From the NCBI GenBank assembly GCA_017626035.1, contig JAGAJR010000021.1:1-64000 (forward strand): DNA of 64,000 nt, given 5' to 3'. The DNA is from Alphaproteobacteria bacterium. GTDB lineage: Bacteria > Pseudomonadota > Alphaproteobacteria > RF32 > CAG-239. A model generated the notes under the pieces. The model was given only the letters and a program-made list of their open reading frames with translations. It searched no databases and was not told the origin of the DNA. The position numbers were made by a program, and so were the translations under genes. Shown here one piece after another: positions 1 through 64,000 of this stretch (positions within the stretch are counted from its first letter, which is position 1; every line of letters starts with the position of its first letter).

Positions 1-128
1 AACTGACCTTGGCCGATATGAACGAAGAAAGTGCAAACATGTTGGCTCTTCAGACCAGACAGCAGTTGGCTATTAACTCCTTGAGTTTGGCTTCTCAGGC
101 TGCCCAGTCCGTATTGAGCCTGTTCTAA
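1..128 (+). CDS. flagellin, C-terminal end (partial)
   Basis: The reading frame enters from the left edge and runs for 42 codons to a TAA at 126-128. The translated tail (ADMNEESANMLALQTRQQLA, then SLASQAAQSVLSLF) is the conserved C-terminal D0 helix of bacterial flagellins, the part that packs in the filament core and is recognised during export. An intrinsic terminator follows at once, so this is the last gene of its transcript. Which flagellin paralogue it is cannot be told because the N-terminus and central region lie outside the window. Its position agrees with the flagellar genes further right. Confidence 0.9.
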   Translation, partial: LTLADMNEESANMLALQTRQQLAINSLSLASQAAQSVLSLF

Positions 129-149
129 TCTTTAGATTAGTTAAAGAAA

Positions 150-177
150 AAGAGCGGCTCTGCCGCTCTTTTTTTTG
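150..177 (+). terminator. intrinsic terminator after flagellin
   Basis: Inverted repeat AGAGCGGC-TCT-GCCGCTCT followed by a run of T residues, 22 bp after the flagellin stop. Confidence 0.9.
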
Positions 178-235
178 TTGTAAAAATTATCCAAAATGGC
201 ATACTGTTATAAGAAGGAATAAATGGAATACAAAG

Positions 236-1843
236 ATGATAGATGGAAAAAGCAAAATAACGGCCAGAGACATCAAAGACCTGTCCGGTGAAGAAATTGA
301 TAAAATTCAAAATAACATAGATGCCCAAAATATGCAGATAATTGCTCAGGCATATGCGGAACAACGCATTACTAGTGAGGAAAAAGCTTATCTGGAAAGT
401 TATTATAAGAGCGGCATGGAAGCGTACCGCAAAGTATATCAGGCATTATACAGCATTTTCCAAATTCCTGAAAAAATTGTATGTATGGATCCGGAAACCG
501 GAGAAACGGAAACCCACGTCAAAACCTATTATGATAAAAGAACAAAAAAAAGAAAAAGGAAAGAAGTCGAAACGGCTTATGATTTTAAAGATATTACGCC
601 GTTTACCTGTATGCGTCTGGAATACAGGGATAAAGAAAACAATCCGATTTACATTATTCTGCCGGTAATGAAAAAACCGGCTCGGGCAATTGAAAAACTG
701 GAAGATTATCGTAAGGAATACACGGAAACGCTTCGCCGTGTGGAGAGCCGCTATGATGAACATGGTGATGTTGACCGTTATAATGAAGAATTGCGGGCAG
801 TGCCGGAACCGTATGAACGTTTGAACGATGTTTTACGTTTTACGATTACAAGTAAATATTACTCAGGGGTGGAACATATTGTAAAGCTCTTTACCAAAAA
901 TGAGGATATGAATATCAATCCGAATGAAACCCGCAGTCTGTTCAAAGAAAACGATATGGCAAACATTGAAGAGTATCTGAAAAACAAAAAGAGCTATTTT
1001 GATGTTAAAATGTTTTTGCATTTATTGGGAGAAAGCGGTTTTTCTTTTAATGCGGAAGCTCAAATAAAGATACACAGTCTGTATTTGGCGGATTTGAAAA
1101 CGCACAAAATTTACGAAGAACAGCGTAAGTTGGAAGAGCGTCTCAAAAAAGAGCGTCATAAGCTATCCCCGGATGAAGTCCGTCAAAAGGAAGCTAAAAT
1201 TAAAATTTTAAAAATGAGTATTCAGAAAATAAATAAAGAAGCTATCCATGAATACAATGTGATGGTGCTGAATAAAATCCGTTGGATTGAAAGCGGTTAT
1301 AAAGCGTTGCGTATTCCGCCGGATTTGCCGGACGGAACATATAAAGTCTGCCGCAATATTATTCAGAAAGAATATATGGTTCGTCCGTTTAAGGCATTTG
1401 ATATTGATAAAGAGTTTTCAAAAGAAGACGAGTTAAATCAGGATATTTCCAAACGGAATAACATTGATTTGGATGAAATTGCTGAGATTGCCCGCCGCTA
1501 TGCCGCTAATGTGAACAAGAATTATCCGCGAACGGATGATAAAGCTCCTGTGGCTGACCGTGAGTATAAGGGAATTATCTCAAAATACCGTCAGGAGATT
1601 CGGGGAACGTCATTGCGGAGCAGTATGGAGCAGGAAGATTGGGATAATTACGGCAAAGCTAAAAAATATATGGATATTAGCAATAAAAACATTTATAAAG
1701 ATAATTACAGTAAGAAAGGTTACTGGGAAGATTATGAAAAAGCTGAAAAAGAACGCAAAAATTCGGAAGTTGACGATCAAACCGAGTTGGAAGTAAACGA
1801 GTTTCAGGCTTTTTATCTCAGCCGCCGGAAAGTAAGTCGTTAA
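236..1843 (+). CDS. 535-aa protein with possible RelA/SpoT-fold nucleotidyltransferase segment
   Basis: A long, charged, soluble protein with no signal peptide or membrane segment. Two segments resemble RelA/SpoT-type synthetase domains: LNDVLRFTI near residues 197-205 (families carry a D-x-x-R-[FY] core strand), and AEAQIKIH near 273-280 followed by THKIYEEQR at 289-297, which matches the ExQ-x-[RK] catalytic strand and a TH-x-xYEEQR tail in some phage and effector RelA/SpoT-like proteins. The central and C-terminal parts are Lys/Glu-rich and probably helical. The start is ATG 236; an ATG at 223 is in another frame and closes quickly. It sits between flagellin and a Sel1-repeat gene, 16 bp before the latter. 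Function is not established; the fold assignment is by eye only. Confidence 0.8.
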   Translation: MIDGKSKITARDIKDLSGEEIDKIQNNIDAQNMQIIAQAYAEQRITSEEKAYLESYYKSGMEAYRKVYQALYSIFQIPEKIVCMDPETGETETHVKTYYDKRTKKRKRKEVETAYDFKDITPFTCMRLEYRDKENNPIYIILPVMKKPARAIEKLEDYRKEYTETLRRVESRYDEHGDVDRYNEELRAVPEPYERLNDVLRFTITSKYYSGVEHIVKLFTKNEDMNINPNETRSLFKENDMANIEEYLKNKKSYFDVKMFLHLLGESGFSFNAEAQIKIHSLYLADLKTHKIYEEQRKLEERLKKERHKLSPDEVRQKEAKIKILKMSIQKINKEAIHEYNVMVLNKIRWIESGYKALRIPPDLPDGTYKVCRNIIQKEYMVRPFKAFDIDKEFSKEDELNQDISKRNNIDLDEIAEIARRYAANVNKNYPRTDDKAPVADREYKGIISKYRQEIRGTSLRSSMEQEDWDNYGKAKKYMDISNKNIYKDNYSKKGYWEDYEKAEKERKNSEVDDQTELEVNEFQAFYLSRRKVSR

Positions 1844-1861
1844 TTTATCCTCGAGGGAAAA

Positions 1862-3010
1862 ATGAAACAGTTCAGCTTGGTGATGTTGTTTTTTCTGCTG
1901 GTCAGCAGTGTTGCTTCGGCACAATTGGATATAGGGCAGGATAAAAGCCGCAAGGCAAAAGCCGTCCTTTCCTTAACCGATGCCATCGCTGAGAAAAAAA
2001 CGCCCGAAGCGGAGGAGAAAAAAGAAGATAAAGGAATTTTCTCTTTTATGAATTTTTCCTTCAGCAAAAATAAAAAGAAACCGGAAGAATATGTCCGTCC
2101 GAATGAAAAAACGGAAACCTTTTTGCAAAGAATTACCCGTCAGGCGGATGAAGGGGATGTTGATGCCCAGTTGACCCTTGGCTATATGTATCTGTACGGC
2201 GAAAACGGCGTTTCGGTTGATTATAAAAAAGCTTTTGACTATTACTCTCTGGCTGCGGCACAAAATGACAATATCGCGGTTAATAACCTGGGAAGCCTTT
2301 ATTTTAGCGGAATAGGAACCGCAAAAGATGTCCTGAAAGCGGCAATGCTGTTTGAAAAAGCTTCCAAACTCGGTAATGTGGAAGCAACGGTAAATTTAGC
2401 TTTCATCTATATCAGCGGCAACGGGGTATTGAGAAATTCTCAAGAAGCAATCAATTTGTTCAAAAAAGCGGCAGAGGCCGGTAATCCGACTGCAAAGTTT
2501 ATGACCGGATATGCTTATTACAAGGGATTCATGATTAAAAAAGATTTGAAAAAAGCGGTGTCGATGATGAGAGAAGCCGCCAATGCCGGTTATGATGATG
2601 CTCAGTATGTTTTGGCCGTAATGTATTTGAACGGTGAAGGAATTACCAAAAACTACGGTAATGCCGTTAAATATTTATATAAAGCTATTGAACAGGGTAA
2701 TGTGGACGCTATGGTTACGTTGGGAGATATTTTGGCTCTGGGCATTATCTACAACAAAGATTTGTATAAGGCACATATTTTATTCAACGTTGCCGCTGTC
2801 CGAGGTGCGGAAAAAGCGGCAGAAAAACGCGATGTTTTGGAAAAAAATCTGAAAATTGAAGAATTTTTGCAGGCTCAGTCCGAGGCTGAAAAATATGAGG
2901 AACATCCGTCTGAATTGACTGTTTATATTAAAAAGACTTTCGGCGACAATGTTCGAAAATATATTGACGATAATTTGAAGGCCATGCCGGTTCGTAATAT
3001 CCCACGATAA
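1862..3010 (+). CDS. secreted Sel1-repeat (SLR/TPR-like) protein
   Basis: The N-terminus is a typical Sec signal peptide (MKQFSLVMLFFLLVSSVASA, cleavage before QLDIG), so the 382-aa product is predicted periplasmic. After a Lys/Glu-rich linker, residues from about 95 to 315 form about six Sel1-like repeats of ~36 residues with the usual A-x-x-x-LG-x-x-Y-x-x-G pattern (DAQLTLGYMYLYGENG, NAVNNLGSLYFSGIG-like, DAQYVLAVMYLNGEG). These repeats form alpha-solenoids that bind proteins and are common in envelope-stress and signalling adaptors. Partner unknown. It follows the previous gene closely and may be co-transcribed with it. Confidence 0.85.
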   Translation: MKQFSLVMLFFLLVSSVASAQLDIGQDKSRKAKAVLSLTDAIAEKKTPEAEEKKEDKGIFSFMNFSFSKNKKKPEEYVRPNEKTETFLQRITRQADEGDVDAQLTLGYMYLYGENGVSVDYKKAFDYYSLAAAQNDNIAVNNLGSLYFSGIGTAKDVLKAAMLFEKASKLGNVEATVNLAFIYISGNGVLRNSQEAINLFKKAAEAGNPTAKFMTGYAYYKGFMIKKDLKKAVSMMREAANAGYDDAQYVLAVMYLNGEGITKNYGNAVKYLYKAIEQGNVDAMVTLGDILALGIIYNKDLYKAHILFNVAAVRGAEKAAEKRDVLEKNLKIEEFLQAQSEAEKYEEHPSELTVYIKKTFGDNVRKYIDDNLKAMPVRNIPR

Positions 3011-3021
3011 GATAAATCAAT

Positions 3022-3049
3022 TTGCAAATTATATAAAATAGTCTATGTT
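3022..3049 (+). promoter_or_regulatory. sigma-70-type promoter for the 3.3-kb XRE gene
   Basis: TTGCAA (3022-3027), 16-bp spacer, TATGTT (3044-3049). The same -35 hexamer and spacing occur before the two duplicated HTH units further right. Transcription should start near 3056, leaving a ~240-nt untranslated leader. Confidence 0.5.
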
Positions 3050-3055
3050 ATATTG

Positions 3056-3297
3056 AAGAACTAAAAGAGTCCTGAGAAACTCTTTCTATAGCGGTGTGAT
3101 ATTCATCGAAATTACATGGCTTTTTTTGATAAAAGCAGCTGTAAAAATATCCTTGCACATATATTTATATTATATGGTCGGGGAGATTTTAACGTATGTT
3201 CAGAGATTTTCAAAATCTTAAAGGTTAGAATGTCATTTCTATAGAATGATTCTCAGCTCTCCGGCCACCTTTGTGGCCCTGTAAAGGACTAACAACC
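3056..3297 (+). ncRNA. structured 5' leader of XRE gene (candidate cis-regulatory RNA)
   Basis: About 240 nt without a convincing reading frame separates the promoter from the start codon. Stems visible by eye are AAAGAGT/ACTCTTT (3064-3085), the near-perfect hairpin AGATTTT-C-AAAATCT (3204-3218), and GGCCAC-CTTT-GTGGCC (3263-3278), which ends five bases before the AAAGGA ribosome-binding site. The last hairpin is placed to influence translation initiation. No known riboswitch class was recognised. It could also be an independent small RNA reading into the gene. Confidence 0.4.
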
Positions 3298-3633
3298 ATG
3301 ACTGAGACTGAAAACATTGATGTTATCTTAGGAAAAAGGCTGCGTTTTCTTCGTGAGCAAAAAAATCACACCCAAAAAGAATTAGCCGAAAAAATCGGAG
3401 TTGTCTTTCAACAAATTCAAAAATATGAAACCGGCGTCAACAGAATTTCTTGTCATCGATTGTTCCAGATTATGGCAGCCCTTGATATTTCTATTTATGA
3501 ATTCTTTTCAGGAGTTCGTTTTAACAATCAGCTTCTTATTTCTGAAGAGGAAGGCAAGCTGCTCGGAGCTTTTAGAAATACGGATGAAAAATTTCAAAAA
3601 GCCATAATGACTTTATTGGCAGCTGAGAAATAA
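3298..3633 (+). CDS. XRE-family helix-turn-helix regulator
   Basis: The 111-aa product is almost entirely a canonical Cro/CI HTH_3 domain: LGKRLRFLREQKNHTQKELA, the recognition region VVFQQIQKYETGVNRIS, then LFQIMAALDISIYEFF, followed by a short tail. It should bind DNA as a dimer. The start ATG 3298 is chosen over an in-frame TTG at 3271 because AAAGGA lies 9 bases upstream and the TTG would fall inside the leader hairpin. It is monocistronic, with a terminator directly after the stop. Its target is unknown. The protein differs from the two short HTH proteins at 35.4 and 49.3 kb. Confidence 0.9.
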   Translation: MTETENIDVILGKRLRFLREQKNHTQKELAEKIGVVFQQIQKYETGVNRISCHRLFQIMAALDISIYEFFSGVRFNNQLLISEEEGKLLGAFRNTDEKFQKAIMTLLAAEK

Positions 3634-3665
3634 AAAAACGGTGCTGTTTAAGCACCGTTTTTTTA
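3633..3665. terminator. bidirectional terminator between XRE gene and thrS
   Basis: AAAAACGGTGCT-GTTTA-AGCACCGTTTTT, with A-rich and T-rich flanks on either side, separates two convergent genes. Confidence 0.85.
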
Positions 3666-3679
3666 TAGCTGAAGAAATT

Positions 3680-5614
3680 TTACTCTTCGTCCTTATGCGG
3701 CATTTGAGCTTCTTTAACCAAAGCGGCGATAAAGTCGTCAAGTTTCATGACTTCTTGCTTGTCAGAACCTAAACGGCGAACCGTAACGGTTTGGTTTTGT
3801 TGCTCTTTGGCACCGACAACGGCAATAACCGGAATTTTAGCCAAAGAATGCTCGCGGACTTTATAGTTAATTTTCTCGTTCCGCAAGTCTGTTTTTGCAG
3901 ACAAGCCGGCCTGTCTTAATTTCTTTGCGACTTCTTCGGCATAACCGTCAAATTCATTGACAATCGGAGCCACGACCACTTGCTCCGGAGAGAGCCAAAG
4001 CGGAAGTTTTCCGGCATGGTTTTCAATCAAGATACCCAAGAAACGCTCAATGGAGCCGAATAAAGCACGGTGCAACATAACCGGTTGATGTTTTTCTCCG
4101 TCTTCACCGATATAAGAAATATCAAACCGCTGCGGCAGGTTCATATCAACCTGAATTGTACCGCATTGCCATTCGCGGCCGATAGCGTCTCTGAGAATGA
4201 ATTCAAGTTTCGGGCCGTAAAAAGCACCTTCGCCTTCATTGATTTCATATTTATAACCATGGCTTTGCAAAGCGTTGGCCAAAGCATTTTCGCAGATATC
4301 CCAAATTTCGTCGGAACCGATACGGTAAATACTGTCCGGTCGGGTTGAGAGATAGATTTTAACATCTTCAAAGCCGAAGTCCTTGTAAATATCCAAAATC
4401 AGCTTAAGCGTTGTAATACATTCTTCTTCCATTTGTTCAGGTGTGCAGAAGATGTGGGCATCGTCTTGTGTGAACTCACGAACACGCATCAAGCCCATCA
4501 GCGAACCGGAAGCTTCATAACGGTTAACCATACCGAACTCGGCCATACGCAACGGCAAATCTCTGTAAGATTTAATTCCCTGTTTGTAAACCAGTAAACC
4601 GCCCGGGCAGTTCATCGGCTTAACACAGAACTGTTTATCATCTTCTGTTTTACCGGAATAGTTGTGAGCACCGTATTTATCCCAGTGGCCGGAAGTTTCC
4701 CACAGACAGCGATCCATAATACGCGGAGTTGCAACTTCAACATAACCGTTGTGTTCCTGCCGGTTCCGCATATATTCAATCAAACGGCGGTAAACCTTGT
4801 AGCCCTTGTCATGCCAGAATACGGCACCGGGAGCAAATTCCGGTTCAAAGTGGAACAAATCCATTTCTTTGCCGAGTTTGCGGTGATCACGTTTAGCGGC
4901 TTCTTCCATCATGGTCAGATAAGCGTCCAAGTCTTTTTTGGAAGCCCAAGCCGTTGCATAAATACGCTGCAGCATTTCTTTGGAGGAATCTCCACGCCAA
5001 TAAGCTCCGGCAACTTTCATCAGTTTGAACGCATCGCCGATTTTCCCTGTAGAAGGAACGTGCGGTCCGCGGCAGAGGTCTGTAAAGTTACCTTGGCGGT
5101 ATAACGAAATAACTTCATCTTCCGGCAAATCCTGAATAATTTCGGCTTTATAGTTTTCGCCCAAGTCTTTGAAGTATTTGATAGCTTCATTGCGAGGCAT
5201 AACGATACGCTCGATTTTTTCATCGCGTTTAACAATCTCGTGCATTTTAGCTTCAATTTTTTCAAAATCGTCAGTTGTAAACGGTTCACTGCGGGCAAAG
5301 TCATAATAAAAACCGTTTTCGATAGCCGGGCCGATTGTAACTTGAACATCTTTCCATAATTCCTTAACCGCCTGAGCCATAACATGGGAACAGGAGTGGC
5401 GGAGGATGTGCAGGCCTTCCTTATCTTTACCGGTAATGATGGTTACGGTTGCGTCGGTAGTGATAGGAGTGCTTAAATCCTGTGTTGTGCCGTTAACGGT
5501 AATGGCCAGTGCGGCCTTAGCTAAACCAGAACTTATTTTGTTTGCAATGTCAAAACCGTTGACACCGCTTTCCATCTCTAAAATACTACCATCAGGTAAT
5601 TTTATCGCAACCAT
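3680..5614 (-). CDS. thrS: threonyl-tRNA synthetase
   Basis: At 644 aa it has normal length for bacterial ThrRS. The order is a TGS domain (MVAIKLPDGSILEMESGVNG), the editing/SAD domain with HSCSHVMAQAV near residue 70, the class II catalytic core (motif 2 region MAEFGMVNRYEASGSLMGLM, zinc-binding VKPMNCPGG), motif 3 (MLHRALFGSIERF), and an anticodon-binding domain near the C-terminus (VVAPIVNEFDGYAEEVAKKL). It charges tRNA-Thr in the cytoplasm. The ATG has GGAAAT upstream. It lies 33 bp after a glycosyltransferase gene on the same strand and may share its transcript. No T-box leader is present, as expected in Alphaproteobacteria. Confidence 0.98.
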   Translation of the reverse strand: MVAIKLPDGSILEMESGVNGFDIANKISSGLAKAALAITVNGTTQDLSTPITTDATVTIITGKDKEGLHILRHSCSHVMAQAVKELWKDVQVTIGPAIENGFYYDFARSEPFTTDDFEKIEAKMHEIVKRDEKIERIVMPRNEAIKYFKDLGENYKAEIIQDLPEDEVISLYRQGNFTDLCRGPHVPSTGKIGDAFKLMKVAGAYWRGDSSKEMLQRIYATAWASKKDLDAYLTMMEEAAKRDHRKLGKEMDLFHFEPEFAPGAVFWHDKGYKVYRRLIEYMRNRQEHNGYVEVATPRIMDRCLWETSGHWDKYGAHNYSGKTEDDKQFCVKPMNCPGGLLVYKQGIKSYRDLPLRMAEFGMVNRYEASGSLMGLMRVREFTQDDAHIFCTPEQMEEECITTLKLILDIYKDFGFEDVKIYLSTRPDSIYRIGSDEIWDICENALANALQSHGYKYEINEGEGAFYGPKLEFILRDAIGREWQCGTIQVDMNLPQRFDISYIGEDGEKHQPVMLHRALFGSIERFLGILIENHAGKLPLWLSPEQVVVAPIVNEFDGYAEEVAKKLRQAGLSAKTDLRNEKINYKVREHSLAKIPVIAVVGAKEQQNQTVTVRRLGSDKQEVMKLDDFIAALVKEAQMPHKDEE

Positions 5615-5647
5615 TTTAAAATTTCCTTTTTTATTAATTAAAATTAT

Positions 5648-6808
5648 TTATTTGTCTTCAAGGTTTAAGATTTCCTCATAAACCTTAACTGTTTTATCAC
5701 ACATTATTTGTTTTGTAAAATTATCTCTTACATTTTTTATGGCCGCTTTTGAAATTTTTTCAATTTCGTCAGCGGGCAAATCCAAAGCCCAGTCGATAGC
5801 TTCTGCCAGAGATTGAGCATTGTTGCTGTAAAAGAGTTTTCCCGTTTCGCCGTCGCGGATAGTTTCTACCGACCCGCCGATATTGGAGGCAACGACGATT
5901 TTTCCGAGAGCCTGGCCTTCAATGGAGATTCTTCCGAAGGCTTCCGGTTCGATGGCCGTGGAAAGGACAACATTGGAAACCATCATCAAAGCCGGCATAT
6001 CAAGAACTTTTCCGAAAACGCAGACTTTGTTTTCAATACCGTATTTTTTTGCTTTGAGTTTGAGTTCCTTAACGTAATCTTCCCGCCCTTGCTCATCGCC
6101 GGCGATAATACAATAATAGTTTTGATTTTTCATCAGGGAGAGGGCTTCAATCAATAAATGCTGCCCTTTCCAGCGGGTAATTCTGCCGCCGAGGAGAATT
6201 ACCGGTTTATCTTCCGGAATATTGTAGTCTTTAACGGTTTTAATCATCCGTTCCTGAGTAACGGCTTCCGGAGAAAACTTTTCAATATCCACGCAGCGGT
6301 GAATCAGCCGGATTTTGTTCTCATCCACTTTATAATTGGAGAGAATATGTTTTTTTATGTGTTCGCTGATGGTAATAACCAGCTTTCCGTAAGTCATAAT
6401 GCGGTTGTAAAGTTTCTTAATGCCGCAAGGACCGAGACCGTAAGTGCCGTGAAAGGTCGTCATAAATTTAACACCGGCTCTTTTGGCTGCCCAATAAGCA
6501 CTCCACGCCGGAGCTCTGGAACGGGCATGAACGATATTAATATCGTTCTCTTTAATGATTTTTTCCAGCTTTTTGGAGTTTCTATACATTTTAAAAGGAT
6601 TCTTTGTCTTAAGCGGCAGCGTAAAATGTTTGATTTTTGCTTTTTCAAGATCATACACCAGACGCCCGCCCTGAGAGGCAACAAAATTGACAATGCCGCG
6701 TTTTTTCAAGTCCGTTGCAATTTCTACGGTTCCGCGTTCCACACCGCCCATTTCCAGTTCCGGAAGCACTTGAAGCACGACAGGGATTTTATCTTTACCT
6801 TTTTCCAT
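5648..6808 (-). CDS. GT4-family glycosyltransferase
   Basis: The 386-aa GT-B glycosyltransferase has an N-terminal donor-fold start (VVLQVLPELEMGGVERG), an acceptor-domain stretch HARSRAPAWSAYWAAKRAG, and the C-terminal nucleotide-sugar site with ILLGGRITRWKGQHLLIEAL and the E-x7-E region EPEAFGRISIEGQALGKIVV. It likely adds a sugar to a cell-surface glycan such as LPS core or a capsule. The start is placed at ATG 6808 (MEKGKDKIP), with GAGGAT upstream; an upstream in-frame ATG at 6868 would overlap the divergent hydrolase gene. Substrate unknown. Confidence 0.88.
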   Translation of the reverse strand: MEKGKDKIPVVLQVLPELEMGGVERGTVEIATDLKKRGIVNFVASQGGRLVYDLEKAKIKHFTLPLKTKNPFKMYRNSKKLEKIIKENDINIVHARSRAPAWSAYWAAKRAGVKFMTTFHGTYGLGPCGIKKLYNRIMTYGKLVITISEHIKKHILSNYKVDENKIRLIHRCVDIEKFSPEAVTQERMIKTVKDYNIPEDKPVILLGGRITRWKGQHLLIEALSLMKNQNYYCIIAGDEQGREDYVKELKLKAKKYGIENKVCVFGKVLDMPALMMVSNVVLSTAIEPEAFGRISIEGQALGKIVVASNIGGSVETIRDGETGKLFYSNNAQSLAEAIDWALDLPADEIEKISKAAIKNVRDNFTKQIMCDKTVKVYEEILNLEDK

Positions 6809-6853
6809 TTTATTACTACAATCCTCATAATTAAAATTTACGGAGATTACCCG

Positions 6854-7612
6854 ATGACGGATAAACACACATTTAAGTCGAACTTTACAACGAAAATAGA
6901 AATCAGCAAAGCAAAATCATCAAAAACTAACAAGTTAACGGTAATTTATGTGCATGGGCTTTATTCCGACCCGTGGGGGAGAAAACCGGAAGCTGTAAAG
7001 TCTTTTGCCGAAGAAAACGGGCTGGACTTTGTTCGATTCGAATTAATCGGGCACGGTTCCGACATCGAAAATTACGAACAGGCGGATTTAGATATTTGGA
7101 AAGCTCAGGTTCTGGAAGTGATTGACGACCTTGTAACGGGAAATGTGCTGATGATAGGCTCTTCTTTGGGCGGTTGGCTGAGTTTGTTGGCTGCGGTTGA
7201 ACGTCCGGAGCGTGTTAAGGGAATTATCGGCTTGGCGGCCGCTCCTGATTTTACGATAGATTTGGAAAAATATGTTTTTACGGCGGCACAAAAGGCCGAA
7301 ATGCGGGAAAAAGGAAAAATCTTGTTTGTAAATAATGATTTTACTTATGTGTTTACGAAAAAGATGTTTGAGTCCGGTATGCGTAACAGCCTTCTCGGTA
7401 AAGAGATTCCGATAACTTGTCCGGTTCACCTGATACAGGGGCAAAAAGACGCCAGTATTGACCCGAACAAAGCGGTAAACATCGCCAAATGCCTGAAGAG
7501 CGAAAACGTTGTCGTCAAGTTACTTAAAAATTCCAACCATCGACTGGGTACGGATGAGGATCTCGCCGAAATCGGAGCCTCTCTTAAAAGTATATTGCGT
7601 CTCTTGAATTAG
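6854..7612 (+). CDS. alpha/beta-hydrolase, serine esterase type
   Basis: A 252-aa cytoplasmic hydrolase. The oxyanion-side strand VIYVHGLYSDPWG, the nucleophile elbow GSSLGGW (G-x-S-x-G), a late acid loop (LIQGQKDASIDPNKA) and a terminal His (NSNHRLG) give the usual Ser-Asp-His triad order. It resembles the YqiA/RsbQ-like short esterases. ATG 6854 follows GGAG at 6842. The frame is open for another ~700 bp upstream, but that part is antisense to the glycosyltransferase and was excluded. Substrate unknown. Confidence 0.88.
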   Translation: MTDKHTFKSNFTTKIEISKAKSSKTNKLTVIYVHGLYSDPWGRKPEAVKSFAEENGLDFVRFELIGHGSDIENYEQADLDIWKAQVLEVIDDLVTGNVLMIGSSLGGWLSLLAAVERPERVKGIIGLAAAPDFTIDLEKYVFTAAQKAEMREKGKILFVNNDFTYVFTKKMFESGMRNSLLGKEIPITCPVHLIQGQKDASIDPNKAVNIAKCLKSENVVVKLLKNSNHRLGTDEDLAEIGASLKSILRLLN

Positions 7613-7632
7613 CGGCATTATCCATTATTTAA

Positions 7633-7657
7633 ACCTTAGATTTATCAAAAATTTAAG
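7633..7657 (+). promoter_or_regulatory. inverted repeat overlapping the efflux operon RBS
   Basis: CCTTAGATTT-ATCAA-AAATTTAAGG is a 10-bp imperfect stem (one G-T pair) whose right arm contains the AAGG of the ribosome-binding site for the membrane-fusion gene. It could be a repressor operator or an mRNA hairpin limiting translation. No regulator gene of the TetR type lies next to it. Confidence 0.4.
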
Positions 7658-7665
7658 GTGGAAAA

Positions 7666-8805
7666 ATGCCAAAACAAGAAGAAAAAACATACGGTTGGTT
7701 ATTGGCTGTCGTGCTGGTTTTAGCCTTGCTGGCCGGATATTACGCATTGAAAGAAACGCAAAAAGCAAAGCCTCAGACAGTAACGGCGGCAAAAGAAATA
7801 ACATTGCGTGTTGTTCCTGTTAAAGCGGAAGATGTTGATATTCAAAAATCATACATCGGGTATGTAACGCCGATTAACGAGGTTAGTGTTCTTCCTTATA
7901 TTAACGGTTTTCTGGATAAAATTATGGTCAGCGGCGGGCAGGATGTGTCGCAGGGCGAAACTTTGGTGGTAATCAAACAGGATGAATACAAAGCCAATAT
8001 GGATGCGGCCAGAGCGTCCGTTATCCAAGCCGAGGCAAATTTTGCCAATGCCAAAAGCTATTATGACCGGATAAAAAAGGCAGGAGCCAAAGCCGTGTCC
8101 AAAACTGAAGTTGACAGTGCCAAAGCGTCATATTTGTCATCTCAGGCGGCGGTTGCCCAAGCCAAAGCCAATTTTGCCCTGGCAAAAGTAAATTATGATT
8201 ATACGGAAATACAGGCTCCCGTAAACGGAACTGTCGGTGAAGTTTCTCTGACTAAAGGGGATTATGTTTCTCCGGGCGGACAGGCCTTATTTAAAATTAT
8301 CCAATACAATCCGATAAGAGTTGTTTTTTCCATTACGGATAAAGATTATCTGGACGAGTTGGCACAGGGAAAACTGTTTGCCCAAGACGAAATTCGCCTG
8401 CGTTTGTCTAACGGCAATATTTATGCCAAGCCCGGACAATACCGTTATGTGGATAATGAAATTGACCGCCAGACGAATTCAATTGCCGTGTATGCCGATT
8501 TTGAAAATGAAGACAAAACGTTGGTTGCCAATGCTTATGTGGATGTTTTGTTAAACAAGACTTATAAAAATGGTGTTTTGGTAAGGCAGAATTATGTTTC
8601 CCGGGAAGCAGACGGAAATTACGTTTATGTCGTGAACGGTTCTCAGTTGTCAAAAGTCAAGGTAGACATAGTCGCTCCTGTTAAAAACGATTATCTTTTG
8701 AAGAATAATTTCAAACGGGGAGATTACCTGGTTATTGATAAAGTCAGCAAAATGTCTCCGGATCAAAAAATCAGGATTGAGATTGTCGGCGGGGAGAAAA
8801 AATAA
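7666..8805 (+). CDS. RND efflux periplasmic adaptor (membrane fusion protein)
   Basis: The 379-aa HlyD/AcrA-family adaptor has an N-terminal membrane anchor ([18 protein letters not shown]) and no lipobox. It then has the barrel-sandwich half motif ([20 protein letters not shown], with the partner half [17 protein letters not shown]), an alpha-hairpin rich in Ala/Lys between them, and beta-barrel and membrane-proximal domains. It links the inner-membrane pump to the outer-membrane channel. The stop overlaps the start of the pump gene (TAATG), so the two are translationally coupled. Substrates are not predictable. Confidence 0.93.
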
Positions 8806-11800
8806 TGTTTTCGGAATATTTTATTGATAAACCGCGTTTTGCCGGCGTAATTTCAATCGTGATGATTTTATTGGGACTGCTGGCAATAGCGGTTCTTCCC
8901 GTTTCTCAATATCCGCAGATAACGCCGCCGCAAATCGTCGTGTCGACAACCTATCCCGGAGCCAATGCCCAGGTTTTGGTGGATACGGTTGCGGTGCCGA
9001 TTGAAAACAAAATCAACGGTGTTGAAAATATGCTGTATATGTCTTCCACATCGGACGATAACGGCAAATATACACTAACAATTACTTTTGACATCGGCAC
9101 GGATCCGGACATTGCCCAAGTGAAGGTTCAAAACCGTTTGCAGCAGGTAATGTCTCAGCTTCCGGCAATCGTCAATCAGGAAGGCGTAGATGTTGAAACC
9201 CAGTCTTCCAATATTTTGGCAATGTTGGTGCTTCGTTCTCCGAACGGAACTTATGATGACTTGTTCTTAAGCAACTATGCTTACACCAATCTGCAAAACC
9301 CGCTGGCCAGAATTAAAGGGGTGGGGGATGTTTCGATTTACGGCCCTCAATACAGTATGCGTATTTGGCTTAATCCGGAAAGAATGACTTCTTTGGGATT
9401 GGATAGCACAGATGTGGCTCAGGCCATTGAAACGCAAAATATTCAGGCTTCAATCGGAACAATCGGTTCTGCACCGAGCAGCAAAGATACGCCGATGGTC
9501 TTGTCTTTGACGGCAAAAGGGCTGTTAAACACGGTTGAAGATTTTGAAAAAATTATTATCAAGACTTCTGCCAACGGGGGAATTATCCGCCTGAAAGACA
9601 TCGCCAAAATCGAGCTTGGAGCCAACAGTTATAATCTGAAAGCCCATTATGACAACGCTCCGGCGGTGGTCATCGGTTTGAGTCAGACGCCAAACTCCAA
9701 TTCCTTGAATATTATGAAAAATGTTCAGAAAGAAATTGAAAATTTAAAACAGACTTTTCCTGAAGATATGGACTTTTCCATCGGTTACAACTCAACGGAT
9801 TATGTCCGGGCTTCAATTGCCAGTATTATTGAAACTTTGGTAATTACTTTTGCGTTGGTTGTTTTGGTAACTTATGTTTTCTTGCAGAAAATGAAAACGA
9901 CGCTCATTCCGCTGATTACCATTCCGGTATCTTTGATTGCGACATTTGCAGTCATTTATTTGCTGGGGTTTGACATTAATATTTTAACGTTGTTTGCCAT
10001 GATTTTGGCGATTGGTTTGGTTGTGGATGACGCAATTATTGTAGTTGAGCGGGTGCAATACCTGATGGTCTACGAAAATTTGGATTCAAAATCCGCGTCG
10101 GTTAAAGCCATGAAGCAGATTGCCAGTGCGATTGTGGCCACAACCTTTGTTTTGCTTTCTATTTTTATTCCGGTCGGACTGATGGCCGGTATTACCGGAA
10201 AAATTTATCAGCAATTTGCGGTAACAATTGCAACTGCCGTTGTCTTTTCCGCATTCAACGCCCTGACTTTGAGCCCGTCGCTTTGTGCAATTTTTCTGAA
10301 AGGAGACAAAGAGCAGCAACCGCACGGATTCTTTAAATGGTTTGATGATGTAATCGATTATTTCAAGGGAAAATATTTGGTTGTTGTCGGTTTTTTCTCT
10401 GCAAAAATCAAAACCACGGCATTGGTTACGCTGGGAACCATAGCTTTGGTTGCTCTTGGCTTCAGAGTAACGTCCACGTCGTTTTTGCCGGAAGAAGATC
10501 AGGGAATTATTTTTGCCAACATTCAGCTTTCGGATACGGCCACGATTAACCAAACGGAAGAAGTTTTGGCCGATATTGCCGAACGGGCGTTAAAAATTGA
10601 AGGAATCAAATATTTTATTTCCGTAGCCGGTTACAGTATGTTGGGCGGCGGCGGAGAAAACGTGGCCTTGGGTATTGTCGGGTTGAATCCGTGGTCGGAA
10701 AGAGAAACGAAGAGTCAGTCGATTGAAGGACTGACCGGAAAGCTGATGGCGGAATTTTCCGGAAACAAGGAAACTCAGATTAATTTCTTTGCTCCGCCGT
10801 CAATTCCGGGCGTGGGCAAAAGCAACGGATTGTCTTTGGAATTATTGACAACGGACGGAAACGCTTCTCCGTCGGATTTATACCGGGTTATGGGCGAGTT
10901 TCTGACCAAATTGAACAGCTCTGAGGATATCTCCTATGCGTTCAGTACCTTTACTTCGGATACACCGCATATTTATCTGGATGTGGACAGAACCAAATTG
11001 GAAGCCTATAAGATTCCTGTCGGCAGCCTGTTTACGGCTTTGCAAAATAATCTGGGATCAAGGTATATTAACAACATTACCTTAAGCGGACAGGTAAATG
11101 ACGTGATTATTCAGGCCGATTTCCAGTATCGTAAAAGCATAGAGGATGTTGAAAACATATATGTCCGTTCCCAAACCGGAGAAATGATAAAAGTAAAAAG
11201 CTTTGCCACGGTAAGAACAAGCGTTTCTCCGAAAATTATTTACCGCTACGACCAATATACCGATGCGTCGATTACGGCTCAGTCCGAAAGCGGCGTGAGT
11301 ACGGGAACCGCAATTGAAACAATTAAAAATGTTGCTGCGGAAATTCTGCCGAAAAATTATCAGATTGCCTGGACCGGATTGAGTCTGCAAGAAGTGGAAG
11401 CCGCTGGGTTGGCAACCTTTTTGATTATTTTGGCTCTGGTTTTCTGTTATTTGTTTTTGGTTGCTTTGTATGAAAGCTGGATGTTGGCTTTTGCGGTAAT
11501 GTTCTCCACGGTTTTCGCCATTCTCGGAGCAATTATCGGTTTGCATCTGATGTCCCTTCCGCTAAGCATTTATGCCCAGTTGGGGTTAATTATGCTGATT
11601 GGTCTGGCCGCGAAAAATGCAATTTTGATTGTGGAGTTTACCAAAGCATATCGTGATGACGGGGCAAGTATTCTTGAAGCATCTAAAAAAGGTGCCGGAG
11701 AAAGGTTTCGTGCCGTATTAATGACCGCATTAACCTTCATTCTCGGTGTGTTTCCGATGATTGTCGCCAAAGGGGCCGGAGCCAGCAGCCAGATAGCAAT

Positions 11801-12032
11801 CGGAACATCGGTGTTCTTTGGTATGATTGCCGCGACATTTGTGGGAATAGTCTTTATTCCGGCCTTGTTTGCCCTGTTTGAGTCGATTAAAGAATGGGCA
11901 GGACATGGAAAATATGAAGCGGAAATACAAGCCGAAGATAAAAAATCGGGAAACCCGCTGGGGATTAAATTGGATGATACCAAAACGGTTTCGGTAGAAT
12001 CTTCCCCGAAAGGAGGCACGAAAGATGAATAA
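8805..12032 (+). CDS. RND-family multidrug efflux permease (AcrB/MexB type)
   Basis: At 1075 aa this is a full-length hydrophobe/amphiphile efflux transporter. It has the N-terminal TM1 ([19 protein letters not shown]), the docking and porter domains in two large periplasmic loops, and the proton-relay TM4 ([16 protein letters not shown], with the paired Asp residues). The second-half repeat includes [16 protein letters not shown], with the conserved Lys region of TM10. It acts as an inner-membrane trimer driven by proton influx. The last 8 bp overlap the start of the outer-membrane factor gene, completing a tripartite operon. Confidence 0.95.
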
Positions 12033-13419
12033 ATATTTGGCGTTTTTCAGCTTTGCCCTTCTGGCTTCCTGCAGTGTCGGGCCTGACTACCGGCAGCCGC
12101 AGTTCTTTGGAAATGACGAAATAGCAAAATCGTTAGGCTTGAACGGGCAAAATTCCCGGCAAATCACCAAAGATTGGTATCGCCGGTTTAATGACGAGGC
12201 ATTAAATGTGTTGATTGATAATGCTTTGGAGAATAGTCCAGATGTGCAGATTGCCGTGCAGAAATTGCGTCAGGCAAGGGCAAATTTGAAAATTAATGCC
12301 GTCAGCTATTTGCCGAATTTGAATGCCGACGGCGGATATCATTATTCTAAAAGCAGCAAAAATATAGGTGCGGCAATCAATACGGATTACTACCAGGTTG
12401 GTTTGGATGCTTCTTGGGAGATTGACATTTGGGGGGCGGGACGCCGTCAAACCGAAGAATATCAGGCGTTATATCGGGCTGCCGGAGCAAATTTGGATAA
12501 TGTCCAAATTTCTTTGGCTGCGGAAACCGCCAATAACTATATTAATTTGCGGATGGCTCAGGAACAATTGGAAATTGCCAATAAGAATTTACGGTTGCAA
12601 CAGGATATTTTTGAAACGGTGAAAGAAAAACATGCTGCCGGATTGGCAGATGACATTGCCTTAAACCAATCGCAATATGCCGTGGAAAATACCAAAACCA
12701 TTATTCCGGCTTTGGAATATAATGTTCAGGCATATAAAAACGCCATTGCCGTTTTGACGGGAAGGCTTCCGGGCGAATTGGACGGACAGTTGGATGTCGG
12801 CGGGGATAATCTCGTCAGTCGGAAGTTCGAATTTGATTTGGATAATTTGTATGCCTTGCCGGTAGAAAATATCCGCCGCCGTCCGGATGTGCGGATTGCC
12901 GAAAATAATCTGATTGCCCAAAATGCCGCTGTCGGCCAAGCTGTTGCGGCGTTGTATCCTAATGTGAGTATCAGCGGGTTTTGGGGATATCAGTCGCAAA
13001 AGGGCGGAAACCTTATTTCTCCGGACAGCAATGCTTACAGCTATCTGCCGTCTGTAACTTTGCCGATTTTCCATTGGGGAGCGTTGGTAAACAATGTCGA
13101 ACTCCGAAAAGGGATAAAGGAGGAATATGTTTATATTTATAAAAACAGTGTTCTCAATGCCGTTAATGAACTCAAAAATGCCATGACATCCATTGATAAG
13201 GAATATGCGAAAAATGCTTCTTACCGCAAAAGCAAAGAAAATATGGGAGAAGTGCTGAAACTTACATTGTTCAAATATAAAGAGGGCTTAATCGAATTCA
13301 GCGATGTGCTGACTGCGGAACAAAGCTACCTGAACTCTCAAATTTCGCTGATTGACAGTAACGGAAACATTTACCAAAACATTATTGCCTTTTACAAAGC
13401 GGCAGGCGGCGGATATTAA
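12025..13419 (+). CDS. outer-membrane efflux lipoprotein (NodT/OprM family)
   Basis: A 464-aa TolC-type channel subunit. The N-terminus is a lipoprotein signal ([10 protein letters not shown], acylated Cys followed by SVGPDYRQP), the signature opening of NodT-family outer-membrane factors. Two related OEP repeats follow, for example [20 protein letters not shown] in the first half and [20 protein letters not shown] in the second. It forms the trimeric outer-membrane duct of the pump encoded just upstream. Its 3' end overlaps by 4 bp the convergent lipoprotein gene. Confidence 0.93.
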
Positions 13420-13883
13420 TAGTAAATATCGTCGGTAAACGGAATATCCTGCAACACGCGTTGCGGTTTATAAATATAGATGTTGGTTACGGTCGGAATT
13501 TCGTAATTCCGGTGCCAATAGCCTTTTTCTTCCATGCAAAGGCGGTATTTTTTAGGATTTGAATCTTGGTCTTTGCGAAGAGAGTTGACTAACACCGGCT
13601 GGGCTCCGGGATAAGCGATATAGCTGGCCCAAATACCTTTTTCGGAGTGCCAGTCGGCTCGAATGTTCATTTTTACTTCTTCTGAATAAAACCAGGTACG
13701 AACATCCGGCAGCAGACGGAAATCTTCCGATGCACGCATACATTCGGAATGGTCGCGGGCAAATTTCTCAATTCCGGTGTGTTCTCTTTCCCAGTGGTAG
13801 ATAACCTGTCCTTTTCCCTCGGAAAACAAGGTGCATGAACATAACAGCAAAGGAAACAGGGAGATGTATTTTAATTTTTTCAT
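13416..13883 (-). CDS. small lipoprotein of unknown function
   Basis: A 155-aa product beginning MKKLKYISLFPLLLCSC, where LCSC is a lipobox; acylation at Cys16 or Cys17 is expected. The mature part contains two further Cys residues (SECMR, RLCMEEKGYW) and ends in IYY. No family was recognised. It lies 2 bp after the GST-like gene on the same strand and converges on the efflux operon with a 4-bp tail overlap. Confidence 0.75.
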   Translation of the reverse strand: MKKLKYISLFPLLLCSCTLFSEGKGQVIYHWEREHTGIEKFARDHSECMRASEDFRLLPDVRTWFYSEEVKMNIRADWHSEKGIWASYIAYPGAQPVLVNSLRKDQDSNPKKYRLCMEEKGYWHRNYEIPTVTNIYIYKPQRVLQDIPFTDDIYY

Positions 13884-13885
13884 AT

Positions 13886-14551
13886 TTAAAAGTCCAAATT
13901 CGTGTAATGCTTTGCCGGAAGAATTCCTTTGATATTGTCTTTTAGAATTTCTTTGAAACTTGGACGGGATTTAATTTTAGAATACCAAAGTTTTGCATTT
14001 TTATAGCCGTCCCAAGGGACATCGCCCATATAATCCACAATGGAAAGATGAGCCGCAGCGGTAACGTCGGCAAGAGAAAATTCTTCTCCGGCGAGATAAT
14101 TGTTTCTTTCGGCCAGCCAGTCAATATATTCCATATGAAAATTCAGGTTGTTCAGTCCGACTTTTAAGATTCTTGAATCGGGAGCTCTTCCCGTGCCGAA
14201 ACGCTTATGAGCCTTTTCATATACAATATTGCGGTAAACTTCTTTATAAAATTTTGTATCAAACCATTCGACCAAACGCCTTACCTCGGCTCTTTGCTTA
14301 ATATCTTTCGGAAGAAGGGGCGTTTCTTTGCTGAACTCTTCCAGAAATTCGGTAATCGGATAATTTCCGGAAATAATGTTTCCGTCATATAAAAAAACGG
14401 GCAAATCTCCGGCCGGATTAAGTTTGTAAAGATCTTGGGAAGGTTTCCACGGTTCTTCTTCCTTTAACACAAACAACATCTTTTTCTCAGACATTAATAT
14501 TCTGATTTTTCTGCAAAAAGGAGAAACCGGATGATGAATGAGAAGAGCCAT
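13886..14551 (-). CDS. glutathione S-transferase-like protein
   Basis: The 221-aa protein opens with a thioredoxin-fold N-terminal domain (LIHHPVSPFCRKIRILMSEK, with LNPAGDLPVFLYDG carrying the cis-Pro typical of GSTs) and an all-helical C-terminal domain (NYLAGEEFSLADVTAAAHLS, the N-capping motif of GST C-domains). It probably conjugates or reduces small electrophiles with glutathione. ATG 14551 (MALLIHHP) is preferred over an upstream in-frame ATG because AAAGG precedes it and GSTs start this close to the first strand. Confidence 0.85.
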   Translation of the reverse strand: MALLIHHPVSPFCRKIRILMSEKKMLFVLKEEEPWKPSQDLYKLNPAGDLPVFLYDGNIISGNYPITEFLEEFSKETPLLPKDIKQRAEVRRLVEWFDTKFYKEVYRNIVYEKAHKRFGTGRAPDSRILKVGLNNLNFHMEYIDWLAERNNYLAGEEFSLADVTAAAHLSIVDYMGDVPWDGYKNAKLWYSKIKSRPSFKEILKDNIKGILPAKHYTNLDF

Positions 14552-14647
14552 TAAACCTTTGCCTTTGATAAAATTGATACGATAAAGCAATTTTAGCGAT
14601 TTACGGCTAAAGGTCAAGACGGCAGTTTAACTTATACGTTACATATT

Positions 14648-15505
14648 TTATTTTTGCGGTTGTTTGGTATAAGCCGGAGGAACCACGCCGCGATTGGCGT
14701 TTTCTATCTCGTTAATCGTCTTAATGAGATAAGCGTTCATTTTTTTCTTGGTTTCCGGATTTTCAGACATTCGTGTTAAGGTTTTAACCAAAAGTTTTCT
14801 GTAACGGGAAGTTTTTGACACGCCGATAAATAAAGGCATATCCCACAAAGTCTGTTTGGAAAAACTGACTTGGTTGCGAATGCCTAAACGGGAAGTTTCA
14901 AAAATTCCGAAATAATAGCTGGAGAAAACAAAATCGATTTCTCCGGTAAAAAGCTTTTCAAACATATCGTTGGAATTTGTAAATTCGGTAATCTGGTAAA
15001 GGGACATCTGATTTTTTGCATAATCGCTGATATGCTCGCTTTTGTTAAAGCCGCCTTTTAATTTTTTCAGATCGGCCGTGGACTTTATTTCGTTGATTCG
15101 GGACGGCAGCATAATGACGGTCATCGGGTTGTTGATGACGGAGGGATAAATGATTTCCAGACCGTTATAGATTTTGGTTTCGAAATACATGCCGAGCAGA
15201 ATGTCGATTTCGCCGCGGCGGACATCGCGGATAAGCGTTTCGTAGTTTTTATTGACAACATATTCCGGCGTAAAATAGTTTTCTTTTACGTAATCGTCCA
15301 AAAATTCCTGAAAAATTGTTGTGAAGGTGGTGCGATTGTGCGGATCTCTGATGTAGCCGAACGGCGGATAATCAATAAAAGACGTCGCTTTGAGTTCTTT
15401 ACTCAAGGTGTTCTTGTCGTTTTTCATCTCGACCAGGGCAAAAGCCTCGGTTGTGAACAAAAAGCATAGTGCGATACAAAATAGTGTTTTCAAAAATTTA
15501 ATCAT
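14648..15505 (-). CDS. periplasmic solute-binding protein (SBP_bac_3-like)
   Basis: A 285-aa protein with a Sec signal (MIKFLKTLFCIALCFLF, then TTEAFA). The mature part shows family-3 ligand-binding features: ATSFIDYPPFGYIRD near the start, a YETLIRDVRRGEIDILLGMY segment (the 'g-x-D' hinge strand), and GEIDFVFSSYYFGIFE in the second lobe. Such proteins bind amino acids or similar polar ligands for ABC importers. No permease or ATPase gene is adjacent, so it may work with a distant transporter or as a sensor. It is divergent from flaF. Confidence 0.75.
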   Translation of the reverse strand: MIKFLKTLFCIALCFLFTTEAFALVEMKNDKNTLSKELKATSFIDYPPFGYIRDPHNRTTFTTIFQEFLDDYVKENYFTPEYVVNKNYETLIRDVRRGEIDILLGMYFETKIYNGLEIIYPSVINNPMTVIMLPSRINEIKSTADLKKLKGGFNKSEHISDYAKNQMSLYQITEFTNSNDMFEKLFTGEIDFVFSSYYFGIFETSRLGIRNQVSFSKQTLWDMPLFIGVSKTSRYRKLLVKTLTRMSENPETKKKMNAYLIKTINEIENANRGVVPPAYTKQPQK

Positions 15506-15613
15506 GTTTGCCCGCCTGAAATAAATTGTTTAATTGCAAATTGACATATATAATATTTTAACTAAATTATATTAAAAAAGATTTTAGATTTTAATTTTTT
15601 GTGAGTGAAGCGA

Positions 15614-15997
15614 ATGAATGTATCTCAGCAATATTCTAAAACCGAACTTTCCTCAATGGGGCAGGTAGAGCTTGAAAGCCGGGCTTTGATAAGGACGGCC
15701 GCAGCTTTAAATAATATTAAGGAAAATTGGGAAGAGCGGAAAGAAGAACTTCCGGAGGCTTTGGAGAAAAACCGCCGCCTGTGGACGATTTTGGCCTCGG
15801 CCGTGGGGGAAGATACTTGTCCGCAGCCGGTAGAAGTTCGTAAGAATATTATGAATCTGGCATTGTTTGTTTTTCAGAGAACCATTCACACTTTGGCGGA
15901 ACCCAAAGCGGAGGATTTAAATGTCCTGATTAATATAAATATGAATATCGCCAAAGGCTTGTCTGCTCATGAAGAGGCTCCGGACGAGCAAAAATAA
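15614..15997 (+). CDS. flaF: flagellar biosynthesis regulator FlaF
   Basis: The 127-aa product matches the alphaproteobacterial FlaF family: an ELESRALIRTAAALN helix, NRRLWTILASAVG, LALFVFQRTIHTLAEP and the terminal LNVLININMNIAKGL. In Caulobacter FlaF is required for flagellin synthesis and secretion and works opposite FlbT. Start ATG 15614 is chosen; an in-frame GTG at 15605 would add three residues. Upstream is an AT-rich stretch with TTGCAAATTGACA and TATATAAT elements. A terminator follows. flbT is not in this window. Confidence 0.88.
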   Translation: MNVSQQYSKTELSSMGQVELESRALIRTAAALNNIKENWEERKEELPEALEKNRRLWTILASAVGEDTCPQPVEVRKNIMNLALFVFQRTIHTLAEPKAEDLNVLININMNIAKGLSAHEEAPDEQK

Positions 15998-16015
15998 AGT
16001 AAAAGGTTTCATGGG

Positions 16016-16042
16016 AAAGGCTCTGTTAAAGAGCCTTTTTTT
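16016..16042 (+). terminator. terminator after flaF
   Basis: AAAGGCTC-TGTTAAA-GAGCCTTTTTTT. Confidence 0.85.
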
Positions 16043-16058
16043 ATGAGCATTTTAAAAT

Positions 16059-16074
16059 TGGCACGCTGTTTGCA
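16059..16074 (+). promoter_or_regulatory. sigma-54 (-24/-12) promoter upstream of fliK-flgD-flgE
   Basis: TGGCACGCTGTTTGCA fits the RpoN consensus TGGCACG-N4-TTGCA, with GG (16060-16061) and GC (16072-16073) exactly ten bases apart. It lies 42 bp before the fliK start, right after the flaF terminator. The sigma-54 activator FlbD is encoded at 27.4 kb, which fits a class II/III flagellar promoter. Confidence 0.9.
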
Positions 16075-16115
16075 TATATTACCTCAGATAAAAATTAAAC
16101 TGAGGATTCCAAGAT

Positions 16116-17795
16116 ATGGATATGAATGAAGTAAATAAGAACAGTGTAGCGGCTTTGCTCCTCCAAGGACGGCAGAATGTCGTAAATTCTGCGGTTTCCG
16201 GGCAGGGGTTTGCTGAGCTTCTTGCTGCGGCCGACGTGAAGGTTGCTCCTGAGGCTGAACTGTCTTCTGAGGTAAAAAATTCTTCCGTATCTTCCAAAAA
16301 CACATCTTATAAAACAAATGCGGCAGATAAAGAAGTCAAAAAAGAGTCTGCTCCGGTTAAAGAAAAAACGGAAAAGAAAGAAAAAGTAAAAAATACATCG
16401 GATGATTATAAGAAAACAGAAGCTAAGAACGATAATGGCACGACTGTTGCAGATAATCAGACGGCTAAGCCGGTTGCTGAAAAAACGGAAACGGCGGAAG
16501 AAAATACGTCTGTTGCGGATGTTTCGGAAGAAACTCCTGTAATAAGCGAAGGAGAAGCTGTCGAAGAAAAGTCTGTTGAAACTTATAAATTGCCGCTGGA
16601 TTTTATCGCGTCTTTAGATTTTGTTTCTGTTTTTAATCCGGATACGCATGAAAGCTTTCAAATGACCGGAGTTGAACTTGCGGAAAAACTTGCTGCCGGA
16701 GAATTTCCGAATGCAATGATTATGTATCTGGATAACGGTCGTGATGTCAGCGTTTCTGATGAAGTTGCTGCAATGTCTGAAGAAATCTCGGTAGACGGAG
16801 AAGGCCTTGTTGAGGAATTGACTGTTCCTGAAGACAATCTTAAAGCCGACAATGAAAAACAGGTAAGAAAAGTTGCCGAAAACAATGGTAAAATAGAACT
16901 TCCGGAAATGGAAGGCGTAATGGAAGAAACTGTTGCTCCTGTTTCCGCGGCTGACAAACAGGCCAAAAAAATAGCAGAATTGCTTGATGACGGTCGGAAG
17001 GTTAAGATTGAAGTAAATGTTGATGAGGAAAGTTTTTCCTATCGTTCGGCAAAAGAAATGACAATCAGCCTGATTCCCGTTGAAGAAAATGCCGCGGAAA
17101 AAGTGGAAACGGTCTCCGTTTCTGAAAATAACTCCGTCATCTCTTCGTCCGGCAATCAGCAGCCTGCACAAATGTCTCAAATTTCTGCTCCTGTTGCGGC
17201 TCCGGCAGTTCAGGCCGTATCTGAAAATGCAGGCACGGTTTCTGCCGTTTCATCTGAACCGGCACCGGTTTCTCTGGCAAATGCCGGAGCTCAGAGCGGC
17301 GAAGTCGTAAATCAGGGAAAACTGGCGGCCGCTAACGATGATAAAACCTCTTTTCGCGAGGTGTATAAGGGTTTAAGCCGTGAGACGATAGATCAGATTA
17401 AGGTAAATATCACTAAATCGGCGGTAAAAGGCGTCGATAAAATTCAAATTCAGTTAAAACCGGAAGATTTAGGCAGCATTGAAGTCAAAATGCAAATCGG
17501 CAAAGACGGAAAACTTCAAGCCCATATCATTTCCGGACGTCCGGAAACAATGGATGTCCTTCAAAAGGAAATTGCAAGCCTTGAGAAAGCCTTCAGCGAT
17601 GCCGGTTTCCAAATGGATGAGGGCAGTTTGAGTTTCTCTTTCCGTGAGAGCAATTCTCAAAACGGACAGGGACACGATGAAGAATTAAGACAATTTATCG
17701 GCAATGTTTTTGAGCAGGAAACGGTTCAGGAACAAGTTGCCGGAGATGAATATTTGTCGGGAACCGCATCAAACGGCCTTAATATCAGAGTTTAA
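16116..17795 (+). CDS. fliK: flagellar hook-length control protein FliK
   Basis: A 559-aa protein with a low-complexity Glu/Val/Lys/Ala-rich N-terminal two thirds (the ruler and export region) and a C-terminal Flg_hook domain at about residues 425-515: KIQIQLKPEDLGSIEVKMQI, then GKLQAHIISGRPETMDVLQ and LEKAFSDAGF. FliK is secreted during hook growth, measures hook length and switches export specificity through FlhB. Start MDMNEVNK is preceded by TGAGGA. It is followed 17 bp later by flgD and is transcribed from the sigma-54 promoter. Confidence 0.92.
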   Translation: MDMNEVNKNSVAALLLQGRQNVVNSAVSGQGFAELLAAADVKVAPEAELSSEVKNSSVSSKNTSYKTNAADKEVKKESAPVKEKTEKKEKVKNTSDDYKKTEAKNDNGTTVADNQTAKPVAEKTETAEENTSVADVSEETPVISEGEAVEEKSVETYKLPLDFIASLDFVSVFNPDTHESFQMTGVELAEKLAAGEFPNAMIMYLDNGRDVSVSDEVAAMSEEISVDGEGLVEELTVPEDNLKADNEKQVRKVAENNGKIELPEMEGVMEETVAPVSAADKQAKKIAELLDDGRKVKIEVNVDEESFSYRSAKEMTISLIPVEENAAEKVETVSVSENNSVISSSGNQQPAQMSQISAPVAAPAVQAVSENAGTVSAVSSEPAPVSLANAGAQSGEVVNQGKLAAANDDKTSFREVYKGLSRETIDQIKVNITKSAVKGVDKIQIQLKPEDLGSIEVKMQIGKDGKLQAHIISGRPETMDVLQKEIASLEKAFSDAGFQMDEGSLSFSFRESNSQNGQGHDEELRQFIGNVFEQETVQEQVAGDEYLSGTASNGLNIRV

Positions 17796-17812
17796 AACAA
17801 AGGAGAACGAAA

Positions 17813-18643
17813 ATGGCAGACGTTAATTCGATTAATGGTTATACCCAGACGGGAACAACACAGACCCCTGCGGCAGCCAGCCAACAGTTGTCCGCGGATA
17901 TGAACACGTTTTTAACTTTGCTGACCACCCAGCTGAGATACCAAGATCCGTTGGACCCGATGGATACTGCGGAATTCACAAACCAGTTGGTACAGTATTC
18001 TGCTGTTGAACAGTCAATTCAAACAAATACAAAGTTGGATAAACTCTTGTCTATGAATATGTCCAACCTCGGAGCCCAGGCCGTTTCTTATATCGGTAAA
18101 GTGGCACAGGTTCTTGGGGATGTTATGCCTCTGGAAAACGGACAGGCCAAAGCCACTTATACTTTGGATAAAAATGTGGTTACGGCAACAATCAGCGTTA
18201 AAGATGTCAACGGCAAAATCGTTTATTCCGAACAGGGTAAAATTACGGCCGGAACGCATGAATTTACATGGGACGGTAAAGATTCCAACGGAAACCAGTT
18301 GGAAGACGGAGCTTATCAGATTGTGGTAAGCACGAATGTTCCGAGCGGAGAAACTTCCGCCAGCGTTATGACGACGGTTTTCGGAAAAGTTACCGGCGTG
18401 GCCAGTGATGATAACGGCGTGTATGTCGGTTTGGGTGATGCCGTAACGGCTAACTTGAGCGATATTCTGACCGTCAGAAATGATGATTATTTTGATAAAA
18501 ATCCGTCATCTCCGGGAAATGGCGGAAGTGATGACAAAACTCCTCCGGCAGAAGGGGAGGATAATTCCGGTGAGGGAGTAGTGGAAGCTGTGGCAGAAGC
18601 TGCGGCAGATATGTTAAAAGCAGCTGCTTTCGGATTAATTTAA
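17813..18643 (+). CDS. flgD: flagellar hook assembly cap protein FlgD
   Basis: 276 aa. The N-terminal export and cap region carries the family signature MNTFLTLLTTQLRYQDPLDP followed by EFTNQLVQYSAVEQ, then Tudor/Fn-like domains with the hallmark FTWDGKDSNGNQLEDGAY. A Gly/Asp/Pro-rich tail (residues ~225-260) ends in an Ala-rich segment and is longer than usual. FlgD caps the growing hook and is removed on completion. It sits between fliK and flgE with AGGAGAA ribosome-binding sites. Confidence 0.93.
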   Translation: MADVNSINGYTQTGTTQTPAAASQQLSADMNTFLTLLTTQLRYQDPLDPMDTAEFTNQLVQYSAVEQSIQTNTKLDKLLSMNMSNLGAQAVSYIGKVAQVLGDVMPLENGQAKATYTLDKNVVTATISVKDVNGKIVYSEQGKITAGTHEFTWDGKDSNGNQLEDGAYQIVVSTNVPSGETSASVMTTVFGKVTGVASDDNGVYVGLGDAVTANLSDILTVRNDDYFDKNPSSPGNGGSDDKTPPAEGEDNSGEGVVEAVAEAAADMLKAAAFGLI

Positions 18644-18664
18644 TAAGACTTTAGGAGAACAAAA

Positions 18665-20917
18665 ATGAGTATATTTGGTGCTTTACAGTCAGGTATTTCA
18701 GGTTTGGCCGCCCAGTCCAGTGCAATGGGAGCCGTCTCTGACAATATCGTCAATGTAAATACCGTCGGATATAAGACTACGAACGTAGCATTCCAGACTT
18801 TGGTAACAAAACAAACTTCTTCCAGCAGATATTCCCCGGGCGGCGTACAACCGGTTAGCAAACAGGGAATTAATGCTCAGGGATTGTTGTCTTCGGTATC
18901 ATCATCCACGGCAGTGGCCATCAGCGGCAACGGATATTTTGTTGTTAACCAGGCCGCTAATCCGGGCGACGGAGATTTATGGGCTTATACCCGTGCCGGA
19001 GATTTTTGCGTCGATGAAAACGGTTATTTGAAAAATACCGGCGGTTTCTACGCTCAGGGGTGGTCTTTGCTGCCATGGGACGGAAATCCGAACGCTCAGG
19101 TTGTAAATGTCGGCGGCATCAACTATATGAAGGCATATTACGATACGGACGGCAGCACGATTTATATTAATGACAACATCATTGACGGCCGGAATCTGCG
19201 TCCGATTAACCTTTCCACCATCGGCGGCACGGCAACTCCGACACAACAGTTAAGCTACGGTGCAAACCTGCCGTCCAGCGATCCTATTTTTGACCCGACC
19301 AATGCCGAAGCCGGCGGTCGTCAGAAAATCTCCGCTTTGATTTATGACAGCTTGGGCAATGCCAGCAATTTAAGCCTGACTTACACCAAAACAAGTTCAA
19401 ACGGTTGGGCTATGTCCACCAGCGTTCCGAGCGGAGCTGCTTCTGTTGTTCTTAAAGGCAGCACGGAAGTCGGTGCCGATATTGATGCCGACGTTTATGC
19501 CGCTGCCGGACAATTGGAATTTACATCTATTCCGCAGAATGGCTCGTCTATTGCCATTACCGATGCCGGAAACAATATCACTTATAACTTTATCTTTACC
19601 AACGGAACGGCAACCATTCCGGCGGATACGGCAGATGTTAAGAATATTGCCGTCAACATTGCCGGCAGTATTGTTTCCGTCAGCGATTTCACCTCTGCTT
19701 TTGCTGAAAAAATCCAAAGCGTTATGCCGTCGGCCGGACGTTTCACCGCCAATGGCGACAGTGTCCAGATTGTTCAGTCAACGGCAGGTTCTGAATTGCA
19801 GATTGACGCAAGCAAAACTTTGGCTTGTGTTCAAAGTGCCGTTAACCCGCTGCCTGATACGGGAATTCCTACCGGTAAATTTACAATCCCGGCAATTGAT
19901 GACGCAATTAAAAACTGTGCCCGTATTGACTTTACGTCAACATCAGAAGCAACTTATTTGAATAAAACGGTAGTTGTCAATGGCAGAACATACACATTCC
20001 GCAACGGCAAACAAGACGGCGATGAAAATAACGTCAATATCGCCGATGCTTTGGACGGTGCTGGAAATGTAGACCCGGCCAAAATCGTGGAAGCTTTGCA
20101 GAATACTCTGAAAAACACGATTGATGAACCAAATCGTTTTGTTGCCAGCGGCACAAGCTTGGAAATTCTCCCTTCTTCGACCGGAGCCGATATTACGGTT
20201 GATTTCGCAGGCATCGCAGCCGGTGTAAGCGGTGCGGCCAGAGACAGCGAAGACGGCTGGATTGCTCTCGGTGGCGGCAACACGGAGTTCACGTTGTCCA
20301 AACAGTTTATCGTCAATACAACTGAAATTCAGGAAGGTTCTATTGTTCCTGCGGTTCGTTTCAATTCTGACGGTACACCTAAACAGTTTTATGTTGATGA
20401 CATGTTCATCACTTGGGCTAACGGTGCCGAAAATATGGATAATGATCCGAATAACGGTACCTCCATTAAAATCAGCATGGGTAACGTCGGTACCAATGAC
20501 GGACTGACCAACCTTTCCGGAAGCTTTACCACCAACTACATTAAACAGGATGGGGCAAAGTTCGGAAGCTACAGCGGCGTAAGCATTGATGAATCCGGTG
20601 TAGTAACGGCCTTGTTTGATAATGGTGAAACCCGTCCGATAGCTATTCTGCCTTTGGCAACTTTTGCCAACCCGAACGGAATGGAAGCCCTGACAGGTAA
20701 CTCCTGGATTGAAACAGACGCTTCCGGACAGGCTTTGTTAAAAAGAGCCGGAACCAACGGAGCCGGAGAAATTGCCTCCAACTCTTTGGAAAGCTCTAAC
20801 GTTGACTTGGCAACCGAGTTCTCGAATATGATTGTAACTCAGAGAGCTTATTCGGCAGCAACCAAGATTATCACAACCGCTGACGAAATGCTTGATGAAT
20901 TAACTCGTATGACGTAG
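18665..20917 (+). CDS. flgE: flagellar hook protein FlgE
   Basis: At 750 aa it is long for FlgE (E. coli 402 aa), as in several Alphaproteobacteria, because of an enlarged variable central region. The N-terminal rod/hook D0 motif (SIFGALQSGISGLAAQSSAM, then NIVNVNTVGYKTT), a GDFCVDENGYLKNT strand and the C-terminal D0 helix (NSLESSNVDLATEFSNMIV, RAYSAATKIITTADEML) are all present. The central region (~230-560) contains two related blocks with the pattern ITDAGNNITYNF / VVNGRTYTFRNG, suggesting internal duplication. It polymerises into the hook. It is last in the fliK-flgD-flgE operon. Confidence 0.95.
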   Translation: MSIFGALQSGISGLAAQSSAMGAVSDNIVNVNTVGYKTTNVAFQTLVTKQTSSSRYSPGGVQPVSKQGINAQGLLSSVSSSTAVAISGNGYFVVNQAANPGDGDLWAYTRAGDFCVDENGYLKNTGGFYAQGWSLLPWDGNPNAQVVNVGGINYMKAYYDTDGSTIYINDNIIDGRNLRPINLSTIGGTATPTQQLSYGANLPSSDPIFDPTNAEAGGRQKISALIYDSLGNASNLSLTYTKTSSNGWAMSTSVPSGAASVVLKGSTEVGADIDADVYAAAGQLEFTSIPQNGSSIAITDAGNNITYNFIFTNGTATIPADTADVKNIAVNIAGSIVSVSDFTSAFAEKIQSVMPSAGRFTANGDSVQIVQSTAGSELQIDASKTLACVQSAVNPLPDTGIPTGKFTIPAIDDAIKNCARIDFTSTSEATYLNKTVVVNGRTYTFRNGKQDGDENNVNIADALDGAGNVDPAKIVEALQNTLKNTIDEPNRFVASGTSLEILPSSTGADITVDFAGIAAGVSGAARDSEDGWIALGGGNTEFTLSKQFIVNTTEIQEGSIVPAVRFNSDGTPKQFYVDDMFITWANGAENMDNDPNNGTSIKISMGNVGTNDGLTNLSGSFTTNYIKQDGAKFGSYSGVSIDESGVVTALFDNGETRPIAILPLATFANPNGMEALTGNSWIETDASGQALLKRAGTNGAGEIASNSLESSNVDLATEFSNMIVTQRAYSAATKIITTADEMLDELTRMT

Positions 20918-20951
20918 TCAGCGTAAATATAAAACCTAAAGTCCTAAAGTC

Positions 20952-20980
20952 GCCCTGCCTGAAAAGGCAGGGCTTTTTTT
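20952..20980 (+). terminator. terminator after flgE
   Basis: GCCCTGCC-TGAAAA-GGCAGGGC followed by TTTTTTT. Confidence 0.92.
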
Positions 20981-21017
20981 ACAATAAACAAGTGTTGTTT
21001 TCCGTGTAATGAAGGAA

Positions 21018-23300
21018 TTACTCAAAGAGTTTGTCGTAATTATCTTCAGGGAAATTCATGTTCTTGCCGGCATAAGCGGATGAAATGCTCCTGCCGTTGA
21101 GAGTGGATTTTGTTCCGACACAATACTTCATTCCTTCGTCGCGGGAACCATTCATCTTTTCCATGTTGAAAGAAGCATTGTTTCCGACGGCGATATCATC
21201 TAAATATAAAGAGGTAGTACTGCTGACGGAAGAGTTGTCGGCAATAACGGACAATCTGTATCCTGTACGATGGCTTGTTCTCGTTATGTCATAGTGTATG
21301 CTACTGCATCCATCCGCAAAGTATAAACTGTCTATGGGATCAAAGTATTCGGTATAATAAGTTCCGCGATTCAGTGTTTCCTCATTTACGGAGATATTGT
21401 TGCCTTGTATAAATAGTTTTTCTGGGGTGAAATTTCGAACAAGATATTCATCTCCGTCAAATTTTCCCAAGAGTATTATACTTGCCCGGCGAAAATTTCT
21501 AAAAGAAGAGGCGGCTTCAGCTTTTTTCAAGTGTAATGAAGCTAGCGGACCGACAATTATGTTTCCGTTGAAGTATTTATATTCGTCAACATGTTGTTCA
21601 TAAAGATAAATGTTATTGTCTCCTTTTGTAAAGAAAAGGTCATCATAAGCATTAGGATATATATAAAAATCAACATTTTCGACAACAATATGTGTTGCCT
21701 TGTGGTTGTCATAAGAATAAATCTGATCAGGATAATCACTTTTCGTGATAATAGTGAGATTTGATAAGATAATGTTTTTCCCTTGAATGATATAAGGTTT
21801 ACTAGAAATCTGTTCTAGAATATCAGTTTCTTTGTTCTGTCCGTAAATATGTTTGTCCGCCATATAATCGCTATGTACAGATATTCCTTCGTTACAAGTT
21901 ACATGTCCGGAAATTCTGATGTTGAAGACTTCCGGATTAAGCATGGCCTCTTTATATTCCTCACAATTTGTAACCACTGTTTCCGGAGAATTTTTCTGGG
22001 CTTCCGTTGGCACAAAATATTTGAATGTTGTACTGATGTTTCGTCCGTTATAGGAAAAACTGACCGGAAGGGAAGCACAGGAGTTGGCACAATAAGTTTC
22101 GTTAGGAATGTCAAAGTTCCAAGTGAAAGATCTTTTAGCGTTGCATTCTTCTCCCCAGGCTAAGTAATTATCGCTTTTGGCATACTGGTGGTAACAACGA
22201 CATATTGTTTCACAAGCGTCAAATTTCCCGCCGCAGGAATTTCCGGCAAGTTTTGTGTCTCCGGAGCAGTTTGACTCGTCATATTTATATGTTGCGGCGT
22301 CGCAGCATTGTTTATAACAGGTTCGTCCGAAATAAGTTTCGGCAGTACAAAATTGTCCGGAAGGTTGTGCGTCCAGATAACCTCCGGCAGTACATTGCGG
22401 TTGATAACAATTTTGATAACAAGTTCTGCCGTAATAAGAAACTGGAGAACAAACATAATTTGTCGGAACGCCGGATTTGTACCCTCCGTTTTCACAGGTC
22501 GGTTGTTTACAGTCTGTTTTACAAGTTCTGCCGTAATAAGTTACATCCGTACAAACATTGTTTGCCGGAACGGCCGATTTATATCCGCCTTCTTCGCAAG
22601 CCGGTTGATAGCAGTCTTTATGACAGATTTTGTTGCAATATGTAACTGCCGTGCAAACATTATTGATTGGCACATCCGATTTGTAACCGCCGTCTTCACA
22701 TGTCTTGTCGGAAACATCCTTATAACAAGTTTTGTTGGCAAAAGAAAATGCCGTACCGTTCTGACACGACGTGAGAGAAGCGGCATAACCGCCTTCGGCA
22801 CAGGTTTTATCCCGGCATTGATAACAGGTTTCCAAACAATCATTGGTAGAAGTTTCGGTTTGTATCTGTTGGTTGTTGCAGGCCTTTAATGTTCCCGAAG
22901 CACACTCATGGGAACAGATTCTGCACTTGAAATAAGATTTATTATACGGACAAAGGCTGTTTGAATCTTTCACATATCCATATCCGCAGGAACGAACGTA
23001 TCCGTCGTTTTCGCAAAGAAGATTCTTGTCCAGATTTACGGAATTTGGATTGTCTCCGAACCCTAATCCGTTACACCTTCCTCCGCCGACGGCACAAACC
23101 GCCGCAAGCTTAACCGCATTATCCGAATTAAAATGGGATATAGGCTCCAGTTCCATAGGTGTGTGTGTGGTGTATGTGTATGTATTTACCAGAGGAGAAC
23201 CGGAATAAGAAAAAGTCAAATTTTCTGCCTCTGAAGCCTGAGAACTGCTAGAGAGGAGCACGCAGGCGGAAGCAAGTAATAAGTACTTAGTATTAATCAT
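21018..23300 (-). CDS. large secreted cysteine-rich repeat protein (putative surface protein)
   Basis: 760 aa with a Sec signal (MINTKYLLLASACVLLSSSS). Residues from about 115 to 345 are Cys-dense and contain tandem ~32-residue repeats of the form C-x-x-GGYKS-x-VP-x-NxVC-x-x-x-x-YYGRTC-x-x-x-C, with at least four clear copies plus degenerate ones. The C-terminal ~350 residues are Cys-poor and rich in Asn/Ile/Tyr, with strands spaced like a right-handed beta-solenoid (for example YIIQGKNIILSNLTI). It is likely exported and disulphide-bonded at the cell surface. No enzymatic motif was seen. It stands alone between flgE and fliF on the opposite strand, with a homopolymer in its promoter region. 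Confidence 0.75.
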   Translation of the reverse strand: MINTKYLLLASACVLLSSSSQASEAENLTFSYSGSPLVNTYTYTTHTPMELEPISHFNSDNAVKLAAVCAVGGGRCNGLGFGDNPNSVNLDKNLLCENDGYVRSCGYGYVKDSNSLCPYNKSYFKCRICSHECASGTLKACNNQQIQTETSTNDCLETCYQCRDKTCAEGGYAASLTSCQNGTAFSFANKTCYKDVSDKTCEDGGYKSDVPINNVCTAVTYCNKICHKDCYQPACEEGGYKSAVPANNVCTDVTYYGRTCKTDCKQPTCENGGYKSGVPTNYVCSPVSYYGRTCYQNCYQPQCTAGGYLDAQPSGQFCTAETYFGRTCYKQCCDAATYKYDESNCSGDTKLAGNSCGGKFDACETICRCYHQYAKSDNYLAWGEECNAKRSFTWNFDIPNETYCANSCASLPVSFSYNGRNISTTFKYFVPTEAQKNSPETVVTNCEEYKEAMLNPEVFNIRISGHVTCNEGISVHSDYMADKHIYGQNKETDILEQISSKPYIIQGKNIILSNLTIITKSDYPDQIYSYDNHKATHIVVENVDFYIYPNAYDDLFFTKGDNNIYLYEQHVDEYKYFNGNIIVGPLASLHLKKAEAASSFRNFRRASIILLGKFDGDEYLVRNFTPEKLFIQGNNISVNEETLNRGTYYTEYFDPIDSLYFADGCSSIHYDITRTSHRTGYRLSVIADNSSVSSTTSLYLDDIAVGNNASFNMEKMNGSRDEGMKYCVGTKSTLNGRSISSAYAGKNMNFPEDNYDKLFE
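21990..22890 (-). repeat. tandem coding repeats, Cys-rich ~32-residue unit
   Basis: Within the surface protein, units sharing GGYKS...NNVC...YYGRTC recur about every 95-100 bp (for example GGTTGATAGCAGTC / GGTTGTTTACAGTC on the plus strand). Neighbouring units are close at DNA level, so unit number could change by recombination. Confidence 0.6.
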
Positions 23301-23343
23301 AGTATCACCTCATAGTAATTTAAGAACCAAAGCCTATATACTA

Positions 23344-23373
23344 TCCATACTAAGTCTTTTTTTTTTTTTGCAA
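23344..23373 (-). promoter_or_regulatory. promoter region with a 13-base homopolymer in the spacer
   Basis: Reading the minus strand, TTGCAA (23368-23373) runs directly into a tract of A residues; in all 13 consecutive A at 23357-23369. A TATGGA-like -10 (23344-23349) would lie 18 bp away. The tract therefore occupies the -35/-10 spacer of the surface-protein gene. The -10 choice is uncertain because TAGTAT and TATATA lie just downstream. Confidence 0.4.
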
Positions 23374-23583
23374 CAAAAAAGTGCATTGAGTTGCGGATTT
23401 AAAAATTTTTTCACAAATCTGTTACATTCGGGAAATAGATTGATTATTCAAACCGGGGGCTGTGAATAGATTGTATAAAATATTTTATTATTAAAAAAAT
23501 TGAGGTAATTAATAGCTAAAGGGGAATATTTTTATAAATGGGCAGGTTTTTCCTGCCGAATACTGAATAGATTGGGGAATCTG
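23374..23583. other. intergenic region upstream of fliF
   Basis: About 210 AT-rich bases with no gene. A small hairpin GGCAGG-TTTTT-CCTGCC (23541-23557) lies just before fliF and lacks a T-tract. No sigma-54 site was found here, so the fliF operon promoter is probably of another class. No -35/-10 pair stands out. Confidence 0.5.
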
Positions 23584-25191
23584 GTGAATAATTTTATACA
23601 AAGTATCAAAAACTTGTCGCCGGGACGTTTGGCGTCTATTGCGGCAATTGTTGTCTTTTTGGTTAGTTTTTTCGTTTATATTGCAATGCAGATGAACTCC
23701 ACGGAGTATGCCGTGCTGTATACGGATTTGGAGTTGGAAGATGCCAAACAGATTGTCTCCCGCTTGGAAAGTGCGAATGTAAAATATAAGTTGAGCAAAA
23801 ACGGAACGGAAGTTTTGGTTCCTCTGGATCAGGTCAATAAAATGCGGGTGGATACGGCCGAACTGGCCATGGCCTCCAAAGGTTCCAATGTCGGATATGA
23901 GATTTTTGATCATACGGATGCGTTGGGTTCCACCAATTTTGTGCAGAATGTTAATTTAATCAGAGCTTTGGAAGGCGAGTTGGCCAGAACGATTCGCTCC
24001 GTGGATAATATTAAGTCCGCCCGGGTTCATCTGGTGTTGCCGAAAAGAGAAATGTTTTCCAGAGAAGAACAGGCTCCTTCGGCTTCCGTCGTTATTAAAA
24101 CGGTTAACGGCAAACTCAGTCTTCAAAGTATCCAGTCTATCCAAAAAATGATTGCGGCGGCAGTCCCTAAGCTGGACATAAAAAATGTGGCGATTGTCGA
24201 TACGGCAGGAAACCTGCTGACCAGAAACTATGAAGAGGAAGAGCGGATTACCAATGCCGAAAATGAAGTTTTGCGTTTGGAAAATGAACGCAAAATCGCG
24301 GCAAATGTCCAGAATATGCTGGAAAAAATTGTCGGAGAAGGCAAGGTTCGGGCTCAAGTTAATCTGGAAATGGATTTTGACCAGGTTGTTACCAATGAGG
24401 AACTTTATGATCCTGACAGTCAGGTTGCCCGTTCTCAGGCCACCATTACCGAAGAAGGAGCCAATACGGTTCAGGAATCTCCCGTAACGGTTTCGCAGAA
24501 TATTCCGAACGGAGATACGGTTACCGATTCTCAAGGAACTTTTTCCCGCAGTTCAAGAACGGAAGAAACAATCAATTATGAAATTTCAAAAATTGTCCGC
24601 AATAAAGTCAAAAATTCCGGCACGATTAAACGTCTGACGGTTGCCGTTATGATTGACGGCATTTATGAACGCGATGCCGATGGTAAGATGGTTTACAGAA
24701 GCCGCACTCCGGAAGAAATGGAACAAATCACGGCTCTGGTCAGAAGTGCCGTGGGATATGACGCCAATCGCGGGGATATGGTTGATGTCGAAAATCTGCG
24801 TTTTGTCGGAATGATGGATGAAACCCCTGCTGTTGAGGAGCCGTTGATTCTGGGCTTTACCAAGGCTGAACTGATTCGGATTGCCGAAGGCGTGGGTGTC
24901 GCAATTGTTGCTATACTGGTTATATTATTGGTTATCAGACCGCTGATTAATAATGCGTTTGATACTCAAAGTAACGGAGATGCTAAATTGCTTGGAGATT
25001 CCGACGAAGACAATCTGCTCTTGTCTAATTTCTTAAACGATGAAGACGGCGAGATTGAAGAACTGATGAATATGAATAAAGTTGACGGCCGCATAAAAGT
25101 AGCTTCTTTGAAACGGATTAACGATATCGTTGAAAAGAACCCTGAAACCGCCGTTAACATTATTCGTGGCTGGTTGTATAACGATAATTAA
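23584..25191 (+). CDS. fliF: flagellar MS-ring protein FliF
   Basis: 535 aa. TM1 is close to the N-terminus (LASIAAIVVFLVSFFVYIA). It is followed by the YscJ/FliF ring-building domains (YAVLYTDLELEDAKQIVSRL; GELARTIRSVDNIKSARVHL) and TM2 at ~445-465 (VGVAIVAILVILLVIRPLI). The C-terminal FliG-binding tail reads NIVEKNPETAVNIIRGWLY-like. It forms the inner-membrane MS ring. GTG 23584 is chosen as start because GGGGA lies 5 bases before it; a TTG at 23572 is an alternative. It is first of a long flagellar operon. Confidence 0.94.
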   Translation: MNNFIQSIKNLSPGRLASIAAIVVFLVSFFVYIAMQMNSTEYAVLYTDLELEDAKQIVSRLESANVKYKLSKNGTEVLVPLDQVNKMRVDTAELAMASKGSNVGYEIFDHTDALGSTNFVQNVNLIRALEGELARTIRSVDNIKSARVHLVLPKREMFSREEQAPSASVVIKTVNGKLSLQSIQSIQKMIAAAVPKLDIKNVAIVDTAGNLLTRNYEEEERITNAENEVLRLENERKIAANVQNMLEKIVGEGKVRAQVNLEMDFDQVVTNEELYDPDSQVARSQATITEEGANTVQESPVTVSQNIPNGDTVTDSQGTFSRSSRTEETINYEISKIVRNKVKNSGTIKRLTVAVMIDGIYERDADGKMVYRSRTPEEMEQITALVRSAVGYDANRGDMVDVENLRFVGMMDETPAVEEPLILGFTKAELIRIAEGVGVAIVAILVILLVIRPLINNAFDTQSNGDAKLLGDSDEDNLLLSNFLNDEDGEIEELMNMNKVDGRIKVASLKRINDIVEKNPETAVNIIRGWLYNDN

Positions 25192-25206
25192 TTTGGGGAA
25201 GTTAAA

Positions 25207-26238
25207 GTGGCAACAATGAAACAAAACGTGTTAGACGACTATAATCTGCTTTCCGGTCAGCAGAAGGCCGCGATTCTGATGATGTCGCTGAATGAGGAAC
25301 GCTCGGCTTCCATTTTCTCATTAATGGATGATGAGGAAATCAAAGAGTTATCCGTTATTATGGCAAGTTTGGGAAAGGTCAACTCCAACGTGGTGGAGCA
25401 GATATTTTCTGAATTTGTGGAGAAAACATCCAATACCGGAACATTAATCGGAACCTATGAAAGTACGGAACGTCTGTTGGCCAAAGCTTTGGATAAAGAC
25501 CGTGTTTCCGTTATTATGGAGGAAATCCGCGGTCCGGCCGGTCGTACGATGTGGGATAAACTCGGCAACGTTAATGAACACGTTTTGGCAAATTATCTCA
25601 AAAATGAATATCCGCAAACGATTGCCGTTATCTTGTCAAAAATTAAAGCGGAGCACGCGGCTAAAGTTATCGCTCTTTTTCCGGAAAATTTCGCCATGGA
25701 AATTGTTATGCGTATGATTCGTATGGATTCTGTTCAAAAAGAAGTTTTGGACGGCTTGGAAAAAACCTTGCGTAAAGAGTTTATGAGCAACCTGTCAAAA
25801 TCTACCCGCCGCGATTCCCACGAACTTATTGCCGATATCTTCAACTCTTTGGATCGCAATACCGAAACCCGTTTGATGGATGCGTTGGAAGAACGCAACC
25901 GCGAGAGTGCGGAACGCGTCAAGTCTTTGATGTTTACGTTTGAAGATTTGGTTCGTGTCGATTCTCAGGGTATTCAAATCTTGCTGCGTAATGTTGATAA
26001 AGATAAACTGGCAATCGCCTTGAAAGGGGCTTCTGATACGATTAAAGACCTGTTCTTCAATAATATGTCTTCCCGTGCCGGAAAAATTATCAAAGAAGAT
26101 ATGGAAGCTATGGGACCGGTTCGTCTGCGTGATGTTGAAGAAGCACAGCAGTATATCGTTACTGCCACCAAAGAATTGTCCAACTCCGGTGAGATTGTCA
26201 TTTCCGAAGGCAAGGATAACGACGAGCTTATTTACTAA
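25207..26238 (+). CDS. fliG: flagellar motor switch protein FliG
   Basis: 343 aa of usual length. The N-terminal FliF-binding domain has SGQQKAAILMMSLNEERSAS, the middle domain EHPQTIAVILS-type motif appears as NEYPQTIAVILSKIKAEHAA, and the C-terminal torque-generating domain has FEDLVRVDSQGIQILLRNVD with charged residues and AMGPVRLRDVEEAQ. It sits on the cytoplasmic face of the MS ring and contacts MotA. Start GTG 25207 has GGGGAA six bases upstream. Confidence 0.95.
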   Translation: MATMKQNVLDDYNLLSGQQKAAILMMSLNEERSASIFSLMDDEEIKELSVIMASLGKVNSNVVEQIFSEFVEKTSNTGTLIGTYESTERLLAKALDKDRVSVIMEEIRGPAGRTMWDKLGNVNEHVLANYLKNEYPQTIAVILSKIKAEHAAKVIALFPENFAMEIVMRMIRMDSVQKEVLDGLEKTLRKEFMSNLSKSTRRDSHELIADIFNSLDRNTETRLMDALEERNRESAERVKSLMFTFEDLVRVDSQGIQILLRNVDKDKLAIALKGASDTIKDLFFNNMSSRAGKIIKEDMEAMGPVRLRDVEEAQQYIVTATKELSNSGEIVISEGKDNDELIY

Positions 26239-26253
26239 GTCGGAGTATAGGGA

Positions 26254-26976
26254 ATGGCGGAATTTAAAAAATTTATGTTTGACAACTTTGTCATTGAAGA
26301 ACCTGAGGAAAAGGTTGAAGAAGCCGTTGAAGTTGTTGAACCGTCCGTTCCTGATAATGTGCCTGAACCTGAACCCGAAGTTGAAGAAATTCAGGAAGCC
26401 GTTTATGAAGAAGTTGTGGAGCCTGAACCCGAGCCGGAACCTGTGAAAACTTATACCGAAGAGGAATTGGCGGAACAAGTCCGGATTGCGGAACAAAACG
26501 GATATGAAAAAGGGTTTAAGAGTTCCCAAAGCGGAATAGACGAAGCTGTTGCCAATGTCTTGAATGAAATCAACAGCCGCCTTTTGCAGTTGATAACGGA
26601 AGAGGAAACTCAAAAATCGGAAATGGAAAAGCAATCGCTTGATTTGGTGTTGAGCATTGTTCGCAAATTGGTTCCGTCTTTGTTGTCGGATGAGGCAAAA
26701 AATATTGTGAATAAATTTATTGCCGATAATTTCAACAATTTTAAGAATGAATCAAAATTGTCTTTCTATATTCATCCGGATATTATATCATATGTTCAGG
26801 AAAATATTGCCAAGCTGGCTAACCGCCATGACTTTGAAGGCAAAATCGCCCTCCATAAGGACAATTCTTTGGGCGTGAGCGATTGCCGCATAGAATGGGA
26901 AAACGGCGGGGTGGAAAGGAATACCGGGCATTTGACGGATAAGATTAAAGCAATGCTGAAAGAAGAACAGAACTAA
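26254..26976 (+). CDS. fliH: flagellar export ATPase regulator FliH
   Basis: 240 aa. The N-terminal ~75 residues are dominated by Glu, Pro and Val (EPEPEPEP-type runs). The rest shows the FliH/HrpE pattern: a YEKGFKSSQSGIDEAVANVL helix, LDLVLSIVRKLVPSLL and a C-terminal SDCRIEWENGGVERNT, matching the conserved g-x-c-r-i-e-w-x-x-G strand of FliH. It inhibits and docks the FliI ATPase at the C ring. It lies between fliG and fliN; fliI is not in this window. Confidence 0.88.
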   Translation: MAEFKKFMFDNFVIEEPEEKVEEAVEVVEPSVPDNVPEPEPEVEEIQEAVYEEVVEPEPEPEPVKTYTEEELAEQVRIAEQNGYEKGFKSSQSGIDEAVANVLNEINSRLLQLITEEETQKSEMEKQSLDLVLSIVRKLVPSLLSDEAKNIVNKFIADNFNNFKNESKLSFYIHPDIISYVQENIAKLANRHDFEGKIALHKDNSLGVSDCRIEWENGGVERNTGHLTDKIKAMLKEEQN

Positions 26977-26998
26977 GTTTTAAACTGGAGAAAACAAA

Positions 26999-27352
26999 AT
27001 GAATAAAGATTTGGAATTGGACGAGTTAAGCGAAAGCTCCGTTTTAGATGATGAACCGGTTCTGAGAAAAGATAACGGAATGGATGATTTTGACATTCCG
27101 AGTTCGGCCAGTGATTTGGAAGCTGTTTATGAGATTCCCGTTAAAGTTTCCGCTATTTTGGGAAAAACAAAAATGAAAGTCAGCCAGCTTCTGAAGCTTA
27201 ATCGCGGAGCCATTATTGAATTGGATCGCAAAGTCGGGGAAGCAATAGATATTTATGTTAACAATAATCTTGTTGCCCGCGGCGAAGTTGTGGTCGTGGA
27301 CGACAAACTCGGAATTACCATGACAGAGATTGTCAAATCTGCTGCTAAATAG
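26999..27352 (+). CDS. fliN: flagellar motor switch protein FliN
   Basis: 117 aa: an acidic N-terminal stretch, then a single SpoA/FliN domain (PVKVSAILGKTKMKVSQLLK, GAIIELDRKVGEAIDIYVNN, LVARGEVVVVDDKLGITM). It forms the base of the C ring with FliM and binds FliH. The ribosome-binding site is TGGAGAA. Confidence 0.95.
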   Translation: MNKDLELDELSESSVLDDEPVLRKDNGMDDFDIPSSASDLEAVYEIPVKVSAILGKTKMKVSQLLKLNRGAIIELDRKVGEAIDIYVNNNLVARGEVVVVDDKLGITMTEIVKSAAK

Positions 27353-27363
27353 GTGCTGCCGAA

Positions 27364-28680
27364 ATGGAATTGCTGATAGTCGGAACATTAAACGGACAAA
27401 TCGGGGCGGCCAGCAAAATCGCCATCCAAAACGGCGGAAGCGTTTCCGTGGCGGATACCGAAGAAAAGGCCTTGGAGATTTTACGTTCGGGAAAATCCGT
27501 TGAGTTGGTAATGATAGATGTCAAACTGGATGTCTATAAATTTATTTCGTCTCTTGAAAACGAGAGAATTAATGTTTTGGTTGTTGCCTGCGGCGTGGCA
27601 AATGATCCGGCTTTGGCGGTTAAAGCAATAAAAGCCGGAGCAAAAGAATATATTCCACTGCCGCCGGATCCGGAATTAATCGGTGCGGTTTTGGCTGCGG
27701 CAACGAGAGAAAATCATGCCTTAATTTACGGGGATAAAAAAACCGAGGCCGTTTTAAAAATGGCCAAACAAATTGCCCCGTCCGAAGCAAACATCCTTTT
27801 AACCGGAGAGTCCGGAACCGGTAAAGAGATTTTTTCCCGTTTTGTGCATGATAATTCCAAAAGGGCTAATAAAAAATTTGTTGCCGTTAACTGTGCGGCC
27901 ATTCCTGAAACGTTGCTTGAATCCGAGTTGTTCGGGTATGAAAAAGGGGCATTCACAGGAGCGGTGGCTCGTCGTATCGGAAAATTTGAAGAAGCAAGCG
28001 ATGGAACGCTGCTCTTGGATGAAATCTCCGAAATGGATATTAAAATTCAGGCTAAACTGCTGAGAGCCATACAGGAAAAAGAAATTGACCGTATCGGCGG
28101 CAAAGCTCCGATTAAGGTCAATACCCGTATTATTGCCACTTCCAACCGGAATTTGGATGAAGCTGTTAAAAACGGAACCTTCCGTCAAGACTTGTATTAT
28201 CGACTGAATGTTGTGAATATTAATATTCCTGCTTTAAGAGATCGTCCGGAAGATATCGTTGTTTTGGCAAAACACTTTGCCAAGAAATATTCTGAATTGA
28301 ATGAAATTCCATTGAAACCGATTAGCAAAGAAGCCGAACAAAAATTGTTGAATTACCTGTGGCCGGGAAATGTCCGCGAATTGGAAAATACTGTCCATCG
28401 GGCAGTATTGCTGAGTACGGGGGACGAAATAGACGTTTCTGCCATTATCCTTGACGATGAAAATTCCGTCATCAATAAGGAAGACGAGGTGATGACGGGT
28501 GCGGAATTTGTCGGCAACACGCTGGCCAATGCCGAACGCAATTTGATTATAGACACGCTGAAACACACAATGGGCAACCGGACAACGGCCGCAAATATTC
28601 TCGGCATATCCATCCGCACATTGCGAAACAAATTAAAACAATATCAGGAAGAGGGAATAGACATCCCGCAGGGACAATAA
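27364..28680 (+). CDS. flbD: sigma-54-dependent flagellar activator FlbD
   Basis: 438 aa. An atypical receiver-like domain (residues ~1-115) lacks the usual acidic pair near its N-terminus but keeps an Asp at MIDVKLD. It is followed by an AAA+ domain with Walker A GESGTGKE, the sigma-54 contact GAFTGA (YEKGAFTGAVARR), Walker B LLLDEISEMD, and a C-terminal Fis-type HTH (TTAANILGISIRTLRNKL). Placement inside the fliF-flhA operon and the degenerate receiver fit FlbD of Caulobacter, which activates late flagellar promoters with FliX. FliX is encoded at 51.9 kb and a sigma-54 promoter precedes fliK. Confidence 0.92.
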   Translation: MELLIVGTLNGQIGAASKIAIQNGGSVSVADTEEKALEILRSGKSVELVMIDVKLDVYKFISSLENERINVLVVACGVANDPALAVKAIKAGAKEYIPLPPDPELIGAVLAAATRENHALIYGDKKTEAVLKMAKQIAPSEANILLTGESGTGKEIFSRFVHDNSKRANKKFVAVNCAAIPETLLESELFGYEKGAFTGAVARRIGKFEEASDGTLLLDEISEMDIKIQAKLLRAIQEKEIDRIGGKAPIKVNTRIIATSNRNLDEAVKNGTFRQDLYYRLNVVNINIPALRDRPEDIVVLAKHFAKKYSELNEIPLKPISKEAEQKLLNYLWPGNVRELENTVHRAVLLSTGDEIDVSAIILDDENSVINKEDEVMTGAEFVGNTLANAERNLIIDTLKHTMGNRTTAANILGISIRTLRNKLKQYQEEGIDIPQGQ

Positions 28681-28688
28681 ACTGACAC

Positions 28689-30812
28689 ATGGCAAAGCAA
28701 CCGGTAAATAACGCTGCGATATTCGGCGGAAAATCTTTCAAAGAGCTGCTCGTTTCCTCCACCAAAAGGGGCGACATCTTTTTTGCTTTAGCCATTATTT
28801 TGATGCTGGTTATCTTGATTATGCCGATGCCGGCTTGGTTGTTGGATATTGCATTGGCTTTTTCCATTACCTTGTCCTGCCTGGTTTTGATGACGGCAAT
28901 TTTTATTGAAAAACCGACGGAGTTCAGTGCGTTTCCTCTGGTGCTTTTGATTACCACCATGTATCGTTTGTCTCTGAACCTTGCCTCCACGCGTTTGATT
29001 TTGGCTAACGGTTATCTTGGCCCGGATGCCGCCGGTCAGGTCATTAAAGCCTTTGGCGGATTTATTATGGGCAATAACTTTGTCATCGGCGTTATCGTGT
29101 TTGCGATTTTGGTATTGGTAAACTTTGTGGTTATTACCAAGGGTTCCGGCCGTATTGCCGAAGTTGCCGCCCGTTTTGCCTTGGACGCCATGCCGGGTAA
29201 GCAAATGGCAATTGATGCCGACTTGTCTTCCGGTTTGATTACGGAAGAAGAAGCCCGAGCCCGCCGTGAAGATTTGGCCAAAGAAAGCTCTTTTTACGGA
29301 GCTATGGACGGTGCTTCCAAGTTTGTCCGCGGAGATGCCATTGCCGGATTGATTATTACCTTTATTAATATCGTGGCCGGTATCATTATCGGTATGGTGC
29401 AGAATGATATGAGTTTTGCCGCCGCCGGTGAAACTTATACCCGCTTAACCGTTGGTGACGGATTGGTTTCACAAGTTCCGGCTCTGATTATTTCCGTTGC
29501 TGCCGGTATTTTGGTTTCCAAAGCCGGAATGACCGATTCCACAGATAAGGTTTTGTTTGAGCAGGTTTCAAATTATCCTAAAGCATTGGGCATGAGTGCC
29601 TTTATGGCGTTGGCTTTGGGAATGTTGCCGGGAACGCCGGCAATCCCTTTTGTGCTGTTGTCTGTTTTAACCGGGGTAACGGCTTATTATCTGGACAAAC
29701 AGCAAAAATTGGCTCAGGCAAGAGCCCAAGAGGTGATGGAGCAGGAGCAGAAACAGGGAAAATCGGCCAAGGCGGCGGAAGAACCGATAGCCAATGCTTT
29801 GCGGATAGATTTAATCCGTCTGGAAATAGGATATGGGCTGCTGCCTTTAATTAATGACGAGAGCAATCGGAAATTGACCGACCAGATTAAAGCCCTGCGG
29901 CGGGCTTTGGCGTCTGACTTGGGATTTGTCATGCCGTCTATCCGTATTCAGGATAATATGCAGTTAGAAGCCAATGAGTATAATATTTATATTAAAGAGG
30001 TCAAATCCGGCAGAGGCGAACTTCGTCCGACACAATTATTGGTAATGGATCCTCGGGGCGAGCCGATATCCCTTCCGGGAGAAAAGACAACCGAACCGAC
30101 GTTTGGCCTGAAAGCGATGTGGGTTGACCCGTCTTACCGTGAAGAAGCCATGTTCCGAGGCTATACGGTTGTTGATCCGGCCACGGTGGTTACCACCCAT
30201 ATTACCGAATTGGTTAAAGATAATATGCCGGAATTGCTGTCTTATGCCGAAACACAAAAACTTCTTGATGAAATGGATAAAGAACATCAGAAACTCATTA
30301 AAGAACTTATTCCGAGCAAAGTCAGTCTTGGAGCCGTTCAGAGAATTTTGCAGAATTTGCTGCAGGAGAGAGTTTCCATCCGTGACTTGCCGTCTATTTT
30401 GGAAGGAATTTCCGAAGCCGTCAGTTCTACCCGCAGCCTGATGATGATTACCGAGCATGTTCGTGCCAGACTGGCTCGCCAGCTTTCAAATGCTTATGCC
30501 AATGAACTGGGAATTATTCCTTTGGTTACGCTTTCTCCGGAATGGGAACATGCTTTTGCGGAATCTATTGTCGGCGAGGGCGACGACCGCCAGTTGGCTA
30601 TGGCTCCGACGGCATTGCAGACCTTCATAACCAAAGTTCGGGACACGATGGAAGGCTTGGCAATTAAAGGCGAAAGTGCCGTCTTGTTGACCAGCCCGGG
30701 AATTCGTCCGTTTGTCCGTTCGATTATTGAGCGTTTTCGCCCGATGACCGTGGTTATGTCGCAAAATGAAATTCATCCGAAAGCAAAAATTAAAACCGTA
30801 GGCCAAATTTAG
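28689..30812 (+). CDS. flhA: flagellar export gate protein FlhA
   Basis: 707 aa, typical for FlhA. Eight N-terminal transmembrane segments (for example IFFALAIILMLVILIMPMPA; FVIGVIVFAILVLVNFVVIT) include the FHIPEP-family loop (KGSGRIAEVAARFALDAMPG, QMAIDADLSSGLI). The large cytoplasmic domain (from ~residue 340) ends in TVVMSQNEIHPKAKIKTVG. It forms the nonameric ring that receives export substrates and uses proton-motive force. Confidence 0.97.
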   Translation: MAKQPVNNAAIFGGKSFKELLVSSTKRGDIFFALAIILMLVILIMPMPAWLLDIALAFSITLSCLVLMTAIFIEKPTEFSAFPLVLLITTMYRLSLNLASTRLILANGYLGPDAAGQVIKAFGGFIMGNNFVIGVIVFAILVLVNFVVITKGSGRIAEVAARFALDAMPGKQMAIDADLSSGLITEEEARARREDLAKESSFYGAMDGASKFVRGDAIAGLIITFINIVAGIIIGMVQNDMSFAAAGETYTRLTVGDGLVSQVPALIISVAAGILVSKAGMTDSTDKVLFEQVSNYPKALGMSAFMALALGMLPGTPAIPFVLLSVLTGVTAYYLDKQQKLAQARAQEVMEQEQKQGKSAKAAEEPIANALRIDLIRLEIGYGLLPLINDESNRKLTDQIKALRRALASDLGFVMPSIRIQDNMQLEANEYNIYIKEVKSGRGELRPTQLLVMDPRGEPISLPGEKTTEPTFGLKAMWVDPSYREEAMFRGYTVVDPATVVTTHITELVKDNMPELLSYAETQKLLDEMDKEHQKLIKELIPSKVSLGAVQRILQNLLQERVSIRDLPSILEGISEAVSSTRSLMMITEHVRARLARQLSNAYANELGIIPLVTLSPEWEHAFAESIVGEGDDRQLAMAPTALQTFITKVRDTMEGLAIKGESAVLLTSPGIRPFVRSIIERFRPMTVVMSQNEIHPKAKIKTVGQI

Positions 30813-30825
30813 GAGCAGCTGAGAA

Positions 30826-31779
30826 ATGAAAATAAAAAATTTTTCCGCTCCGACAATGGCTCAGGCAATGGCTTTGGTTAAAGAAGAACTGGGTGATGAG
30901 GCTGTCATCATTTCCAGTACAAAGGACAAAGACGGGAATTTTAATATCACCGCTGCGATTGAAGAAGATGAAATCCGGTTTGATTTGGAAGATAAGGCGG
31001 AAGTTGTCAGCCGCAAAGTTTCGTTTAACGATGCCCATATCAGAGAAAGTTTGGAATATCACGGTGTTTTGGATATGGTTGCCGGGCGTATTCTGGCGAA
31101 TGTCCGCCGCATAAGTTCCGAACAACGGATATATGATGATAAAGCCCTTTTGGAACAAAGCTTGTCGGGATTATTCGGTTATTCGGACGTTCTGGATTTG
31201 CAAAATCCGTTTAAAATGTTTATGGGCGTTCCGGGCAGCGGAAAATCAACCGCGATTGCCAAAGTGGCAACACAAGCCAAGTTAAAAGGTATCAGAAGCT
31301 GCATTATCAGCACGGATAATGTCCGTGCCGGTGCCAACAAACAATTGGAGGCCTTTGCCAATATTCTGGAGACGGATTTTTTGTTTTGCAAAGGCGAACG
31401 GGCATTGTATGAAACAAGCCGAAAAGCCGGAGAGGTTTATCCTTTGGTTTTGATAGACACGCCGGGAATTAATCCGTTTCAAAAAGAGGAAGTTGAAAAA
31501 CTCTCCGCGTTGTCGGAAGTTGTTAAAAGTGAAATGATTTTAACCATGGATGCCGGAAAAAACACCTGCGAAGCGGTGGAAATTGCCGATGTTTTTGCGG
31601 ATATCGGCGTAAAACATTTATTGCCGACCCGTTTGGATTTAACCCGCCGTATCGGAGCTTTGCTGTCGGTTGCCAATTGCTGCGGACTGAGTTTTTGTGC
31701 GGCGAGTGTCAGCTCAAAAATTGCTCAGGGATTGGCTCGTATTGATAACAAATCACTGGCAGAATTGATTTTAGCCTAG
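30826..31779 (+). CDS. flhF: flagellar placement GTPase FlhF
   Basis: 317 aa, an SRP-type GTPase. The N-terminus has the FlhF pattern MKIKNFSAPTMAQAMALVKE...DEAVIISS. The G domain carries the P-loop GVPGSGKST, the DNVRAGANKQLEAFA insertion-box region and LIDTPGINPF in place of the usual DTAG/R. The variable B domain is short, so the protein is smaller than gamma-proteobacterial FlhF. With FlhG it sets the position and number of polar flagella. It is in the fliF-flhG run. Confidence 0.9.
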   Translation: MKIKNFSAPTMAQAMALVKEELGDEAVIISSTKDKDGNFNITAAIEEDEIRFDLEDKAEVVSRKVSFNDAHIRESLEYHGVLDMVAGRILANVRRISSEQRIYDDKALLEQSLSGLFGYSDVLDLQNPFKMFMGVPGSGKSTAIAKVATQAKLKGIRSCIISTDNVRAGANKQLEAFANILETDFLFCKGERALYETSRKAGEVYPLVLIDTPGINPFQKEEVEKLSALSEVVKSEMILTMDAGKNTCEAVEIADVFADIGVKHLLPTRLDLTRRIGALLSVANCCGLSFCAASVSSKIAQGLARIDNKSLAELILA

Positions 31780-31795
31780 TTAAAAAGAGGGAAAA

Positions 31796-32599
31796 ATGGA
31801 AAATACAAAAGCCGAAGAACTCAAAATAATGCCGAGAGGAGAAATGCCGGGAAGCCTTCGTAAGGGAAAAAATATGATTGCGGTTGCCTCCGGAAAAGGC
31901 GGGGTCGGAAAAACATGGTTTTCAATCACGCTGGCTCATGCTTTGAGCGGTTTGCGGCAGAAAACGCTTTTGTTTGACGGCGATTTGGGGCTGGCAAATA
32001 TTGACATCCAACTGGGCTTGATGGTGCGGAACGATTTGGGCAGCGTCATCGGCGGCGGGATGACTTTGAATCAGGTTATTCATCATTGTGAAAAAACGCA
32101 TTTTGATGTGATTGCCGGGCGTTCCGGATCGGCAGGGTTGGCTTCTATGCCGATAGGTCGTTTGCAGATTTTGGGAGAAGATTTGTCTTTGCTGGCGTCA
32201 TCTTACCATAAGGTTATATTGGATATGGGAGCCGGTGTGGAAAAACCGATACGGATATTGTCCGGTATGGCCGGAAAAATTATTGTGCTCTGCACGGATG
32301 AGCCGACTTCGTTAACCGACGCTTATGCTTTTATCAAAATTATGTCGATGCAGTATCCGAAATGCGATTTAAATGTGGTGATTAATCAGGCAAATTCCGT
32401 GCGGGAAGGGCAGAGAACATACGATACTTTGCTGAAAGCCTGCCGCAACTTCTTGAAAATTTCTCCGCCGCTGTTAGGTATTATCAGAAGGGATACCAGG
32501 GTGCGGGATTCCATTCGCAACCAAGCCCCGCTGATTAACCGTTATCCGACTTCGGAAGCTGCCGAAGACGTGATTGCCATAGCCAAAAAGCTGATTTAG
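31796..32599 (+). CDS. flhG: MinD-like flagellar number regulator FlhG (FleN/YlxH)
   Basis: 267 aa ParA/MinD ATPase: deviant Walker A ASGKGGVGKTWFS, LLFDGDLGLANIDIQLGL, and CTDEPTSLTDAYAFIKIM (the FlhG/YlxH signature), with a basic C-terminal part. It antagonises FlhF and limits flagellar number. It immediately follows flhF, as is usual. Confidence 0.92.
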   Translation: MENTKAEELKIMPRGEMPGSLRKGKNMIAVASGKGGVGKTWFSITLAHALSGLRQKTLLFDGDLGLANIDIQLGLMVRNDLGSVIGGGMTLNQVIHHCEKTHFDVIAGRSGSAGLASMPIGRLQILGEDLSLLASSYHKVILDMGAGVEKPIRILSGMAGKIIVLCTDEPTSLTDAYAFIKIMSMQYPKCDLNVVINQANSVREGQRTYDTLLKACRNFLKISPPLLGIIRRDTRVRDSIRNQAPLINRYPTSEAAEDVIAIAKKLI

Positions 32600-32601
32600 C
32601 C

Positions 32602-34212
32602 ATGAATACGTCCGTTCCTCCGATAACCACTCCGATAATAACGCCGTCTCCGGCGGATAAGGTTATTGACGGGATAATGGAAAATATTCCCGTGCAGGTG
32701 GAAATTAAAACGGGCGACAACATTATGCTCCAAGTGCTGATGAATACGGCATCCGGCGAAAACGGATTGTTTAAAATGAATGCTTTTGTGAACGGGGAGC
32801 AGATAAAGCAGCCTCTGGATGTTAAAATCAGCCAAAACGTAAATTTTCCTCCCGAGAGCGTGGTTAACGTAAAAGTTACGGGAAAGGATGCTTCCGGCTT
32901 GCAAATCCGCCTGCTGAGCGTTAACGGCGAAAAGCCGGAAAATTTCTTGTTAAAAGCGGAAACGGGAAAAACGCCGTCTCAGACAAACTCTGTGATTAAA
33001 GACTTGGGAAATATAAAACAAAACTTGGGTTTTAGTAACGGAAGTCTGGAAAAAATCGCCGCGGATATTGTAAAAGAGTTGCAGCTTCCGGCAGAAAAAG
33101 GGGCAGAAATTGTCCGTCAAATGGGAAGTGTCAAAACAGTTCTGAGTTTAAACGAGTTTTTTCCCGATATTCAAAATCAGGTGTCCGGTAAAAATGAGTT
33201 TCCGCAGCCCCTGTTATCAGAGTTGAAAAATATTTTGCAGAATTATCAAACGGAAACGAATAAAAGCGAAACTATTCCGACACGGGAAATTAAAGCGGTT
33301 TTTGAAAAATATCCGCAGTTGCAGATAGAAGGGGAGTTAAAGTTTATCGGGGAAAACAAATTGCCCGTCGTCAAAACGCCGTTGGGCGATGTTTATCCAG
33401 ATAAGAACATCCGACTGCCGGAAGGGACAAAGTTTTTGTTTGCGGTTAAAGAGCTGCTTGTGCCGGAAAGAGGTTTGTCTCCGGAACTTGTGAGCGGCAA
33501 TGTTTTGGCAACGGGAATGGATGGAAAAGGGATAGGCGGAGCGTCGCACAATATTCTTGCGTCGATTCTTGAGGTTTTGAAACCGTTGGAACAAAGCCCG
33601 CAAAAAGAACTGTTTCAGCAGATTGTTGCAAAAATTCCGGCTCCGAACGCCAAAATGCTTGCCAATCTGGTGTCGTATGTCAAGGCGGCCGGCAGCAATG
33701 ATGTAACGGCCTGGCTGGGAAAAGAACTGACGGAACAATTGAGCAAGGGTGGAATTGAGGCCAGAGAAACGCTCGCTAAACTCGGAGAACTTTTTACGGC
33801 TCCTAAAACGGATACGGTGCAATGGCGGATTATTGACGTGCCGTTTTATGCCGGGGAGAATATGAGCAAAATCCGGATTGCCGTCAAAAAAATGCAGCAG
33901 GATGAAGAGCAGAACAAAAATTCTTCAAAGCAGAAAACTGCAACCAGATTTGTGTTGGATACGAGTTTTTCGCAATTGGGAAGTTTTCAGTTTGACGGCT
34001 TTTCAATTAAGGACGAAAAACGTTTTGATCTGATTATCCGAACGGAAAAATATTTTGAAGAGGATTTTTGCTCCAATGTTATCCGCATTTTCAAAAAAAC
34101 ATTGAATGATGTCGGTTATGTCGGCAATGTGTATGTCAATCTTAAAGAAAATTTTATAAAAGTATGTGAAGATAACATCAACAATGAATTAAAAGACGGT
34201 ATCTTCATATGA
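32602..34212 (+). CDS. second FliK-like protein in the flagellar operon
   Basis: 536 aa, no signal peptide. The N-terminal ~110 residues look like a beta domain (IPVQVEIKTGDNIMLQVLMN), the middle is helical and variable, and the C-terminal ~100 residues resemble a Flg_hook fold: RFVLDTSFSQLGSFQFDGFS, then RFDLIIRTEKYFEEDFCSNV and FKKTLNDVGYVGNVYVNLKE. The order (LG-x-hydrophobic strand, then a helix ending in GY/GF) parallels FliK at 16.1 kb. It begins 2 bp after flhG and overlaps the next gene by ATGA, so it belongs to this operon. It may act in hook-length or export control, but this is inference. Confidence 0.75.
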   Translation: MNTSVPPITTPIITPSPADKVIDGIMENIPVQVEIKTGDNIMLQVLMNTASGENGLFKMNAFVNGEQIKQPLDVKISQNVNFPPESVVNVKVTGKDASGLQIRLLSVNGEKPENFLLKAETGKTPSQTNSVIKDLGNIKQNLGFSNGSLEKIAADIVKELQLPAEKGAEIVRQMGSVKTVLSLNEFFPDIQNQVSGKNEFPQPLLSELKNILQNYQTETNKSETIPTREIKAVFEKYPQLQIEGELKFIGENKLPVVKTPLGDVYPDKNIRLPEGTKFLFAVKELLVPERGLSPELVSGNVLATGMDGKGIGGASHNILASILEVLKPLEQSPQKELFQQIVAKIPAPNAKMLANLVSYVKAAGSNDVTAWLGKELTEQLSKGGIEARETLAKLGELFTAPKTDTVQWRIIDVPFYAGENMSKIRIAVKKMQQDEEQNKNSSKQKTATRFVLDTSFSQLGSFQFDGFSIKDEKRFDLIIRTEKYFEEDFCSNVIRIFKKTLNDVGYVGNVYVNLKENFIKVCEDNINNELKDGIFI

Positions 34213-35399
34213 TTAAAACAGAAATAAAAACTTATACGACCGACCCTCTGGGGTATTACGCCGAATTGGAAGTAAGCAACACGGCCGGCGATGACGTAAT
34301 TAAACAAAGCTACCGGGAAAAAGCCAAATACTGGCATCCGGACCATAACACAAGCGAAGAAGCTTTAGAGAGGTTTCAAAAAATTTCGGTTGCGTATGAT
34401 ATCTTAAAAGATGAAAAAAACAGATTAATGTATGATCTCTTGGCTCAGGCTTACCCGAAAGAAAAATTTCCCGATATGTTTGCCTTGAAGGTGTATAAAA
34501 ACCGGAAAGGAGAAGAAGACATAAGCGTTCGAGCCTTAAGCCTGCGTCAGGTTGTCGGAAAATTGGTAAAATATTCTGATGAAATGAATCTGGAAATCTG
34601 CAATTTCAAAGAAGCCCAATCCGCGGTTTTGAAAAATTCGCTGATAAATTTGTTTTTGGGCTGGTGGAGCGTGCAGTCCGTTCCGCATAATATTGACGCC
34701 CTGATTTCCAATTACAAAGGAATTAATAAAAACACGCAGGAAAATTTAACACTGCTGATTCACAATGCTTATGCCTATTATCAGGATAAAAAGGATAATG
34801 AAGCGTATCTGTCGGCTTATCAGGCTTTGAACTATGCCAATCCGTATCAGCAGGAATTGTTAAAGCGGTTTATGGCTTCGCTGGATGTCCGTCCGCAGAC
34901 AAAACTTCCGACATGGAATTTTAATCTTCTGAAATATCTCCAGTTGGTTATTCCGGGCATTGTGGCATTGTTGCTGGTAATGCCTTTTTCGGCAAAAGTG
35001 TTGACCAATTCCGAGTTAAACCGTTATTTTGCCGAGAAACCGGAAGGGATAAACTATTATCAGGAAGTCAAGTTTCGAACCGGCGGACGAACAGTGGATG
35101 ATGTGGTCGTGTCTAAAATTTTGAATATTCCTGCCAATACCGATGATTTGAATATGCTTTATCATTTGACGGAAGCCACAGACGTTATGTATGGCCCGGA
35201 TGAAGACTTCGATGTTTTGAAAAAAGCCAAATCAAGAGCAACCGTCCGCGTAACCGGATATACGCCGGACAAGCAGTGGTTTCGGGTTATGCTGGATAAC
35301 GGCGATATGGGATTTGTCAAAGCCAAAATCTTGAAAAAAGGCATTGGAGCTGAAATTCCCGAAGGCAGCAAAATTTATACCGGTATCAAAATTAAGTAA
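34209..35399 (+). CDS. membrane-anchored J-domain protein with C-terminal SH3-like domain
   Basis: 396 aa. An N-terminal J domain (residues ~12-80) keeps the HPD tripeptide at 43-45 (KYWHPDHN), needed to stimulate DnaK. A helical middle contains TPR-like stretches (residues ~175-225), a single transmembrane segment lies at ~244-263 (LQLVIPGIVALLLVMPF), and a predicted extracytoplasmic SH3_3-like end reads RVTGYTPDKQWFRVMLDNGD. The ATGA overlap with the preceding FliK-like gene makes it the last gene of the flagellar operon. A co-chaperone role at the flagellar base or envelope is inferred from position only. Confidence 0.8.
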   Translation: MIKTEIKTYTTDPLGYYAELEVSNTAGDDVIKQSYREKAKYWHPDHNTSEEALERFQKISVAYDILKDEKNRLMYDLLAQAYPKEKFPDMFALKVYKNRKGEEDISVRALSLRQVVGKLVKYSDEMNLEICNFKEAQSAVLKNSLINLFLGWWSVQSVPHNIDALISNYKGINKNTQENLTLLIHNAYAYYQDKKDNEAYLSAYQALNYANPYQQELLKRFMASLDVRPQTKLPTWNFNLLKYLQLVIPGIVALLLVMPFSAKVLTNSELNRYFAEKPEGINYYQEVKFRTGGRTVDDVVVSKILNIPANTDDLNMLYHLTEATDVMYGPDEDFDVLKKAKSRATVRVTGYTPDKQWFRVMLDNGDMGFVKAKILKKGIGAEIPEGSKIYTGIKIK

Positions 35400-35402
35400 A
35401 CA

Positions 35403-35425
35403 AAGCCCCTTTTTGAGGGGCTTAA
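35403..35425. terminator. bidirectional terminator, end of flagellar operon and of HTH unit copy 1
   Basis: AAGCCCC-TTTTTGA-GGGGCTT. An equivalent hairpin sits at the same place in copy 2 (49265-49292). Confidence 0.8.
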
Positions 35426-35428
35426 ATT

Positions 35429-35707
35429 TTACTCTTTAGGCTTAGAAAGAAAGCCGGCGTAAACATGGAGTTGATAATAATTGGCCAGCTTTTGGATAAG
35501 TTTCCAGTTAACGGCTTCCCGCCCGATTTCCACATTGTCCAACTCTCTCTGCTTAATATGTAAATCCATACAGACAACGGAAGAATTTATTTTCCGCTTT
35601 TGGCGGATACGGAATAAGTGCATACCCAGAGAGCGTTGAATAGCTTTAGGAATAGATTTGTTTTCCGATTGATAGAAAAAATTAGTTTTGATTTTGTGTT
35701 CAGTCAT
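35429..35707 (-). CDS. small HTH protein, duplicated unit copy 1
   Basis: 92 aa and about 92% identical to the product at 49294-49572 (seven substitutions). Residues ~25-85 look like an XRE-type HTH: LGMHLFRIRQKRKINSS, then IKQRELDNVEIGREAVNWKL and IQKLANYYQLHVYAGF. The N-terminus is Lys/Asn-rich. The start is placed at ATG 35707 (MTEHKIK) because AAGGAG lies nine bases before it and the two copies agree from here; the in-frame ATG 14 codons upstream would overlap the leader terminator. It is preceded by a ~170-nt structured RNA. Target unknown. Confidence 0.85.
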   Translation of the reverse strand: MTEHKIKTNFFYQSENKSIPKAIQRSLGMHLFRIRQKRKINSSVVCMDLHIKQRELDNVEIGREAVNWKLIQKLANYYQLHVYAGFLSKPKE

Positions 35708-35736
35708 CTTTTCAAACTCCTTATTTTGTTTTGGTA

Positions 35737-35770
35737 AAACAAAACTCACCTTATTGAAAAATAAGGTGAG
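35737..35770 (-). terminator. intrinsic terminator/attenuator in HTH leader, copy 1
   Basis: On the minus strand CTCACCTTATT-TTTC-AATAAGGTGAG (11-bp perfect stem) is followed by TTTTGTTTT. It lies between the leader RNA and the HTH ribosome-binding site, so transcripts must read through it to express the protein. Confidence 0.8.
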
Positions 35771-35904
35771 GGAGTTCAGAACTGTTAATACTCAGTCTGC
35801 ATTCTTCGACACATAAATATGCTTATACCTGCAGCTCCCTCAAGGAGGAGATATTTGTGTATTAATGGAGCTCTGACACTCCGCAGTCCACCTCTGAACT
35901 GCAA
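35737..35904 (-). ncRNA. structured leader RNA / candidate small RNA, copy 1
   Basis: A ~168-nt transcript is predicted from the TTGCAA promoter to the terminator. Stems in order are GCAGTTC/GGACTGC (35883-35902), AGCTCC/GGAGCT (35833-35873) enclosing a CTCCTCCTT loop, CATAT/ATGTG, ACTG/CAGT, and the terminator. Each has an equivalent in copy 2, some with compensating or wobble changes. The loop is complementary to the HTH ribosome-binding site. No known RNA family was recognised. Confidence 0.65.
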
Positions 35905-35909
35905 AAAGG

Positions 35910-35937
35910 ATGATAAAGCAAATAGATTAATTTGCAA
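35910..35937 (-). promoter_or_regulatory. promoter of HTH unit copy 1
   Basis: Minus strand TTGCAA (35932-35937), 16-bp spacer, TATCAT (35910-35915). The start point is predicted right at the first hairpin. Confidence 0.7.
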
Positions 35938-36024
35938 TTAAAATTCTAAGGCACAATCTCATAAGCTGAACATAGATAGCAACGGGATGTCAAGGCACTT
36001 ACTCTCCATAGCTAACTTTCGCCA

Positions 36025-36101
36025 GTACCCGCCGGGTACCCAACCGAGGCGATCAAACTGGCCCAGTTTGGCCTCACCCGCCGGGTGTGGTCGCCGACCA
36101 C
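36025..36101. repeat. cluster of CGCCG-centred palindromes, unit boundary copy 1
   Basis: Four adjacent palindromes: GTACCCGCCGGGTAC (36025-36039), AAACTGGCCCAGTTT (36055-36069), CACCCGCCGGGTG (36075-36087) and GTGGTCGCCGACCAC (36087-36101). Three share the CGCCG core with different arms. The last is identical to a palindrome at 49889-49903. The last two fall inside the 3' end of ymdB and encode its terminal residues. None has a T-tract. Confidence 0.7.
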
Positions 36102-36877
36102 TGGATTTGTTCAACGGCGACGGCCAATCCGGTTTTGTCGTCGGTTTCAATGAAAATGCCGTAAACGGTTCCCGGACCTTTGGCGGGAACAAGACGCCCG
36201 CCGGTGTATTTCCGAACCAGACGGTTAACCGGTTCATCAGGCTCAAAACCGAGAACAGAATCATAGTCGCCGCACATTCCCGTATCCGTTTGATAAGCCG
36301 TGCCTTTGCTCAGAATACGGAAATCGGAAGTAGGCACATGGGTATGCGTGCCGATGACGGCGGAAACGCATCCGTTCAGATAATAACCGAGGGCAAGTTT
36401 TTCGGAAGTGGCTTCGGCGTGAATATCAACAAAAATCGCATCAATATTTTTGCCGAGGGTGTAATTTTTAAGAAGAGCGTCAAGCGTTTGAACCGGACAA
36501 TCGACCGCTTCCATAAACAGGCGGCCGAGAACTTGGGTAATGAGGATTTTCTTGCCGTTGGGAAGCTCTACTTCGCAGAAACCCCGTCCCGGAAGATTGG
36601 CGGGATAATTCAGCGGACGAATGATTTTTTTACAGTCATTGAGAAAAGGGATAATATCCCGCTGATTCCAAACATGATTGCCGGTAACGAGAGCGTCGAC
36701 GCCTTTGTCGAGAAAGTCGCGGCAAATTCCGGGACTGACACCGAACCCATGGGCGGCGTTTTCAACATTAACGATGATAACGTCCGGTTTGTAATGTGAT
36801 TTTAAGGCGTCAAGACTGTTTAAGACGGCGTCTCTTCCCGCTCTTCCGACAACATCGCCGCAATATACAATTCTCAA
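36074..36877 (-). CDS. ymdB: YmdB-family metallophosphoesterase (TIGR00282)
   Basis: 267 aa, close to the family norm. Metal-binding motifs are IVYCGDVVGRAGR near the N-terminus, VENAAHGFG, TGNHVWNQ, DIHAEATSEK and GTHTHVPT with TDTGMCGD. Members hydrolyse cyclic nucleotides or related phosphodiesters. The start is set at TTG 36877, which gives (M)RIVYCGD; GGAGAG lies six bases before it and an earlier ATG at 36931 would run into the 6S RNA region. The C-terminus (WSATTPGG) is encoded by the palindrome cluster, so the normal end may have been altered by insertion of the HTH unit. Confidence 0.9.
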   Translation of the reverse strand: MRIVYCGDVVGRAGRDAVLNSLDALKSHYKPDVIIVNVENAAHGFGVSPGICRDFLDKGVDALVTGNHVWNQRDIIPFLNDCKKIIRPLNYPANLPGRGFCEVELPNGKKILITQVLGRLFMEAVDCPVQTLDALLKNYTLGKNIDAIFVDIHAEATSEKLALGYYLNGCVSAVIGTHTHVPTSDFRILSKGTAYQTDTGMCGDYDSVLGFEPDEPVNRLVRKYTGGRLVPAKGPGTVYGIFIETDDKTGLAVAVEQIQWSATTPGG

Positions 36878-36943
36878 TAAATCTCTCCGTGAATATAAAA
36901 AAACTTCGCCGAGAAAACCAGACGAAGTCATAGTTAAAATTTA

Positions 36944-37108
36944 CCGAGGGAGCCAGCTGGCCGTATTAGTTTACATTCTTATCGAACCGCGTTTCACAAA
37001 GTGGGTGCCATTTGAACGAACCAGGATTCGCACAGGGACAGCTCCCTAAAAAATAATGTTGGCTCGGAAGATCTGCGGAAATACGAACCAGACAGCACTT
37101 CCCTCTAT
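36944..37108 (-). ncRNA. ssrS: 6S RNA
   Basis: A ~165-nt region directly downstream of zapA on the same strand, the conserved site of 6S RNA in Alpha- and Gammaproteobacteria. Its ends pair (AGAGGGA with TCCCTC), and the arms CTGTCTGG / CCAGCTGG and GGTTCG / CGGTTCG fit a long rod with a central bubble. 6S RNA mimics an open promoter and sequesters the housekeeping RNA polymerase. A TTGCAA -35-like box (37139-37144) lies inside the end of zapA. Limits are approximate. Confidence 0.8.
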
Positions 37109-37118
37109 GTTTATAAGC

Positions 37119-37463
37119 TTATAATGATTCCAAATTTTTTGCAATAGAATTTATCCGGTTACCCAAAACTTTTATCTGTTCGGCAAGGGTTGCGTCCAAA
37201 GCAAGGATTTGCTTGTTGTCAATCGCCGGAGATTCTGCTGCCGGAGCATGCCCTCCCGCTTTTTTCAATTCGGAAAGTTCATCGGCCAAAAGCAGCCCGA
37301 CCATAGCCAAAAGCATACTTTCGTTAATTTGTCCGGCTCCCTGAGTTAAGAGTTTGGCTTTCTCGTCCAGTATCCGGGCGAGTTGATAAATGCGGACTTC
37401 CTGACCGTCTTCGCAGGCAACGGCATATTCTCTGGAATTAATTGTTATTGTTACTTGAGCCAT
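37119..37463 (-). CDS. zapA: cell division protein ZapA
   Basis: 114 aa. The N-terminal ZapA signature VTITINSREYAVACEDGQEV is followed by LARILDEKAKLL, then a helical dimerisation region (ESMLLAMVGLLLADELSEL) and a coiled-coil tail. ZapA bundles FtsZ protofilaments at the division site. Its start overlaps the end of the upstream coiled-coil gene by 26 bp. 6S RNA follows directly. Confidence 0.9.
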   Translation of the reverse strand: MAQVTITINSREYAVACEDGQEVRIYQLARILDEKAKLLTQGAGQINESMLLAMVGLLLADELSELKKAGGHAPAAESPAIDNKQILALDATLAEQIKVLGNRINSIAKNLESL

Positions 37464-37710
37464 CTTTTTCCAAAACTTTATCTAATTTGTTGATTACCGA
37501 ATCAATATTTCCAATGATGTTTTCTGATGTGGATTTCAGTAACTCCAGCCGGGCTTCCCGATCTTTGAGGAGTTCTTCGTTTTGCGTTTCGCGGTTTTTA
37601 ACGTCATTCTTTTTGGCGAGAATAAGGTCGTTGAGTTGAAGAAGAGCCTCGTTTAAATCGGCCAGAGCGTTATTGGTCTGGGTTAAGCTGATGTTTTTTT
37701 CTTCGGTCAT
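37438..37710 (-). CDS. small coiled-coil protein upstream of zapA
   Basis: A 90-aa, almost wholly helical product with heptad-like Leu/Ile/Asn spacing (NALADLNEALLQLNDLILAK; ARLELLKSTSENIIGNIDSV), ending in a run of Asn. Genes of this kind (DUF4164-like) commonly precede zapA in Alphaproteobacteria and may work with it at the Z ring. ATG 37710 has AGGAAG upstream. Its stop overlaps the start of zapA, suggesting translational coupling. Function unproven. Confidence 0.75.
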   Translation of the reverse strand: MTEEKNISLTQTNNALADLNEALLQLNDLILAKKNDVKNRETQNEELLKDREARLELLKSTSENIIGNIDSVINKLDKVLEKDGSSNNNN

Positions 37711-37799
37711 AAATTTTTTCTTCCTATTAAGGGATTCTTTATTTATATTGAAGGCATGATACTTATTCAACAAAATATATTCAAGTGTTAAGAAAGATT

Positions 37800-38345
37800 A
37801 TGCAAAAGTTTATCGTTAAAATCGAACGGGAAAATTTCGCCTTGATTCAGGACGCTGATGTCGAATGTTACATTTTAAGTTCAACTCTGCCGGAAACGTT
37901 TGTCAAAGAGTTTGCCAAGGAAGCTTCCCGAAAGGACAAAATAGTTCTTCTTGACGGGGAAAATGCTCCGTTGTTGTGTAAAAATCTTGATTTGGACGGT
38001 GTTGTGGTTGATGTCAGCCGCAGCGAAAAAATCAAAAACGAGCTGAAAACCGTTCGCGGTATTATCGGCAAACACAAGTTTTTGGGCGTTGTCTGCAGAA
38101 ACCGCCGCCACGAGGCCATGATTGCCAGCGAGGAGGAACCGGACTTTGTGGCATTTAAGGCTTGGAAGGACGGCATTGAAAATATTCGGGAATTGACGGC
38201 TTGGTATAATGAATTGTTTTTGATACAATCAGCCGTTTATTGCATGGATGAAAATATGGATTTTAAAGACTTTGAGTGCGATATCGTCATTTTAAATGAA
38301 AAAGATTATACGATTTTAGTTGCTAAAAATAAAAGTTTAGATTAA
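37800..38345 (+). CDS. ThiE-like TIM-barrel protein of uncertain function
   Basis: 181 aa. The pattern of short hydrophobic strands and helices (KIVLLDGENAPLLCKNLDLD, GVVVDVSRS, FLGVVCRNRRHEAMIAS, PDFVAFKAW) resembles thiamine-phosphate-synthase-like barrels (the loop equivalent to S-C-H-s-x-x-E-a reads VCRNRRHEAM). The phosphate-binding GG near the end is absent, so it is probably not an active ThiE. ATG 37800 was chosen over an in-frame GTG at 37785. It lies 50 bp before efp on the same strand. Confidence 0.65.
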   Translation: MQKFIVKIERENFALIQDADVECYILSSTLPETFVKEFAKEASRKDKIVLLDGENAPLLCKNLDLDGVVVDVSRSEKIKNELKTVRGIIGKHKFLGVVCRNRRHEAMIASEEEPDFVAFKAWKDGIENIRELTAWYNELFLIQSAVYCMDENMDFKDFECDIVILNEKDYTILVAKNKSLD

Positions 38346-38395
38346 TTTGCAATTAAAATTTCAAAAATCAAAATTGTAAATACGGAGATAAAATA

Positions 38396-38959
38396 ATGAA
38401 ACAACTCGCAGGATCAATCAGAATTGGCTGGGTAATCGAATATAAAAACAAACCTTGGACCATTACCAAAGCCCAACACATCAAACCGGGCAAGGGCGGT
38501 GCTTTTATGCAGGTGGAAATGAAGTCCGTTGAAGAAGGAACAAAAACCAACGAACGTTTCAGAACGGAAGACACCGTTGAAAAATTGATGGTTGAAGAAA
38601 AAGACTGCCAGTTCCTGTTTGAAGATTCTACCGGGTTGACTTTTATGGAAAGCGAAACTTTTGAACAGTTTACCATGCCGTCTGATATTTTGGGCGACAG
38701 CCGTCCGTTTTTAACTGACGGTATGGAAGTTTTGGTCGACTATATTGACGGTCGTCCGATTTCTGTTGAACTGCCGTTGCAGGTAACCTGCAAAGTCGTT
38801 GAAACTGAACCTGTCGTCAAAGGCCAGACTGTTTCTTCCTCTTATAAACCGGCAATTTTGGATAACGGCGTCCGGATTATGGTTCCTCCGTTCATCGGCG
38901 TTGACGATAAAATCGTTGTCAGCACTTCTGAAGCAACTTATGTCGAAAGAGCCAAATAA
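38396..38959 (+). CDS. efp: translation elongation factor P
   Basis: 187 aa, three OB/KOW-type domains. The domain I loop IKPGKGGAFM carries the Lys (residue ~34) that EpmA beta-lysylates. The C-terminal domain shows the conserved VVPPFIGVDDKIVVST-type ending. EF-P relieves ribosome stalling at polyproline. The stop overlaps the start of the IMPase-like gene (TAATG), a common alphaproteobacterial arrangement. TTGCAA lies upstream at ~38348. Confidence 0.97.
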   Translation: MKQLAGSIRIGWVIEYKNKPWTITKAQHIKPGKGGAFMQVEMKSVEEGTKTNERFRTEDTVEKLMVEEKDCQFLFEDSTGLTFMESETFEQFTMPSDILGDSRPFLTDGMEVLVDYIDGRPISVELPLQVTCKVVETEPVVKGQTVSSSYKPAILDNGVRIMVPPFIGVDDKIVVSTSEATYVERAK

Positions 38960-39756
38960 TGTCTTATATTTCGCCTAATTTAACGCTTTTGATTTCAGCG
39001 GTTAAAAAAGCAGCCAATGCTTTAAACCGCGATTTTTCCGAGATTGAAAGATTGCAGTCTTCCGTTAAAAACCACAAGGAGTTTGTCGTTTCCGCCTATG
39101 GAAAAACAGAACGGGCTCTGCGGGCCGAACTGGGAAAAATCCGTCCGGATTATGCCGTGATAACGGATAATACATCGGCAAAGGGTTCTTGTTTTTTGGT
39201 TGCTCCGATTGACGGATTGTCCAACTTCGCCCATGGCGTGCCGCATTTTGCCGTTTCTGTCGCTGTATGCGAAAATAACGTGATTACGTCTGCCGTGGTT
39301 TATAATCCGGCAAATGACGAACTCTTCTTTGCCGAAAAAGGAAAAGGAGCTTATAAGGAAGGCTTCCGCAATCATGAGCGTCTGCGTGTTTCATCCCGCA
39401 AAGATTTGTCTGATGCTTTGGTGGCAACGCAGGTAAATTATAAAAAGGAACTCGGAGATTATCTTGCTCTTCACAACAAAATTGTTGCCGCTGCCGATAA
39501 TGTCAGGGTTTTGGGAGCCGTTTCATTGGATTTGGCTTATGTTGCTTCCGGTAAGTTTGACGCTGCAATCAGCCTTGCCAATCTGTTGAACAGCTTTGCT
39601 GCCGGTATCTTGCTGGTTAAAGAAGCCGGAGGGTATATTTTTGACATTAATCAAAAAGACGTTCGCAGCGAAAACTTGTCCGAAGTTATGGATTCCGGCA
39701 ATCTGGTTGCCGTAAATTCGGAATTGAGCAAAAGAGTGTTTGAAATACTGAAATAA
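38959..39756 (+). CDS. inositol-monophosphatase-family protein, metal ligands missing
   Basis: 265 aa with the IMPase fold from end to end (APIDGLSNFAHGVPHFAVSV; SLDLAYVASGKFDAAISLAN; AAGILLVKEAGGYIFD). The catalytic metal ligands are degraded: the GEE motif region reads VITDNTSAKG, D-P-[IL]-D-G-T is A-P-I-D-G-L (only the second Asp kept, residue 85), and the late W-D-x-A-A-G is NSFAAG. An active phosphatase is therefore unlikely. SuhB-type members also act in RNA polymerase antitermination without catalysis. It is coupled to efp by overlap and followed by an OmpA-like gene. Confidence 0.9.
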   Translation: MSYISPNLTLLISAVKKAANALNRDFSEIERLQSSVKNHKEFVVSAYGKTERALRAELGKIRPDYAVITDNTSAKGSCFLVAPIDGLSNFAHGVPHFAVSVAVCENNVITSAVVYNPANDELFFAEKGKGAYKEGFRNHERLRVSSRKDLSDALVATQVNYKKELGDYLALHNKIVAAADNVRVLGAVSLDLAYVASGKFDAAISLANLLNSFAAGILLVKEAGGYIFDINQKDVRSENLSEVMDSGNLVAVNSELSKRVFEILK

Positions 39757-39782
39757 CAATTTAGGTTTAAGGAAACAGAGTA

Positions 39783-40775
39783 ATGGGTGGAAGATGTGTT
39801 GTTATTGCGGCGGCCTTGGCAATAAGTCTGGCTGTTGCCGATGTAAGAGCGGAAGAAGGCGTGTATGTTGATTTGTCTGTTTTGAACAGCTTGCCGGCGA
39901 CAGATTTTTCCGGTCCGCAATTTTCCTCTCAGCCTCTTTTTCCTGAAGTAAAAAAAGCCGCTCGTCCGCAAGTTCCGTCCGTAAAACCTAAAAAAGCCCG
40001 CAAAGCCGCAAAGAAAAAACAAAAGGCTGTGGTAAACAAAGTTGAGGTTGTCGAGAAGGTAACTGTTCCGGCCAAACCGCAAATAGTCGTTCCTGCGGTT
40101 GAAGAAAAAGCCGAAACGCCTCAACCGGTGCAAATTACCGACACGGCAGCTAACCGCGAAGTTATTGCCGAGGTCGCTTCTCCGGAAAAAACTTCTGAAG
40201 TTTCTGTTCAAAAGCCGGCCGATGATATGCCGTTCCAAACCGAAGCAATGCCTGCCGTTGTCGAAAATCCGCTTCCGGCCGTTGTTGCACCTGTTAAAAA
40301 TGAAGAACTTCCTGCTTTGGAACCTGTTCATGAGAATGTTATGGAAGCCGTTGTTCCTGCCGAAACCAAAACACCGGACGAAGTTAAAGAAAATGTTGCG
40401 GAAAACGTTTCTCCTGCCGAAGAAGCTCCTATTCAGCCTCTGATTTCCGATTATCAGGAACCAAAACTTCCGGTTTCTGAAAACAGCATCTTGTTTGAAG
40501 AAGGCCTTGATGAACTGAACGATACTCAGAAACAACAGGTAGATGAGATTATTCGGAAATTTGAAAATCCTGAAAAAAACAAGATTATGATTCTCTCATA
40601 CAATTATGAAGACGGAAAAGACAGCTTCAAAAAGAAAAGAATCAGCTTGAACCGTGCGATTGAAGTCAGATCTTATCTTCTGGGCAAAGGATATAAGAAC
40701 TTCAGTATTAAAGTCATCAACATTTCAGGAGATGCCGAAAAGCGGAATTTGGTTGAAATTGAAGAATTGAAGTAG
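39783..40775 (+). CDS. periplasmic protein with C-terminal OmpA-like domain
   Basis: 330 aa. Signal peptide VVIAAALAISLAVADVRA. A long Pro/Val/Glu/Lys-rich region (~residues 45-235) probably spans periplasm or peptidoglycan. The C-terminal ~95 residues form an OmpA-like peptidoglycan-binding domain: SILFEEGLDELNDTQKQQVD, MILSYNYEDG, and the helix KKRISLNRAIEVRSYLLGKG (usual S-x-x-R-a-x-x-V-x-x-x-L). The third gene of the efp-IMPase-OmpA run. Confidence 0.85.
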   Translation: MGGRCVVIAAALAISLAVADVRAEEGVYVDLSVLNSLPATDFSGPQFSSQPLFPEVKKAARPQVPSVKPKKARKAAKKKQKAVVNKVEVVEKVTVPAKPQIVVPAVEEKAETPQPVQITDTAANREVIAEVASPEKTSEVSVQKPADDMPFQTEAMPAVVENPLPAVVAPVKNEELPALEPVHENVMEAVVPAETKTPDEVKENVAENVSPAEEAPIQPLISDYQEPKLPVSENSILFEEGLDELNDTQKQQVDEIIRKFENPEKNKIMILSYNYEDGKDSFKKKRISLNRAIEVRSYLLGKGYKNFSIKVINISGDAEKRNLVEIEELK

Positions 40776-40823
40776 ATTTTAGGAAATTTTCGCGAAAAAA
40801 ATTAAAAAATTGTAAAATTGTGC

Positions 40824-40852
40824 TTGCGTTAATTAAGAGTCTAATGTATAAG
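40824..40852 (+). promoter_or_regulatory. promoter of rpmE
   Basis: TTGCGT (40824-40829), 17-bp spacer, TATAAG (40847-40852). Confidence 0.55.
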
Positions 40853-40901
40853 AGCACTAAATTTATGTGTCATTGAAATTTTAAGTTTTGGAGAAAGTAA
40901 G

Positions 40902-41141
40902 ATGAAAAACGGAATTCATCCTGATTATCATGAAATTACATACGTCATGACTGATGGTACTGAAGTTAAAACAAAGTCTACCTGGGGCAAAGCCGGAGAC
41001 AAAATGAATCTGGAAATCGACCCTAAATCTCATCCGGCATGGACAGGTGTTCACCGTATGGTTGATACAGGCGGACAAGTTTCTAAATTCAACAATAAAT
41101 TTGCTGCTTTTGGTCTTAAAACAGACACCAGCGTTAACTAA
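40902..41141 (+). CDS. rpmE: 50S ribosomal protein L31
   Basis: 79 aa: [18 protein letters not shown], then [11 protein letters not shown], the L31 signature. No CxxC motifs are present, so this is the zinc-independent (C-minus) form common in Alphaproteobacteria. It has its own promoter, a GGAG ribosome-binding site and a strong terminator. Confidence 0.95.
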
Positions 41142-41166
41142 AAGTAAAAAAGGTTTAGTCTTTTTT

Positions 41167-41201
41167 AACCTGCATTATGTAATAATAATGCAGGTTTTTT
41201 A
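41167..41201 (+). terminator. terminator after rpmE
   Basis: AACCTGCATTAT-GTAATA-ATAATGCAGGTT followed by TTTT, a 12-bp stem. Confidence 0.92.
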
Positions 41202-41215
41202 TTTGGAAGAACAAG

Positions 41216-42784
41216 ATGGTAAAAATAATACATTACGAAGTTTACACGGACCGGGGAGACGGCTGGAAATTGGAAGACAGGTTTTCCAGCGAACAGCGGT
41301 ACGAGGCCATTAATCTGGCAAAGGAAAAAGAACAGGATAAAATCCCCGTTAAAATTATTCGGGAGGTTTTTGATGTTCAAGATAACTCGTATGTTGAAAA
41401 TGTGGAATACATCAGCGTTCAGAATGGTAAAAACGAAAAAAACAAACCTTTGCCGGGAAATACGGTATCTTCTTTGGGAAGCGGGGCTTCCCCGTCTGAA
41501 AAAAACGAGGCTTTCTCCGGGAATCATAATTTGGGCTTGGCCATTCTGAAATTGGTTACCATTATTGTTCTAAGTTTGTTGTTTGCCAACGTTTTGGTTT
41601 CTCTGCTTGTTCCGGTTATTGAAATTTTTGCCGAAGGGGAAACAGCCAAAAACATAATGTTCATTGTCTTTTTGGGTATGTTCCTGTTGTTGGCGGTTCC
41701 TTTGGTATTAAAAAAAGTGCCTTTGGATGCTTTTGTCAGCAACAAAATGCCCCGGACACGAGTTCTGAATGACAAAAAGTTTTTGGATAAAGCCGATGTT
41801 CTTATTCGCCGGTATAATTTAAATGATGATGGCAAAGAAACCGTTACTCCGGCGTATCCGGAAGCCCCTTTGGAATTTAAACGCCATATTGTTGACTTTT
41901 TAAGCCAGATTATTACGAATTTGGATTCTCACATTTCCATGAAAGATGATTTCACCAAGCTGGGTGTAAAGCTGGTTATTTATGGGGGATGTCTGGAATT
42001 GGCCCGTTACAGCGGCTTAAAACTTTCGGAAGCGAATTCCCTTTTAAATGAAGCGTTTGAACTTATCGAAGGTAAAAATACCGATTTGGTCGAATTTTAT
42101 GATGCCAAAAGAACTTATAAAGACAATAAAATTGCTGTTTTTTTGACCGGTGTCGGAGCATATTTAATGGCTCGCCTGATAAACGGAGCCCCTTTGGATG
42201 ACAATGTTCTTAAAGTTACGTTTGAGCGTTGGGAAGACTTAAACCGGATGCGGAAAGACAAAGAAGAGGAAGAACAGCAAGACGTCGATATTGTCTTTAC
42301 CTGCGTGGGCAGTGTCAAAACGACAATCCGCTTGGATGAAGAGGAAATGCCCGATGCTCAGAAACTTTTAGATCAGGCAGCCGCTGACGTCCGAAACATT
42401 ATCTTTAATCTGGTAAGCAAGTTTCGGGGCAAAAATGTATTGGAACAAAATGAAATCACTTCCGTTGAATTCAATAAGTTAAATGACGCGATTAAATTTA
42501 CCATTGAGGTTTTGCAAGATGTCAACGTTTATCGGGAAGAAAACGGCTTATCCGGCGTTGAAATTGAAACCAAAGGAAATATTCTTGAGATTCAAAGTGT
42601 TGAGGATTTAAATCTGTCGCCGTATATTGAAGATATTTTCTGGCACACCTACGATAATGAAATTATTGTTGATGATAACATCAAAAAGGAACTGGCGGTC
42701 GGAAAATACAGTGTAGACTTTTTGGGCGATAAAAGGTTGAATAAAAGCAATAAAATGGTGGCGTTATATAAATTAATTTATTAA
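41216..42784 (+). CDS. two-TM membrane protein of unknown function
   Basis: 522 aa. The N-terminal ~85 residues look like a small cytoplasmic alpha/beta domain (IIHYEVYTDRGDGWKLEDRF, which also occurs in other proteins that read an input tag). Two adjacent transmembrane helices lie at ~105-130 and ~140-160 (LKLVTIIVLSLLFANVLVSL; NIMFIVFLGMFLLLAVPLVL). A large C-terminal cytoplasmic domain carries helical segments and AVFLTGVGAYLMARLING. No family was recognised and no signal peptide is seen. Start ATG 41216 follows GAAGAACAAG. It is followed by another unrecognised gene. Confidence 0.75.
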   Translation: MVKIIHYEVYTDRGDGWKLEDRFSSEQRYEAINLAKEKEQDKIPVKIIREVFDVQDNSYVENVEYISVQNGKNEKNKPLPGNTVSSLGSGASPSEKNEAFSGNHNLGLAILKLVTIIVLSLLFANVLVSLLVPVIEIFAEGETAKNIMFIVFLGMFLLLAVPLVLKKVPLDAFVSNKMPRTRVLNDKKFLDKADVLIRRYNLNDDGKETVTPAYPEAPLEFKRHIVDFLSQIITNLDSHISMKDDFTKLGVKLVIYGGCLELARYSGLKLSEANSLLNEAFELIEGKNTDLVEFYDAKRTYKDNKIAVFLTGVGAYLMARLINGAPLDDNVLKVTFERWEDLNRMRKDKEEEEQQDVDIVFTCVGSVKTTIRLDEEEMPDAQKLLDQAAADVRNIIFNLVSKFRGKNVLEQNEITSVEFNKLNDAIKFTIEVLQDVNVYREENGLSGVEIETKGNILEIQSVEDLNLSPYIEDIFWHTYDNEIIVDDNIKKELAVGKYSVDFLGDKRLNKSNKMVALYKLIY

Positions 42785-42856
42785 AAATAACGTAAAGAAC
42801 TTGTTTTGTTCCGTATTTTATGGTATTCTATATACTGGTAAAACAGGAGAAATAAT

Positions 42857-43711
42857 ATGGTAAGCAGTATTCCAAAAACGACGAACCGAGATGAAAACGG
42901 CGTCTATGGTTGGGAAAAAACGGTAAAGGATGTCAATAATATTGACGAGACTTTTGCCAATGCCCGCGATTTGGGATATACCCGCTTAAACCACGCCCGG
43001 GTAACCGCAGTGGGAAAACTGGGAAAATATGACTCTAAAGATATTTATTCCATTCAGGTTCAGTCCAACGGAAAATTAAGCATAGCTCTCCGCAATACCA
43101 ATGCGGAAGAGGAAAAAGTTTTGGACTTGTCCAAATATGAAGAAAAGTTGGATGAAATTAAAAAAATGCTTGATCCGGAAGGCTGGAAAGCCGAACAGGA
43201 TAAAAAGCAAAAAGAATTGGAAGAGACCGATTTGCTGGATACAACGGCAAAAGGAATGACGCTGAAGGTTTACACCGTTAAAAACGGAAGACAGGTTCTC
43301 TTGGCAGACAGCACTGCCGAAAAAGGCAGCAAAGAGCGTGAAGTTCTGGAAGAAATTCTCAAAGGAGATTATCGAGCCAAAGCCGGAAATTACTATATTG
43401 AAGTGGGAACGCAAGACGGTTATGAGTTTGATGAAGATCCTGCTTATGCAATGCAGATTATGCAGGGAACCACATTTAAACATGATTATGTTTTAACGGA
43501 AACCGTCAGTGATGATACCAAAAACAAAAAGATTTCAACCGTTCCGTCAGAAACGACCTCAAGCGGAAGGCTGTCTGCCGGAAATGCGATGTTAATTCAG
43601 GCACAAAGATATCAAAGCACGGCTCAAATGCTGGCGGTTGGTTATCTGAATATGGCTAGTATTAAAAATAAACAAAACGCTACGGCTAAATTATTTTCCT
43701 CATTGCTGTAG
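42857..43711 (+). CDS. protein with possible PPC-like beta domain, function unknown
   Basis: 284 aa, no signal peptide. The middle region alternates strands in a pattern like bacterial pre-peptidase C-terminal domains: KYDSKDIYSIQVQSNGKLSI, LKVYTVKNGRQVLLADSTAE, GDYRAKAGNYYIEVGTQDGY. The C-terminal ~60 residues are helical (LSAGNAMLIQAQRYQSTAQM). In layout it resembles secreted or calcium-binding filament proteins, and signal-less export (for example through the flagellar route) is possible but unproven. It ends before a strong terminator. Confidence 0.7.
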   Translation: MVSSIPKTTNRDENGVYGWEKTVKDVNNIDETFANARDLGYTRLNHARVTAVGKLGKYDSKDIYSIQVQSNGKLSIALRNTNAEEEKVLDLSKYEEKLDEIKKMLDPEGWKAEQDKKQKELEETDLLDTTAKGMTLKVYTVKNGRQVLLADSTAEKGSKEREVLEEILKGDYRAKAGNYYIEVGTQDGYEFDEDPAYAMQIMQGTTFKHDYVLTETVSDDTKNKKISTVPSETTSSGRLSAGNAMLIQAQRYQSTAQMLAVGYLNMASIKNKQNATAKLFSSLL

Positions 43712-43755
43712 AGCAGTAGATTAGTTAAAAAAATCACTTGTAAAATGTTAAAAGA

Positions 43756-43785
43756 AAAACTATTGTATGAACAATAGTTTTTTTT
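43756..43785 (+). terminator. terminator before trcR
   Basis: AAAACTATTGT-ATGA-ACAATAGTTTT with further T residues; it isolates trcR from the upstream gene. Confidence 0.88.
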
Positions 43786-43807
43786 ATGAATGGAAAGGAT
43801 TTTAATA

Positions 43808-44428
43808 ATGACATCACCTTTAATGCCAAAAGCCACGGCGGTATGGCTGGTTGAAAACACTACTCTTACTTTCAGACAGATTGCTGATTTTTGTGAATTG
43901 CACGAATTGGAAATTCAGGCTATCGCAGATGGTGATGTTGCATTTAATATCATCGGTATCAGCCCGGTTGAAACCAATCAGCTGACAATTGAAGAAATTA
44001 AGAGATGCGAAGCTGACCGCAAAGCTTCTTTGCAGGCTAACCCGATGGAAAGAAATGTTAAGGCCAAGAATGCCAAAGCTAAAAAGATTTTGTCTCCGTC
44101 TCAAAGAAGCGATAAGCCGAACGCTATTGCCTGGATTTTGAAGAATTGTCCTGAAATTATGGATTCACAAATTTGTAAGTTAATCGGAACAACCAAACCG
44201 ACAATTGAAGCTATTCGCAACGGGACTCATAAAGATATGGCTAATATCCGGGCTAAAAATCCGGTAGCAATCGGTTTGTGTTCTGAAAAAGATTTGGACG
44301 CATCAATTTCTTTCTCTAAATCCCGTAAAGAAAAAGCCGAGGCTAAAAAAGCTGCCCCAAAAACCAAGAAAACGGCAAAAGCTAAAAAGCCGGCAGCTAA
44401 AAAAACAACTTCAAAGAAAGAAAAGTAA
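43808..44428 (+). CDS. trcR: cell-cycle transcriptional regulator TrcR (DUF1013)
   Basis: 206 aa. The family signature is clear: LMPKATAVWLVENTTLTFRQ, IADFCELHELEIQAIADGDV, then SDKPNAIAWILKNCPEIMDS and QICKLIGTTKPTIEAIRNGT, ending with VAIGLCSEKDLDAS. TrcR is an alphaproteobacterial RNA-polymerase-associated regulator of cell-cycle genes with two HTH-like domains. The last ~40 residues form a histone-H1-like Lys/Ala/Pro tail (KAKKPAAKKTTSKKEK), longer than in many homologues. Start ATG 43808 follows AAAGGA. Confidence 0.93.
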   Translation: MTSPLMPKATAVWLVENTTLTFRQIADFCELHELEIQAIADGDVAFNIIGISPVETNQLTIEEIKRCEADRKASLQANPMERNVKAKNAKAKKILSPSQRSDKPNAIAWILKNCPEIMDSQICKLIGTTKPTIEAIRNGTHKDMANIRAKNPVAIGLCSEKDLDASISFSKSRKEKAEAKKAAPKTKKTAKAKKPAAKKTTSKKEK

Positions 44429-44439
44429 TAAGAAAAAAG

Positions 44440-44467
44440 AAAAGCCTCTCAATTGAGAGGCTTTTTT
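44440..44467. terminator. bidirectional terminator between trcR and GNAT gene
   Basis: AAAAGCCTCTC-AATT-GAGAGGCTTTTTT. Confidence 0.9.
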
Positions 44468-44474
44468 GTAACTG

Positions 44475-45287
44475 TTATTTGGAAAAAACTCTGTTTGTGC
44501 TGATAATATCCGCCGGTTTAAACATTTTGCTTTTAGGCCTTTCTGCCGGAGTATATGTCAAAGAGTCTTCAAGGAGGCGGCCTTCATCTTCTCTCGGGTT
44601 CCAAATAATAGAGTTTGTTTCCGAGTTCCAAGCCGTTCCGACCATTCCTCTTTTAGAGAGTTCCTGCATTTTGTTAAATAAAATGGGAACTTGCTTATGC
44701 ACGTCTTTTCCTAAAGACATACTGAAACTTTTATCCATATTAAGTTTAGGATCAATTTTGCCGTCAAGGCGTTTTTGCAAATAAATCACTTCGGCATTAT
44801 CTTCCGGATCATATCCCACTTTGGTAATCTGCATACCATATTGAATGGCGTTTACCCAACTGGCGGGATTGTCGGCGGCAATCTGGGTAATGGCGGTGTG
44901 TCTGCCGTTCATAATGGCGGTGTCTTCACGGATACGGAGCATTCTTTTCATTAAACCGTTGCCGCGGTATTCCGGGTCAACCAAAACCGCTTTGTAAATG
45001 GCTAATTCGGAGTTTTTCAATTCTCCGGCAAATTCGGAAAGTTCTCTCTCTTCTCCGTCTTTCGGCAGGGAAAGGATAGATTGAGAAACAAGGCGTTCAC
45101 CGTCAAAAAGGCCGAAGACATAAGTGGAATCGCTTTCTAAAGCTTTCAGAAAATCATTTGCCGTCCGGTGAAGAATAAAATGTTGTTCGTCAGGTTTGAA
45201 ACCGGCAATAATTTTATCCTGCAAGTCAATTAAACTTTTTAAATCGGTAATATCTAATTTTTTTAATACTAATTCTTTGTTTTTCAT
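44475..45287 (-). CDS. GNAT-family acetyltransferase
   Basis: 270 aa. The acetyl-CoA-binding core is AIYKAVLVDPEYRGNGLMKR (motif A with R-x-x-G-x-G-like YRGNGL), followed by HTAITQIAADNPASWVNAIQ and YGMQITKVGYD. A C-terminal extension of ~110 residues is unassigned. Substrate unknown. Expression appears controlled by a leader with a short reading frame and an intrinsic terminator placed between promoter and start codon; GGAG precedes the ATG. Confidence 0.85.
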   Translation of the reverse strand: MKNKELVLKKLDITDLKSLIDLQDKIIAGFKPDEQHFILHRTANDFLKALESDSTYVFGLFDGERLVSQSILSLPKDGEERELSEFAGELKNSELAIYKAVLVDPEYRGNGLMKRMLRIREDTAIMNGRHTAITQIAADNPASWVNAIQYGMQITKVGYDPEDNAEVIYLQKRLDGKIDPKLNMDKSFSMSLGKDVHKQVPILFNKMQELSKRGMVGTAWNSETNSIIWNPREDEGRLLEDSLTYTPAERPKSKMFKPADIISTNRVFSK

Positions 45288-45301
45288 AAGGGGCTCCGTT
45301 A

Positions 45302-45334
45302 AAATAAAAAAAGATTTGAAAAGTTTTTCAAATC
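45302..45334 (-). terminator. attenuator-like terminator in the GNAT leader
   Basis: Minus strand GATTTGAAAA-AC-TTTTCAAATC, 10-bp perfect stem, then TTTTTTTATTTT. It is located 15 bp before the GNAT start codon, so it would end most leader transcripts. Confidence 0.75.
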
Positions 45335-45376
45335 CCGCAACTTAAATTCATATTCGTTTTTATAAGCAAACATAAA

Positions 45377-45442
45377 TCATCGTCGCAGATAAAGGCTGCG
45401 TCGGTTGCTTCGGGAGCTGATATGCAAGGTTGTCTTATTCAT
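45377..45442 (-). CDS. possible 21-residue Arg-rich leader peptide
   Basis: A short frame starts at ATG 45442 and stops at TGA 45377. It encodes MNKTTLHISSRSNRRSLYLR plus a final Arg, with five Arg and four Ser. GAAGGG lies eight bases upstream as a ribosome-binding site. It lies between the promoter and the attenuator of the GNAT gene, the layout of ribosome-mediated attenuation. A hairpin CGCAG/CTGCG overlaps its 3' part. It could be chance; no homologue is known to me. Confidence 0.4.
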   Translation of the reverse strand: MNKTTLHISSRSNRRSLYLRR

Positions 45443-45469
45443 TTTTTACCCTTCGTAAAATCTGCCCTA

Positions 45470-45498
45470 AAGATAAGTATAAATAATTTAGTTGTCAA
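45470..45498 (-). promoter_or_regulatory. promoter of GNAT leader
   Basis: Minus strand TTGACA (45493-45498), 17-bp spacer, TATCTT (45470-45475). Its -35 overlaps that of the divergent dapE promoter. Confidence 0.6.
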
Positions 45499-45520
45499 AC
45501 AAAAATATTCTCCGTATAAA
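45492..45520 (+). promoter_or_regulatory. promoter of dapE
   Basis: TTGTCA (45492-45497), 17-bp spacer, TATAAA (45515-45520), about 28 bp before the dapE start codon. Confidence 0.6.
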
Positions 45521-45548
45521 TTATTTTATGAAAGAAAAGGAGATTTAT

Positions 45549-46685
45549 ATGTCTGAAGTCGTGGATTTGTGCCGGAATCTTGTCAGATTTCCGAGTTGGA
45601 ACAGTAAAGTTGAAGATGCTTTGGCCTTTATGCAAAAATATTTTGAAAATATGGGGTTTTCCGCCCGGATAATGACTTTTAAAAATAGCAAAGGGCAGAG
45701 TGTTGCGAATTTATATGCTTCTTACGGGGAAGGACATCCGCATTTGTTGTTTTCCGGTCATATGGACGTTGTTCCGTCCGGAGATGACGCTGCTTGGACG
45801 TTTCCCGCATTTGAGGGAAAAATTGACAATAATGTCCTTTATGGGCGGGGCATTGCCGACATGAAAGGCGGAATAGCCTGTTTTGCCGATGCCTGCCGTG
45901 AATTTGTCAAAGAAAACAAGTTTCAGGGAAAAATCAGCTTTGTTATCTCTGGAGATGAAGAAGAGCCTCTGGTGGACGGAACGGAAAAAATGCTGGAACA
46001 GCTCCATGCCGAAGGCGAAGTTTTTGACTTTGCGATTGTCGGCGAACCGTCTAATCCGAAAGAAATGGGGGACGAAATCAAAGTCGGACGCCGCGGAGAT
46101 ATTGTTTTGAGAATTACTTCCTTTGGGCAGCAGGGGCATACGGCTTATCCGGATATGGTCGTGAACCCGATACACAATCTGGTCGGGCTGTTAAATGCTA
46201 TGCAAACGGATAATTTAGATAACGGAAACGAGTTTTTTGGCCCGTCAACACTCCAGATAACCACGTTTGATGTTGGCAACCCGGCGTCAAATGTTGTTCC
46301 GGCACAGGCTTATGCCCAGATTGATATCCGTTTTAATTCAAATCATACATCCCGCAGTATCGTGGATTGGGCGGAAAAACACATTGCCGCCGCAAAAGGG
46401 AAATTTGTTCTGGAACCGGAATATGTGGGGGAATCTTTCCTCAGCCCGATTAGTAAGAATGTGGAAATGCTGAAAGATATTGTTTTTCGCCATACGGGAA
46501 AAATACCGGCCTATTCAACGGCCGGCGGAACGTCTGATGCCCGTTTTGTAAAGAAATACTGCCCGGTGGTTGAATATGGATTGACAAATGCTTCCATTCA
46601 TAAAGTAAATGAATGTGAAAAAGTCGAAAATATTGAGTTGCTGCAAAAGATTTATAAAGATTTTCTGCGGGGCTTTTTCAGCTAA
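45549..46685 (+). CDS. dapE: succinyl-diaminopimelate desuccinylase
   Basis: 378 aa, the family's usual length. M20 metallopeptidase motifs are LLFSGHMDVVPSGD (zinc His and Asp), YGRGIADMKGGIACF (bridging Asp), ISGDEEEP (catalytic and zinc Glu) and YSTAGGTSDARF, with IHKVNECEKVENI near the end. It removes succinate from N-succinyl-LL-diaminopimelate in lysine and peptidoglycan precursor synthesis. ATG 45549 follows AAAGGAG. The 3' end overlaps a convergent gene by 4 bp. Confidence 0.93.
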   Translation: MSEVVDLCRNLVRFPSWNSKVEDALAFMQKYFENMGFSARIMTFKNSKGQSVANLYASYGEGHPHLLFSGHMDVVPSGDDAAWTFPAFEGKIDNNVLYGRGIADMKGGIACFADACREFVKENKFQGKISFVISGDEEEPLVDGTEKMLEQLHAEGEVFDFAIVGEPSNPKEMGDEIKVGRRGDIVLRITSFGQQGHTAYPDMVVNPIHNLVGLLNAMQTDNLDNGNEFFGPSTLQITTFDVGNPASNVVPAQAYAQIDIRFNSNHTSRSIVDWAEKHIAAAKGKFVLEPEYVGESFLSPISKNVEMLKDIVFRHTGKIPAYSTAGGTSDARFVKKYCPVVEYGLTNASIHKVNECEKVENIELLQKIYKDFLRGFFS

Positions 46686-47287
46686 TTGTCGGAACTGTCG
46701 TCATTTTCCTCCTCAACTCCCGGATAAACGTCTAAAATTTCAATTTTTTGCGTATTTTCGGGGAGAGGAGGTTCCGGCGGCTTGATACCGAAAGTGTCTC
46801 CGACAATAATCCGGTCGTTAGAGTTCATCATTGCCAAATCATTATTTAAGGTTTGATTTTCCGGATAATTTCCGGTTTCGGCAATAAACTTCAAATCTCT
46901 GATATAATCATTGTATTTTTGTTGATATTCGGGAGTTCGTGCCAAATCCTGATTATTGTATTTTTGGTATTGGCTGTGAATGGCTTCGTCAATGTTAAAC
47001 GGTTTGGGCAGAGAAGTAACCGTAGTCGTTTCAATTTGCGGAGAACTGACTTCAATCATTTCTTCCTGTTCCGGCTGGGGCTGTTGTTGAACGGCTTTGG
47101 GTTTTGGTGCCGGTTTAGGTTCTTCATAGTAAAAAGGCGGTAAAACCTCCCGTCGCTCCAGTTCGGACTGGGGAATAAAGAAATTCGGCGTCAGCTTTTT
47201 TCTCACATAGCGGCCTTCTTGAGCAACTGCCGCCACGGACAGAAGAATAATGGAAAGCAGTAAAACGGCAAATACGGAGTTCTTCAT
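46682..47287 (-). CDS. secreted Pro/Glu-rich protein, unknown
   Basis: 201 aa. Signal peptide MKNSVFAVLLLSIILLSVAA (cleavage after AVA). The mature part has a Pro/Gln/Lys-rich linker (~residues 55-85), a helical central portion (AIHSQYQKYNNQDLARTPEY) and an acidic C-terminus ending DDSSDN. No family recognised; it is likely periplasmic. It is divergent from the next gene and overlaps the end of dapE by 4 bp. Confidence 0.7.
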   Translation of the reverse strand: MKNSVFAVLLLSIILLSVAAVAQEGRYVRKKLTPNFFIPQSELERREVLPPFYYEEPKPAPKPKAVQQQPQPEQEEMIEVSSPQIETTTVTSLPKPFNIDEAIHSQYQKYNNQDLARTPEYQQKYNDYIRDLKFIAETGNYPENQTLNNDLAMMNSNDRIIVGDTFGIKPPEPPLPENTQKIEILDVYPGVEEENDDSSDN

Positions 47288-47333
47288 TTTCTTATCAACC
47301 CAAAATTAATAAATGGCCTTTATAATAGATTAC

Positions 47334-48068
47334 ATGAAAAAACTTTTTTTTATATTAACAAGTTGTTTGTTTATGTCCGTTGCTGCCGAATATGCTCCGG
47401 CGGCAGAAGAGGTTGCGGAAAATCCGTTTTCCGAAGCAGAAAATTTTGATCCGTGCAGCCAGATAGTTCCCCAGCCGAAAGTAACCTTTTCCACCTCTTA
47501 CGGAAAACTGTCTTATGATTTCAGCAAAAATTTTAATGAATTGACCCGGATGGGCAAAACTTACGGTATTTTGGAACAGGGGGTTTTTGCCTCGGGATTG
47601 TCTGTGGTCGGAATTAATTGGGAGGTTTCTCTCAATTCCGTAAGCCGGATTGTCGGAGATTATGATATTTGCGTTATTCCGACAACCGTGGAAGTGTTCA
47701 TCGGCTATCAGGATCCGATTATTTTTATGTCTCGGGAACTCCAGCCGCATAGCTGTATTTACAATGTGGTGCTCAGGCATGAACAAACCCACCACCAGAT
47801 TAACAAAACAGCTCTTGAATATTTTATTCCGCAGCTGAAAAAATCCATTTCCGAGATTGTGAAAGACATCCGTCCGCTTCATGTAACCAGCAGTTCTATG
47901 ATAGATAACGCGACAAACGAATTGACCGATGAATATATCCGCCGGATTGAACCTTTAATAAGCTATTTTAAGCAGGAACTTTTAAAAGAGCAAAGCAAGC
48001 TGGACAATCACGGCAATTACCAGATGGAAGGCGACTTGTGCAAATATGTTAACCGGCACAAGAAGTAG
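47334..48068 (+). CDS. predicted periplasmic protein with HExxH motif
   Basis: 244 aa. Signal peptide LFFILTSCLFMSVAA. The segment LRHEQTHHQINKTALEYF contains HEQTH, the HExxH zinc-protease motif, inside a predicted helix (around residue 155), with a following helix that could supply a third ligand. This suggests a small periplasmic metallopeptidase or a relic of one. ATG 47334 starts the signal peptide directly; ATG 47313 would add seven residues. Its tail overlaps the convergent HAD gene by 20 bp. Confidence 0.7.
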   Translation: MKKLFFILTSCLFMSVAAEYAPAAEEVAENPFSEAENFDPCSQIVPQPKVTFSTSYGKLSYDFSKNFNELTRMGKTYGILEQGVFASGLSVVGINWEVSLNSVSRIVGDYDICVIPTTVEVFIGYQDPIIFMSRELQPHSCIYNVVLRHEQTHHQINKTALEYFIPQLKKSISEIVKDIRPLHVTSSSMIDNATNELTDEYIRRIEPLISYFKQELLKEQSKLDNHGNYQMEGDLCKYVNRHKK

Positions 48069-48747
48069 CTGCCGGGCACTTTTTGGTTTCCTCGACAAAG
48101 GCATCAATAAAGTTGTCAATGCCGTTATAAGCCGCGTCAATATACGGAAGGTCTTTTGACGAATTGTTGTTGTAATACAAACGAACCGTCGTCATGCCGA
48201 TTTGTTTCGGATATTTGAGGTTGGAATAGCTGTCATCAACAAAAATACAGTCTTTGGCGTCAATGCCGATTTTTTCGCACAGCCAGTAATAAACGTTCGG
48301 TGTTTCGTTTTTCTTGAGGTTGTCAAAATCTTCAACGGAATAAATCCGGTCTTTAAACAAATCATATAAACCGATTTTATGCAGAATTTTTTCAGCCAGT
48401 TTCCGAGTGCTGTTGGTAAAAATATACTGCGGAATATTAAGATTTTGCAATTTTTCAGGCAGGCCTTCGTATGGTTCGATATAATCAACCGGAACGCTGT
48501 TATGATAAGCATGATAGAAGTCAATCTCGTCGATACCGTATTCTTTGTAGAACAAAACGCCGCCGTCGCGGTATTTTTTGAAAGATTCTTTAACCAGACT
48601 TTTTGCTTGATCATAAGTCATGTCAATTCCAAAGTCTTCTACCAGAACTTTAGCCATAACGCCATCCAGAATATCGGCATATTCAGGGGTAAGGCGATAT
48701 AAAGTATTATCTAAATCCCAAATAATGGCTTTTTTGCAAAAAATCAC
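48049..48747 (-). CDS. HAD-family pyrimidine 5'-nucleotidase-like hydrolase
   Basis: 232 aa. HAD motif I AIIWDLDNTLYRL, motif II YIFTNSTRKLAEKI, motif III Lys around FDNLKKNETPN and motif IV DCIFVDDSYSNLKYPKQIGM. The N-L-Y form of motif I and the layout match the SDT1/PHM8-type nucleotidases. It dephosphorylates small phosphometabolites in the cytoplasm. Start GTG 48747 has GGAGA seven bases before it. Confidence 0.85.
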   Translation of the reverse strand: MIFCKKAIIWDLDNTLYRLTPEYADILDGVMAKVLVEDFGIDMTYDQAKSLVKESFKKYRDGGVLFYKEYGIDEIDFYHAYHNSVPVDYIEPYEGLPEKLQNLNIPQYIFTNSTRKLAEKILHKIGLYDLFKDRIYSVEDFDNLKKNETPNVYYWLCEKIGIDAKDCIFVDDSYSNLKYPKQIGMTTVRLYYNNNSSKDLPYIDAAYNGIDNFIDAFVEETKKCPAATSCAG

Positions 48748-48907
48748 GCTGTATCTCCATATTCTATACAATTATGCAACCTTCAAATTATAGACGTCTG
48801 TAGAATTTTCGTCAATGCCGATAATTGTTTTTTTCAATAAGAAAGATTGAAAAAAGGACAAGGGAGAATATATCAAAACAGAGGTTAACAGATAAAAGAG
48901 GTTAGAG

Positions 48908-49261
48908 ATGAAAAAAATGTTAGGTATGGCGGCCGGAGCTGCGTTGGCGTTAGCCGGAGGCAGTATCGGTCAGGCAATGGCTCAATCGGAAGCTTCCGCA
49001 GTTGTCGGAACACCGGATTCTGCCAATATGGTTATTATCGAACAGGGATATGAGGTTGTCGCTCCGACGGCCGATACGCCGGCAAACAACGGTATGGAAG
49101 CTTTGCCTGGAGATCCGGGCGTAGAAGTGGCACCGGCTCCAGATGATGCGGTTCCGGCAGTTCAAAATAAAGACGCTGACGGCACAACTAATTCTGCCAA
49201 CCCTGAATATCAGGGCAGCGTAACGGTTGACGAAACGGTAACCGAAGAAGTTGTTGATTAA
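48908..49261 (+). CDS. small secreted acidic protein
   Basis: 117 aa. Signal peptide LGMAAGAALALAGGSIGQAM (cleavage near AMAQ). The mature protein is short, acidic, rich in Pro, Ala, Val, Asp and Glu, and lacks Cys and predictable structure (APDDAVPAVQNKDADGTTNS). No family recognised. Single gene with its own terminator. Confidence 0.7.
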   Translation: MKKMLGMAAGAALALAGGSIGQAMAQSEASAVVGTPDSANMVIIEQGYEVVAPTADTPANNGMEALPGDPGVEVAPAPDDAVPAVQNKDADGTTNSANPEYQGSVTVDETVTEEVVD

Positions 49262-49264
49262 AAA

Positions 49265-49292
49265 AGAAAGCCCCTCAATTGAGGGGCTTTCT
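49265..49292. terminator. bidirectional terminator, end of HTH unit copy 2
   Basis: AGAAAGCCCCTC-AATT-GAGGGGCTTTCT. Confidence 0.9.
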
Positions 49293-49293
49293 G

Positions 49294-49572
49294 TTATCCT
49301 TTAGGCTTGGAAAGAAACCCGGCGTAAACATGGAGATTGTAGTAATTTGCCAGCTTTTGAATGAGCTTCCAGTTAACCGCCTCCCGCCCGATTTCCACAT
49401 TGTCCAGTTCCCGCTGCTTAATCTGCAAGTCCATGCAGACAATGGAAGAATTTAACTTCCGTTTCTGGCGGATACGAAACAGGTGCATCCCTAAAGACCG
49501 TTGAATAGCTTTACGAATGGATTTGTTTTCCGATTGATAGAAAAAATTGTTTTTGATTTTGTGTTCAGTCAT
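49294..49572 (-). CDS. small HTH protein, duplicated unit copy 2
   Basis: 92 aa, with the same length and layout as the product at 35429-35707 and about 92% identity; changes are T8N, P20R, I/L and V/I in the HTH, H/Q, Q/N and the final E to G. The conservative pattern suggests both copies are under selection. The start at ATG 49572 follows GGAGTTT; the in-frame ATG ten codons upstream has no ribosome-binding site and overlaps the leader terminator. It is preceded by the same structured RNA and terminator as copy 1. Confidence 0.85.
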   Translation of the reverse strand: MTEHKIKNNFFYQSENKSIRKAIQRSLGMHLFRIRQKRKLNSSIVCMDLQIKQRELDNVEIGREAVNWKLIQKLANYYNLHVYAGFLSKPKG

Positions 49573-49596
49573 TTTCAAACTCCATGTTTTGTTGAT

Positions 49597-49630
49597 AAAC
49601 AAAACTCACCTTATTGAGAAATAAGGTGAG
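49597..49630 (-). terminator. intrinsic terminator/attenuator in HTH leader, copy 2
   Basis: Minus strand CTCACCTTATT-TCTC-AATAAGGTGAG then TTTTGTTT; the stem is identical to copy 1 and the loop differs by one base. Confidence 0.8.
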
Positions 49631-49767
49631 GGAGTTAGCAACTGCTTACGACAGTCTGCATTCTTCGACATATAAATATGCTTATACCTGCAGCTCCCCC
49701 ATGAAGAGGAGTTTCTTTTATCCGTAAGAGGAGCTGCTACACTCCGCAGTCCACCTCTGAACTGCAA
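49597..49767 (-). ncRNA. structured leader RNA / candidate small RNA, copy 2
   Basis: Same hairpin order as copy 1: GCAGTTC/GGACTGC (49746-49765), GCAGCTCC/GGAGCTGC (49690-49737, two pairs longer than in copy 1), CATAT/ATATG, GCA-ACTG/CAGTTGC, then the terminator. The second-stem loop contains AAACTCC, complementary to the GGAGTTT at the HTH ribosome-binding site. Confidence 0.65.
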
Positions 49768-49772
49768 GAGAA

Positions 49773-49800
49773 ATAATAAAGGATATAGGTTAATTTGCAA
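49773..49800 (-). promoter_or_regulatory. promoter of HTH unit copy 2
   Basis: Minus strand TTGCAA (49795-49800), 16-bp spacer, TATTAT (49773-49778), same geometry as copy 1. Confidence 0.7.
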
Positions 49801-49888
49801 TTAAAATTCTAAGCCACAATCTTATAAGCGGCAGGGAAAAGCCAACGAGCGTTTCAGGGCACATACTCAACACAGCCAACTTCCGCCA

Positions 49889-49903
49889 GTGGTCGCCGAC
49901 CAC
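49889..49903. repeat. 15-base palindrome, unit boundary copy 2
   Basis: GTGGTCGCCGACCAC, identical to 36087-36101 of copy 1. It lies immediately after the stop codon of the upstream lipoprotein gene. Confidence 0.75.
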
Positions 49904-50416
49904 CTAGAAACTCTGAAGGGCGTAAATGTCTTTGACTACCCAGTTTTCGGATTTGTTGCTGAGAACATAAATGATGTTTCCGTTGCAAAGCCCGAACCAG
50001 TTTCCGTTGCAGGTTCCTTTGGTGTAGATTTCCGCAGTGTTGACATCAATCGGCTTGATTTTAAGGATTTCAAAAGTCAGCTCTGTCGGGCGGCCGAGGC
50101 TTTCGTCTTCCATAAAGACGAATTTAGGCATTTTTTTGGGGTCGCATTCGGAAAACTTTGGATTTAAGGTACATTTAAGGGTCAGGTCAATGGCACAAAC
50201 GGCGTCATTTCCTTTGTCGCAGCCGGTTTCAATTTGGTTAAGCGTGTAAGAATATTGCTTGTTTTCAAAATCAATGTCAATTTGCGGAGCAACAACGACA
50301 ACTTCTCCGCTTTCAAGGGCTTCTTGGGTGGAGAGGTTTTCCGTACTGTTTTCCTGATTGTCGGAACAAGCGGAGATTAAAGCGGCGAGAGCAAAAACAG
50401 AAATGATTTTTTTCAT
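49904..50416 (-). CDS. lipoprotein of unknown function
   Basis: 170 aa with a lipobox (MKKIISVFALAALISACSDN, acylation at Cys17). The mature part has six further Cys, including paired ones (GCDKGNDAVC, CNGNWFGLCNG), suggesting disulphides in the periplasm. No family recognised. The stop codon abuts the palindrome at the boundary of the duplicated unit. Confidence 0.75.
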   Translation of the reverse strand: MKKIISVFALAALISACSDNQENSTENLSTQEALESGEVVVVAPQIDIDFENKQYSYTLNQIETGCDKGNDAVCAIDLTLKCTLNPKFSECDPKKMPKFVFMEDESLGRPTELTFEILKIKPIDVNTAEIYTKGTCNGNWFGLCNGNIIYVLSNKSENWVVKDIYALQSF

Positions 50417-50492
50417 GATGATAATCCTTAAACTAAAAAAATTCTGAACAGCATTTTAAGAAGAGATAAGTAAAATGTCCAGCCTTTAAAAC

Positions 50493-50525
50493 AAAAAAAA
50501 GGAAGGAACAAGTCCTTCCTTTTTT
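50493..50525 (-). terminator. terminator after outer-membrane barrel gene
   Basis: Minus strand GGAAGGA-CTTGT-TCCTTCC followed by TTTTTTT. Confidence 0.88.
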
Positions 50526-50539
50526 AAGAAACTTTCCGA

Positions 50540-51091
50540 TTAGAAAGAGTATCTGACACCGGCAGTAACGTCCATAATGTGGTCAACACCGGCAACTTTA
50601 TCCAAGAAGGAATAACGAGCCAATACTCTTACAGCCCAATCTTCAGTAACGTCATACTGAACACCGGCACCGATACGATAAGCCCAGCCGTTTTCTTTGT
50701 GAGATTTCTCACCGGCTTCTTTGTATTTGGCATCAACTTGTGCAATACCGGCAGTACCGAGTACAGACCAAACCTGATCGCAGCCTAAAGGCAGATAGCC
50801 GTAAGCGTCCAAACCGTAAGAACGGTAGCTGGCTTTGTGTTTGTATACGCCATCTTCGTCACGAGTGTTCCAAGTTTTGGATTCAATAGGAGTCTGATAA
50901 AAAATTTCAGTACCAAAATGTTTGTTGTACTTTGTACCAACGTTGACAGCTGCGTTTTGCAGGTTTTTGCTGAAAACGTGAGAGTTAATGTAATCAACAC
51001 CAACGTAAGGAGTATAGTCTGCAGCGTTTGCGGAAGCAGCGAAAGCAACAGCAGAAACAGCTACCATTAATGCACTAATTGTTTTTTTCAT
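50540..51091 (-). CDS. small outer-membrane beta-barrel protein
   Basis: 183 aa with signal peptide MKKTISALMVAVSAVAFAAS. The mature part alternates amphipathic strands (YTPYVGVDYINSHVF, ASYRSYGLDAYGYLPLG, WAYRIGAGVQYDVTEDWAVR) and ends in YSF, the C-terminal aromatic signal for BAM-mediated insertion. It belongs to the OmpA/OmpW-like porin-fold group (OMP_b-brl). It is probably abundant, with its own strong terminator. Specific function unknown. Confidence 0.85.
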   Translation of the reverse strand: MKKTISALMVAVSAVAFAASANAADYTPYVGVDYINSHVFSKNLQNAAVNVGTKYNKHFGTEIFYQTPIESKTWNTRDEDGVYKHKASYRSYGLDAYGYLPLGCDQVWSVLGTAGIAQVDAKYKEAGEKSHKENGWAYRIGAGVQYDVTEDWAVRVLARYSFLDKVAGVDHIMDVTAGVRYSF

Positions 51092-51318
51092 GTAAAAATT
51101 CCTTTTTTAAAAAAGATATTAAACGGCCCATATAGCATATTTATCTATATTTTGGGGCGATTACAGGAACTACTATATAGCAAATAAGTTAAATTTAAAG
51201 TAAATAAATATTACAAATTGTGAATTTTGTTGAAAACATTTATAAAAATGAAATCTTTATTGTTTAGAATGGCTTTTAGTGGTATAACTATAAGGATAGA
51301 TAAGGAAGGGTTTTTCCG

Positions 51319-51867
51319 ATGAAAAGCAGAATAAACGAACGTGGGCACACAATGCTTGAAATTATTTCTATCCTGGGTTTCCTGGGAGCTTTTTCGGCAG
51401 GGATTGTCCATGTGGTCAGCACGATGTATGACAAATATAAAGTCAGCCGCGTCAGCCAGCAGATTGAAGAAATCAGAAAAAGTATCTCCAATCGCTATAT
51501 GGCGGCGGGGTCGTTCGTGGGTTTGACGATTTCCGGCCTGATAAAAGACGGAGCCGTCCCGGCAGACATGGCGGCCGGGGACAATGAACTCAGACATGCG
51601 TTTATGGGCGGTGTGAGCGTCCGCGGGTATTTTAACCGCTATACGGTAACTTTCAGCAATCTGCCGTTGGAAGCCTGCGTCGAATTGGCGATGATTAACT
51701 GGACAATGGGAGATTCTTCCGATTTGATAAATCTGAAGATAAACGGGCACACTTACCGCTGGCCGGCCGCTCCGGGAGCCGGTGCCAGACTGCTGCCGTT
51801 GCAGCTGAGCGATGTGTCTAACGAATGTGTTGGGGACGATAATGAAATTATGTGGAATTTTCAGTAA
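51319..51867 (+). CDS. type IV prepilin-like protein (PilS type)
   Basis: 182 aa. The short basic leader ends RG, followed by HTMLEIISILGFLGAFSAGI: a class III signal cleaved after Gly with the conserved Glu at mature position 5 and a hydrophobic N-helix. The rest has a single transmembrane/pilin helix and a globular part with two Cys near the end (EACVEL, NECVGDD), the D-region loop. It resembles type IVb/PilS pilins. No prepilin peptidase or assembly ATPase is nearby. Upstream TTGTTT-17-TATAAC suggests its own promoter. Confidence 0.75.
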   Translation: MKSRINERGHTMLEIISILGFLGAFSAGIVHVVSTMYDKYKVSRVSQQIEEIRKSISNRYMAAGSFVGLTISGLIKDGAVPADMAAGDNELRHAFMGGVSVRGYFNRYTVTFSNLPLEACVELAMINWTMGDSSDLINLKINGHTYRWPAAPGAGARLLPLQLSDVSNECVGDDNEIMWNFQ

Positions 51868-51882
51868 AACGGAGAAAGGCTT

Positions 51883-52305
51883 TTGATAAAAGTAAACGAC
51901 GTCAATAAAACCAGAGATTTGGCAACCGGAGGCAAAACGCAGAAGACTTCCGGCGGGGAGAGCTTTTCTCTTTATCTGAAAGAAACCATGAAACCATCCT
52001 CTGCTCCGGTCGGCGGCAGCAGTTCCATTTCCGTGGCCGACGCTATCTTTGCGGCCCAAATGGTAAACGGGGAAGAAGAACGGGAAATTCGCAAAAAACT
52101 GGTAAAAAAGGCCGAGACCCTGCTTGAGAAACTGGAAGAAATCAGGGATGCCCTTTTGAGAGGGTATATTTCCAGGGAACGCCTGATTGAAATATCCCGT
52201 TTTGTGAAAGAAAGAAAATTTGAAAGTACGGATGAACGCTTGATGGAAATTTTGGGCGAAATCGAATTGAGAGTGGAAGTGGAACTGGCAAAGTTAATGA
52301 AATAG
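51883..52305 (+). CDS. fliX: flagellar assembly regulator FliX
   Basis: 140 aa. A low-complexity N-terminus (~45 residues) is followed by the FliX core: ADAIFAAQMVNGEEER, a helix AETLLEKLEEIRDALLRGYI, SRERLIEISRFVKER and the conserved end EILGEIELRVEVELAKL. In Caulobacter FliX stabilises and controls the sigma-54 activator FlbD and couples it to basal-body assembly. The start is TTG 51883 with GGAG 12 bases and AAGG 6 bases upstream. It is unlinked from the flagellar operons by 16 kb but in the same window as flbD. Confidence 0.85.
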   Translation: MIKVNDVNKTRDLATGGKTQKTSGGESFSLYLKETMKPSSAPVGGSSSISVADAIFAAQMVNGEEEREIRKKLVKKAETLLEKLEEIRDALLRGYISRERLIEISRFVKERKFESTDERLMEILGEIELRVEVELAKLMK

Positions 52306-52341
52306 CTGTGATAAAACGATGTTTTTGCTTGCAGTTCCTGA

Positions 52342-52369
52342 TTGAAATTTGTATTTTGCTTGCTATATG
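52342..52369 (+). promoter_or_regulatory. promoter of dksA
   Basis: TTGAAA (52342-52347), 16-bp spacer, TATATG (52364-52369). Confidence 0.45.
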
Positions 52370-52405
52370 AACAAATTGTTTAATTATCCTATAAGGAGAC
52401 AGTAA

Positions 52406-52831
52406 ATGGATACCGCAATTATTCTCCCGCCTGACTATAAACCGTCCGCTGATGAAGAATACATGAATGATTATCAGCAGGAATATTTCCGTCAGAAACT
52501 CCTGAATTGGAAAAAATCGCTGATTTCCCAGTCGGAAGGCACGCTTGACGACTTGCGTCAGGGAGGATTAAACCAGCCGGACCAGATTGACCGTGCGTCC
52601 CTGGAAGCTGACAAAGCCTTGGATTTGAGAACGAAAGACCGGGCCAGAAAGTTAATCTCTAAAATCAATGATGCCCTGAAACGTATTGAAGACGGCGTTT
52701 ACGGTTATTGTGAAGAAACCGGCGAGCCAATCGGAATTGAGCGGCTGGAAGCCCGTCCTGTGGCCACGCTTTCAATTGAGGCTCAGGAGCGTCACGAAAG
52801 AATGGAAAAAACTTACGACGACGAAGCATAG
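52406..52831 (+). CDS. dksA: DksA-family RNA polymerase-binding transcription factor
   Basis: 141 aa. Coiled-coil arms with the catalytic tip region (LRQGGLNQPDQIDRASLEAD) are followed by the former zinc finger YGYCEETGEPIGIERLEARP, then ATLSIEAQERHERME. Only the first Cys of the C4 finger remains, as in most alphaproteobacterial DksA proteins, so it is expected to fold without zinc. It potentiates ppGpp control of stable-RNA promoters through the RNA polymerase secondary channel. It heads the dksA-maf-rng-yacG run. Confidence 0.93.
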   Translation: MDTAIILPPDYKPSADEEYMNDYQQEYFRQKLLNWKKSLISQSEGTLDDLRQGGLNQPDQIDRASLEADKALDLRTKDRARKLISKINDALKRIEDGVYGYCEETGEPIGIERLEARPVATLSIEAQERHERMEKTYDDEA

Positions 52832-52846
52832 GTTCGGGCCAAGACG

Positions 52847-53419
52847 ATGGCGGCAAAGGACTTTATATTAGCGTCCGGTTCCCCGCAGCGTAAACGGCTG
52901 CTGGAGCAGATTGGCTTGGTTCCCAAAAGCATAGAGGCGGCGGATATTGACGAAAGCTGCAAAAAAGGCGAAACGGCCACGGCTTATGTAAAGAGAATGG
53001 CTCTGGAAAAAGCCTTGAAAGTTTCCTCTCTCCATCCCGGAGAAATCATTCTCGGCGGCGATACGATAGTTGTTGCCGGCGGCAAAATCCTTCATAAAGC
53101 GAAAAACGACGAGGAGCAGACTCAGGTAATGCGTCTGCTTTCCGGCCGTGCTCACCGGGTAATCAGTGCCGTCTGTGTCGTTGACCGCAACGGTCGGGCG
53201 TCTCTCAGATGCGTAAGTACCAGAATTTTAATGAAAAAACTTTCCGAAGAGGAAATTGAGAACTATGTGGCTTCCCATGAATGGGTCGGCTGTGTGGGAT
53301 ATAAAATAGAAGGCGAATTGGCAGGCTTTGTCAAAAAAATGATTGGCTCTTATTCGGGAGTTGTCGGTCTGCCGCTGTTCGAAACGAAAAATCTCTTAAA
53401 CGGGGTAGGCATAAAATGA
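52847..53419 (+). CDS. maf: Maf-family nucleoside-triphosphate pyrophosphatase
   Basis: 190 aa. FILASGSPQRKRLLEQIGL (the Maf S-x-S-x-x-R signature), ADIDESCKKGETATAYVKRM, LGGDTIVVAGGKILHKA and HRVISAVCVV cover the active site. Maf proteins hydrolyse non-canonical NTPs and have been linked to septum inhibition. The stop overlaps rng by 4 bp (ATGA). Confidence 0.93.
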   Translation: MAAKDFILASGSPQRKRLLEQIGLVPKSIEAADIDESCKKGETATAYVKRMALEKALKVSSLHPGEIILGGDTIVVAGGKILHKAKNDEEQTQVMRLLSGRAHRVISAVCVVDRNGRASLRCVSTRILMKKLSEEEIENYVASHEWVGCVGYKIEGELAGFVKKMIGSYSGVVGLPLFETKNLLNGVGIK

Positions 53420-54585
53420 CAATAGATACAATTCTTTACGAAATCAACGGCGGGCAGTCCGGCATAGCGTTAATGGGAGATGGACGCCTGAAAGAACTGG
53501 AGTTTGTGAACGGAAACCGGGCGGCGGAAGGCAACGTTTATCTGGGAAAAGTGGTGCGTAAATTGGATTTGGCTCATCAGAAGGTGGGTTTTTTTGTGGA
53601 CATTGCCGACAACCGCGAAGCTTTTTTGAACGCCGATGAATATGGTTTGAAAGATTTGAACATCTCCGAAGGGCAGAGCATTGTCGTTCAGGTGGCTCAG
53701 GAACAGCGTGCCGAAAAAGGAGCCAAAGTTGTCCGGGCCGTCCAGCTTGTCGGCGAACATATCGTTTATTGCCCGTATCGTTTGACGGTGGAAGCTTCTT
53801 CCCGTATTGAAGACAAGCAGACGTTGGACGAGTATAAGGAAAAAGTTTTGGAAAACACCACCGGGCAGGAAGGCTGGATTTTGAGAACCTCTTCCGTTGA
53901 GGTACCTTTTGACGTGATTGCCCGAGAAATGGAAGAACTGCGGAACACTTATGATTCTTTGCGGATTAAAGCCCGCAACGCCAAAGCCCCGGCATTGCTT
54001 TATGCTCGGGAAAATCCGCTCTTTGAACACATTAAACGCCATGGCGAGAGCTTACGTAAAATTATTTTGAACTCCCGTAATGTGGAAAGTGAACTGAAAG
54101 AAAAATTCGGCGATAAATATGAGGTGGAGATTGTCAGTGAACCGTTTGACAAATACGGGGTCGAAGATGCAATCAGCGAAGCTTTGCAAAAAACAGTCAA
54201 GCTTCCCTCAGGCGGCCGGGTAATTATTGAAGAAACCAAAGCTTGTGTGGCCGTAGATGTTGACAGCGGAGATGACAAAGGCCATGGCTCAATTTCTCAT
54301 TTGAACGAAGAGGCCGCTTATGAAATCGCCCGCCAAATCCGTTTACGGAATTTATCCGGAAAAATTCTGATTGATTTTGCCGGTTCTTCCGAATACAAGT
54401 TCTTAAAACCTGTTATTGAAATTTTGGAGCAGGAACTTGCCAAAGACAGCAACAAGAGCCGTGTTATGGGTTTAAGCAAAGCCGGAATGGTCGAAATTCT
54501 GAGAGTAAGAAGACGTCCGACGCTTTCCGACCTGATGACGGAAGAATGTGAAACTTGTCAGGGAACCGGACGGGTTGCCAGATGA
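53416..54585 (+). CDS. rng: ribonuclease G
   Basis: 389 aa, RNase E/G family. An S1-like N-terminal domain (GNVYLGKVVRKLDLAHQKVG, FVDIADNREAFLNADEYGL) precedes the catalytic domain with CVAVDVDSGDDKGHG (metal Asp) and KILIDFAGSSEYKFL. The short C-terminus ends in the zinc-link pair ECETCQGTGR. Without the long scaffold of RNase E it is the G type, acting on rRNA and mRNA 5' monophosphate ends. It is between maf and yacG, each coupled by ATGA. Confidence 0.93.
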   Translation: MTIDTILYEINGGQSGIALMGDGRLKELEFVNGNRAAEGNVYLGKVVRKLDLAHQKVGFFVDIADNREAFLNADEYGLKDLNISEGQSIVVQVAQEQRAEKGAKVVRAVQLVGEHIVYCPYRLTVEASSRIEDKQTLDEYKEKVLENTTGQEGWILRTSSVEVPFDVIAREMEELRNTYDSLRIKARNAKAPALLYARENPLFEHIKRHGESLRKIILNSRNVESELKEKFGDKYEVEIVSEPFDKYGVEDAISEALQKTVKLPSGGRVIIEETKACVAVDVDSGDDKGHGSISHLNEEAAYEIARQIRLRNLSGKILIDFAGSSEYKFLKPVIEILEQELAKDSNKSRVMGLSKAGMVEILRVRRRPTLSDLMTEECETCQGTGRVAR

Positions 54586-54791
54586 GCGAAGTTGTAAAAA
54601 CGTATAAGTGTCCGATTTGCGGAAAACTGGCTCCTGCAAACAAGTATCGGCCGTTTTGCTCCAAACGTTGTGCTGATATTGACTTGGGCAATTGGTTTAA
54701 TGAAAGTTATGCCGTTCCGGCTGTCGATGTTGATGAACAGGAACTTGAAGAACTGGAAAAAGCCCTCGACGAACAATTGGATAGGGACTAA
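54582..54791 (+). CDS. yacG: DNA gyrase inhibitor YacG
   Basis: 69 aa. A zinc ribbon (YKCPICGKLAPANKYRPFCS, then KRC-ADIDLGNWF) of the C-x2-C-x15-C-x3-C type is followed by an acidic tail. YacG binds GyrB and protects it. ATG 54582 overlaps the rng stop. Last gene of the operon. Confidence 0.93.
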   Translation: MSEVVKTYKCPICGKLAPANKYRPFCSKRCADIDLGNWFNESYAVPAVDVDEQELEELEKALDEQLDRD

Positions 54792-54836
54792 AATATTTTT
54801 CCTCCATAAAATGCCGAGCATCTGCCGAAGTATCTG

Positions 54837-55724
54837 TTAATCCGGGGCGTAAAAGTCGTTGGCTTGTGCCTGTTCATTACAAGAATCTTTTTTGATATAC
54901 CAATCATAGGATTTGGCAATATGCCCCAAGTCGAGAGCCTGATATCCCTGTAACGCCAAATCATAGGCCAAAACAGTGGCAGTAGGCCCTAAAATGATAA
55001 TCACCATTCTGTTTTTATTGATAGTCAAAGCTTGTTTCAAAACAGTATCATATTCTTCAAAGGCGTTGATTGACGGAGCATATTGATATTCCACGGATTT
55101 TGCAAAATCAAAAATATTATGCTCTATCTTGTCAAAAACGGTTTTGCCGCAAATAATGGTAATATCTTTATCTTTCCAAATACGAATAAAATCGTCAAAA
55201 TATTTTTTGAAGTCATATTCGCTGATACCTGCGTATCTCAGTGTTATTCCCGCCGGATAATATGTTTTTTGCGGATGAATATATTTGTTCAGAACATCAA
55301 TAAAAAAACATCCGAAATTTCGAGTAAAATTTCTGGCACATTTAGAATAAAAACTTCGGTCAGAATATAAAAGTTCGGGAATGGCAATCAAAATGCCGGG
55401 AATATCGGAGGATAAAACTTCTCTCAGGCGTTCAGCCAGTTGAGGAGATGCTTTTTGAAAGGGAATGCCTTTTTCTTCGCACAAGTTCAGTTCTCCGTCG
55501 CCAAAACGGCAAATACTCGCCTTACTGTTAATCAGGAGGGAAAAGCATTCGTCATCGGATGCAAAAACAGGTTTATCCGAATTGGGAAGAACTTCATACT
55601 TAAAACTGTCCAAAATATTGTGCAACTGCGTCAAATCGACGGATGATTTAAGCCGCTCATGATCTTTTTTTAAGTTAATTTTGAAAAGATAATAAATATT
55701 TTTTATGAAATGGCCGAAATTCAT
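54837..55724 (-). CDS. GT-D-type glycosyltransferase (DUF1792)
   Basis: 295 aa. The segments ASICRFGDGELNLCEEKG, YYPAGITLRYAGISEYDF and ITIICGKTVFDKIEH, with GPTATVLAYDLALQGYQALD near the end, match the DUF1792/GT-D transferase domain (RFGDGE with its D-x-E metal/sugar site). Such enzymes transfer glucose or related sugars in surface glycans or glycoprotein adhesins. ATG 55724 follows GGGGGAAAT. It is paired with the acyltransferase upstream. Confidence 0.85.
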   Translation of the reverse strand: MNFGHFIKNIYYLFKINLKKDHERLKSSVDLTQLHNILDSFKYEVLPNSDKPVFASDDECFSLLINSKASICRFGDGELNLCEEKGIPFQKASPQLAERLREVLSSDIPGILIAIPELLYSDRSFYSKCARNFTRNFGCFFIDVLNKYIHPQKTYYPAGITLRYAGISEYDFKKYFDDFIRIWKDKDITIICGKTVFDKIEHNIFDFAKSVEYQYAPSINAFEEYDTVLKQALTINKNRMVIIILGPTATVLAYDLALQGYQALDLGHIAKSYDWYIKKDSCNEQAQANDFYAPD

Positions 55725-55825
55725 ATTTCCCCCTTTTAAATGCAGTTTCGTCAAAATTTGTACAAAACATAAGGGTTGTCAAATTTATTTTTCGTCCAGT
55801 GTGGATATTTAAAATGTTTTTTACA

Positions 55826-56548
55826 TTAAAACAAAGGATTGACTGTTTCCGGATTGTAAGCAACAGGAGAACTTTTGTTCCAGTTTATGCCTCTTTTCAC
55901 CGCCTTGGCCGGATTTCCGGCATAAATGCAGTTTTCTTCGTCAAAAGCTTTGGTAACCACGGAAGAATGGGCAACAATGCAGTTGGAAGGAATATTTGTT
56001 CGTTTCAAGAGCACAACATCTTGCCCAATCCAAACATGGTCTCCGATTTGAATGGTATATCCGGAAGGATTCAATAGTTTTCTTGTGGCGGCGTCAATAA
56101 TAGCATGTCCGTCTGACCAGACTTTAATGGAACTGGAAAACAGGCAGTTGTTACCGATAATTAAACTGTCGCCATATAAGGTAGCATATAAACCTTCTGA
56201 TTGAACATTATTACCAAGATGAATGTTATTGCCGTAATAGAGTATAAAGCTAAAGACACCTTTGGCATTTTTTCCGAAATTGATTTGATTATTGTCGCCG
56301 TTAAAAGAAATTTTTGAATGGTGAAAATGGGATGGATACTCAATACATACCGTATTGTTGTTTCCGTTAAATTCAAAATGAAGGCCTTTGATATAGGTAT
56401 AAGGCGGCAGAACGGTCTCTTTTCCGTCGCGGATTAAAATAATTTTGTTGTTTTGAAATTGAGCCGTTTTATATCGGCGTTTGAACAATTCGCACTTTTT
56501 TGCGGAAAGGAGATATAATGTACGAAAAAGCAATTTTTCCCAATTCAT
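55826..56548 (-). CDS. hexapeptide-repeat (LbetaH) acyltransferase
   Basis: 240 aa. The second half is a left-handed parallel beta-helix (GNNIHLGNNVQSEG, DSLIIGNNCLFSSS, DHVWIGQDVVLLKRTNIPS, CIVAHSSVVTKAF), ending in the typical IYAGNPAKAVKRGI of O-acetyltransferases. The WSDGHA loop carries the likely catalytic His. Probably acetylates a surface polysaccharide sugar. ATG 56548 follows GAGGAGG. It lies between yacG and the division cluster with the GT-D gene. Confidence 0.88.
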   Translation of the reverse strand: MNWEKLLFRTLYLLSAKKCELFKRRYKTAQFQNNKIILIRDGKETVLPPYTYIKGLHFEFNGNNNTVCIEYPSHFHHSKISFNGDNNQINFGKNAKGVFSFILYYGNNIHLGNNVQSEGLYATLYGDSLIIGNNCLFSSSIKVWSDGHAIIDAATRKLLNPSGYTIQIGDHVWIGQDVVLLKRTNIPSNCIVAHSSVVTKAFDEENCIYAGNPAKAVKRGINWNKSSPVAYNPETVNPLF

Positions 56549-56654
56549 TTTGACCTCCTCTGTATTATATGTTCCAAATATCGAAACAATATTTGTACAT
56601 TTCCCTTTAGGGGTCAAGATGTTTTTTTGTCTAATGTGAATAGTGTGGCCTGGT

Positions 56655-58427
56655 CTAATGTTTAATAAGATTTTTTACGGTTTCCGTTCCGCTGGCTTCA
56701 ATAATGCGGTTGCGGCGAAGCTCATCTAAATCATAATTAGCTTTGATGTTTAACTGCGGAGCAATGGCGGAAATAATTTTTCCCGCAGTCGGGACGGTGT
56801 TCCAACCGGAAGTTACAAATCCCCAGGTTTCTTTGGTCGCTTTCGGTTCATCCATCATCATAAACAAAGCATATTGAGGATTGGAGGCCGGGAAAGTTGC
56901 CAAGAAAGAAGTCATAACCTTTTTATCAATATATCTGCCGTTAACGAGTTTGTTTGCCGTTCCGGTTTTGCCGGCGACTTCATAACCGAGGACATTGGCT
57001 CTTTTGCCGGAACCTTCAACCACAACGCCGCGGAGAAGTTTTCTCATTTCTTTGGAGGTGTTGAAGGAAACCACGCGGTGGCTCTCCGTATTAACATTTT
57101 CTTTTAACAAAGTCGGGTTATGATAGGTTCCGCCGTTGACAACCGCCGAAAAAGCCGTAACCAAGTGTAAAGGGGTAACGGAAATACCATAACCGTAACC
57201 GACGGTGGCCGTGGTTTCTTCTCCCCAGCGTTTTGGAACGAGAGGAGCCCCTTTTTCCGCAACTTCAAAATTTTCGACTGTTTTGAAAAATCCGAGATTG
57301 CTCAAAAAATTCTGCTGTTCTTTTTTGCCGACTTTAAGAGCGATTTGGGCGGAACCGATGTTGGAGGAATAAATCAAAATTTCCGGCAGGTTAAGCCAGC
57401 GGTTTTCGCCGCGGTAGTCTTTAATCGTGTTGTAACGGAGTTTCAGAGGCTTGGTCGCATCAAATTTGTCGGTAACTTTAACTTTCCCGCTTTCCAGGCC
57501 TAACGCGGCATTAAAGATTTTCAAAACCGATCCCGGCTCATAAACGCCTTTGGTGGAGAAATTGAACTGAGCCCGTTCGGACGGAAATCTGCCGCTGTTC
57601 GGGTCAAAGTCCGGTAAGGAAATCATGGCGATAACCTCTCCGCTGTTGACATCCATCAAAATGGCGGAAGCTCCCTCGGCATTATATTTCTCAACGGCGG
57701 CGGCAAGCTCTTCGCGAATGGTATCCTGAATGCCGGCGTCAATAGTCAGTTGAAGCGGAATGTCTGACTGAGTCAGACGTTCATCAAGCTGTTTTTCAAT
57801 ACCGGAAATGCCGTTGTTGTCAATATTGGTGTTGCCGATAATATGGGCAAAAAGGTTTTTGTGCGGATAAATGCGTTTTTCTCCGTTTTCAAATTCCAGA
57901 CCGGGAATGCCCAAAGCATTAATCTGATATTGCTGGGAAGGAGAAAGGTTTCTTTTAATGTAAACAAATTTTCCCCTGCGGGTCAGTTTGGCAAGAATAT
58001 CCTCATAGCGGACATCCGGCAGAATTTGAGCCAGTTTGACAGCGGCCTGCTGCGGGGCTAACACCTTTTTCGGGTTGGCATAGAGGTTGACGGTCGGCAG
58101 GGAAGTAGCGATAATCGTTCCGTTGCGGTCAAGAATGTCTGCCCGTTTAATCGGACTTTTGTCATAAGCCCGGACATCATCAGCGGTTTCAATGCTTTTT
58201 TCGGAAGTTTGATTGGGAACAATGCAGAGATTAAACAAGCGGACGCAAATAACGCTGTAAATCAGCAAAAAGGAAAGCATCGCAAAAGAGAGACGGTTTT
58301 TTACCGTGGAAAGAGGGTCTTTCTCACATGTGAAGTTTTTGAAAGCATAGTCTCTGTCTATTTTAATTTCCTGCCCGGGAAGATAAAAATTCTTCTGTTC
58401 TTTCCGGGGAAAATACTTCCCTATCAT
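56655..58427 (-). CDS. ftsI: penicillin-binding protein 3 (septal transpeptidase)
   Basis: 590 aa. One N-terminal transmembrane segment (LSFAMLSFLLIYSVICVRLF), the PBP dimerisation domain (IKRADILDRNGTIIATSLPT), and the transpeptidase with S-x-x-K in YEPGSVLKIF, S-x-N in SSNIGSA and K-T-G in AGKTGTANK. It crosslinks septal peptidoglycan with FtsW. It stands downstream of ftsL and rsmH as in dcw clusters; murE is not seen after it, because two glycan genes follow instead. Confidence 0.95.
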   Translation of the reverse strand: MIGKYFPRKEQKNFYLPGQEIKIDRDYAFKNFTCEKDPLSTVKNRLSFAMLSFLLIYSVICVRLFNLCIVPNQTSEKSIETADDVRAYDKSPIKRADILDRNGTIIATSLPTVNLYANPKKVLAPQQAAVKLAQILPDVRYEDILAKLTRRGKFVYIKRNLSPSQQYQINALGIPGLEFENGEKRIYPHKNLFAHIIGNTNIDNNGISGIEKQLDERLTQSDIPLQLTIDAGIQDTIREELAAAVEKYNAEGASAILMDVNSGEVIAMISLPDFDPNSGRFPSERAQFNFSTKGVYEPGSVLKIFNAALGLESGKVKVTDKFDATKPLKLRYNTIKDYRGENRWLNLPEILIYSSNIGSAQIALKVGKKEQQNFLSNLGFFKTVENFEVAEKGAPLVPKRWGEETTATVGYGYGISVTPLHLVTAFSAVVNGGTYHNPTLLKENVNTESHRVVSFNTSKEMRKLLRGVVVEGSGKRANVLGYEVAGKTGTANKLVNGRYIDKKVMTSFLATFPASNPQYALFMMMDEPKATKETWGFVTSGWNTVPTAGKIISAIAPQLNIKANYDLDELRRNRIIEASGTETVKNLIKH

Positions 58428-58454
58428 AATCCGCTTCTGCCTGTGTTTCTTTGT

Positions 58455-58841
58455 TTACCTCTGAGCTTTAACAAGACGTTTCAGCTGTTTGTTACGTTCT
58501 GCCTGAGAGTTGATATTCTGGCGGGCAATCATTCTTCTGTCTGATTCGCCCGGCTGATACTCAAATGGTAACGCAGAATAGTTAATAATTTGTTCAGCCT
58601 GAACAGGATTTAAAGCAATATGTTTGTTAGCCAGCTTGCGGAGGCGGGAAGGGTTGTTCAAATGGCTCCACTCAGCTTTTAACACATGAATGGTTTTAAC
58701 GTCGTCCTGAATGTTACGATTAATCCGGGCCAGTTCATGCTCAAGGTTTTGCACTTGGTTTTTCATAACAAACATCCCAAAACCAACTAGACAGGTCAGA
58801 GTAACCCATAAACTCAAAGTAGCTGTTTTTGTACTGTTCAT
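58455..58841 (-). CDS. ftsL: cell division protein FtsL
   Basis: 128 aa. A single transmembrane helix near the N-terminus (LSLWVTLTCLVGFGMFVMKN) is followed by a coiled coil (VQNLEHELARINRNIQDDVK), then HLNNPSRLRKLANKHIALNP, the FtsL extracytoplasmic motif. It is part of the FtsQLB activator. Position between rsmH and ftsI supports the call. Confidence 0.9.
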   Translation of the reverse strand: MNSTKTATLSLWVTLTCLVGFGMFVMKNQVQNLEHELARINRNIQDDVKTIHVLKAEWSHLNNPSRLRKLANKHIALNPVQAEQIINYSALPFEYQPGESDRRMIARQNINSQAERNKQLKRLVKAQR

Positions 58842-58875
58842 TTCGCGATCCTTTCTAGGTTTGCGTTGTTAATTT

Positions 58876-59793
58876 CTATTTTTTGACGGCGAAGCGTAAT
58901 TTTGCCGAGCGGGCTCTCTTATTTTCATCCAACTCTTTCTGAGACGGCATAAGGGCCTTGGAGCAGGAAGCAAAATCAGCATCTCCGGTGTTGACGGGTT
59001 CCGGCATATAGCGTGAGACATGCATGTTTTTGCCGGTGTGTTCTTTGAAAAAGGTTTTAACGATGCGGTCTTCCAAAGAGTGGAAAGTAACCACGACCAT
59101 CCGTCCGTCGGATTTAAGCAGTTTCAAGGCACCGTTAAGCCCTTGTTCCAGTTCGTTCAGTTCATTGTTGACGGCAATTCTCAGAGCCTGAAAAGTTCTG
59201 GTTGCCGGATCAATGGCATTAGGCGTTTTATGAAGAACGGTATAAATAATCTCAGCCAGTTCTTTGGTTGTTTCAATCGGCTTGGTTTTGCGGTAAGCGG
59301 CAATTTTTGCGGCAATCTGGCGGGATTTGCGTTCTTCTCCGTATTTATAAATAATATCGGCCAGTTCTTTTTCTTCCGTGTCATTAACAATGTCATAGGC
59401 GGATAAACCGGAACAAGACATTCTCATATCCAGCGGGGCGTCTTTGGAAAAAGAAAATCCCCGTTCGCTCTGGTCGAGTTGCATGGAGGAAACGCCGATG
59501 TCAAATACGGCACCGTTAATCGGTTGGTTGATAAGGGAATATATGTCGCTGAATTGTCCGGCTCTGAATTCAAAATGGTCTTTGTAAACGGACTTTAGCT
59601 CTTCGGCTCTTTTGATGACGTTTGGATCCCGGTCGATGGCAATAACCTTGCAATCGGCGGATTTAAGAATGGCTTCGGTGTAGCCGCCGTTTCCGAATGT
59701 GGCGTCGACATAAATTTCTCCGTCTTTGGGAGCAAGAGACGAGAGAACCTCGCTGAGCATTACCGGAATATGAGGCGTTTTAATGTCAGCCAT
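58876..59793 (-). CDS. rsmH: 16S rRNA m4C1402 methyltransferase RsmH (MraW)
   Basis: 305 aa. SAM motif I EIYVDATFGNGGYTEAILK, the AIDRDPNVIKRAEEL strand, VFDIGVSSMQLDQSERGFSF, then MRMSCSGLSAYDIVN and MVVVTFHSLEDRIVKTFFKE are all RsmH signatures. It methylates C1402 of 16S rRNA. It overlaps mraZ by 8 bp. Confidence 0.96.
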   Translation of the reverse strand: MADIKTPHIPVMLSEVLSSLAPKDGEIYVDATFGNGGYTEAILKSADCKVIAIDRDPNVIKRAEELKSVYKDHFEFRAGQFSDIYSLINQPINGAVFDIGVSSMQLDQSERGFSFSKDAPLDMRMSCSGLSAYDIVNDTEEKELADIIYKYGEERKSRQIAAKIAAYRKTKPIETTKELAEIIYTVLHKTPNAIDPATRTFQALRIAVNNELNELEQGLNGALKLLKSDGRMVVVTFHSLEDRIVKTFFKEHTGKNMHVSRYMPEPVNTGDADFASCSKALMPSQKELDENKRARSAKLRFAVKK

Positions 59794-60256
59794 TGTTTTT
59801 CTCCGGCAATTTAAGAGACGGACGGTTTTTTAAGACTTCGGCACGAATACGGGCTTCTTCTTTTTCCCAGTTTTCCGGGTTCCAGATTTGAAATTTGCGT
59901 CCTTTGCCGACAAAAACGGCCGTGTCGGTAATTCCGGCATATTGCAAAAGCTTGTCGGTCAAAAGAATGCGTCCGGTGGAATCAAAGGTAAATCTCTTGG
60001 CATCTCCGAAAATAAGATTGGTCAGGTTGTCTTGTTCCTGAGAAAAGAAATCCAGAGAATTTTCCATATCGCTGGCAAGTTTTTCAAGCATTTCTTCGCA
60101 GCAGCCTTCAATGCAAGGGGCTGTCAACGAACGATAGCAGACGATTTCCGTTGACAATTCCTTAACGATTGCACGGTAATCTGAAGGCAGCGAAACACGG
60201 CCTTTGTTGTCGACCTTGTTTACGATTGTATCCAAAAAGAGAAAAGTTTTTCTCAA
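59786..60256 (-). CDS. mraZ: transcriptional regulator MraZ
   Basis: 156 aa, two AbrB-like SpoVT/MraZ repeats: NKVDNKGRVSLPSDYRAIV and RFTFDSTGRILLTDKLLQYA, the usual D-x-K-G-R and D-x-x-G-R core motifs. It represses the dcw operon. Start TTG 60256 is chosen with GAGGG eight bases upstream; this removes a spurious N-terminal extension that would cover the operator region. A matching operator of three TGGGA repeats lies 47 bp upstream. Confidence 0.9.
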   Translation of the reverse strand: MRKTFLFLDTIVNKVDNKGRVSLPSDYRAIVKELSTEIVCYRSLTAPCIEGCCEEMLEKLASDMENSLDFFSQEQDNLTNLIFGDAKRFTFDSTGRILLTDKLLQYAGITDTAVFVGKGRKFQIWNPENWEKEEARIRAEVLKNRPSLKLPEKNNG

Positions 60257-60293
60257 TGTTTTAACCCTCAAAAGATTACCTTCACTAATATAT

Positions 60294-60322
60294 GGTATAA
60301 CATGGGATTTATTGGGAATCAA
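60294..60322 (-). promoter_or_regulatory. promoter of the mraZ division cluster
   Basis: Minus strand TTGATT (60317-60322), 17-bp spacer, TATACC (60294-60299). The spacer and -35 coincide with the MraZ repeats. Confidence 0.55.
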
Positions 60323-60327
60323 TGGGA
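60303..60327 (+). promoter_or_regulatory. MraZ operator (three TGGGA repeats)
   Basis: TGGGA at 60303, 60313 and 60323, each exactly 10 bp apart. This is the known MraZ-box layout of directly repeated TGGG[AN] with 5-bp gaps, which lets the MraZ ring contact successive turns. It is placed over the promoter of mraZ, implying autorepression. Confidence 0.88.
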
Positions 60328-60339
60328 ATTTTTAGTATT

Positions 60340-60598
60340 TTGTTAACTGTTCTTAATTTGTTCTTAAAAATATTTTTCCGATTCTCTCCAATCCCTTATT
60401 GGGTTTGAAGTTTGTTTTATGAAAAAAATGGGGATAATTTTTAATATTTTTTACGGCACGGAAATTTGTTTTTTGTCTATTGCAGACAAAGGGAAAATAT
60501 GATATTCTGAAAGCCTGAATAATATTAAATGTCTCCTGTCGGTTATTAATAAGGGCATAACCGGATAAACAGGAAAACAATCGCCCGATTTTATAATT
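60340..60598. other. intergenic region with promoter and leader hairpin for the next gene
   Basis: AT-rich. TTGCAG (60480-60485), 17-bp spacer, TATTCT (60503-60508) is a good plus-strand promoter. The ~85-nt leader contains CGGTTAT/ATAACCG with an outer CCTGT/ACAGG pairing (about 60536-60575), so the region before the start codon is structured. The ribosome-binding site of the gene is weak. No known riboswitch recognised. Confidence 0.45.
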
Positions 60599-61615
60599 AT
60601 GGAAGCATTAGCATTTCCGCGTTTAAGCACAGGCTTCGGCCGCAAAGTAATGGACAACGAAGGTAACATCTGGTCTCGTGTCAGCGAAGAAAAAGAAACT
60701 GAGAACCACGGTAATTTCATTGTCTGCGGTAAGGTAATCCAGACAGTCATTACCATTCGCAACGGCAAGAAAGCTCTCAACCCCGTTCTGGTTCCCAACA
60801 ATGTTTTCAGCGATGAAAACGGTGTGAGCTACCTTCGGGCCAACGAAAGAACCGAAGCTGAAATCAAGGAGAAGGCTGAGGCTGCAGGATGTGGTTACAT
60901 CATTGCCCGCAAATGGCCTGACGGATCGTATGTTGCAGAGGCGTGGAAAAATGGCGAACAGGTTTCGTTCCCTCAAACCTTGTGGAACGAAATGGGTGTT
61001 GCTTACAAGTTCGTAGACTATGCAACGTACGGAGAAATCTGCAAGCGGACGCATGGATACTATCTGGCTCAGAAGGTTGAACCGGTATACTTGCTCGACA
61101 CACAAGTCGGAGAGGCTGTTCAGGCAGTCATCAACGGTGTGAAGGAGCATGATACGTTCATGGAAGAAGGCGAAGTCAAGGTGCAGAATATGTATCACGG
61201 CGAAACCTACAAAATGAAACTTCCCAAGCTTCTGAAGCAGTATGAGTATGTGGAAACCACCAGTGAAGGCATCCAGATATGGAAGCCTAAGGATGCTCTG
61301 CAGACCTGGACGTTCACGAACGAAAACATCTTCGGAATCCTGTGGGGAGGTTTTGAATTCCTTGCCAAGGCAATGATTAACCTCACGGATCCGGATGATG
61401 TCTACGGATGTAACTACGAGGTGTTCAACGGCAATGATCTTGCTCAGGGCAGCCACAAGAAACTGAAACTGTTTCTGCCTGTGGAGCCGCTGGAAACCGA
61501 CTATTTCCACACGCCCGGGGTTATCGCCGGATACGGATTGTGTCTGGAGGATATTCCGAAAGCCGAATTTGTGGAATGTCCGTTCCCGCTGGAGTTCCTC
61601 GCTTATGTAAGCTGA
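60599..61615 (+). CDS. protein of unknown function with atypical codon usage
   Basis: 338 aa, cytoplasmic, no recognised domain. The sequence is mixed alpha/beta with frequent aromatic residues (FGILWGGFEFLAKAMINL; PLETDYFHTPGVIAGYG). Its codon choice departs from all neighbours: Lys is mostly AAG and Tyr mostly TAC, whereas the rest of the window prefers AAA and TAT, and it is visibly richer in G and C. This suggests recent transfer from another lineage. It stands alone between the dcw promoter and rnpB with its own promoter and a long terminator stem. Confidence 0.8.
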   Translation: MEALAFPRLSTGFGRKVMDNEGNIWSRVSEEKETENHGNFIVCGKVIQTVITIRNGKKALNPVLVPNNVFSDENGVSYLRANERTEAEIKEKAEAAGCGYIIARKWPDGSYVAEAWKNGEQVSFPQTLWNEMGVAYKFVDYATYGEICKRTHGYYLAQKVEPVYLLDTQVGEAVQAVINGVKEHDTFMEEGEVKVQNMYHGETYKMKLPKLLKQYEYVETTSEGIQIWKPKDALQTWTFTNENIFGILWGGFEFLAKAMINLTDPDDVYGCNYEVFNGNDLAQGSHKKLKLFLPVEPLETDYFHTPGVIAGYGLCLEDIPKAEFVECPFPLEFLAYVS

Positions 61616-61629
61616 ATCTCAAACCTAAA

Positions 61630-61676
61630 GATGAAAGAGTTTTCCCCTGAAAAGGAAAACTCTTTCATCATTTTAA
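61630..61676 (+). terminator. long-stem terminator after the atypical gene
   Basis: A perfect 16-bp stem, GATGAAAGAGTTTTCC / GGAAAACTCTTTCATC, with loop CCTGAAAA, followed by ATTTT. Unusually long for this genome. Confidence 0.8.
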
Positions 61677-61704
61677 ATTAATTTGCACGAAAATTACAAA
61701 GCTG

Positions 61705-61733
61705 TTGCAATCGGATTGTTAATCATATATTCT
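61705..61733 (+). promoter_or_regulatory. promoter of rnpB
   Basis: TTGCAA (61705-61710), 17-bp spacer, TATTCT (61728-61733); start expected at about 61740. Confidence 0.75.
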
Positions 61734-61740
61734 TTACAAC

Positions 61741-62144
61741 TGCAGGCGGCCGGATAGCTGCGTCTTGGAAAGGAAAATCCAAAGATGAGGAAAGTCCGGG
61801 CTTCAAGGGAACAGAATACCAGATAACGTCTGGCTGGAGAAATCCAAGGGAAAGTGCCGCAGAAAACATACCGCCCCGCATGCGGGGTAAGGTTGAAAAG
61901 GCGAGGTAAGAGCTCACCGCAAAGGCAGTAATGTCTTTGGCAGGGCAAACCCTGTTCGAAGCAAGACCAAGTTAGGAGGGCTTCTTTTTATGAGAATGTC
62001 ATACGGAGGGTTCCCAATCCGCTCCAGAGGTAGGTCGCACGAGCCGTCAGGAGACTGTCGGCCTAGATGAATAGCTATCGCTTTCGCCTTTGCTTTCCGG
62101 CAAAGGGGATGAAAGTACAGAACTCGGCTTATAGGCCGCCTGAA
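61741..62144 (+). ncRNA. rnpB: RNase P RNA (class A)
   Basis: The ~404-nt catalytic RNA of RNase P, which trims the 5' ends of pre-tRNAs. Conserved blocks are GAGGAAAGTCCGGGCTTC near the 5' end, GGTAAGAGCTCACCGC, CAGGGCAAACCCTG, AGGTAGGTCGCACGAG-type core sequence, and the 3' ACAGAACTCGGCTTATAGGCC. The ends close in a 9-bp P1 helix, CAGGCGGCC (61743) with GGCCGCCTG (to 62142), followed by a T-run that may terminate some transcripts. lpxC begins 36 bases later. Confidence 0.95.
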
Positions 62145-62180
62145 TTTTTTGCATTGGGCAAAGTGAAATGGGGATGTGAA

Positions 62181-63032
62181 ATGCAGCAAAGAACTTTGAA
62201 AGAACCGTTATCGCTGAAAGGAATAGGACTTCACTCGGGCGTGAATGTTAATTTGACGATAAATCCGGCACCGGCTGACAGCGGAATTGTTTTTCGCCGG
62301 GTTGACGTGGACGGAAAGCCTGAAATCAAAGCTCTGTATTCCAATATTGTCGATACCCGCAATTGCTCCTGCCTCGGCGATAAAGCCGGAAATCTGGTCA
62401 GCACGATAGAGCATGTAATGAGTGCGTTATATGCTGCCGGAATAGACAATGCCCTGATAGACGTTGACAATAAAGAACTGCCGATAATGGACGGCAGTGC
62501 CAAGGTATTTTTTGATGCTCTGAAAAAAGCCGAAAAAGTAGAACAAAATGCCGCCAGAAAATATTTGAAAATCAAAAAGGAAGTTTCTTTTTCCGATGAA
62601 AAGGGCAACACGGTTAAACTGCTTCCGTCGGATAAGCTTTCCGTGGAGTTTGAAATTGAGTTTCCTTCCAAGATTGTCGGGCATCAGGTGTTTGACAACG
62701 AAATTACACCGGAAGTTTTTGAACGGGAAATTTCCCCTTGCCGCACTTTTTGTGAAAAATATCAGGTAGATTATCTGCAGTCCGTTGGTTTGGCCAAAGG
62801 CGGAAGTTTGGACAATGCCGTGGTGTTGGACGGAGAAACTGTTATGAACCCGGGCGGGCTTCGGCTTAAAAATGAGTGCGTAAACCATAAAGTTTTGGAT
62901 GCCGTGGGTGATTTATACACTTCCGGATATTATATTCTCGGCCGTATGGTCGCTTCCAAAACCGGACATTTCCATTCTAACGAATTGTTAAAGGTTTTGT
63001 TTAAAGATAGTTCCAATTATGAAATCGTGTAA
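62181..63032 (+). CDS. lpxC: UDP-3-O-acyl-N-acetylglucosamine deacetylase
   Basis: 283 aa. LKEPLSLKGIGLHSGVNV, then STIEHVMSALYAAGIDNALI (zinc His), ELPIMDGSAKVFF, NECVNHKVLDAVGDLY (zinc H-x-x-x-D) and the catalytic GHFHSNELLKVLF. It catalyses the committed step of lipid A synthesis. ATG 62181 follows GGGGAT; the frame extends upstream into rnpB, which is excluded as coding. It is in its frequent alphaproteobacterial neighbourhood with bamD and recN, which lie downstream. Confidence 0.96.
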   Translation: MQQRTLKEPLSLKGIGLHSGVNVNLTINPAPADSGIVFRRVDVDGKPEIKALYSNIVDTRNCSCLGDKAGNLVSTIEHVMSALYAAGIDNALIDVDNKELPIMDGSAKVFFDALKKAEKVEQNAARKYLKIKKEVSFSDEKGNTVKLLPSDKLSVEFEIEFPSKIVGHQVFDNEITPEVFEREISPCRTFCEKYQVDYLQSVGLAKGGSLDNAVVLDGETVMNPGGLRLKNECVNHKVLDAVGDLYTSGYYILGRMVASKTGHFHSNELLKVLFKDSSNYEIV

Positions 63033-63042
63033 AGGTAAAGCC

Positions 63043-63789
63043 ATGTCAAAATTCAGAACTCTGCTTTTTAGTTTTTTTGCGGTTGTTTTTGTTGCCGGAT
63101 GTTCCTCAACGCCTAAAGAGGACGAAACACACCAGTCGGCCGAACAGCTATACAATCAGGCTTATGAAGAACTGGAAAGAACGGCCTATAAAAAAGCGGC
63201 GGAAGGGTTTGAAAAGGTTGAACTGGAACATCCTTATTCCAAATGGGCAACCAAAGCCAAGTTGATGGGAGCTTATGCTTATTACAAAGATCAGCAGTAT
63301 GATGACGCGATTATCAGTTTGGATCGATTTATCAAATTCCACCCGGGCAACAAGGACATTGCCTATGCCTATTATATGAAGGCTTTGTGTTATTATGAAC
63401 AAATCGGCGGTGTGGAAAAAGACCAGAGCGATACCCAAAAAGCTTTGAACGCCTTGCAACAGGTAGTTCTGCGTTTCCCTGACACGGATTATGCCAAAGA
63501 CGCTCGTCTGAAAATGGATTTGGCTCGCGATCATCTGGCCGGCAAGGAAATGGAAATCGGGCGTTATTATCTGAACCAGAACAACTACCTTTCGGCATTG
63601 AACCGCTTTTCCGTAGTTGTGGTTGAGTATCAGACAACTTCCCATATTGAAGAGGCGTTGTATCGTCAGGTTGAAATTTATACCATTCTGGGCTTAAATC
63701 AGGAAGCTGAAAAGACCGGAAAAGTTCTGAACCACAATTACCCTGACAGCAAGTGGAACAAACGGGCGAAGAAAATTCTTAAAGGCTGA
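63043..63789 (+). CDS. bamD: outer-membrane assembly lipoprotein BamD
   Basis: 248 aa. Lipobox in FFAVVFVAGCSS (acylated Cys), then tandem TPRs: AEQLYNQAYEELERTAYKKA, FEKVELEHPYSKWATKAKLM, QYDDAIISLDRFIKFHPGNK. BamD is the essential TPR scaffold of the BAM complex that inserts outer-membrane proteins. ATG 63043 is chosen over 63019 because it directly starts the lipoprotein signal. It lies 10 bp after lpxC. Confidence 0.95.
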   Translation: MSKFRTLLFSFFAVVFVAGCSSTPKEDETHQSAEQLYNQAYEELERTAYKKAAEGFEKVELEHPYSKWATKAKLMGAYAYYKDQQYDDAIISLDRFIKFHPGNKDIAYAYYMKALCYYEQIGGVEKDQSDTQKALNALQQVVLRFPDTDYAKDARLKMDLARDHLAGKEMEIGRYYLNQNNYLSALNRFSVVVVEYQTTSHIEEALYRQVEIYTILGLNQEAEKTGKVLNHNYPDSKWNKRAKKILKG

Positions 63790-63791
63790 AA

Positions 63792-64000
63792 ATGTTACAA
63801 TCTCTGTCTATCCGCAATGTTGTTTTGATTGATAAATTGGACTTGGATTTTAATCCCGGTTTAAGTGTGCTGACCGGAGAAACCGGAGCCGGTAAGTCCA
63901 TCCTGCTTGATTCTCTGGGGCTGGTTATCGGCAACCGTGCCGAAACGTCTCTCATCCGGCAGGGAGAGGATAAACTCAGCGTAACGGCCCAGTTTTCGGT
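63792..64000 (+). CDS. recN: DNA repair ATPase RecN, N-terminal part (runs off the window)
   Basis: The first 69 codons are visible: MLQSLSIRNVVLIDKLDLDF, then LSVLTGETGAGKSILLDSLG. The SMC-like Walker A (GETGAGKS) and this N-terminal pattern are typical of RecN, which acts at double-strand breaks. It starts 3 bp after the bamD stop codon, so it is in the lpxC-bamD-recN operon. The rest lies beyond position 64000. Confidence 0.93.
   Translation, partial: MLQSLSIRNVVLIDKLDLDFNPGLSVLTGETGAGKSILLDSLGLVIGNRAETSLIRQGEDKLSVTAQFS

Follow-up and report, generated by a model that had tools for sequence, protein, structure and literature searches.

A multicopy leader RNA family of alphaproteobacteria with covarying alternative helices and copy-specific paired segments, probably a bistable attenuator

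T-box leaders are terminator/antiterminator leaders which are repeated within a genome and differ from copy to copy in an internal part, the codon for the tRNA. The RNA family described here is likewise a repeated terminator/antiterminator leader with a copy-varying internal part, but this part pairs inside the leader and the downstream genes are not amino-acid genes. In a search with all Rfam families, the T-box model had no match at the RNA of the window (the whole stretch of 64,000 nucleotides analyzed). The c-di-GMP riboswitches (GEMM) have a conserved core different from that of the present family, and we know of no barcoding among them. They can head surface-protein genes (e.g. PMC7423583), as the present RNAs do, while the window RNA has no Rfam match at the gathering score. 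Orphan riboswitch candidates with terminator/antiterminator platforms are reviewed in PMC7266159. The present family shares with them covarying stems and a conserved loop core, an antiterminator and a terminator which exclude each other, masking of the Shine-Dalgarno (SD) sequence in terminator-less relatives and several classes of downstream genes. It differs in its one to at least 139 copies per genome, often heading one paralogous family, in its randomised copy-specific helices, in a ligand that is only hypothetical and in having no Rfam match. A relationship with 6S RNA was rejected, as the window RNA has no RF00013 match and 6S RNA is a separate gene on the same strand about 1 kb upstream (36946-37101, - strand; RF00013, 59.5 bits).

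The predicted RNA is about 165 nt long and runs on the - strand from 35902 to about 35737, from a promoter-like site to an intrinsic terminator (Table 1). The initial annotation had placed a candidate new RNA family, with covarying stems and an intrinsic terminator, at 35737-35904. Its coordinates agree with the terminator at 35770-35745 (-) with its TTTTGTTTT tail and with the promoter-like site, which is situated upstream and not downstream of the terminator. No promoter-like site for the HTH gene was found between terminator and gene at the window locus. The fold of the window RNA reached -61.6 kcal/mol (z = -5.3) and none of 200 shuffles was as stable. The covarying stems were also borne out, by strong covariation in larger alignments. 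In Rfam 15 no family matched the window RNA at the gathering threshold of its covariance model and the best sub-threshold matches under the lax threshold were at chance level (at most 17 bits). No description of the RNA was found in the literature within reach, PMC2864571 and PMC7266159 included.

Table 1. Features of the RNA locus, its downstream gene and the second copy in the window
Feature	Position	Strand	Remarks
Promoter-like site, TTGCAA-16 nt-TATCAT	35910..35937	-	-10 end 8 nt upstream of first hairpin (H1)
H1, 8-bp hairpin, GAGG loop	35883..35902	-	stem identical in seven full own-genome copies
Segment a (GGAGU)	35878..35882	-	would pair with b' in state A, with local c in state B
P2v 5' strand	35869..35876	-	copy-specific
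Segment c (AGCUCC)	35867-35872	-	putative local partner of a in state B
P3 5' strand (UUAAUAC)	35859..35865	-	copy-specific barcode helix, partner 35785-35791
P4 5' strand (a')	35845..35849	-	from fold and covariation
Segment b (UGAGGGAG), P4 3' strand	35835..35842	-	predicted antiterminator partner of b'
P5 hairpin	35797..35834	-	conserved internal loop AUAAG / CGAAGAA
S4 hairpin ACUG...CAGU	35781..35796	-	loop is the P3 3' strand
Segment b' (CUCCCUCA)	35767..35774	-	P2 3' end and first 4 nt of terminator stem
Intrinsic terminator stem-loop, 11 bp	35745..35770	-	followed by TTTTGTTTT tail
Hairpin of terminator U-tract with AAAACAAAA, just 5' of SD	35724..35744	-	kept in many relatives
Shine-Dalgarno region AAGGAGUU	35715..35722	-	before HTH gene
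92-aa Cro/C1-type HTH protein gene	35429..35707	-	monocistronic; hairpin 35403-35423 after it
Second RNA copy	49597..49765	-	core 49631-49765, then terminator
HTH gene of second copy	49300..49572	-	protein 93% identical

The nested fold is composed of H1, P2 (a:b' and the variable P2v), P3, P4 and P5. Compensatory changes were already seen in 14 of 42 pairs among seven copies of the own genome. In an alignment of 95 distinct RNAs, 95.8% of the cells were paired, against 67.3% after shuffling and at most 47% with slid partners; 988 cells were two-sided, against 308, and two-sided changes occurred in 32 of 36 pairs. H1 alone had 97.7% paired cells and two-sided change in all 8 pairs. Similar values were obtained for two more sets, one of 41 RNAs, most of them distant (94.7% paired), and one of 75 RNAs (95.5%). 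Because the alignments were fitted to the nested model, and not to the b:b', S4 or SD pairings, an all-against-all APC-corrected G-test was run. P3, P5, P2v and H1 took the top ranks, and b:b' and S4 pairs were among the high-ranked ones. The conserved unpaired letters are AUAAG facing CGAAUAA in P5 (a UAA/GAN-like family consensus of the internal loop), GGAG after P4, and, flanking the P3 3' strand, CUG on its 5' side and CAG on its 3' side. At A4 columns 174/203 of the P5 internal loop, 66 RNAs have A-U and 17 have G-G, a covariation which suggests a non-canonical pair.

Family-wide helices are H1, P2v, P3, P4, P5, the ACUG/CAGU hairpin, the antiterminator and the terminator. Five stems had been proposed initially. 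These do contain covarying stems, but they are not a single fold, as the layout blends two states and lacks P2v and P3, the best-supported helices. Its fourth stem, ACUG/CAGU, is the hairpin S4 and is backed by covariation, while the second, AGCUCC/GGAGCU, is present in both window copies and was rejected as a general feature, being absent in the GGUGU subgroup.

Several helices compete with the nested fold. In the putative antiterminator b:b', the sequence NNNGGAG of the P4 3' strand can pair with CUCCNNN, of which CUCC is the 3' end of P2 and NNN the start of the terminator. In permutation tests, which ignore shared ancestry, the three extra positions gave 227 Watson-Crick matches against 131 ± 7 (maximum 155 of 2000 permutations), with GC, AU, UA and CG pairs all represented; in most G080 and G016 copies b:b' reaches about 10 bp (9.92 against 8.87 ± 0.14), and complementarity between b' and SD was 5.39 against 4.71 ± 0.10 and 4.89 against 3.95 ± 0.16 in two sets. 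The b':SD variants are AACUCC/GGAGUU, AGCUCC/GGAGCU, AACUUC/GAAGUU and AACAUC with GAUGUU or GGUGUU. At the window locus, b' together with the preceding GAA is complementary to the SD of the HTH gene. Compensatory variants of the S4 stem are CUGU/ACAG, CUAU/AUAG, CCGU/ACGG, CCAU/AUGG and CAAU/AUUG; S4 and P3, if formed together, would be a pseudoknot. The local 5' hairpin a:c varies as GGAG..CUCC, GGUG..CACC and GAAGU..ACUUC, and was recovered in the G-test on the distant set (A6 pairs 42-54 and 43-53). With the window copy folded up to the terminator loop, state A had -47.9 and the forced b:b' state -43.0 kcal/mol, which places state B 4.9 kcal/mol above state A before the 3' arm of the terminator is made, in energies which exclude pseudoknots. 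In the forced state a:c and S4 appeared too. The b:b' helix of this copy has -14.9 kcal/mol against -7.0 for P4.

On this comparative evidence, which is all from sequence and mostly from MAGs, the RNA is probably a bistable cis-acting attenuator or orphan-riboswitch-like leader. State A would have the 5' part (a, P2v, c and P3) paired along its length with the 3' part and P4 and P5 formed, and the complete terminator would stop transcription to give the RNA of about 165 nt. In state B, b would pair with b', the foot of the terminator would be lost and b' would be withdrawn from the SD, which it could otherwise mask; with the foot removed and the SD freed, the gene is proposed to be transcribed and translated. 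Sequence comparison supports the predicted helices of both states, the promoter-to-terminator layout and the alternative SD and terminator outputs. As in riboswitches, a conserved, covarying structured leader lies 5' of genes, and its expression platform has mutually exclusive helices by comparative evidence. The states presumably interconvert, state B being the likely ON state, and the invariant core (P5 internal loop, CUG and GGAG) may sense one common signal, a small molecule or protein. Regulated attenuation, as the initial annotation had suggested, is in line with the covariation of the antiterminator, the covariation of the SD with the P2 3' strand and the nearness of terminator-less relatives to the start codon. 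Against the bistable leader counts the overlap between b' and the terminator, which is only 1-4 bp across much of the family.

Most relatives have the terminator about 45-60 nt 5' of the start codon. The G147 and G278 relatives have no terminator; no more than about 25 nt separate b' from their start codon, and the SD is partly complementary. An ORF was found within 300 nt downstream of 185 of 205 distinct RNAs, usually 40-80 nt away. About 74 of these 185 encode small HTH proteins, 27 pilin-like proteins (Bundlin/PilS Pfam matches; nearly all sampled G016 copies) and about 53 exported proteins with no Pfam match (nearly all sampled G080 copies). The G080 loci L228-L296 encode some 50 sampled paralogues, exported proteins of about 160-185 aa (SATMTVTATIAHDVSLNV...). 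Every one has an RNA leader of its own, and those tested had no Pfam match. BspA-type LRR (LRR_5) and other exported proteins follow the RNA in G027, and OMP beta-barrels, opacity-type porins, lipoproteins and a formate/nitrite channel in other families. An HTH gene after the RNA, as first described, thus holds at both window copies and not as a family rule, given the pilins, LRR proteins, OMPs and lipoproteins elsewhere. From these gene types, one signal seems to act on surface genes and, in many genera, on a set of small repressor-like proteins as well. At L083 and L060 an intact RNA precedes an HTH frame which is very short or broken, so that the leader can persist longer than its gene. The RNAs of L146 (1190-1264) and L147 (1230-1308) have the same end sequence, which includes a CCACGCG..CGCGTGG hairpin and lies at contig ends; an IS200-type element may have taken the place of the gene there.

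The terminated RNAs of about 165 nt could instead be the product, as multicopy trans-acting sRNAs whose genes are reached by leaky read-through only. Each copy has its own promoter-like site and terminator, intact RNAs precede the broken frames of L083 and L060, and tandem copies at L084, L146, L148 and L028 have no gene. Before each tandem copy at the first three loci a promoter-like site is present with the same spacing as in the window, which a pure leader would not need and which counts against the leader account; because of these promoters an sRNA role keeps some probability. It is nevertheless unlikely, considering the ORFs which follow so many of the RNAs at short distance, the covariation of the SD with b' and the terminator-less versions abutting the start codon. 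Further, the best-conserved segments between paralogues are internal and the variable ones are base-paired in cis. The attenuator is favoured over the sRNA because the antiterminator, S4 and b':SD helices covary too.

Binding of the leader by its own downstream HTH protein would suit most own-genome copies and the HTH share of the sampled genes, and the predicted fold of the protein is XRE/HipB-like. Such autoregulation was dropped as the downstream gene types are too varied: copies in G016, G080, G027, G147 and others head pilin, exported, LRR and OMP genes with no HTH gene adjacent, and the core of the RNA stays constant while HTH proteins fall to 25-37% identity. It is thus improbable. Still less probable is that the RNA is a repeat or mobile cassette, structured for its own spread and carrying the gene as cargo. 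The high copy number, the palindromic repeats beside the window copies and the position of several G054 HTH copies at contig ends are compatible with it, but no conserved ends or transposase were seen and the flanks vary by copy; spread alone also leaves unexplained that the P2v and P3 strands change jointly with pairing kept.

P2v and P3 are 62-70% different between paralogues within a genome, yet about 98-100% paired. Among the seven full own-genome copies, the pairwise difference was 0.00 in the H1 stem, 0.05 in the P5 loop, 0.68 in P2v and 0.62 in P3, where unrelated sequence would differ by about 0.75. The respective values were 0.31 (H1), 0.50 (P5 stem), 0.06 (P5 loop), 0.70 (P2v) and 0.65 (P3) in 57 RNAs of G080, and 0.29, 0.36, 0.10, 0.66 and 0.67 in G016. 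Variation was lower in G007 and G008, with only four sampled copies each. G080 possesses 47 distinct P3 strands among 59 copies, 98% paired, and its copies L245 and L266 differ by 83% in P3 and by 5.6% at other positions. The P3 strands are about 75 nt apart and both must change together. As they change jointly and the rest far less, point-by-point drift in step with the rest is insufficient; either selection favours codes that differ, or conversion homogenises the remaining parts and spares the code. Own-genome copies share P2v or P3 singly but not both, suggesting block exchange. To our knowledge such copy-specific compensated helices have no precedent in attenuators. Our preferred reading is that the codes may insulate paralogous transcripts against cross-pairing. 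More tentatively, the leader family could be self-addressed: in a set of dozens to more than 100 surface paralogues, each gene would carry the same switch with its own randomised paired code (P2v and P3), and either one common signal is read without cross-pairing or a terminated leader acts in trans on those copies alone which have its code. We consider this possible, though doubtful; if true, a system at the RNA level would let surface antigens be expressed individually or in a mutually exclusive way. The way in which the many co-expressed homologous RNAs avoid or use cross-pairing is a testable question posed by these helices.

The distribution was analyzed with two models, R1 from the seven own-genome copies and the broader R2. 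R1 found the RNA in 27 of 55 genomes, in most of those searched from the family and in almost none from other families. With R2, 91 of 100 genomes of the order were positive, in all 15 genera and with 1 to at least 139 copies each. In the class, 20 of 289 genomes were positive, 16 of them outside the family, at E <= 0.001, where about 0.3 chance matches are expected per 289 genomes and model E-values are rough. The weakest of these matches, G176 and G343, are uncertain; G198/G408 (1e-21), G157, G215 and G322 are secure. Across the sampled phylum, 2 of 249 genomes were positive, own genome counted. Of the 150 best candidates scored per genome, 62 and 139 were copies of the RNA in two genomes, so that these are minimum numbers. 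With up to at least 139 sites in a genome of 1.6 Mb and with its high share of positive genomes in the order, the RNA is likely a main regulator in these bacteria, although Rfam 15 lacks it. Judging from genome size and related MAGs, the carriers appear to be gut-type alphaproteobacteria, and the family points to a signal controlling pilins, adhesin-like proteins and small repressors in uncultured members of this class.

The HTH protein of the window copy showed only sub-threshold Pfam HTH matches, while its relative at L046 is above the HTH_3 cut-off. Its AlphaFold model has a helical core (pLDDT about 90), for which HipB and restriction-controller proteins were top-ranked by Foldseek (probability 1.00, TM by target at most 0.8, E only 0.04-0.1), and the predicted fold is thus HTH_3-like. 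Paralogues in the own genome share 93-97% identity, and two or three further sites have more distant ones; nearly all relatives read have the same RNA upstream. The protein had no match in viral contigs, and a phage or plasmid element was dropped.

The two window copies, each directly 5' of an HTH gene, are 84% identical over 555 columns. Ten own-genome copies were found by covariance model, nine of them at sites similar at the DNA level. The tenth, L188 (contig 22, 62245-62409, -), is of a distant subtype and is the only one not before an HTH gene, preceding a gene of 413+ aa with no Pfam match. In L008 and L009 (contigs 6 and 21) the inner part of the RNA is swapped for about 250 nt with inner hairpins and inverted ends GCTAAGTAAAAAGC...GCTTTTTTACTTAGC, either an insertion or a different inner domain. 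The palindrome GTGGTCGCCGACCAC is situated about 100-200 bases upstream of both window copies (36087-36101 and 49889-49903). Similar palindromes, together with degenerate phrases such as CACTTACTCTCCACAGCTAAC, occur near the other own-genome copies L002, L004, L005 and L007 and form a small repeat family. The window also contains a class A RNase P RNA at 61742-62147 (+).
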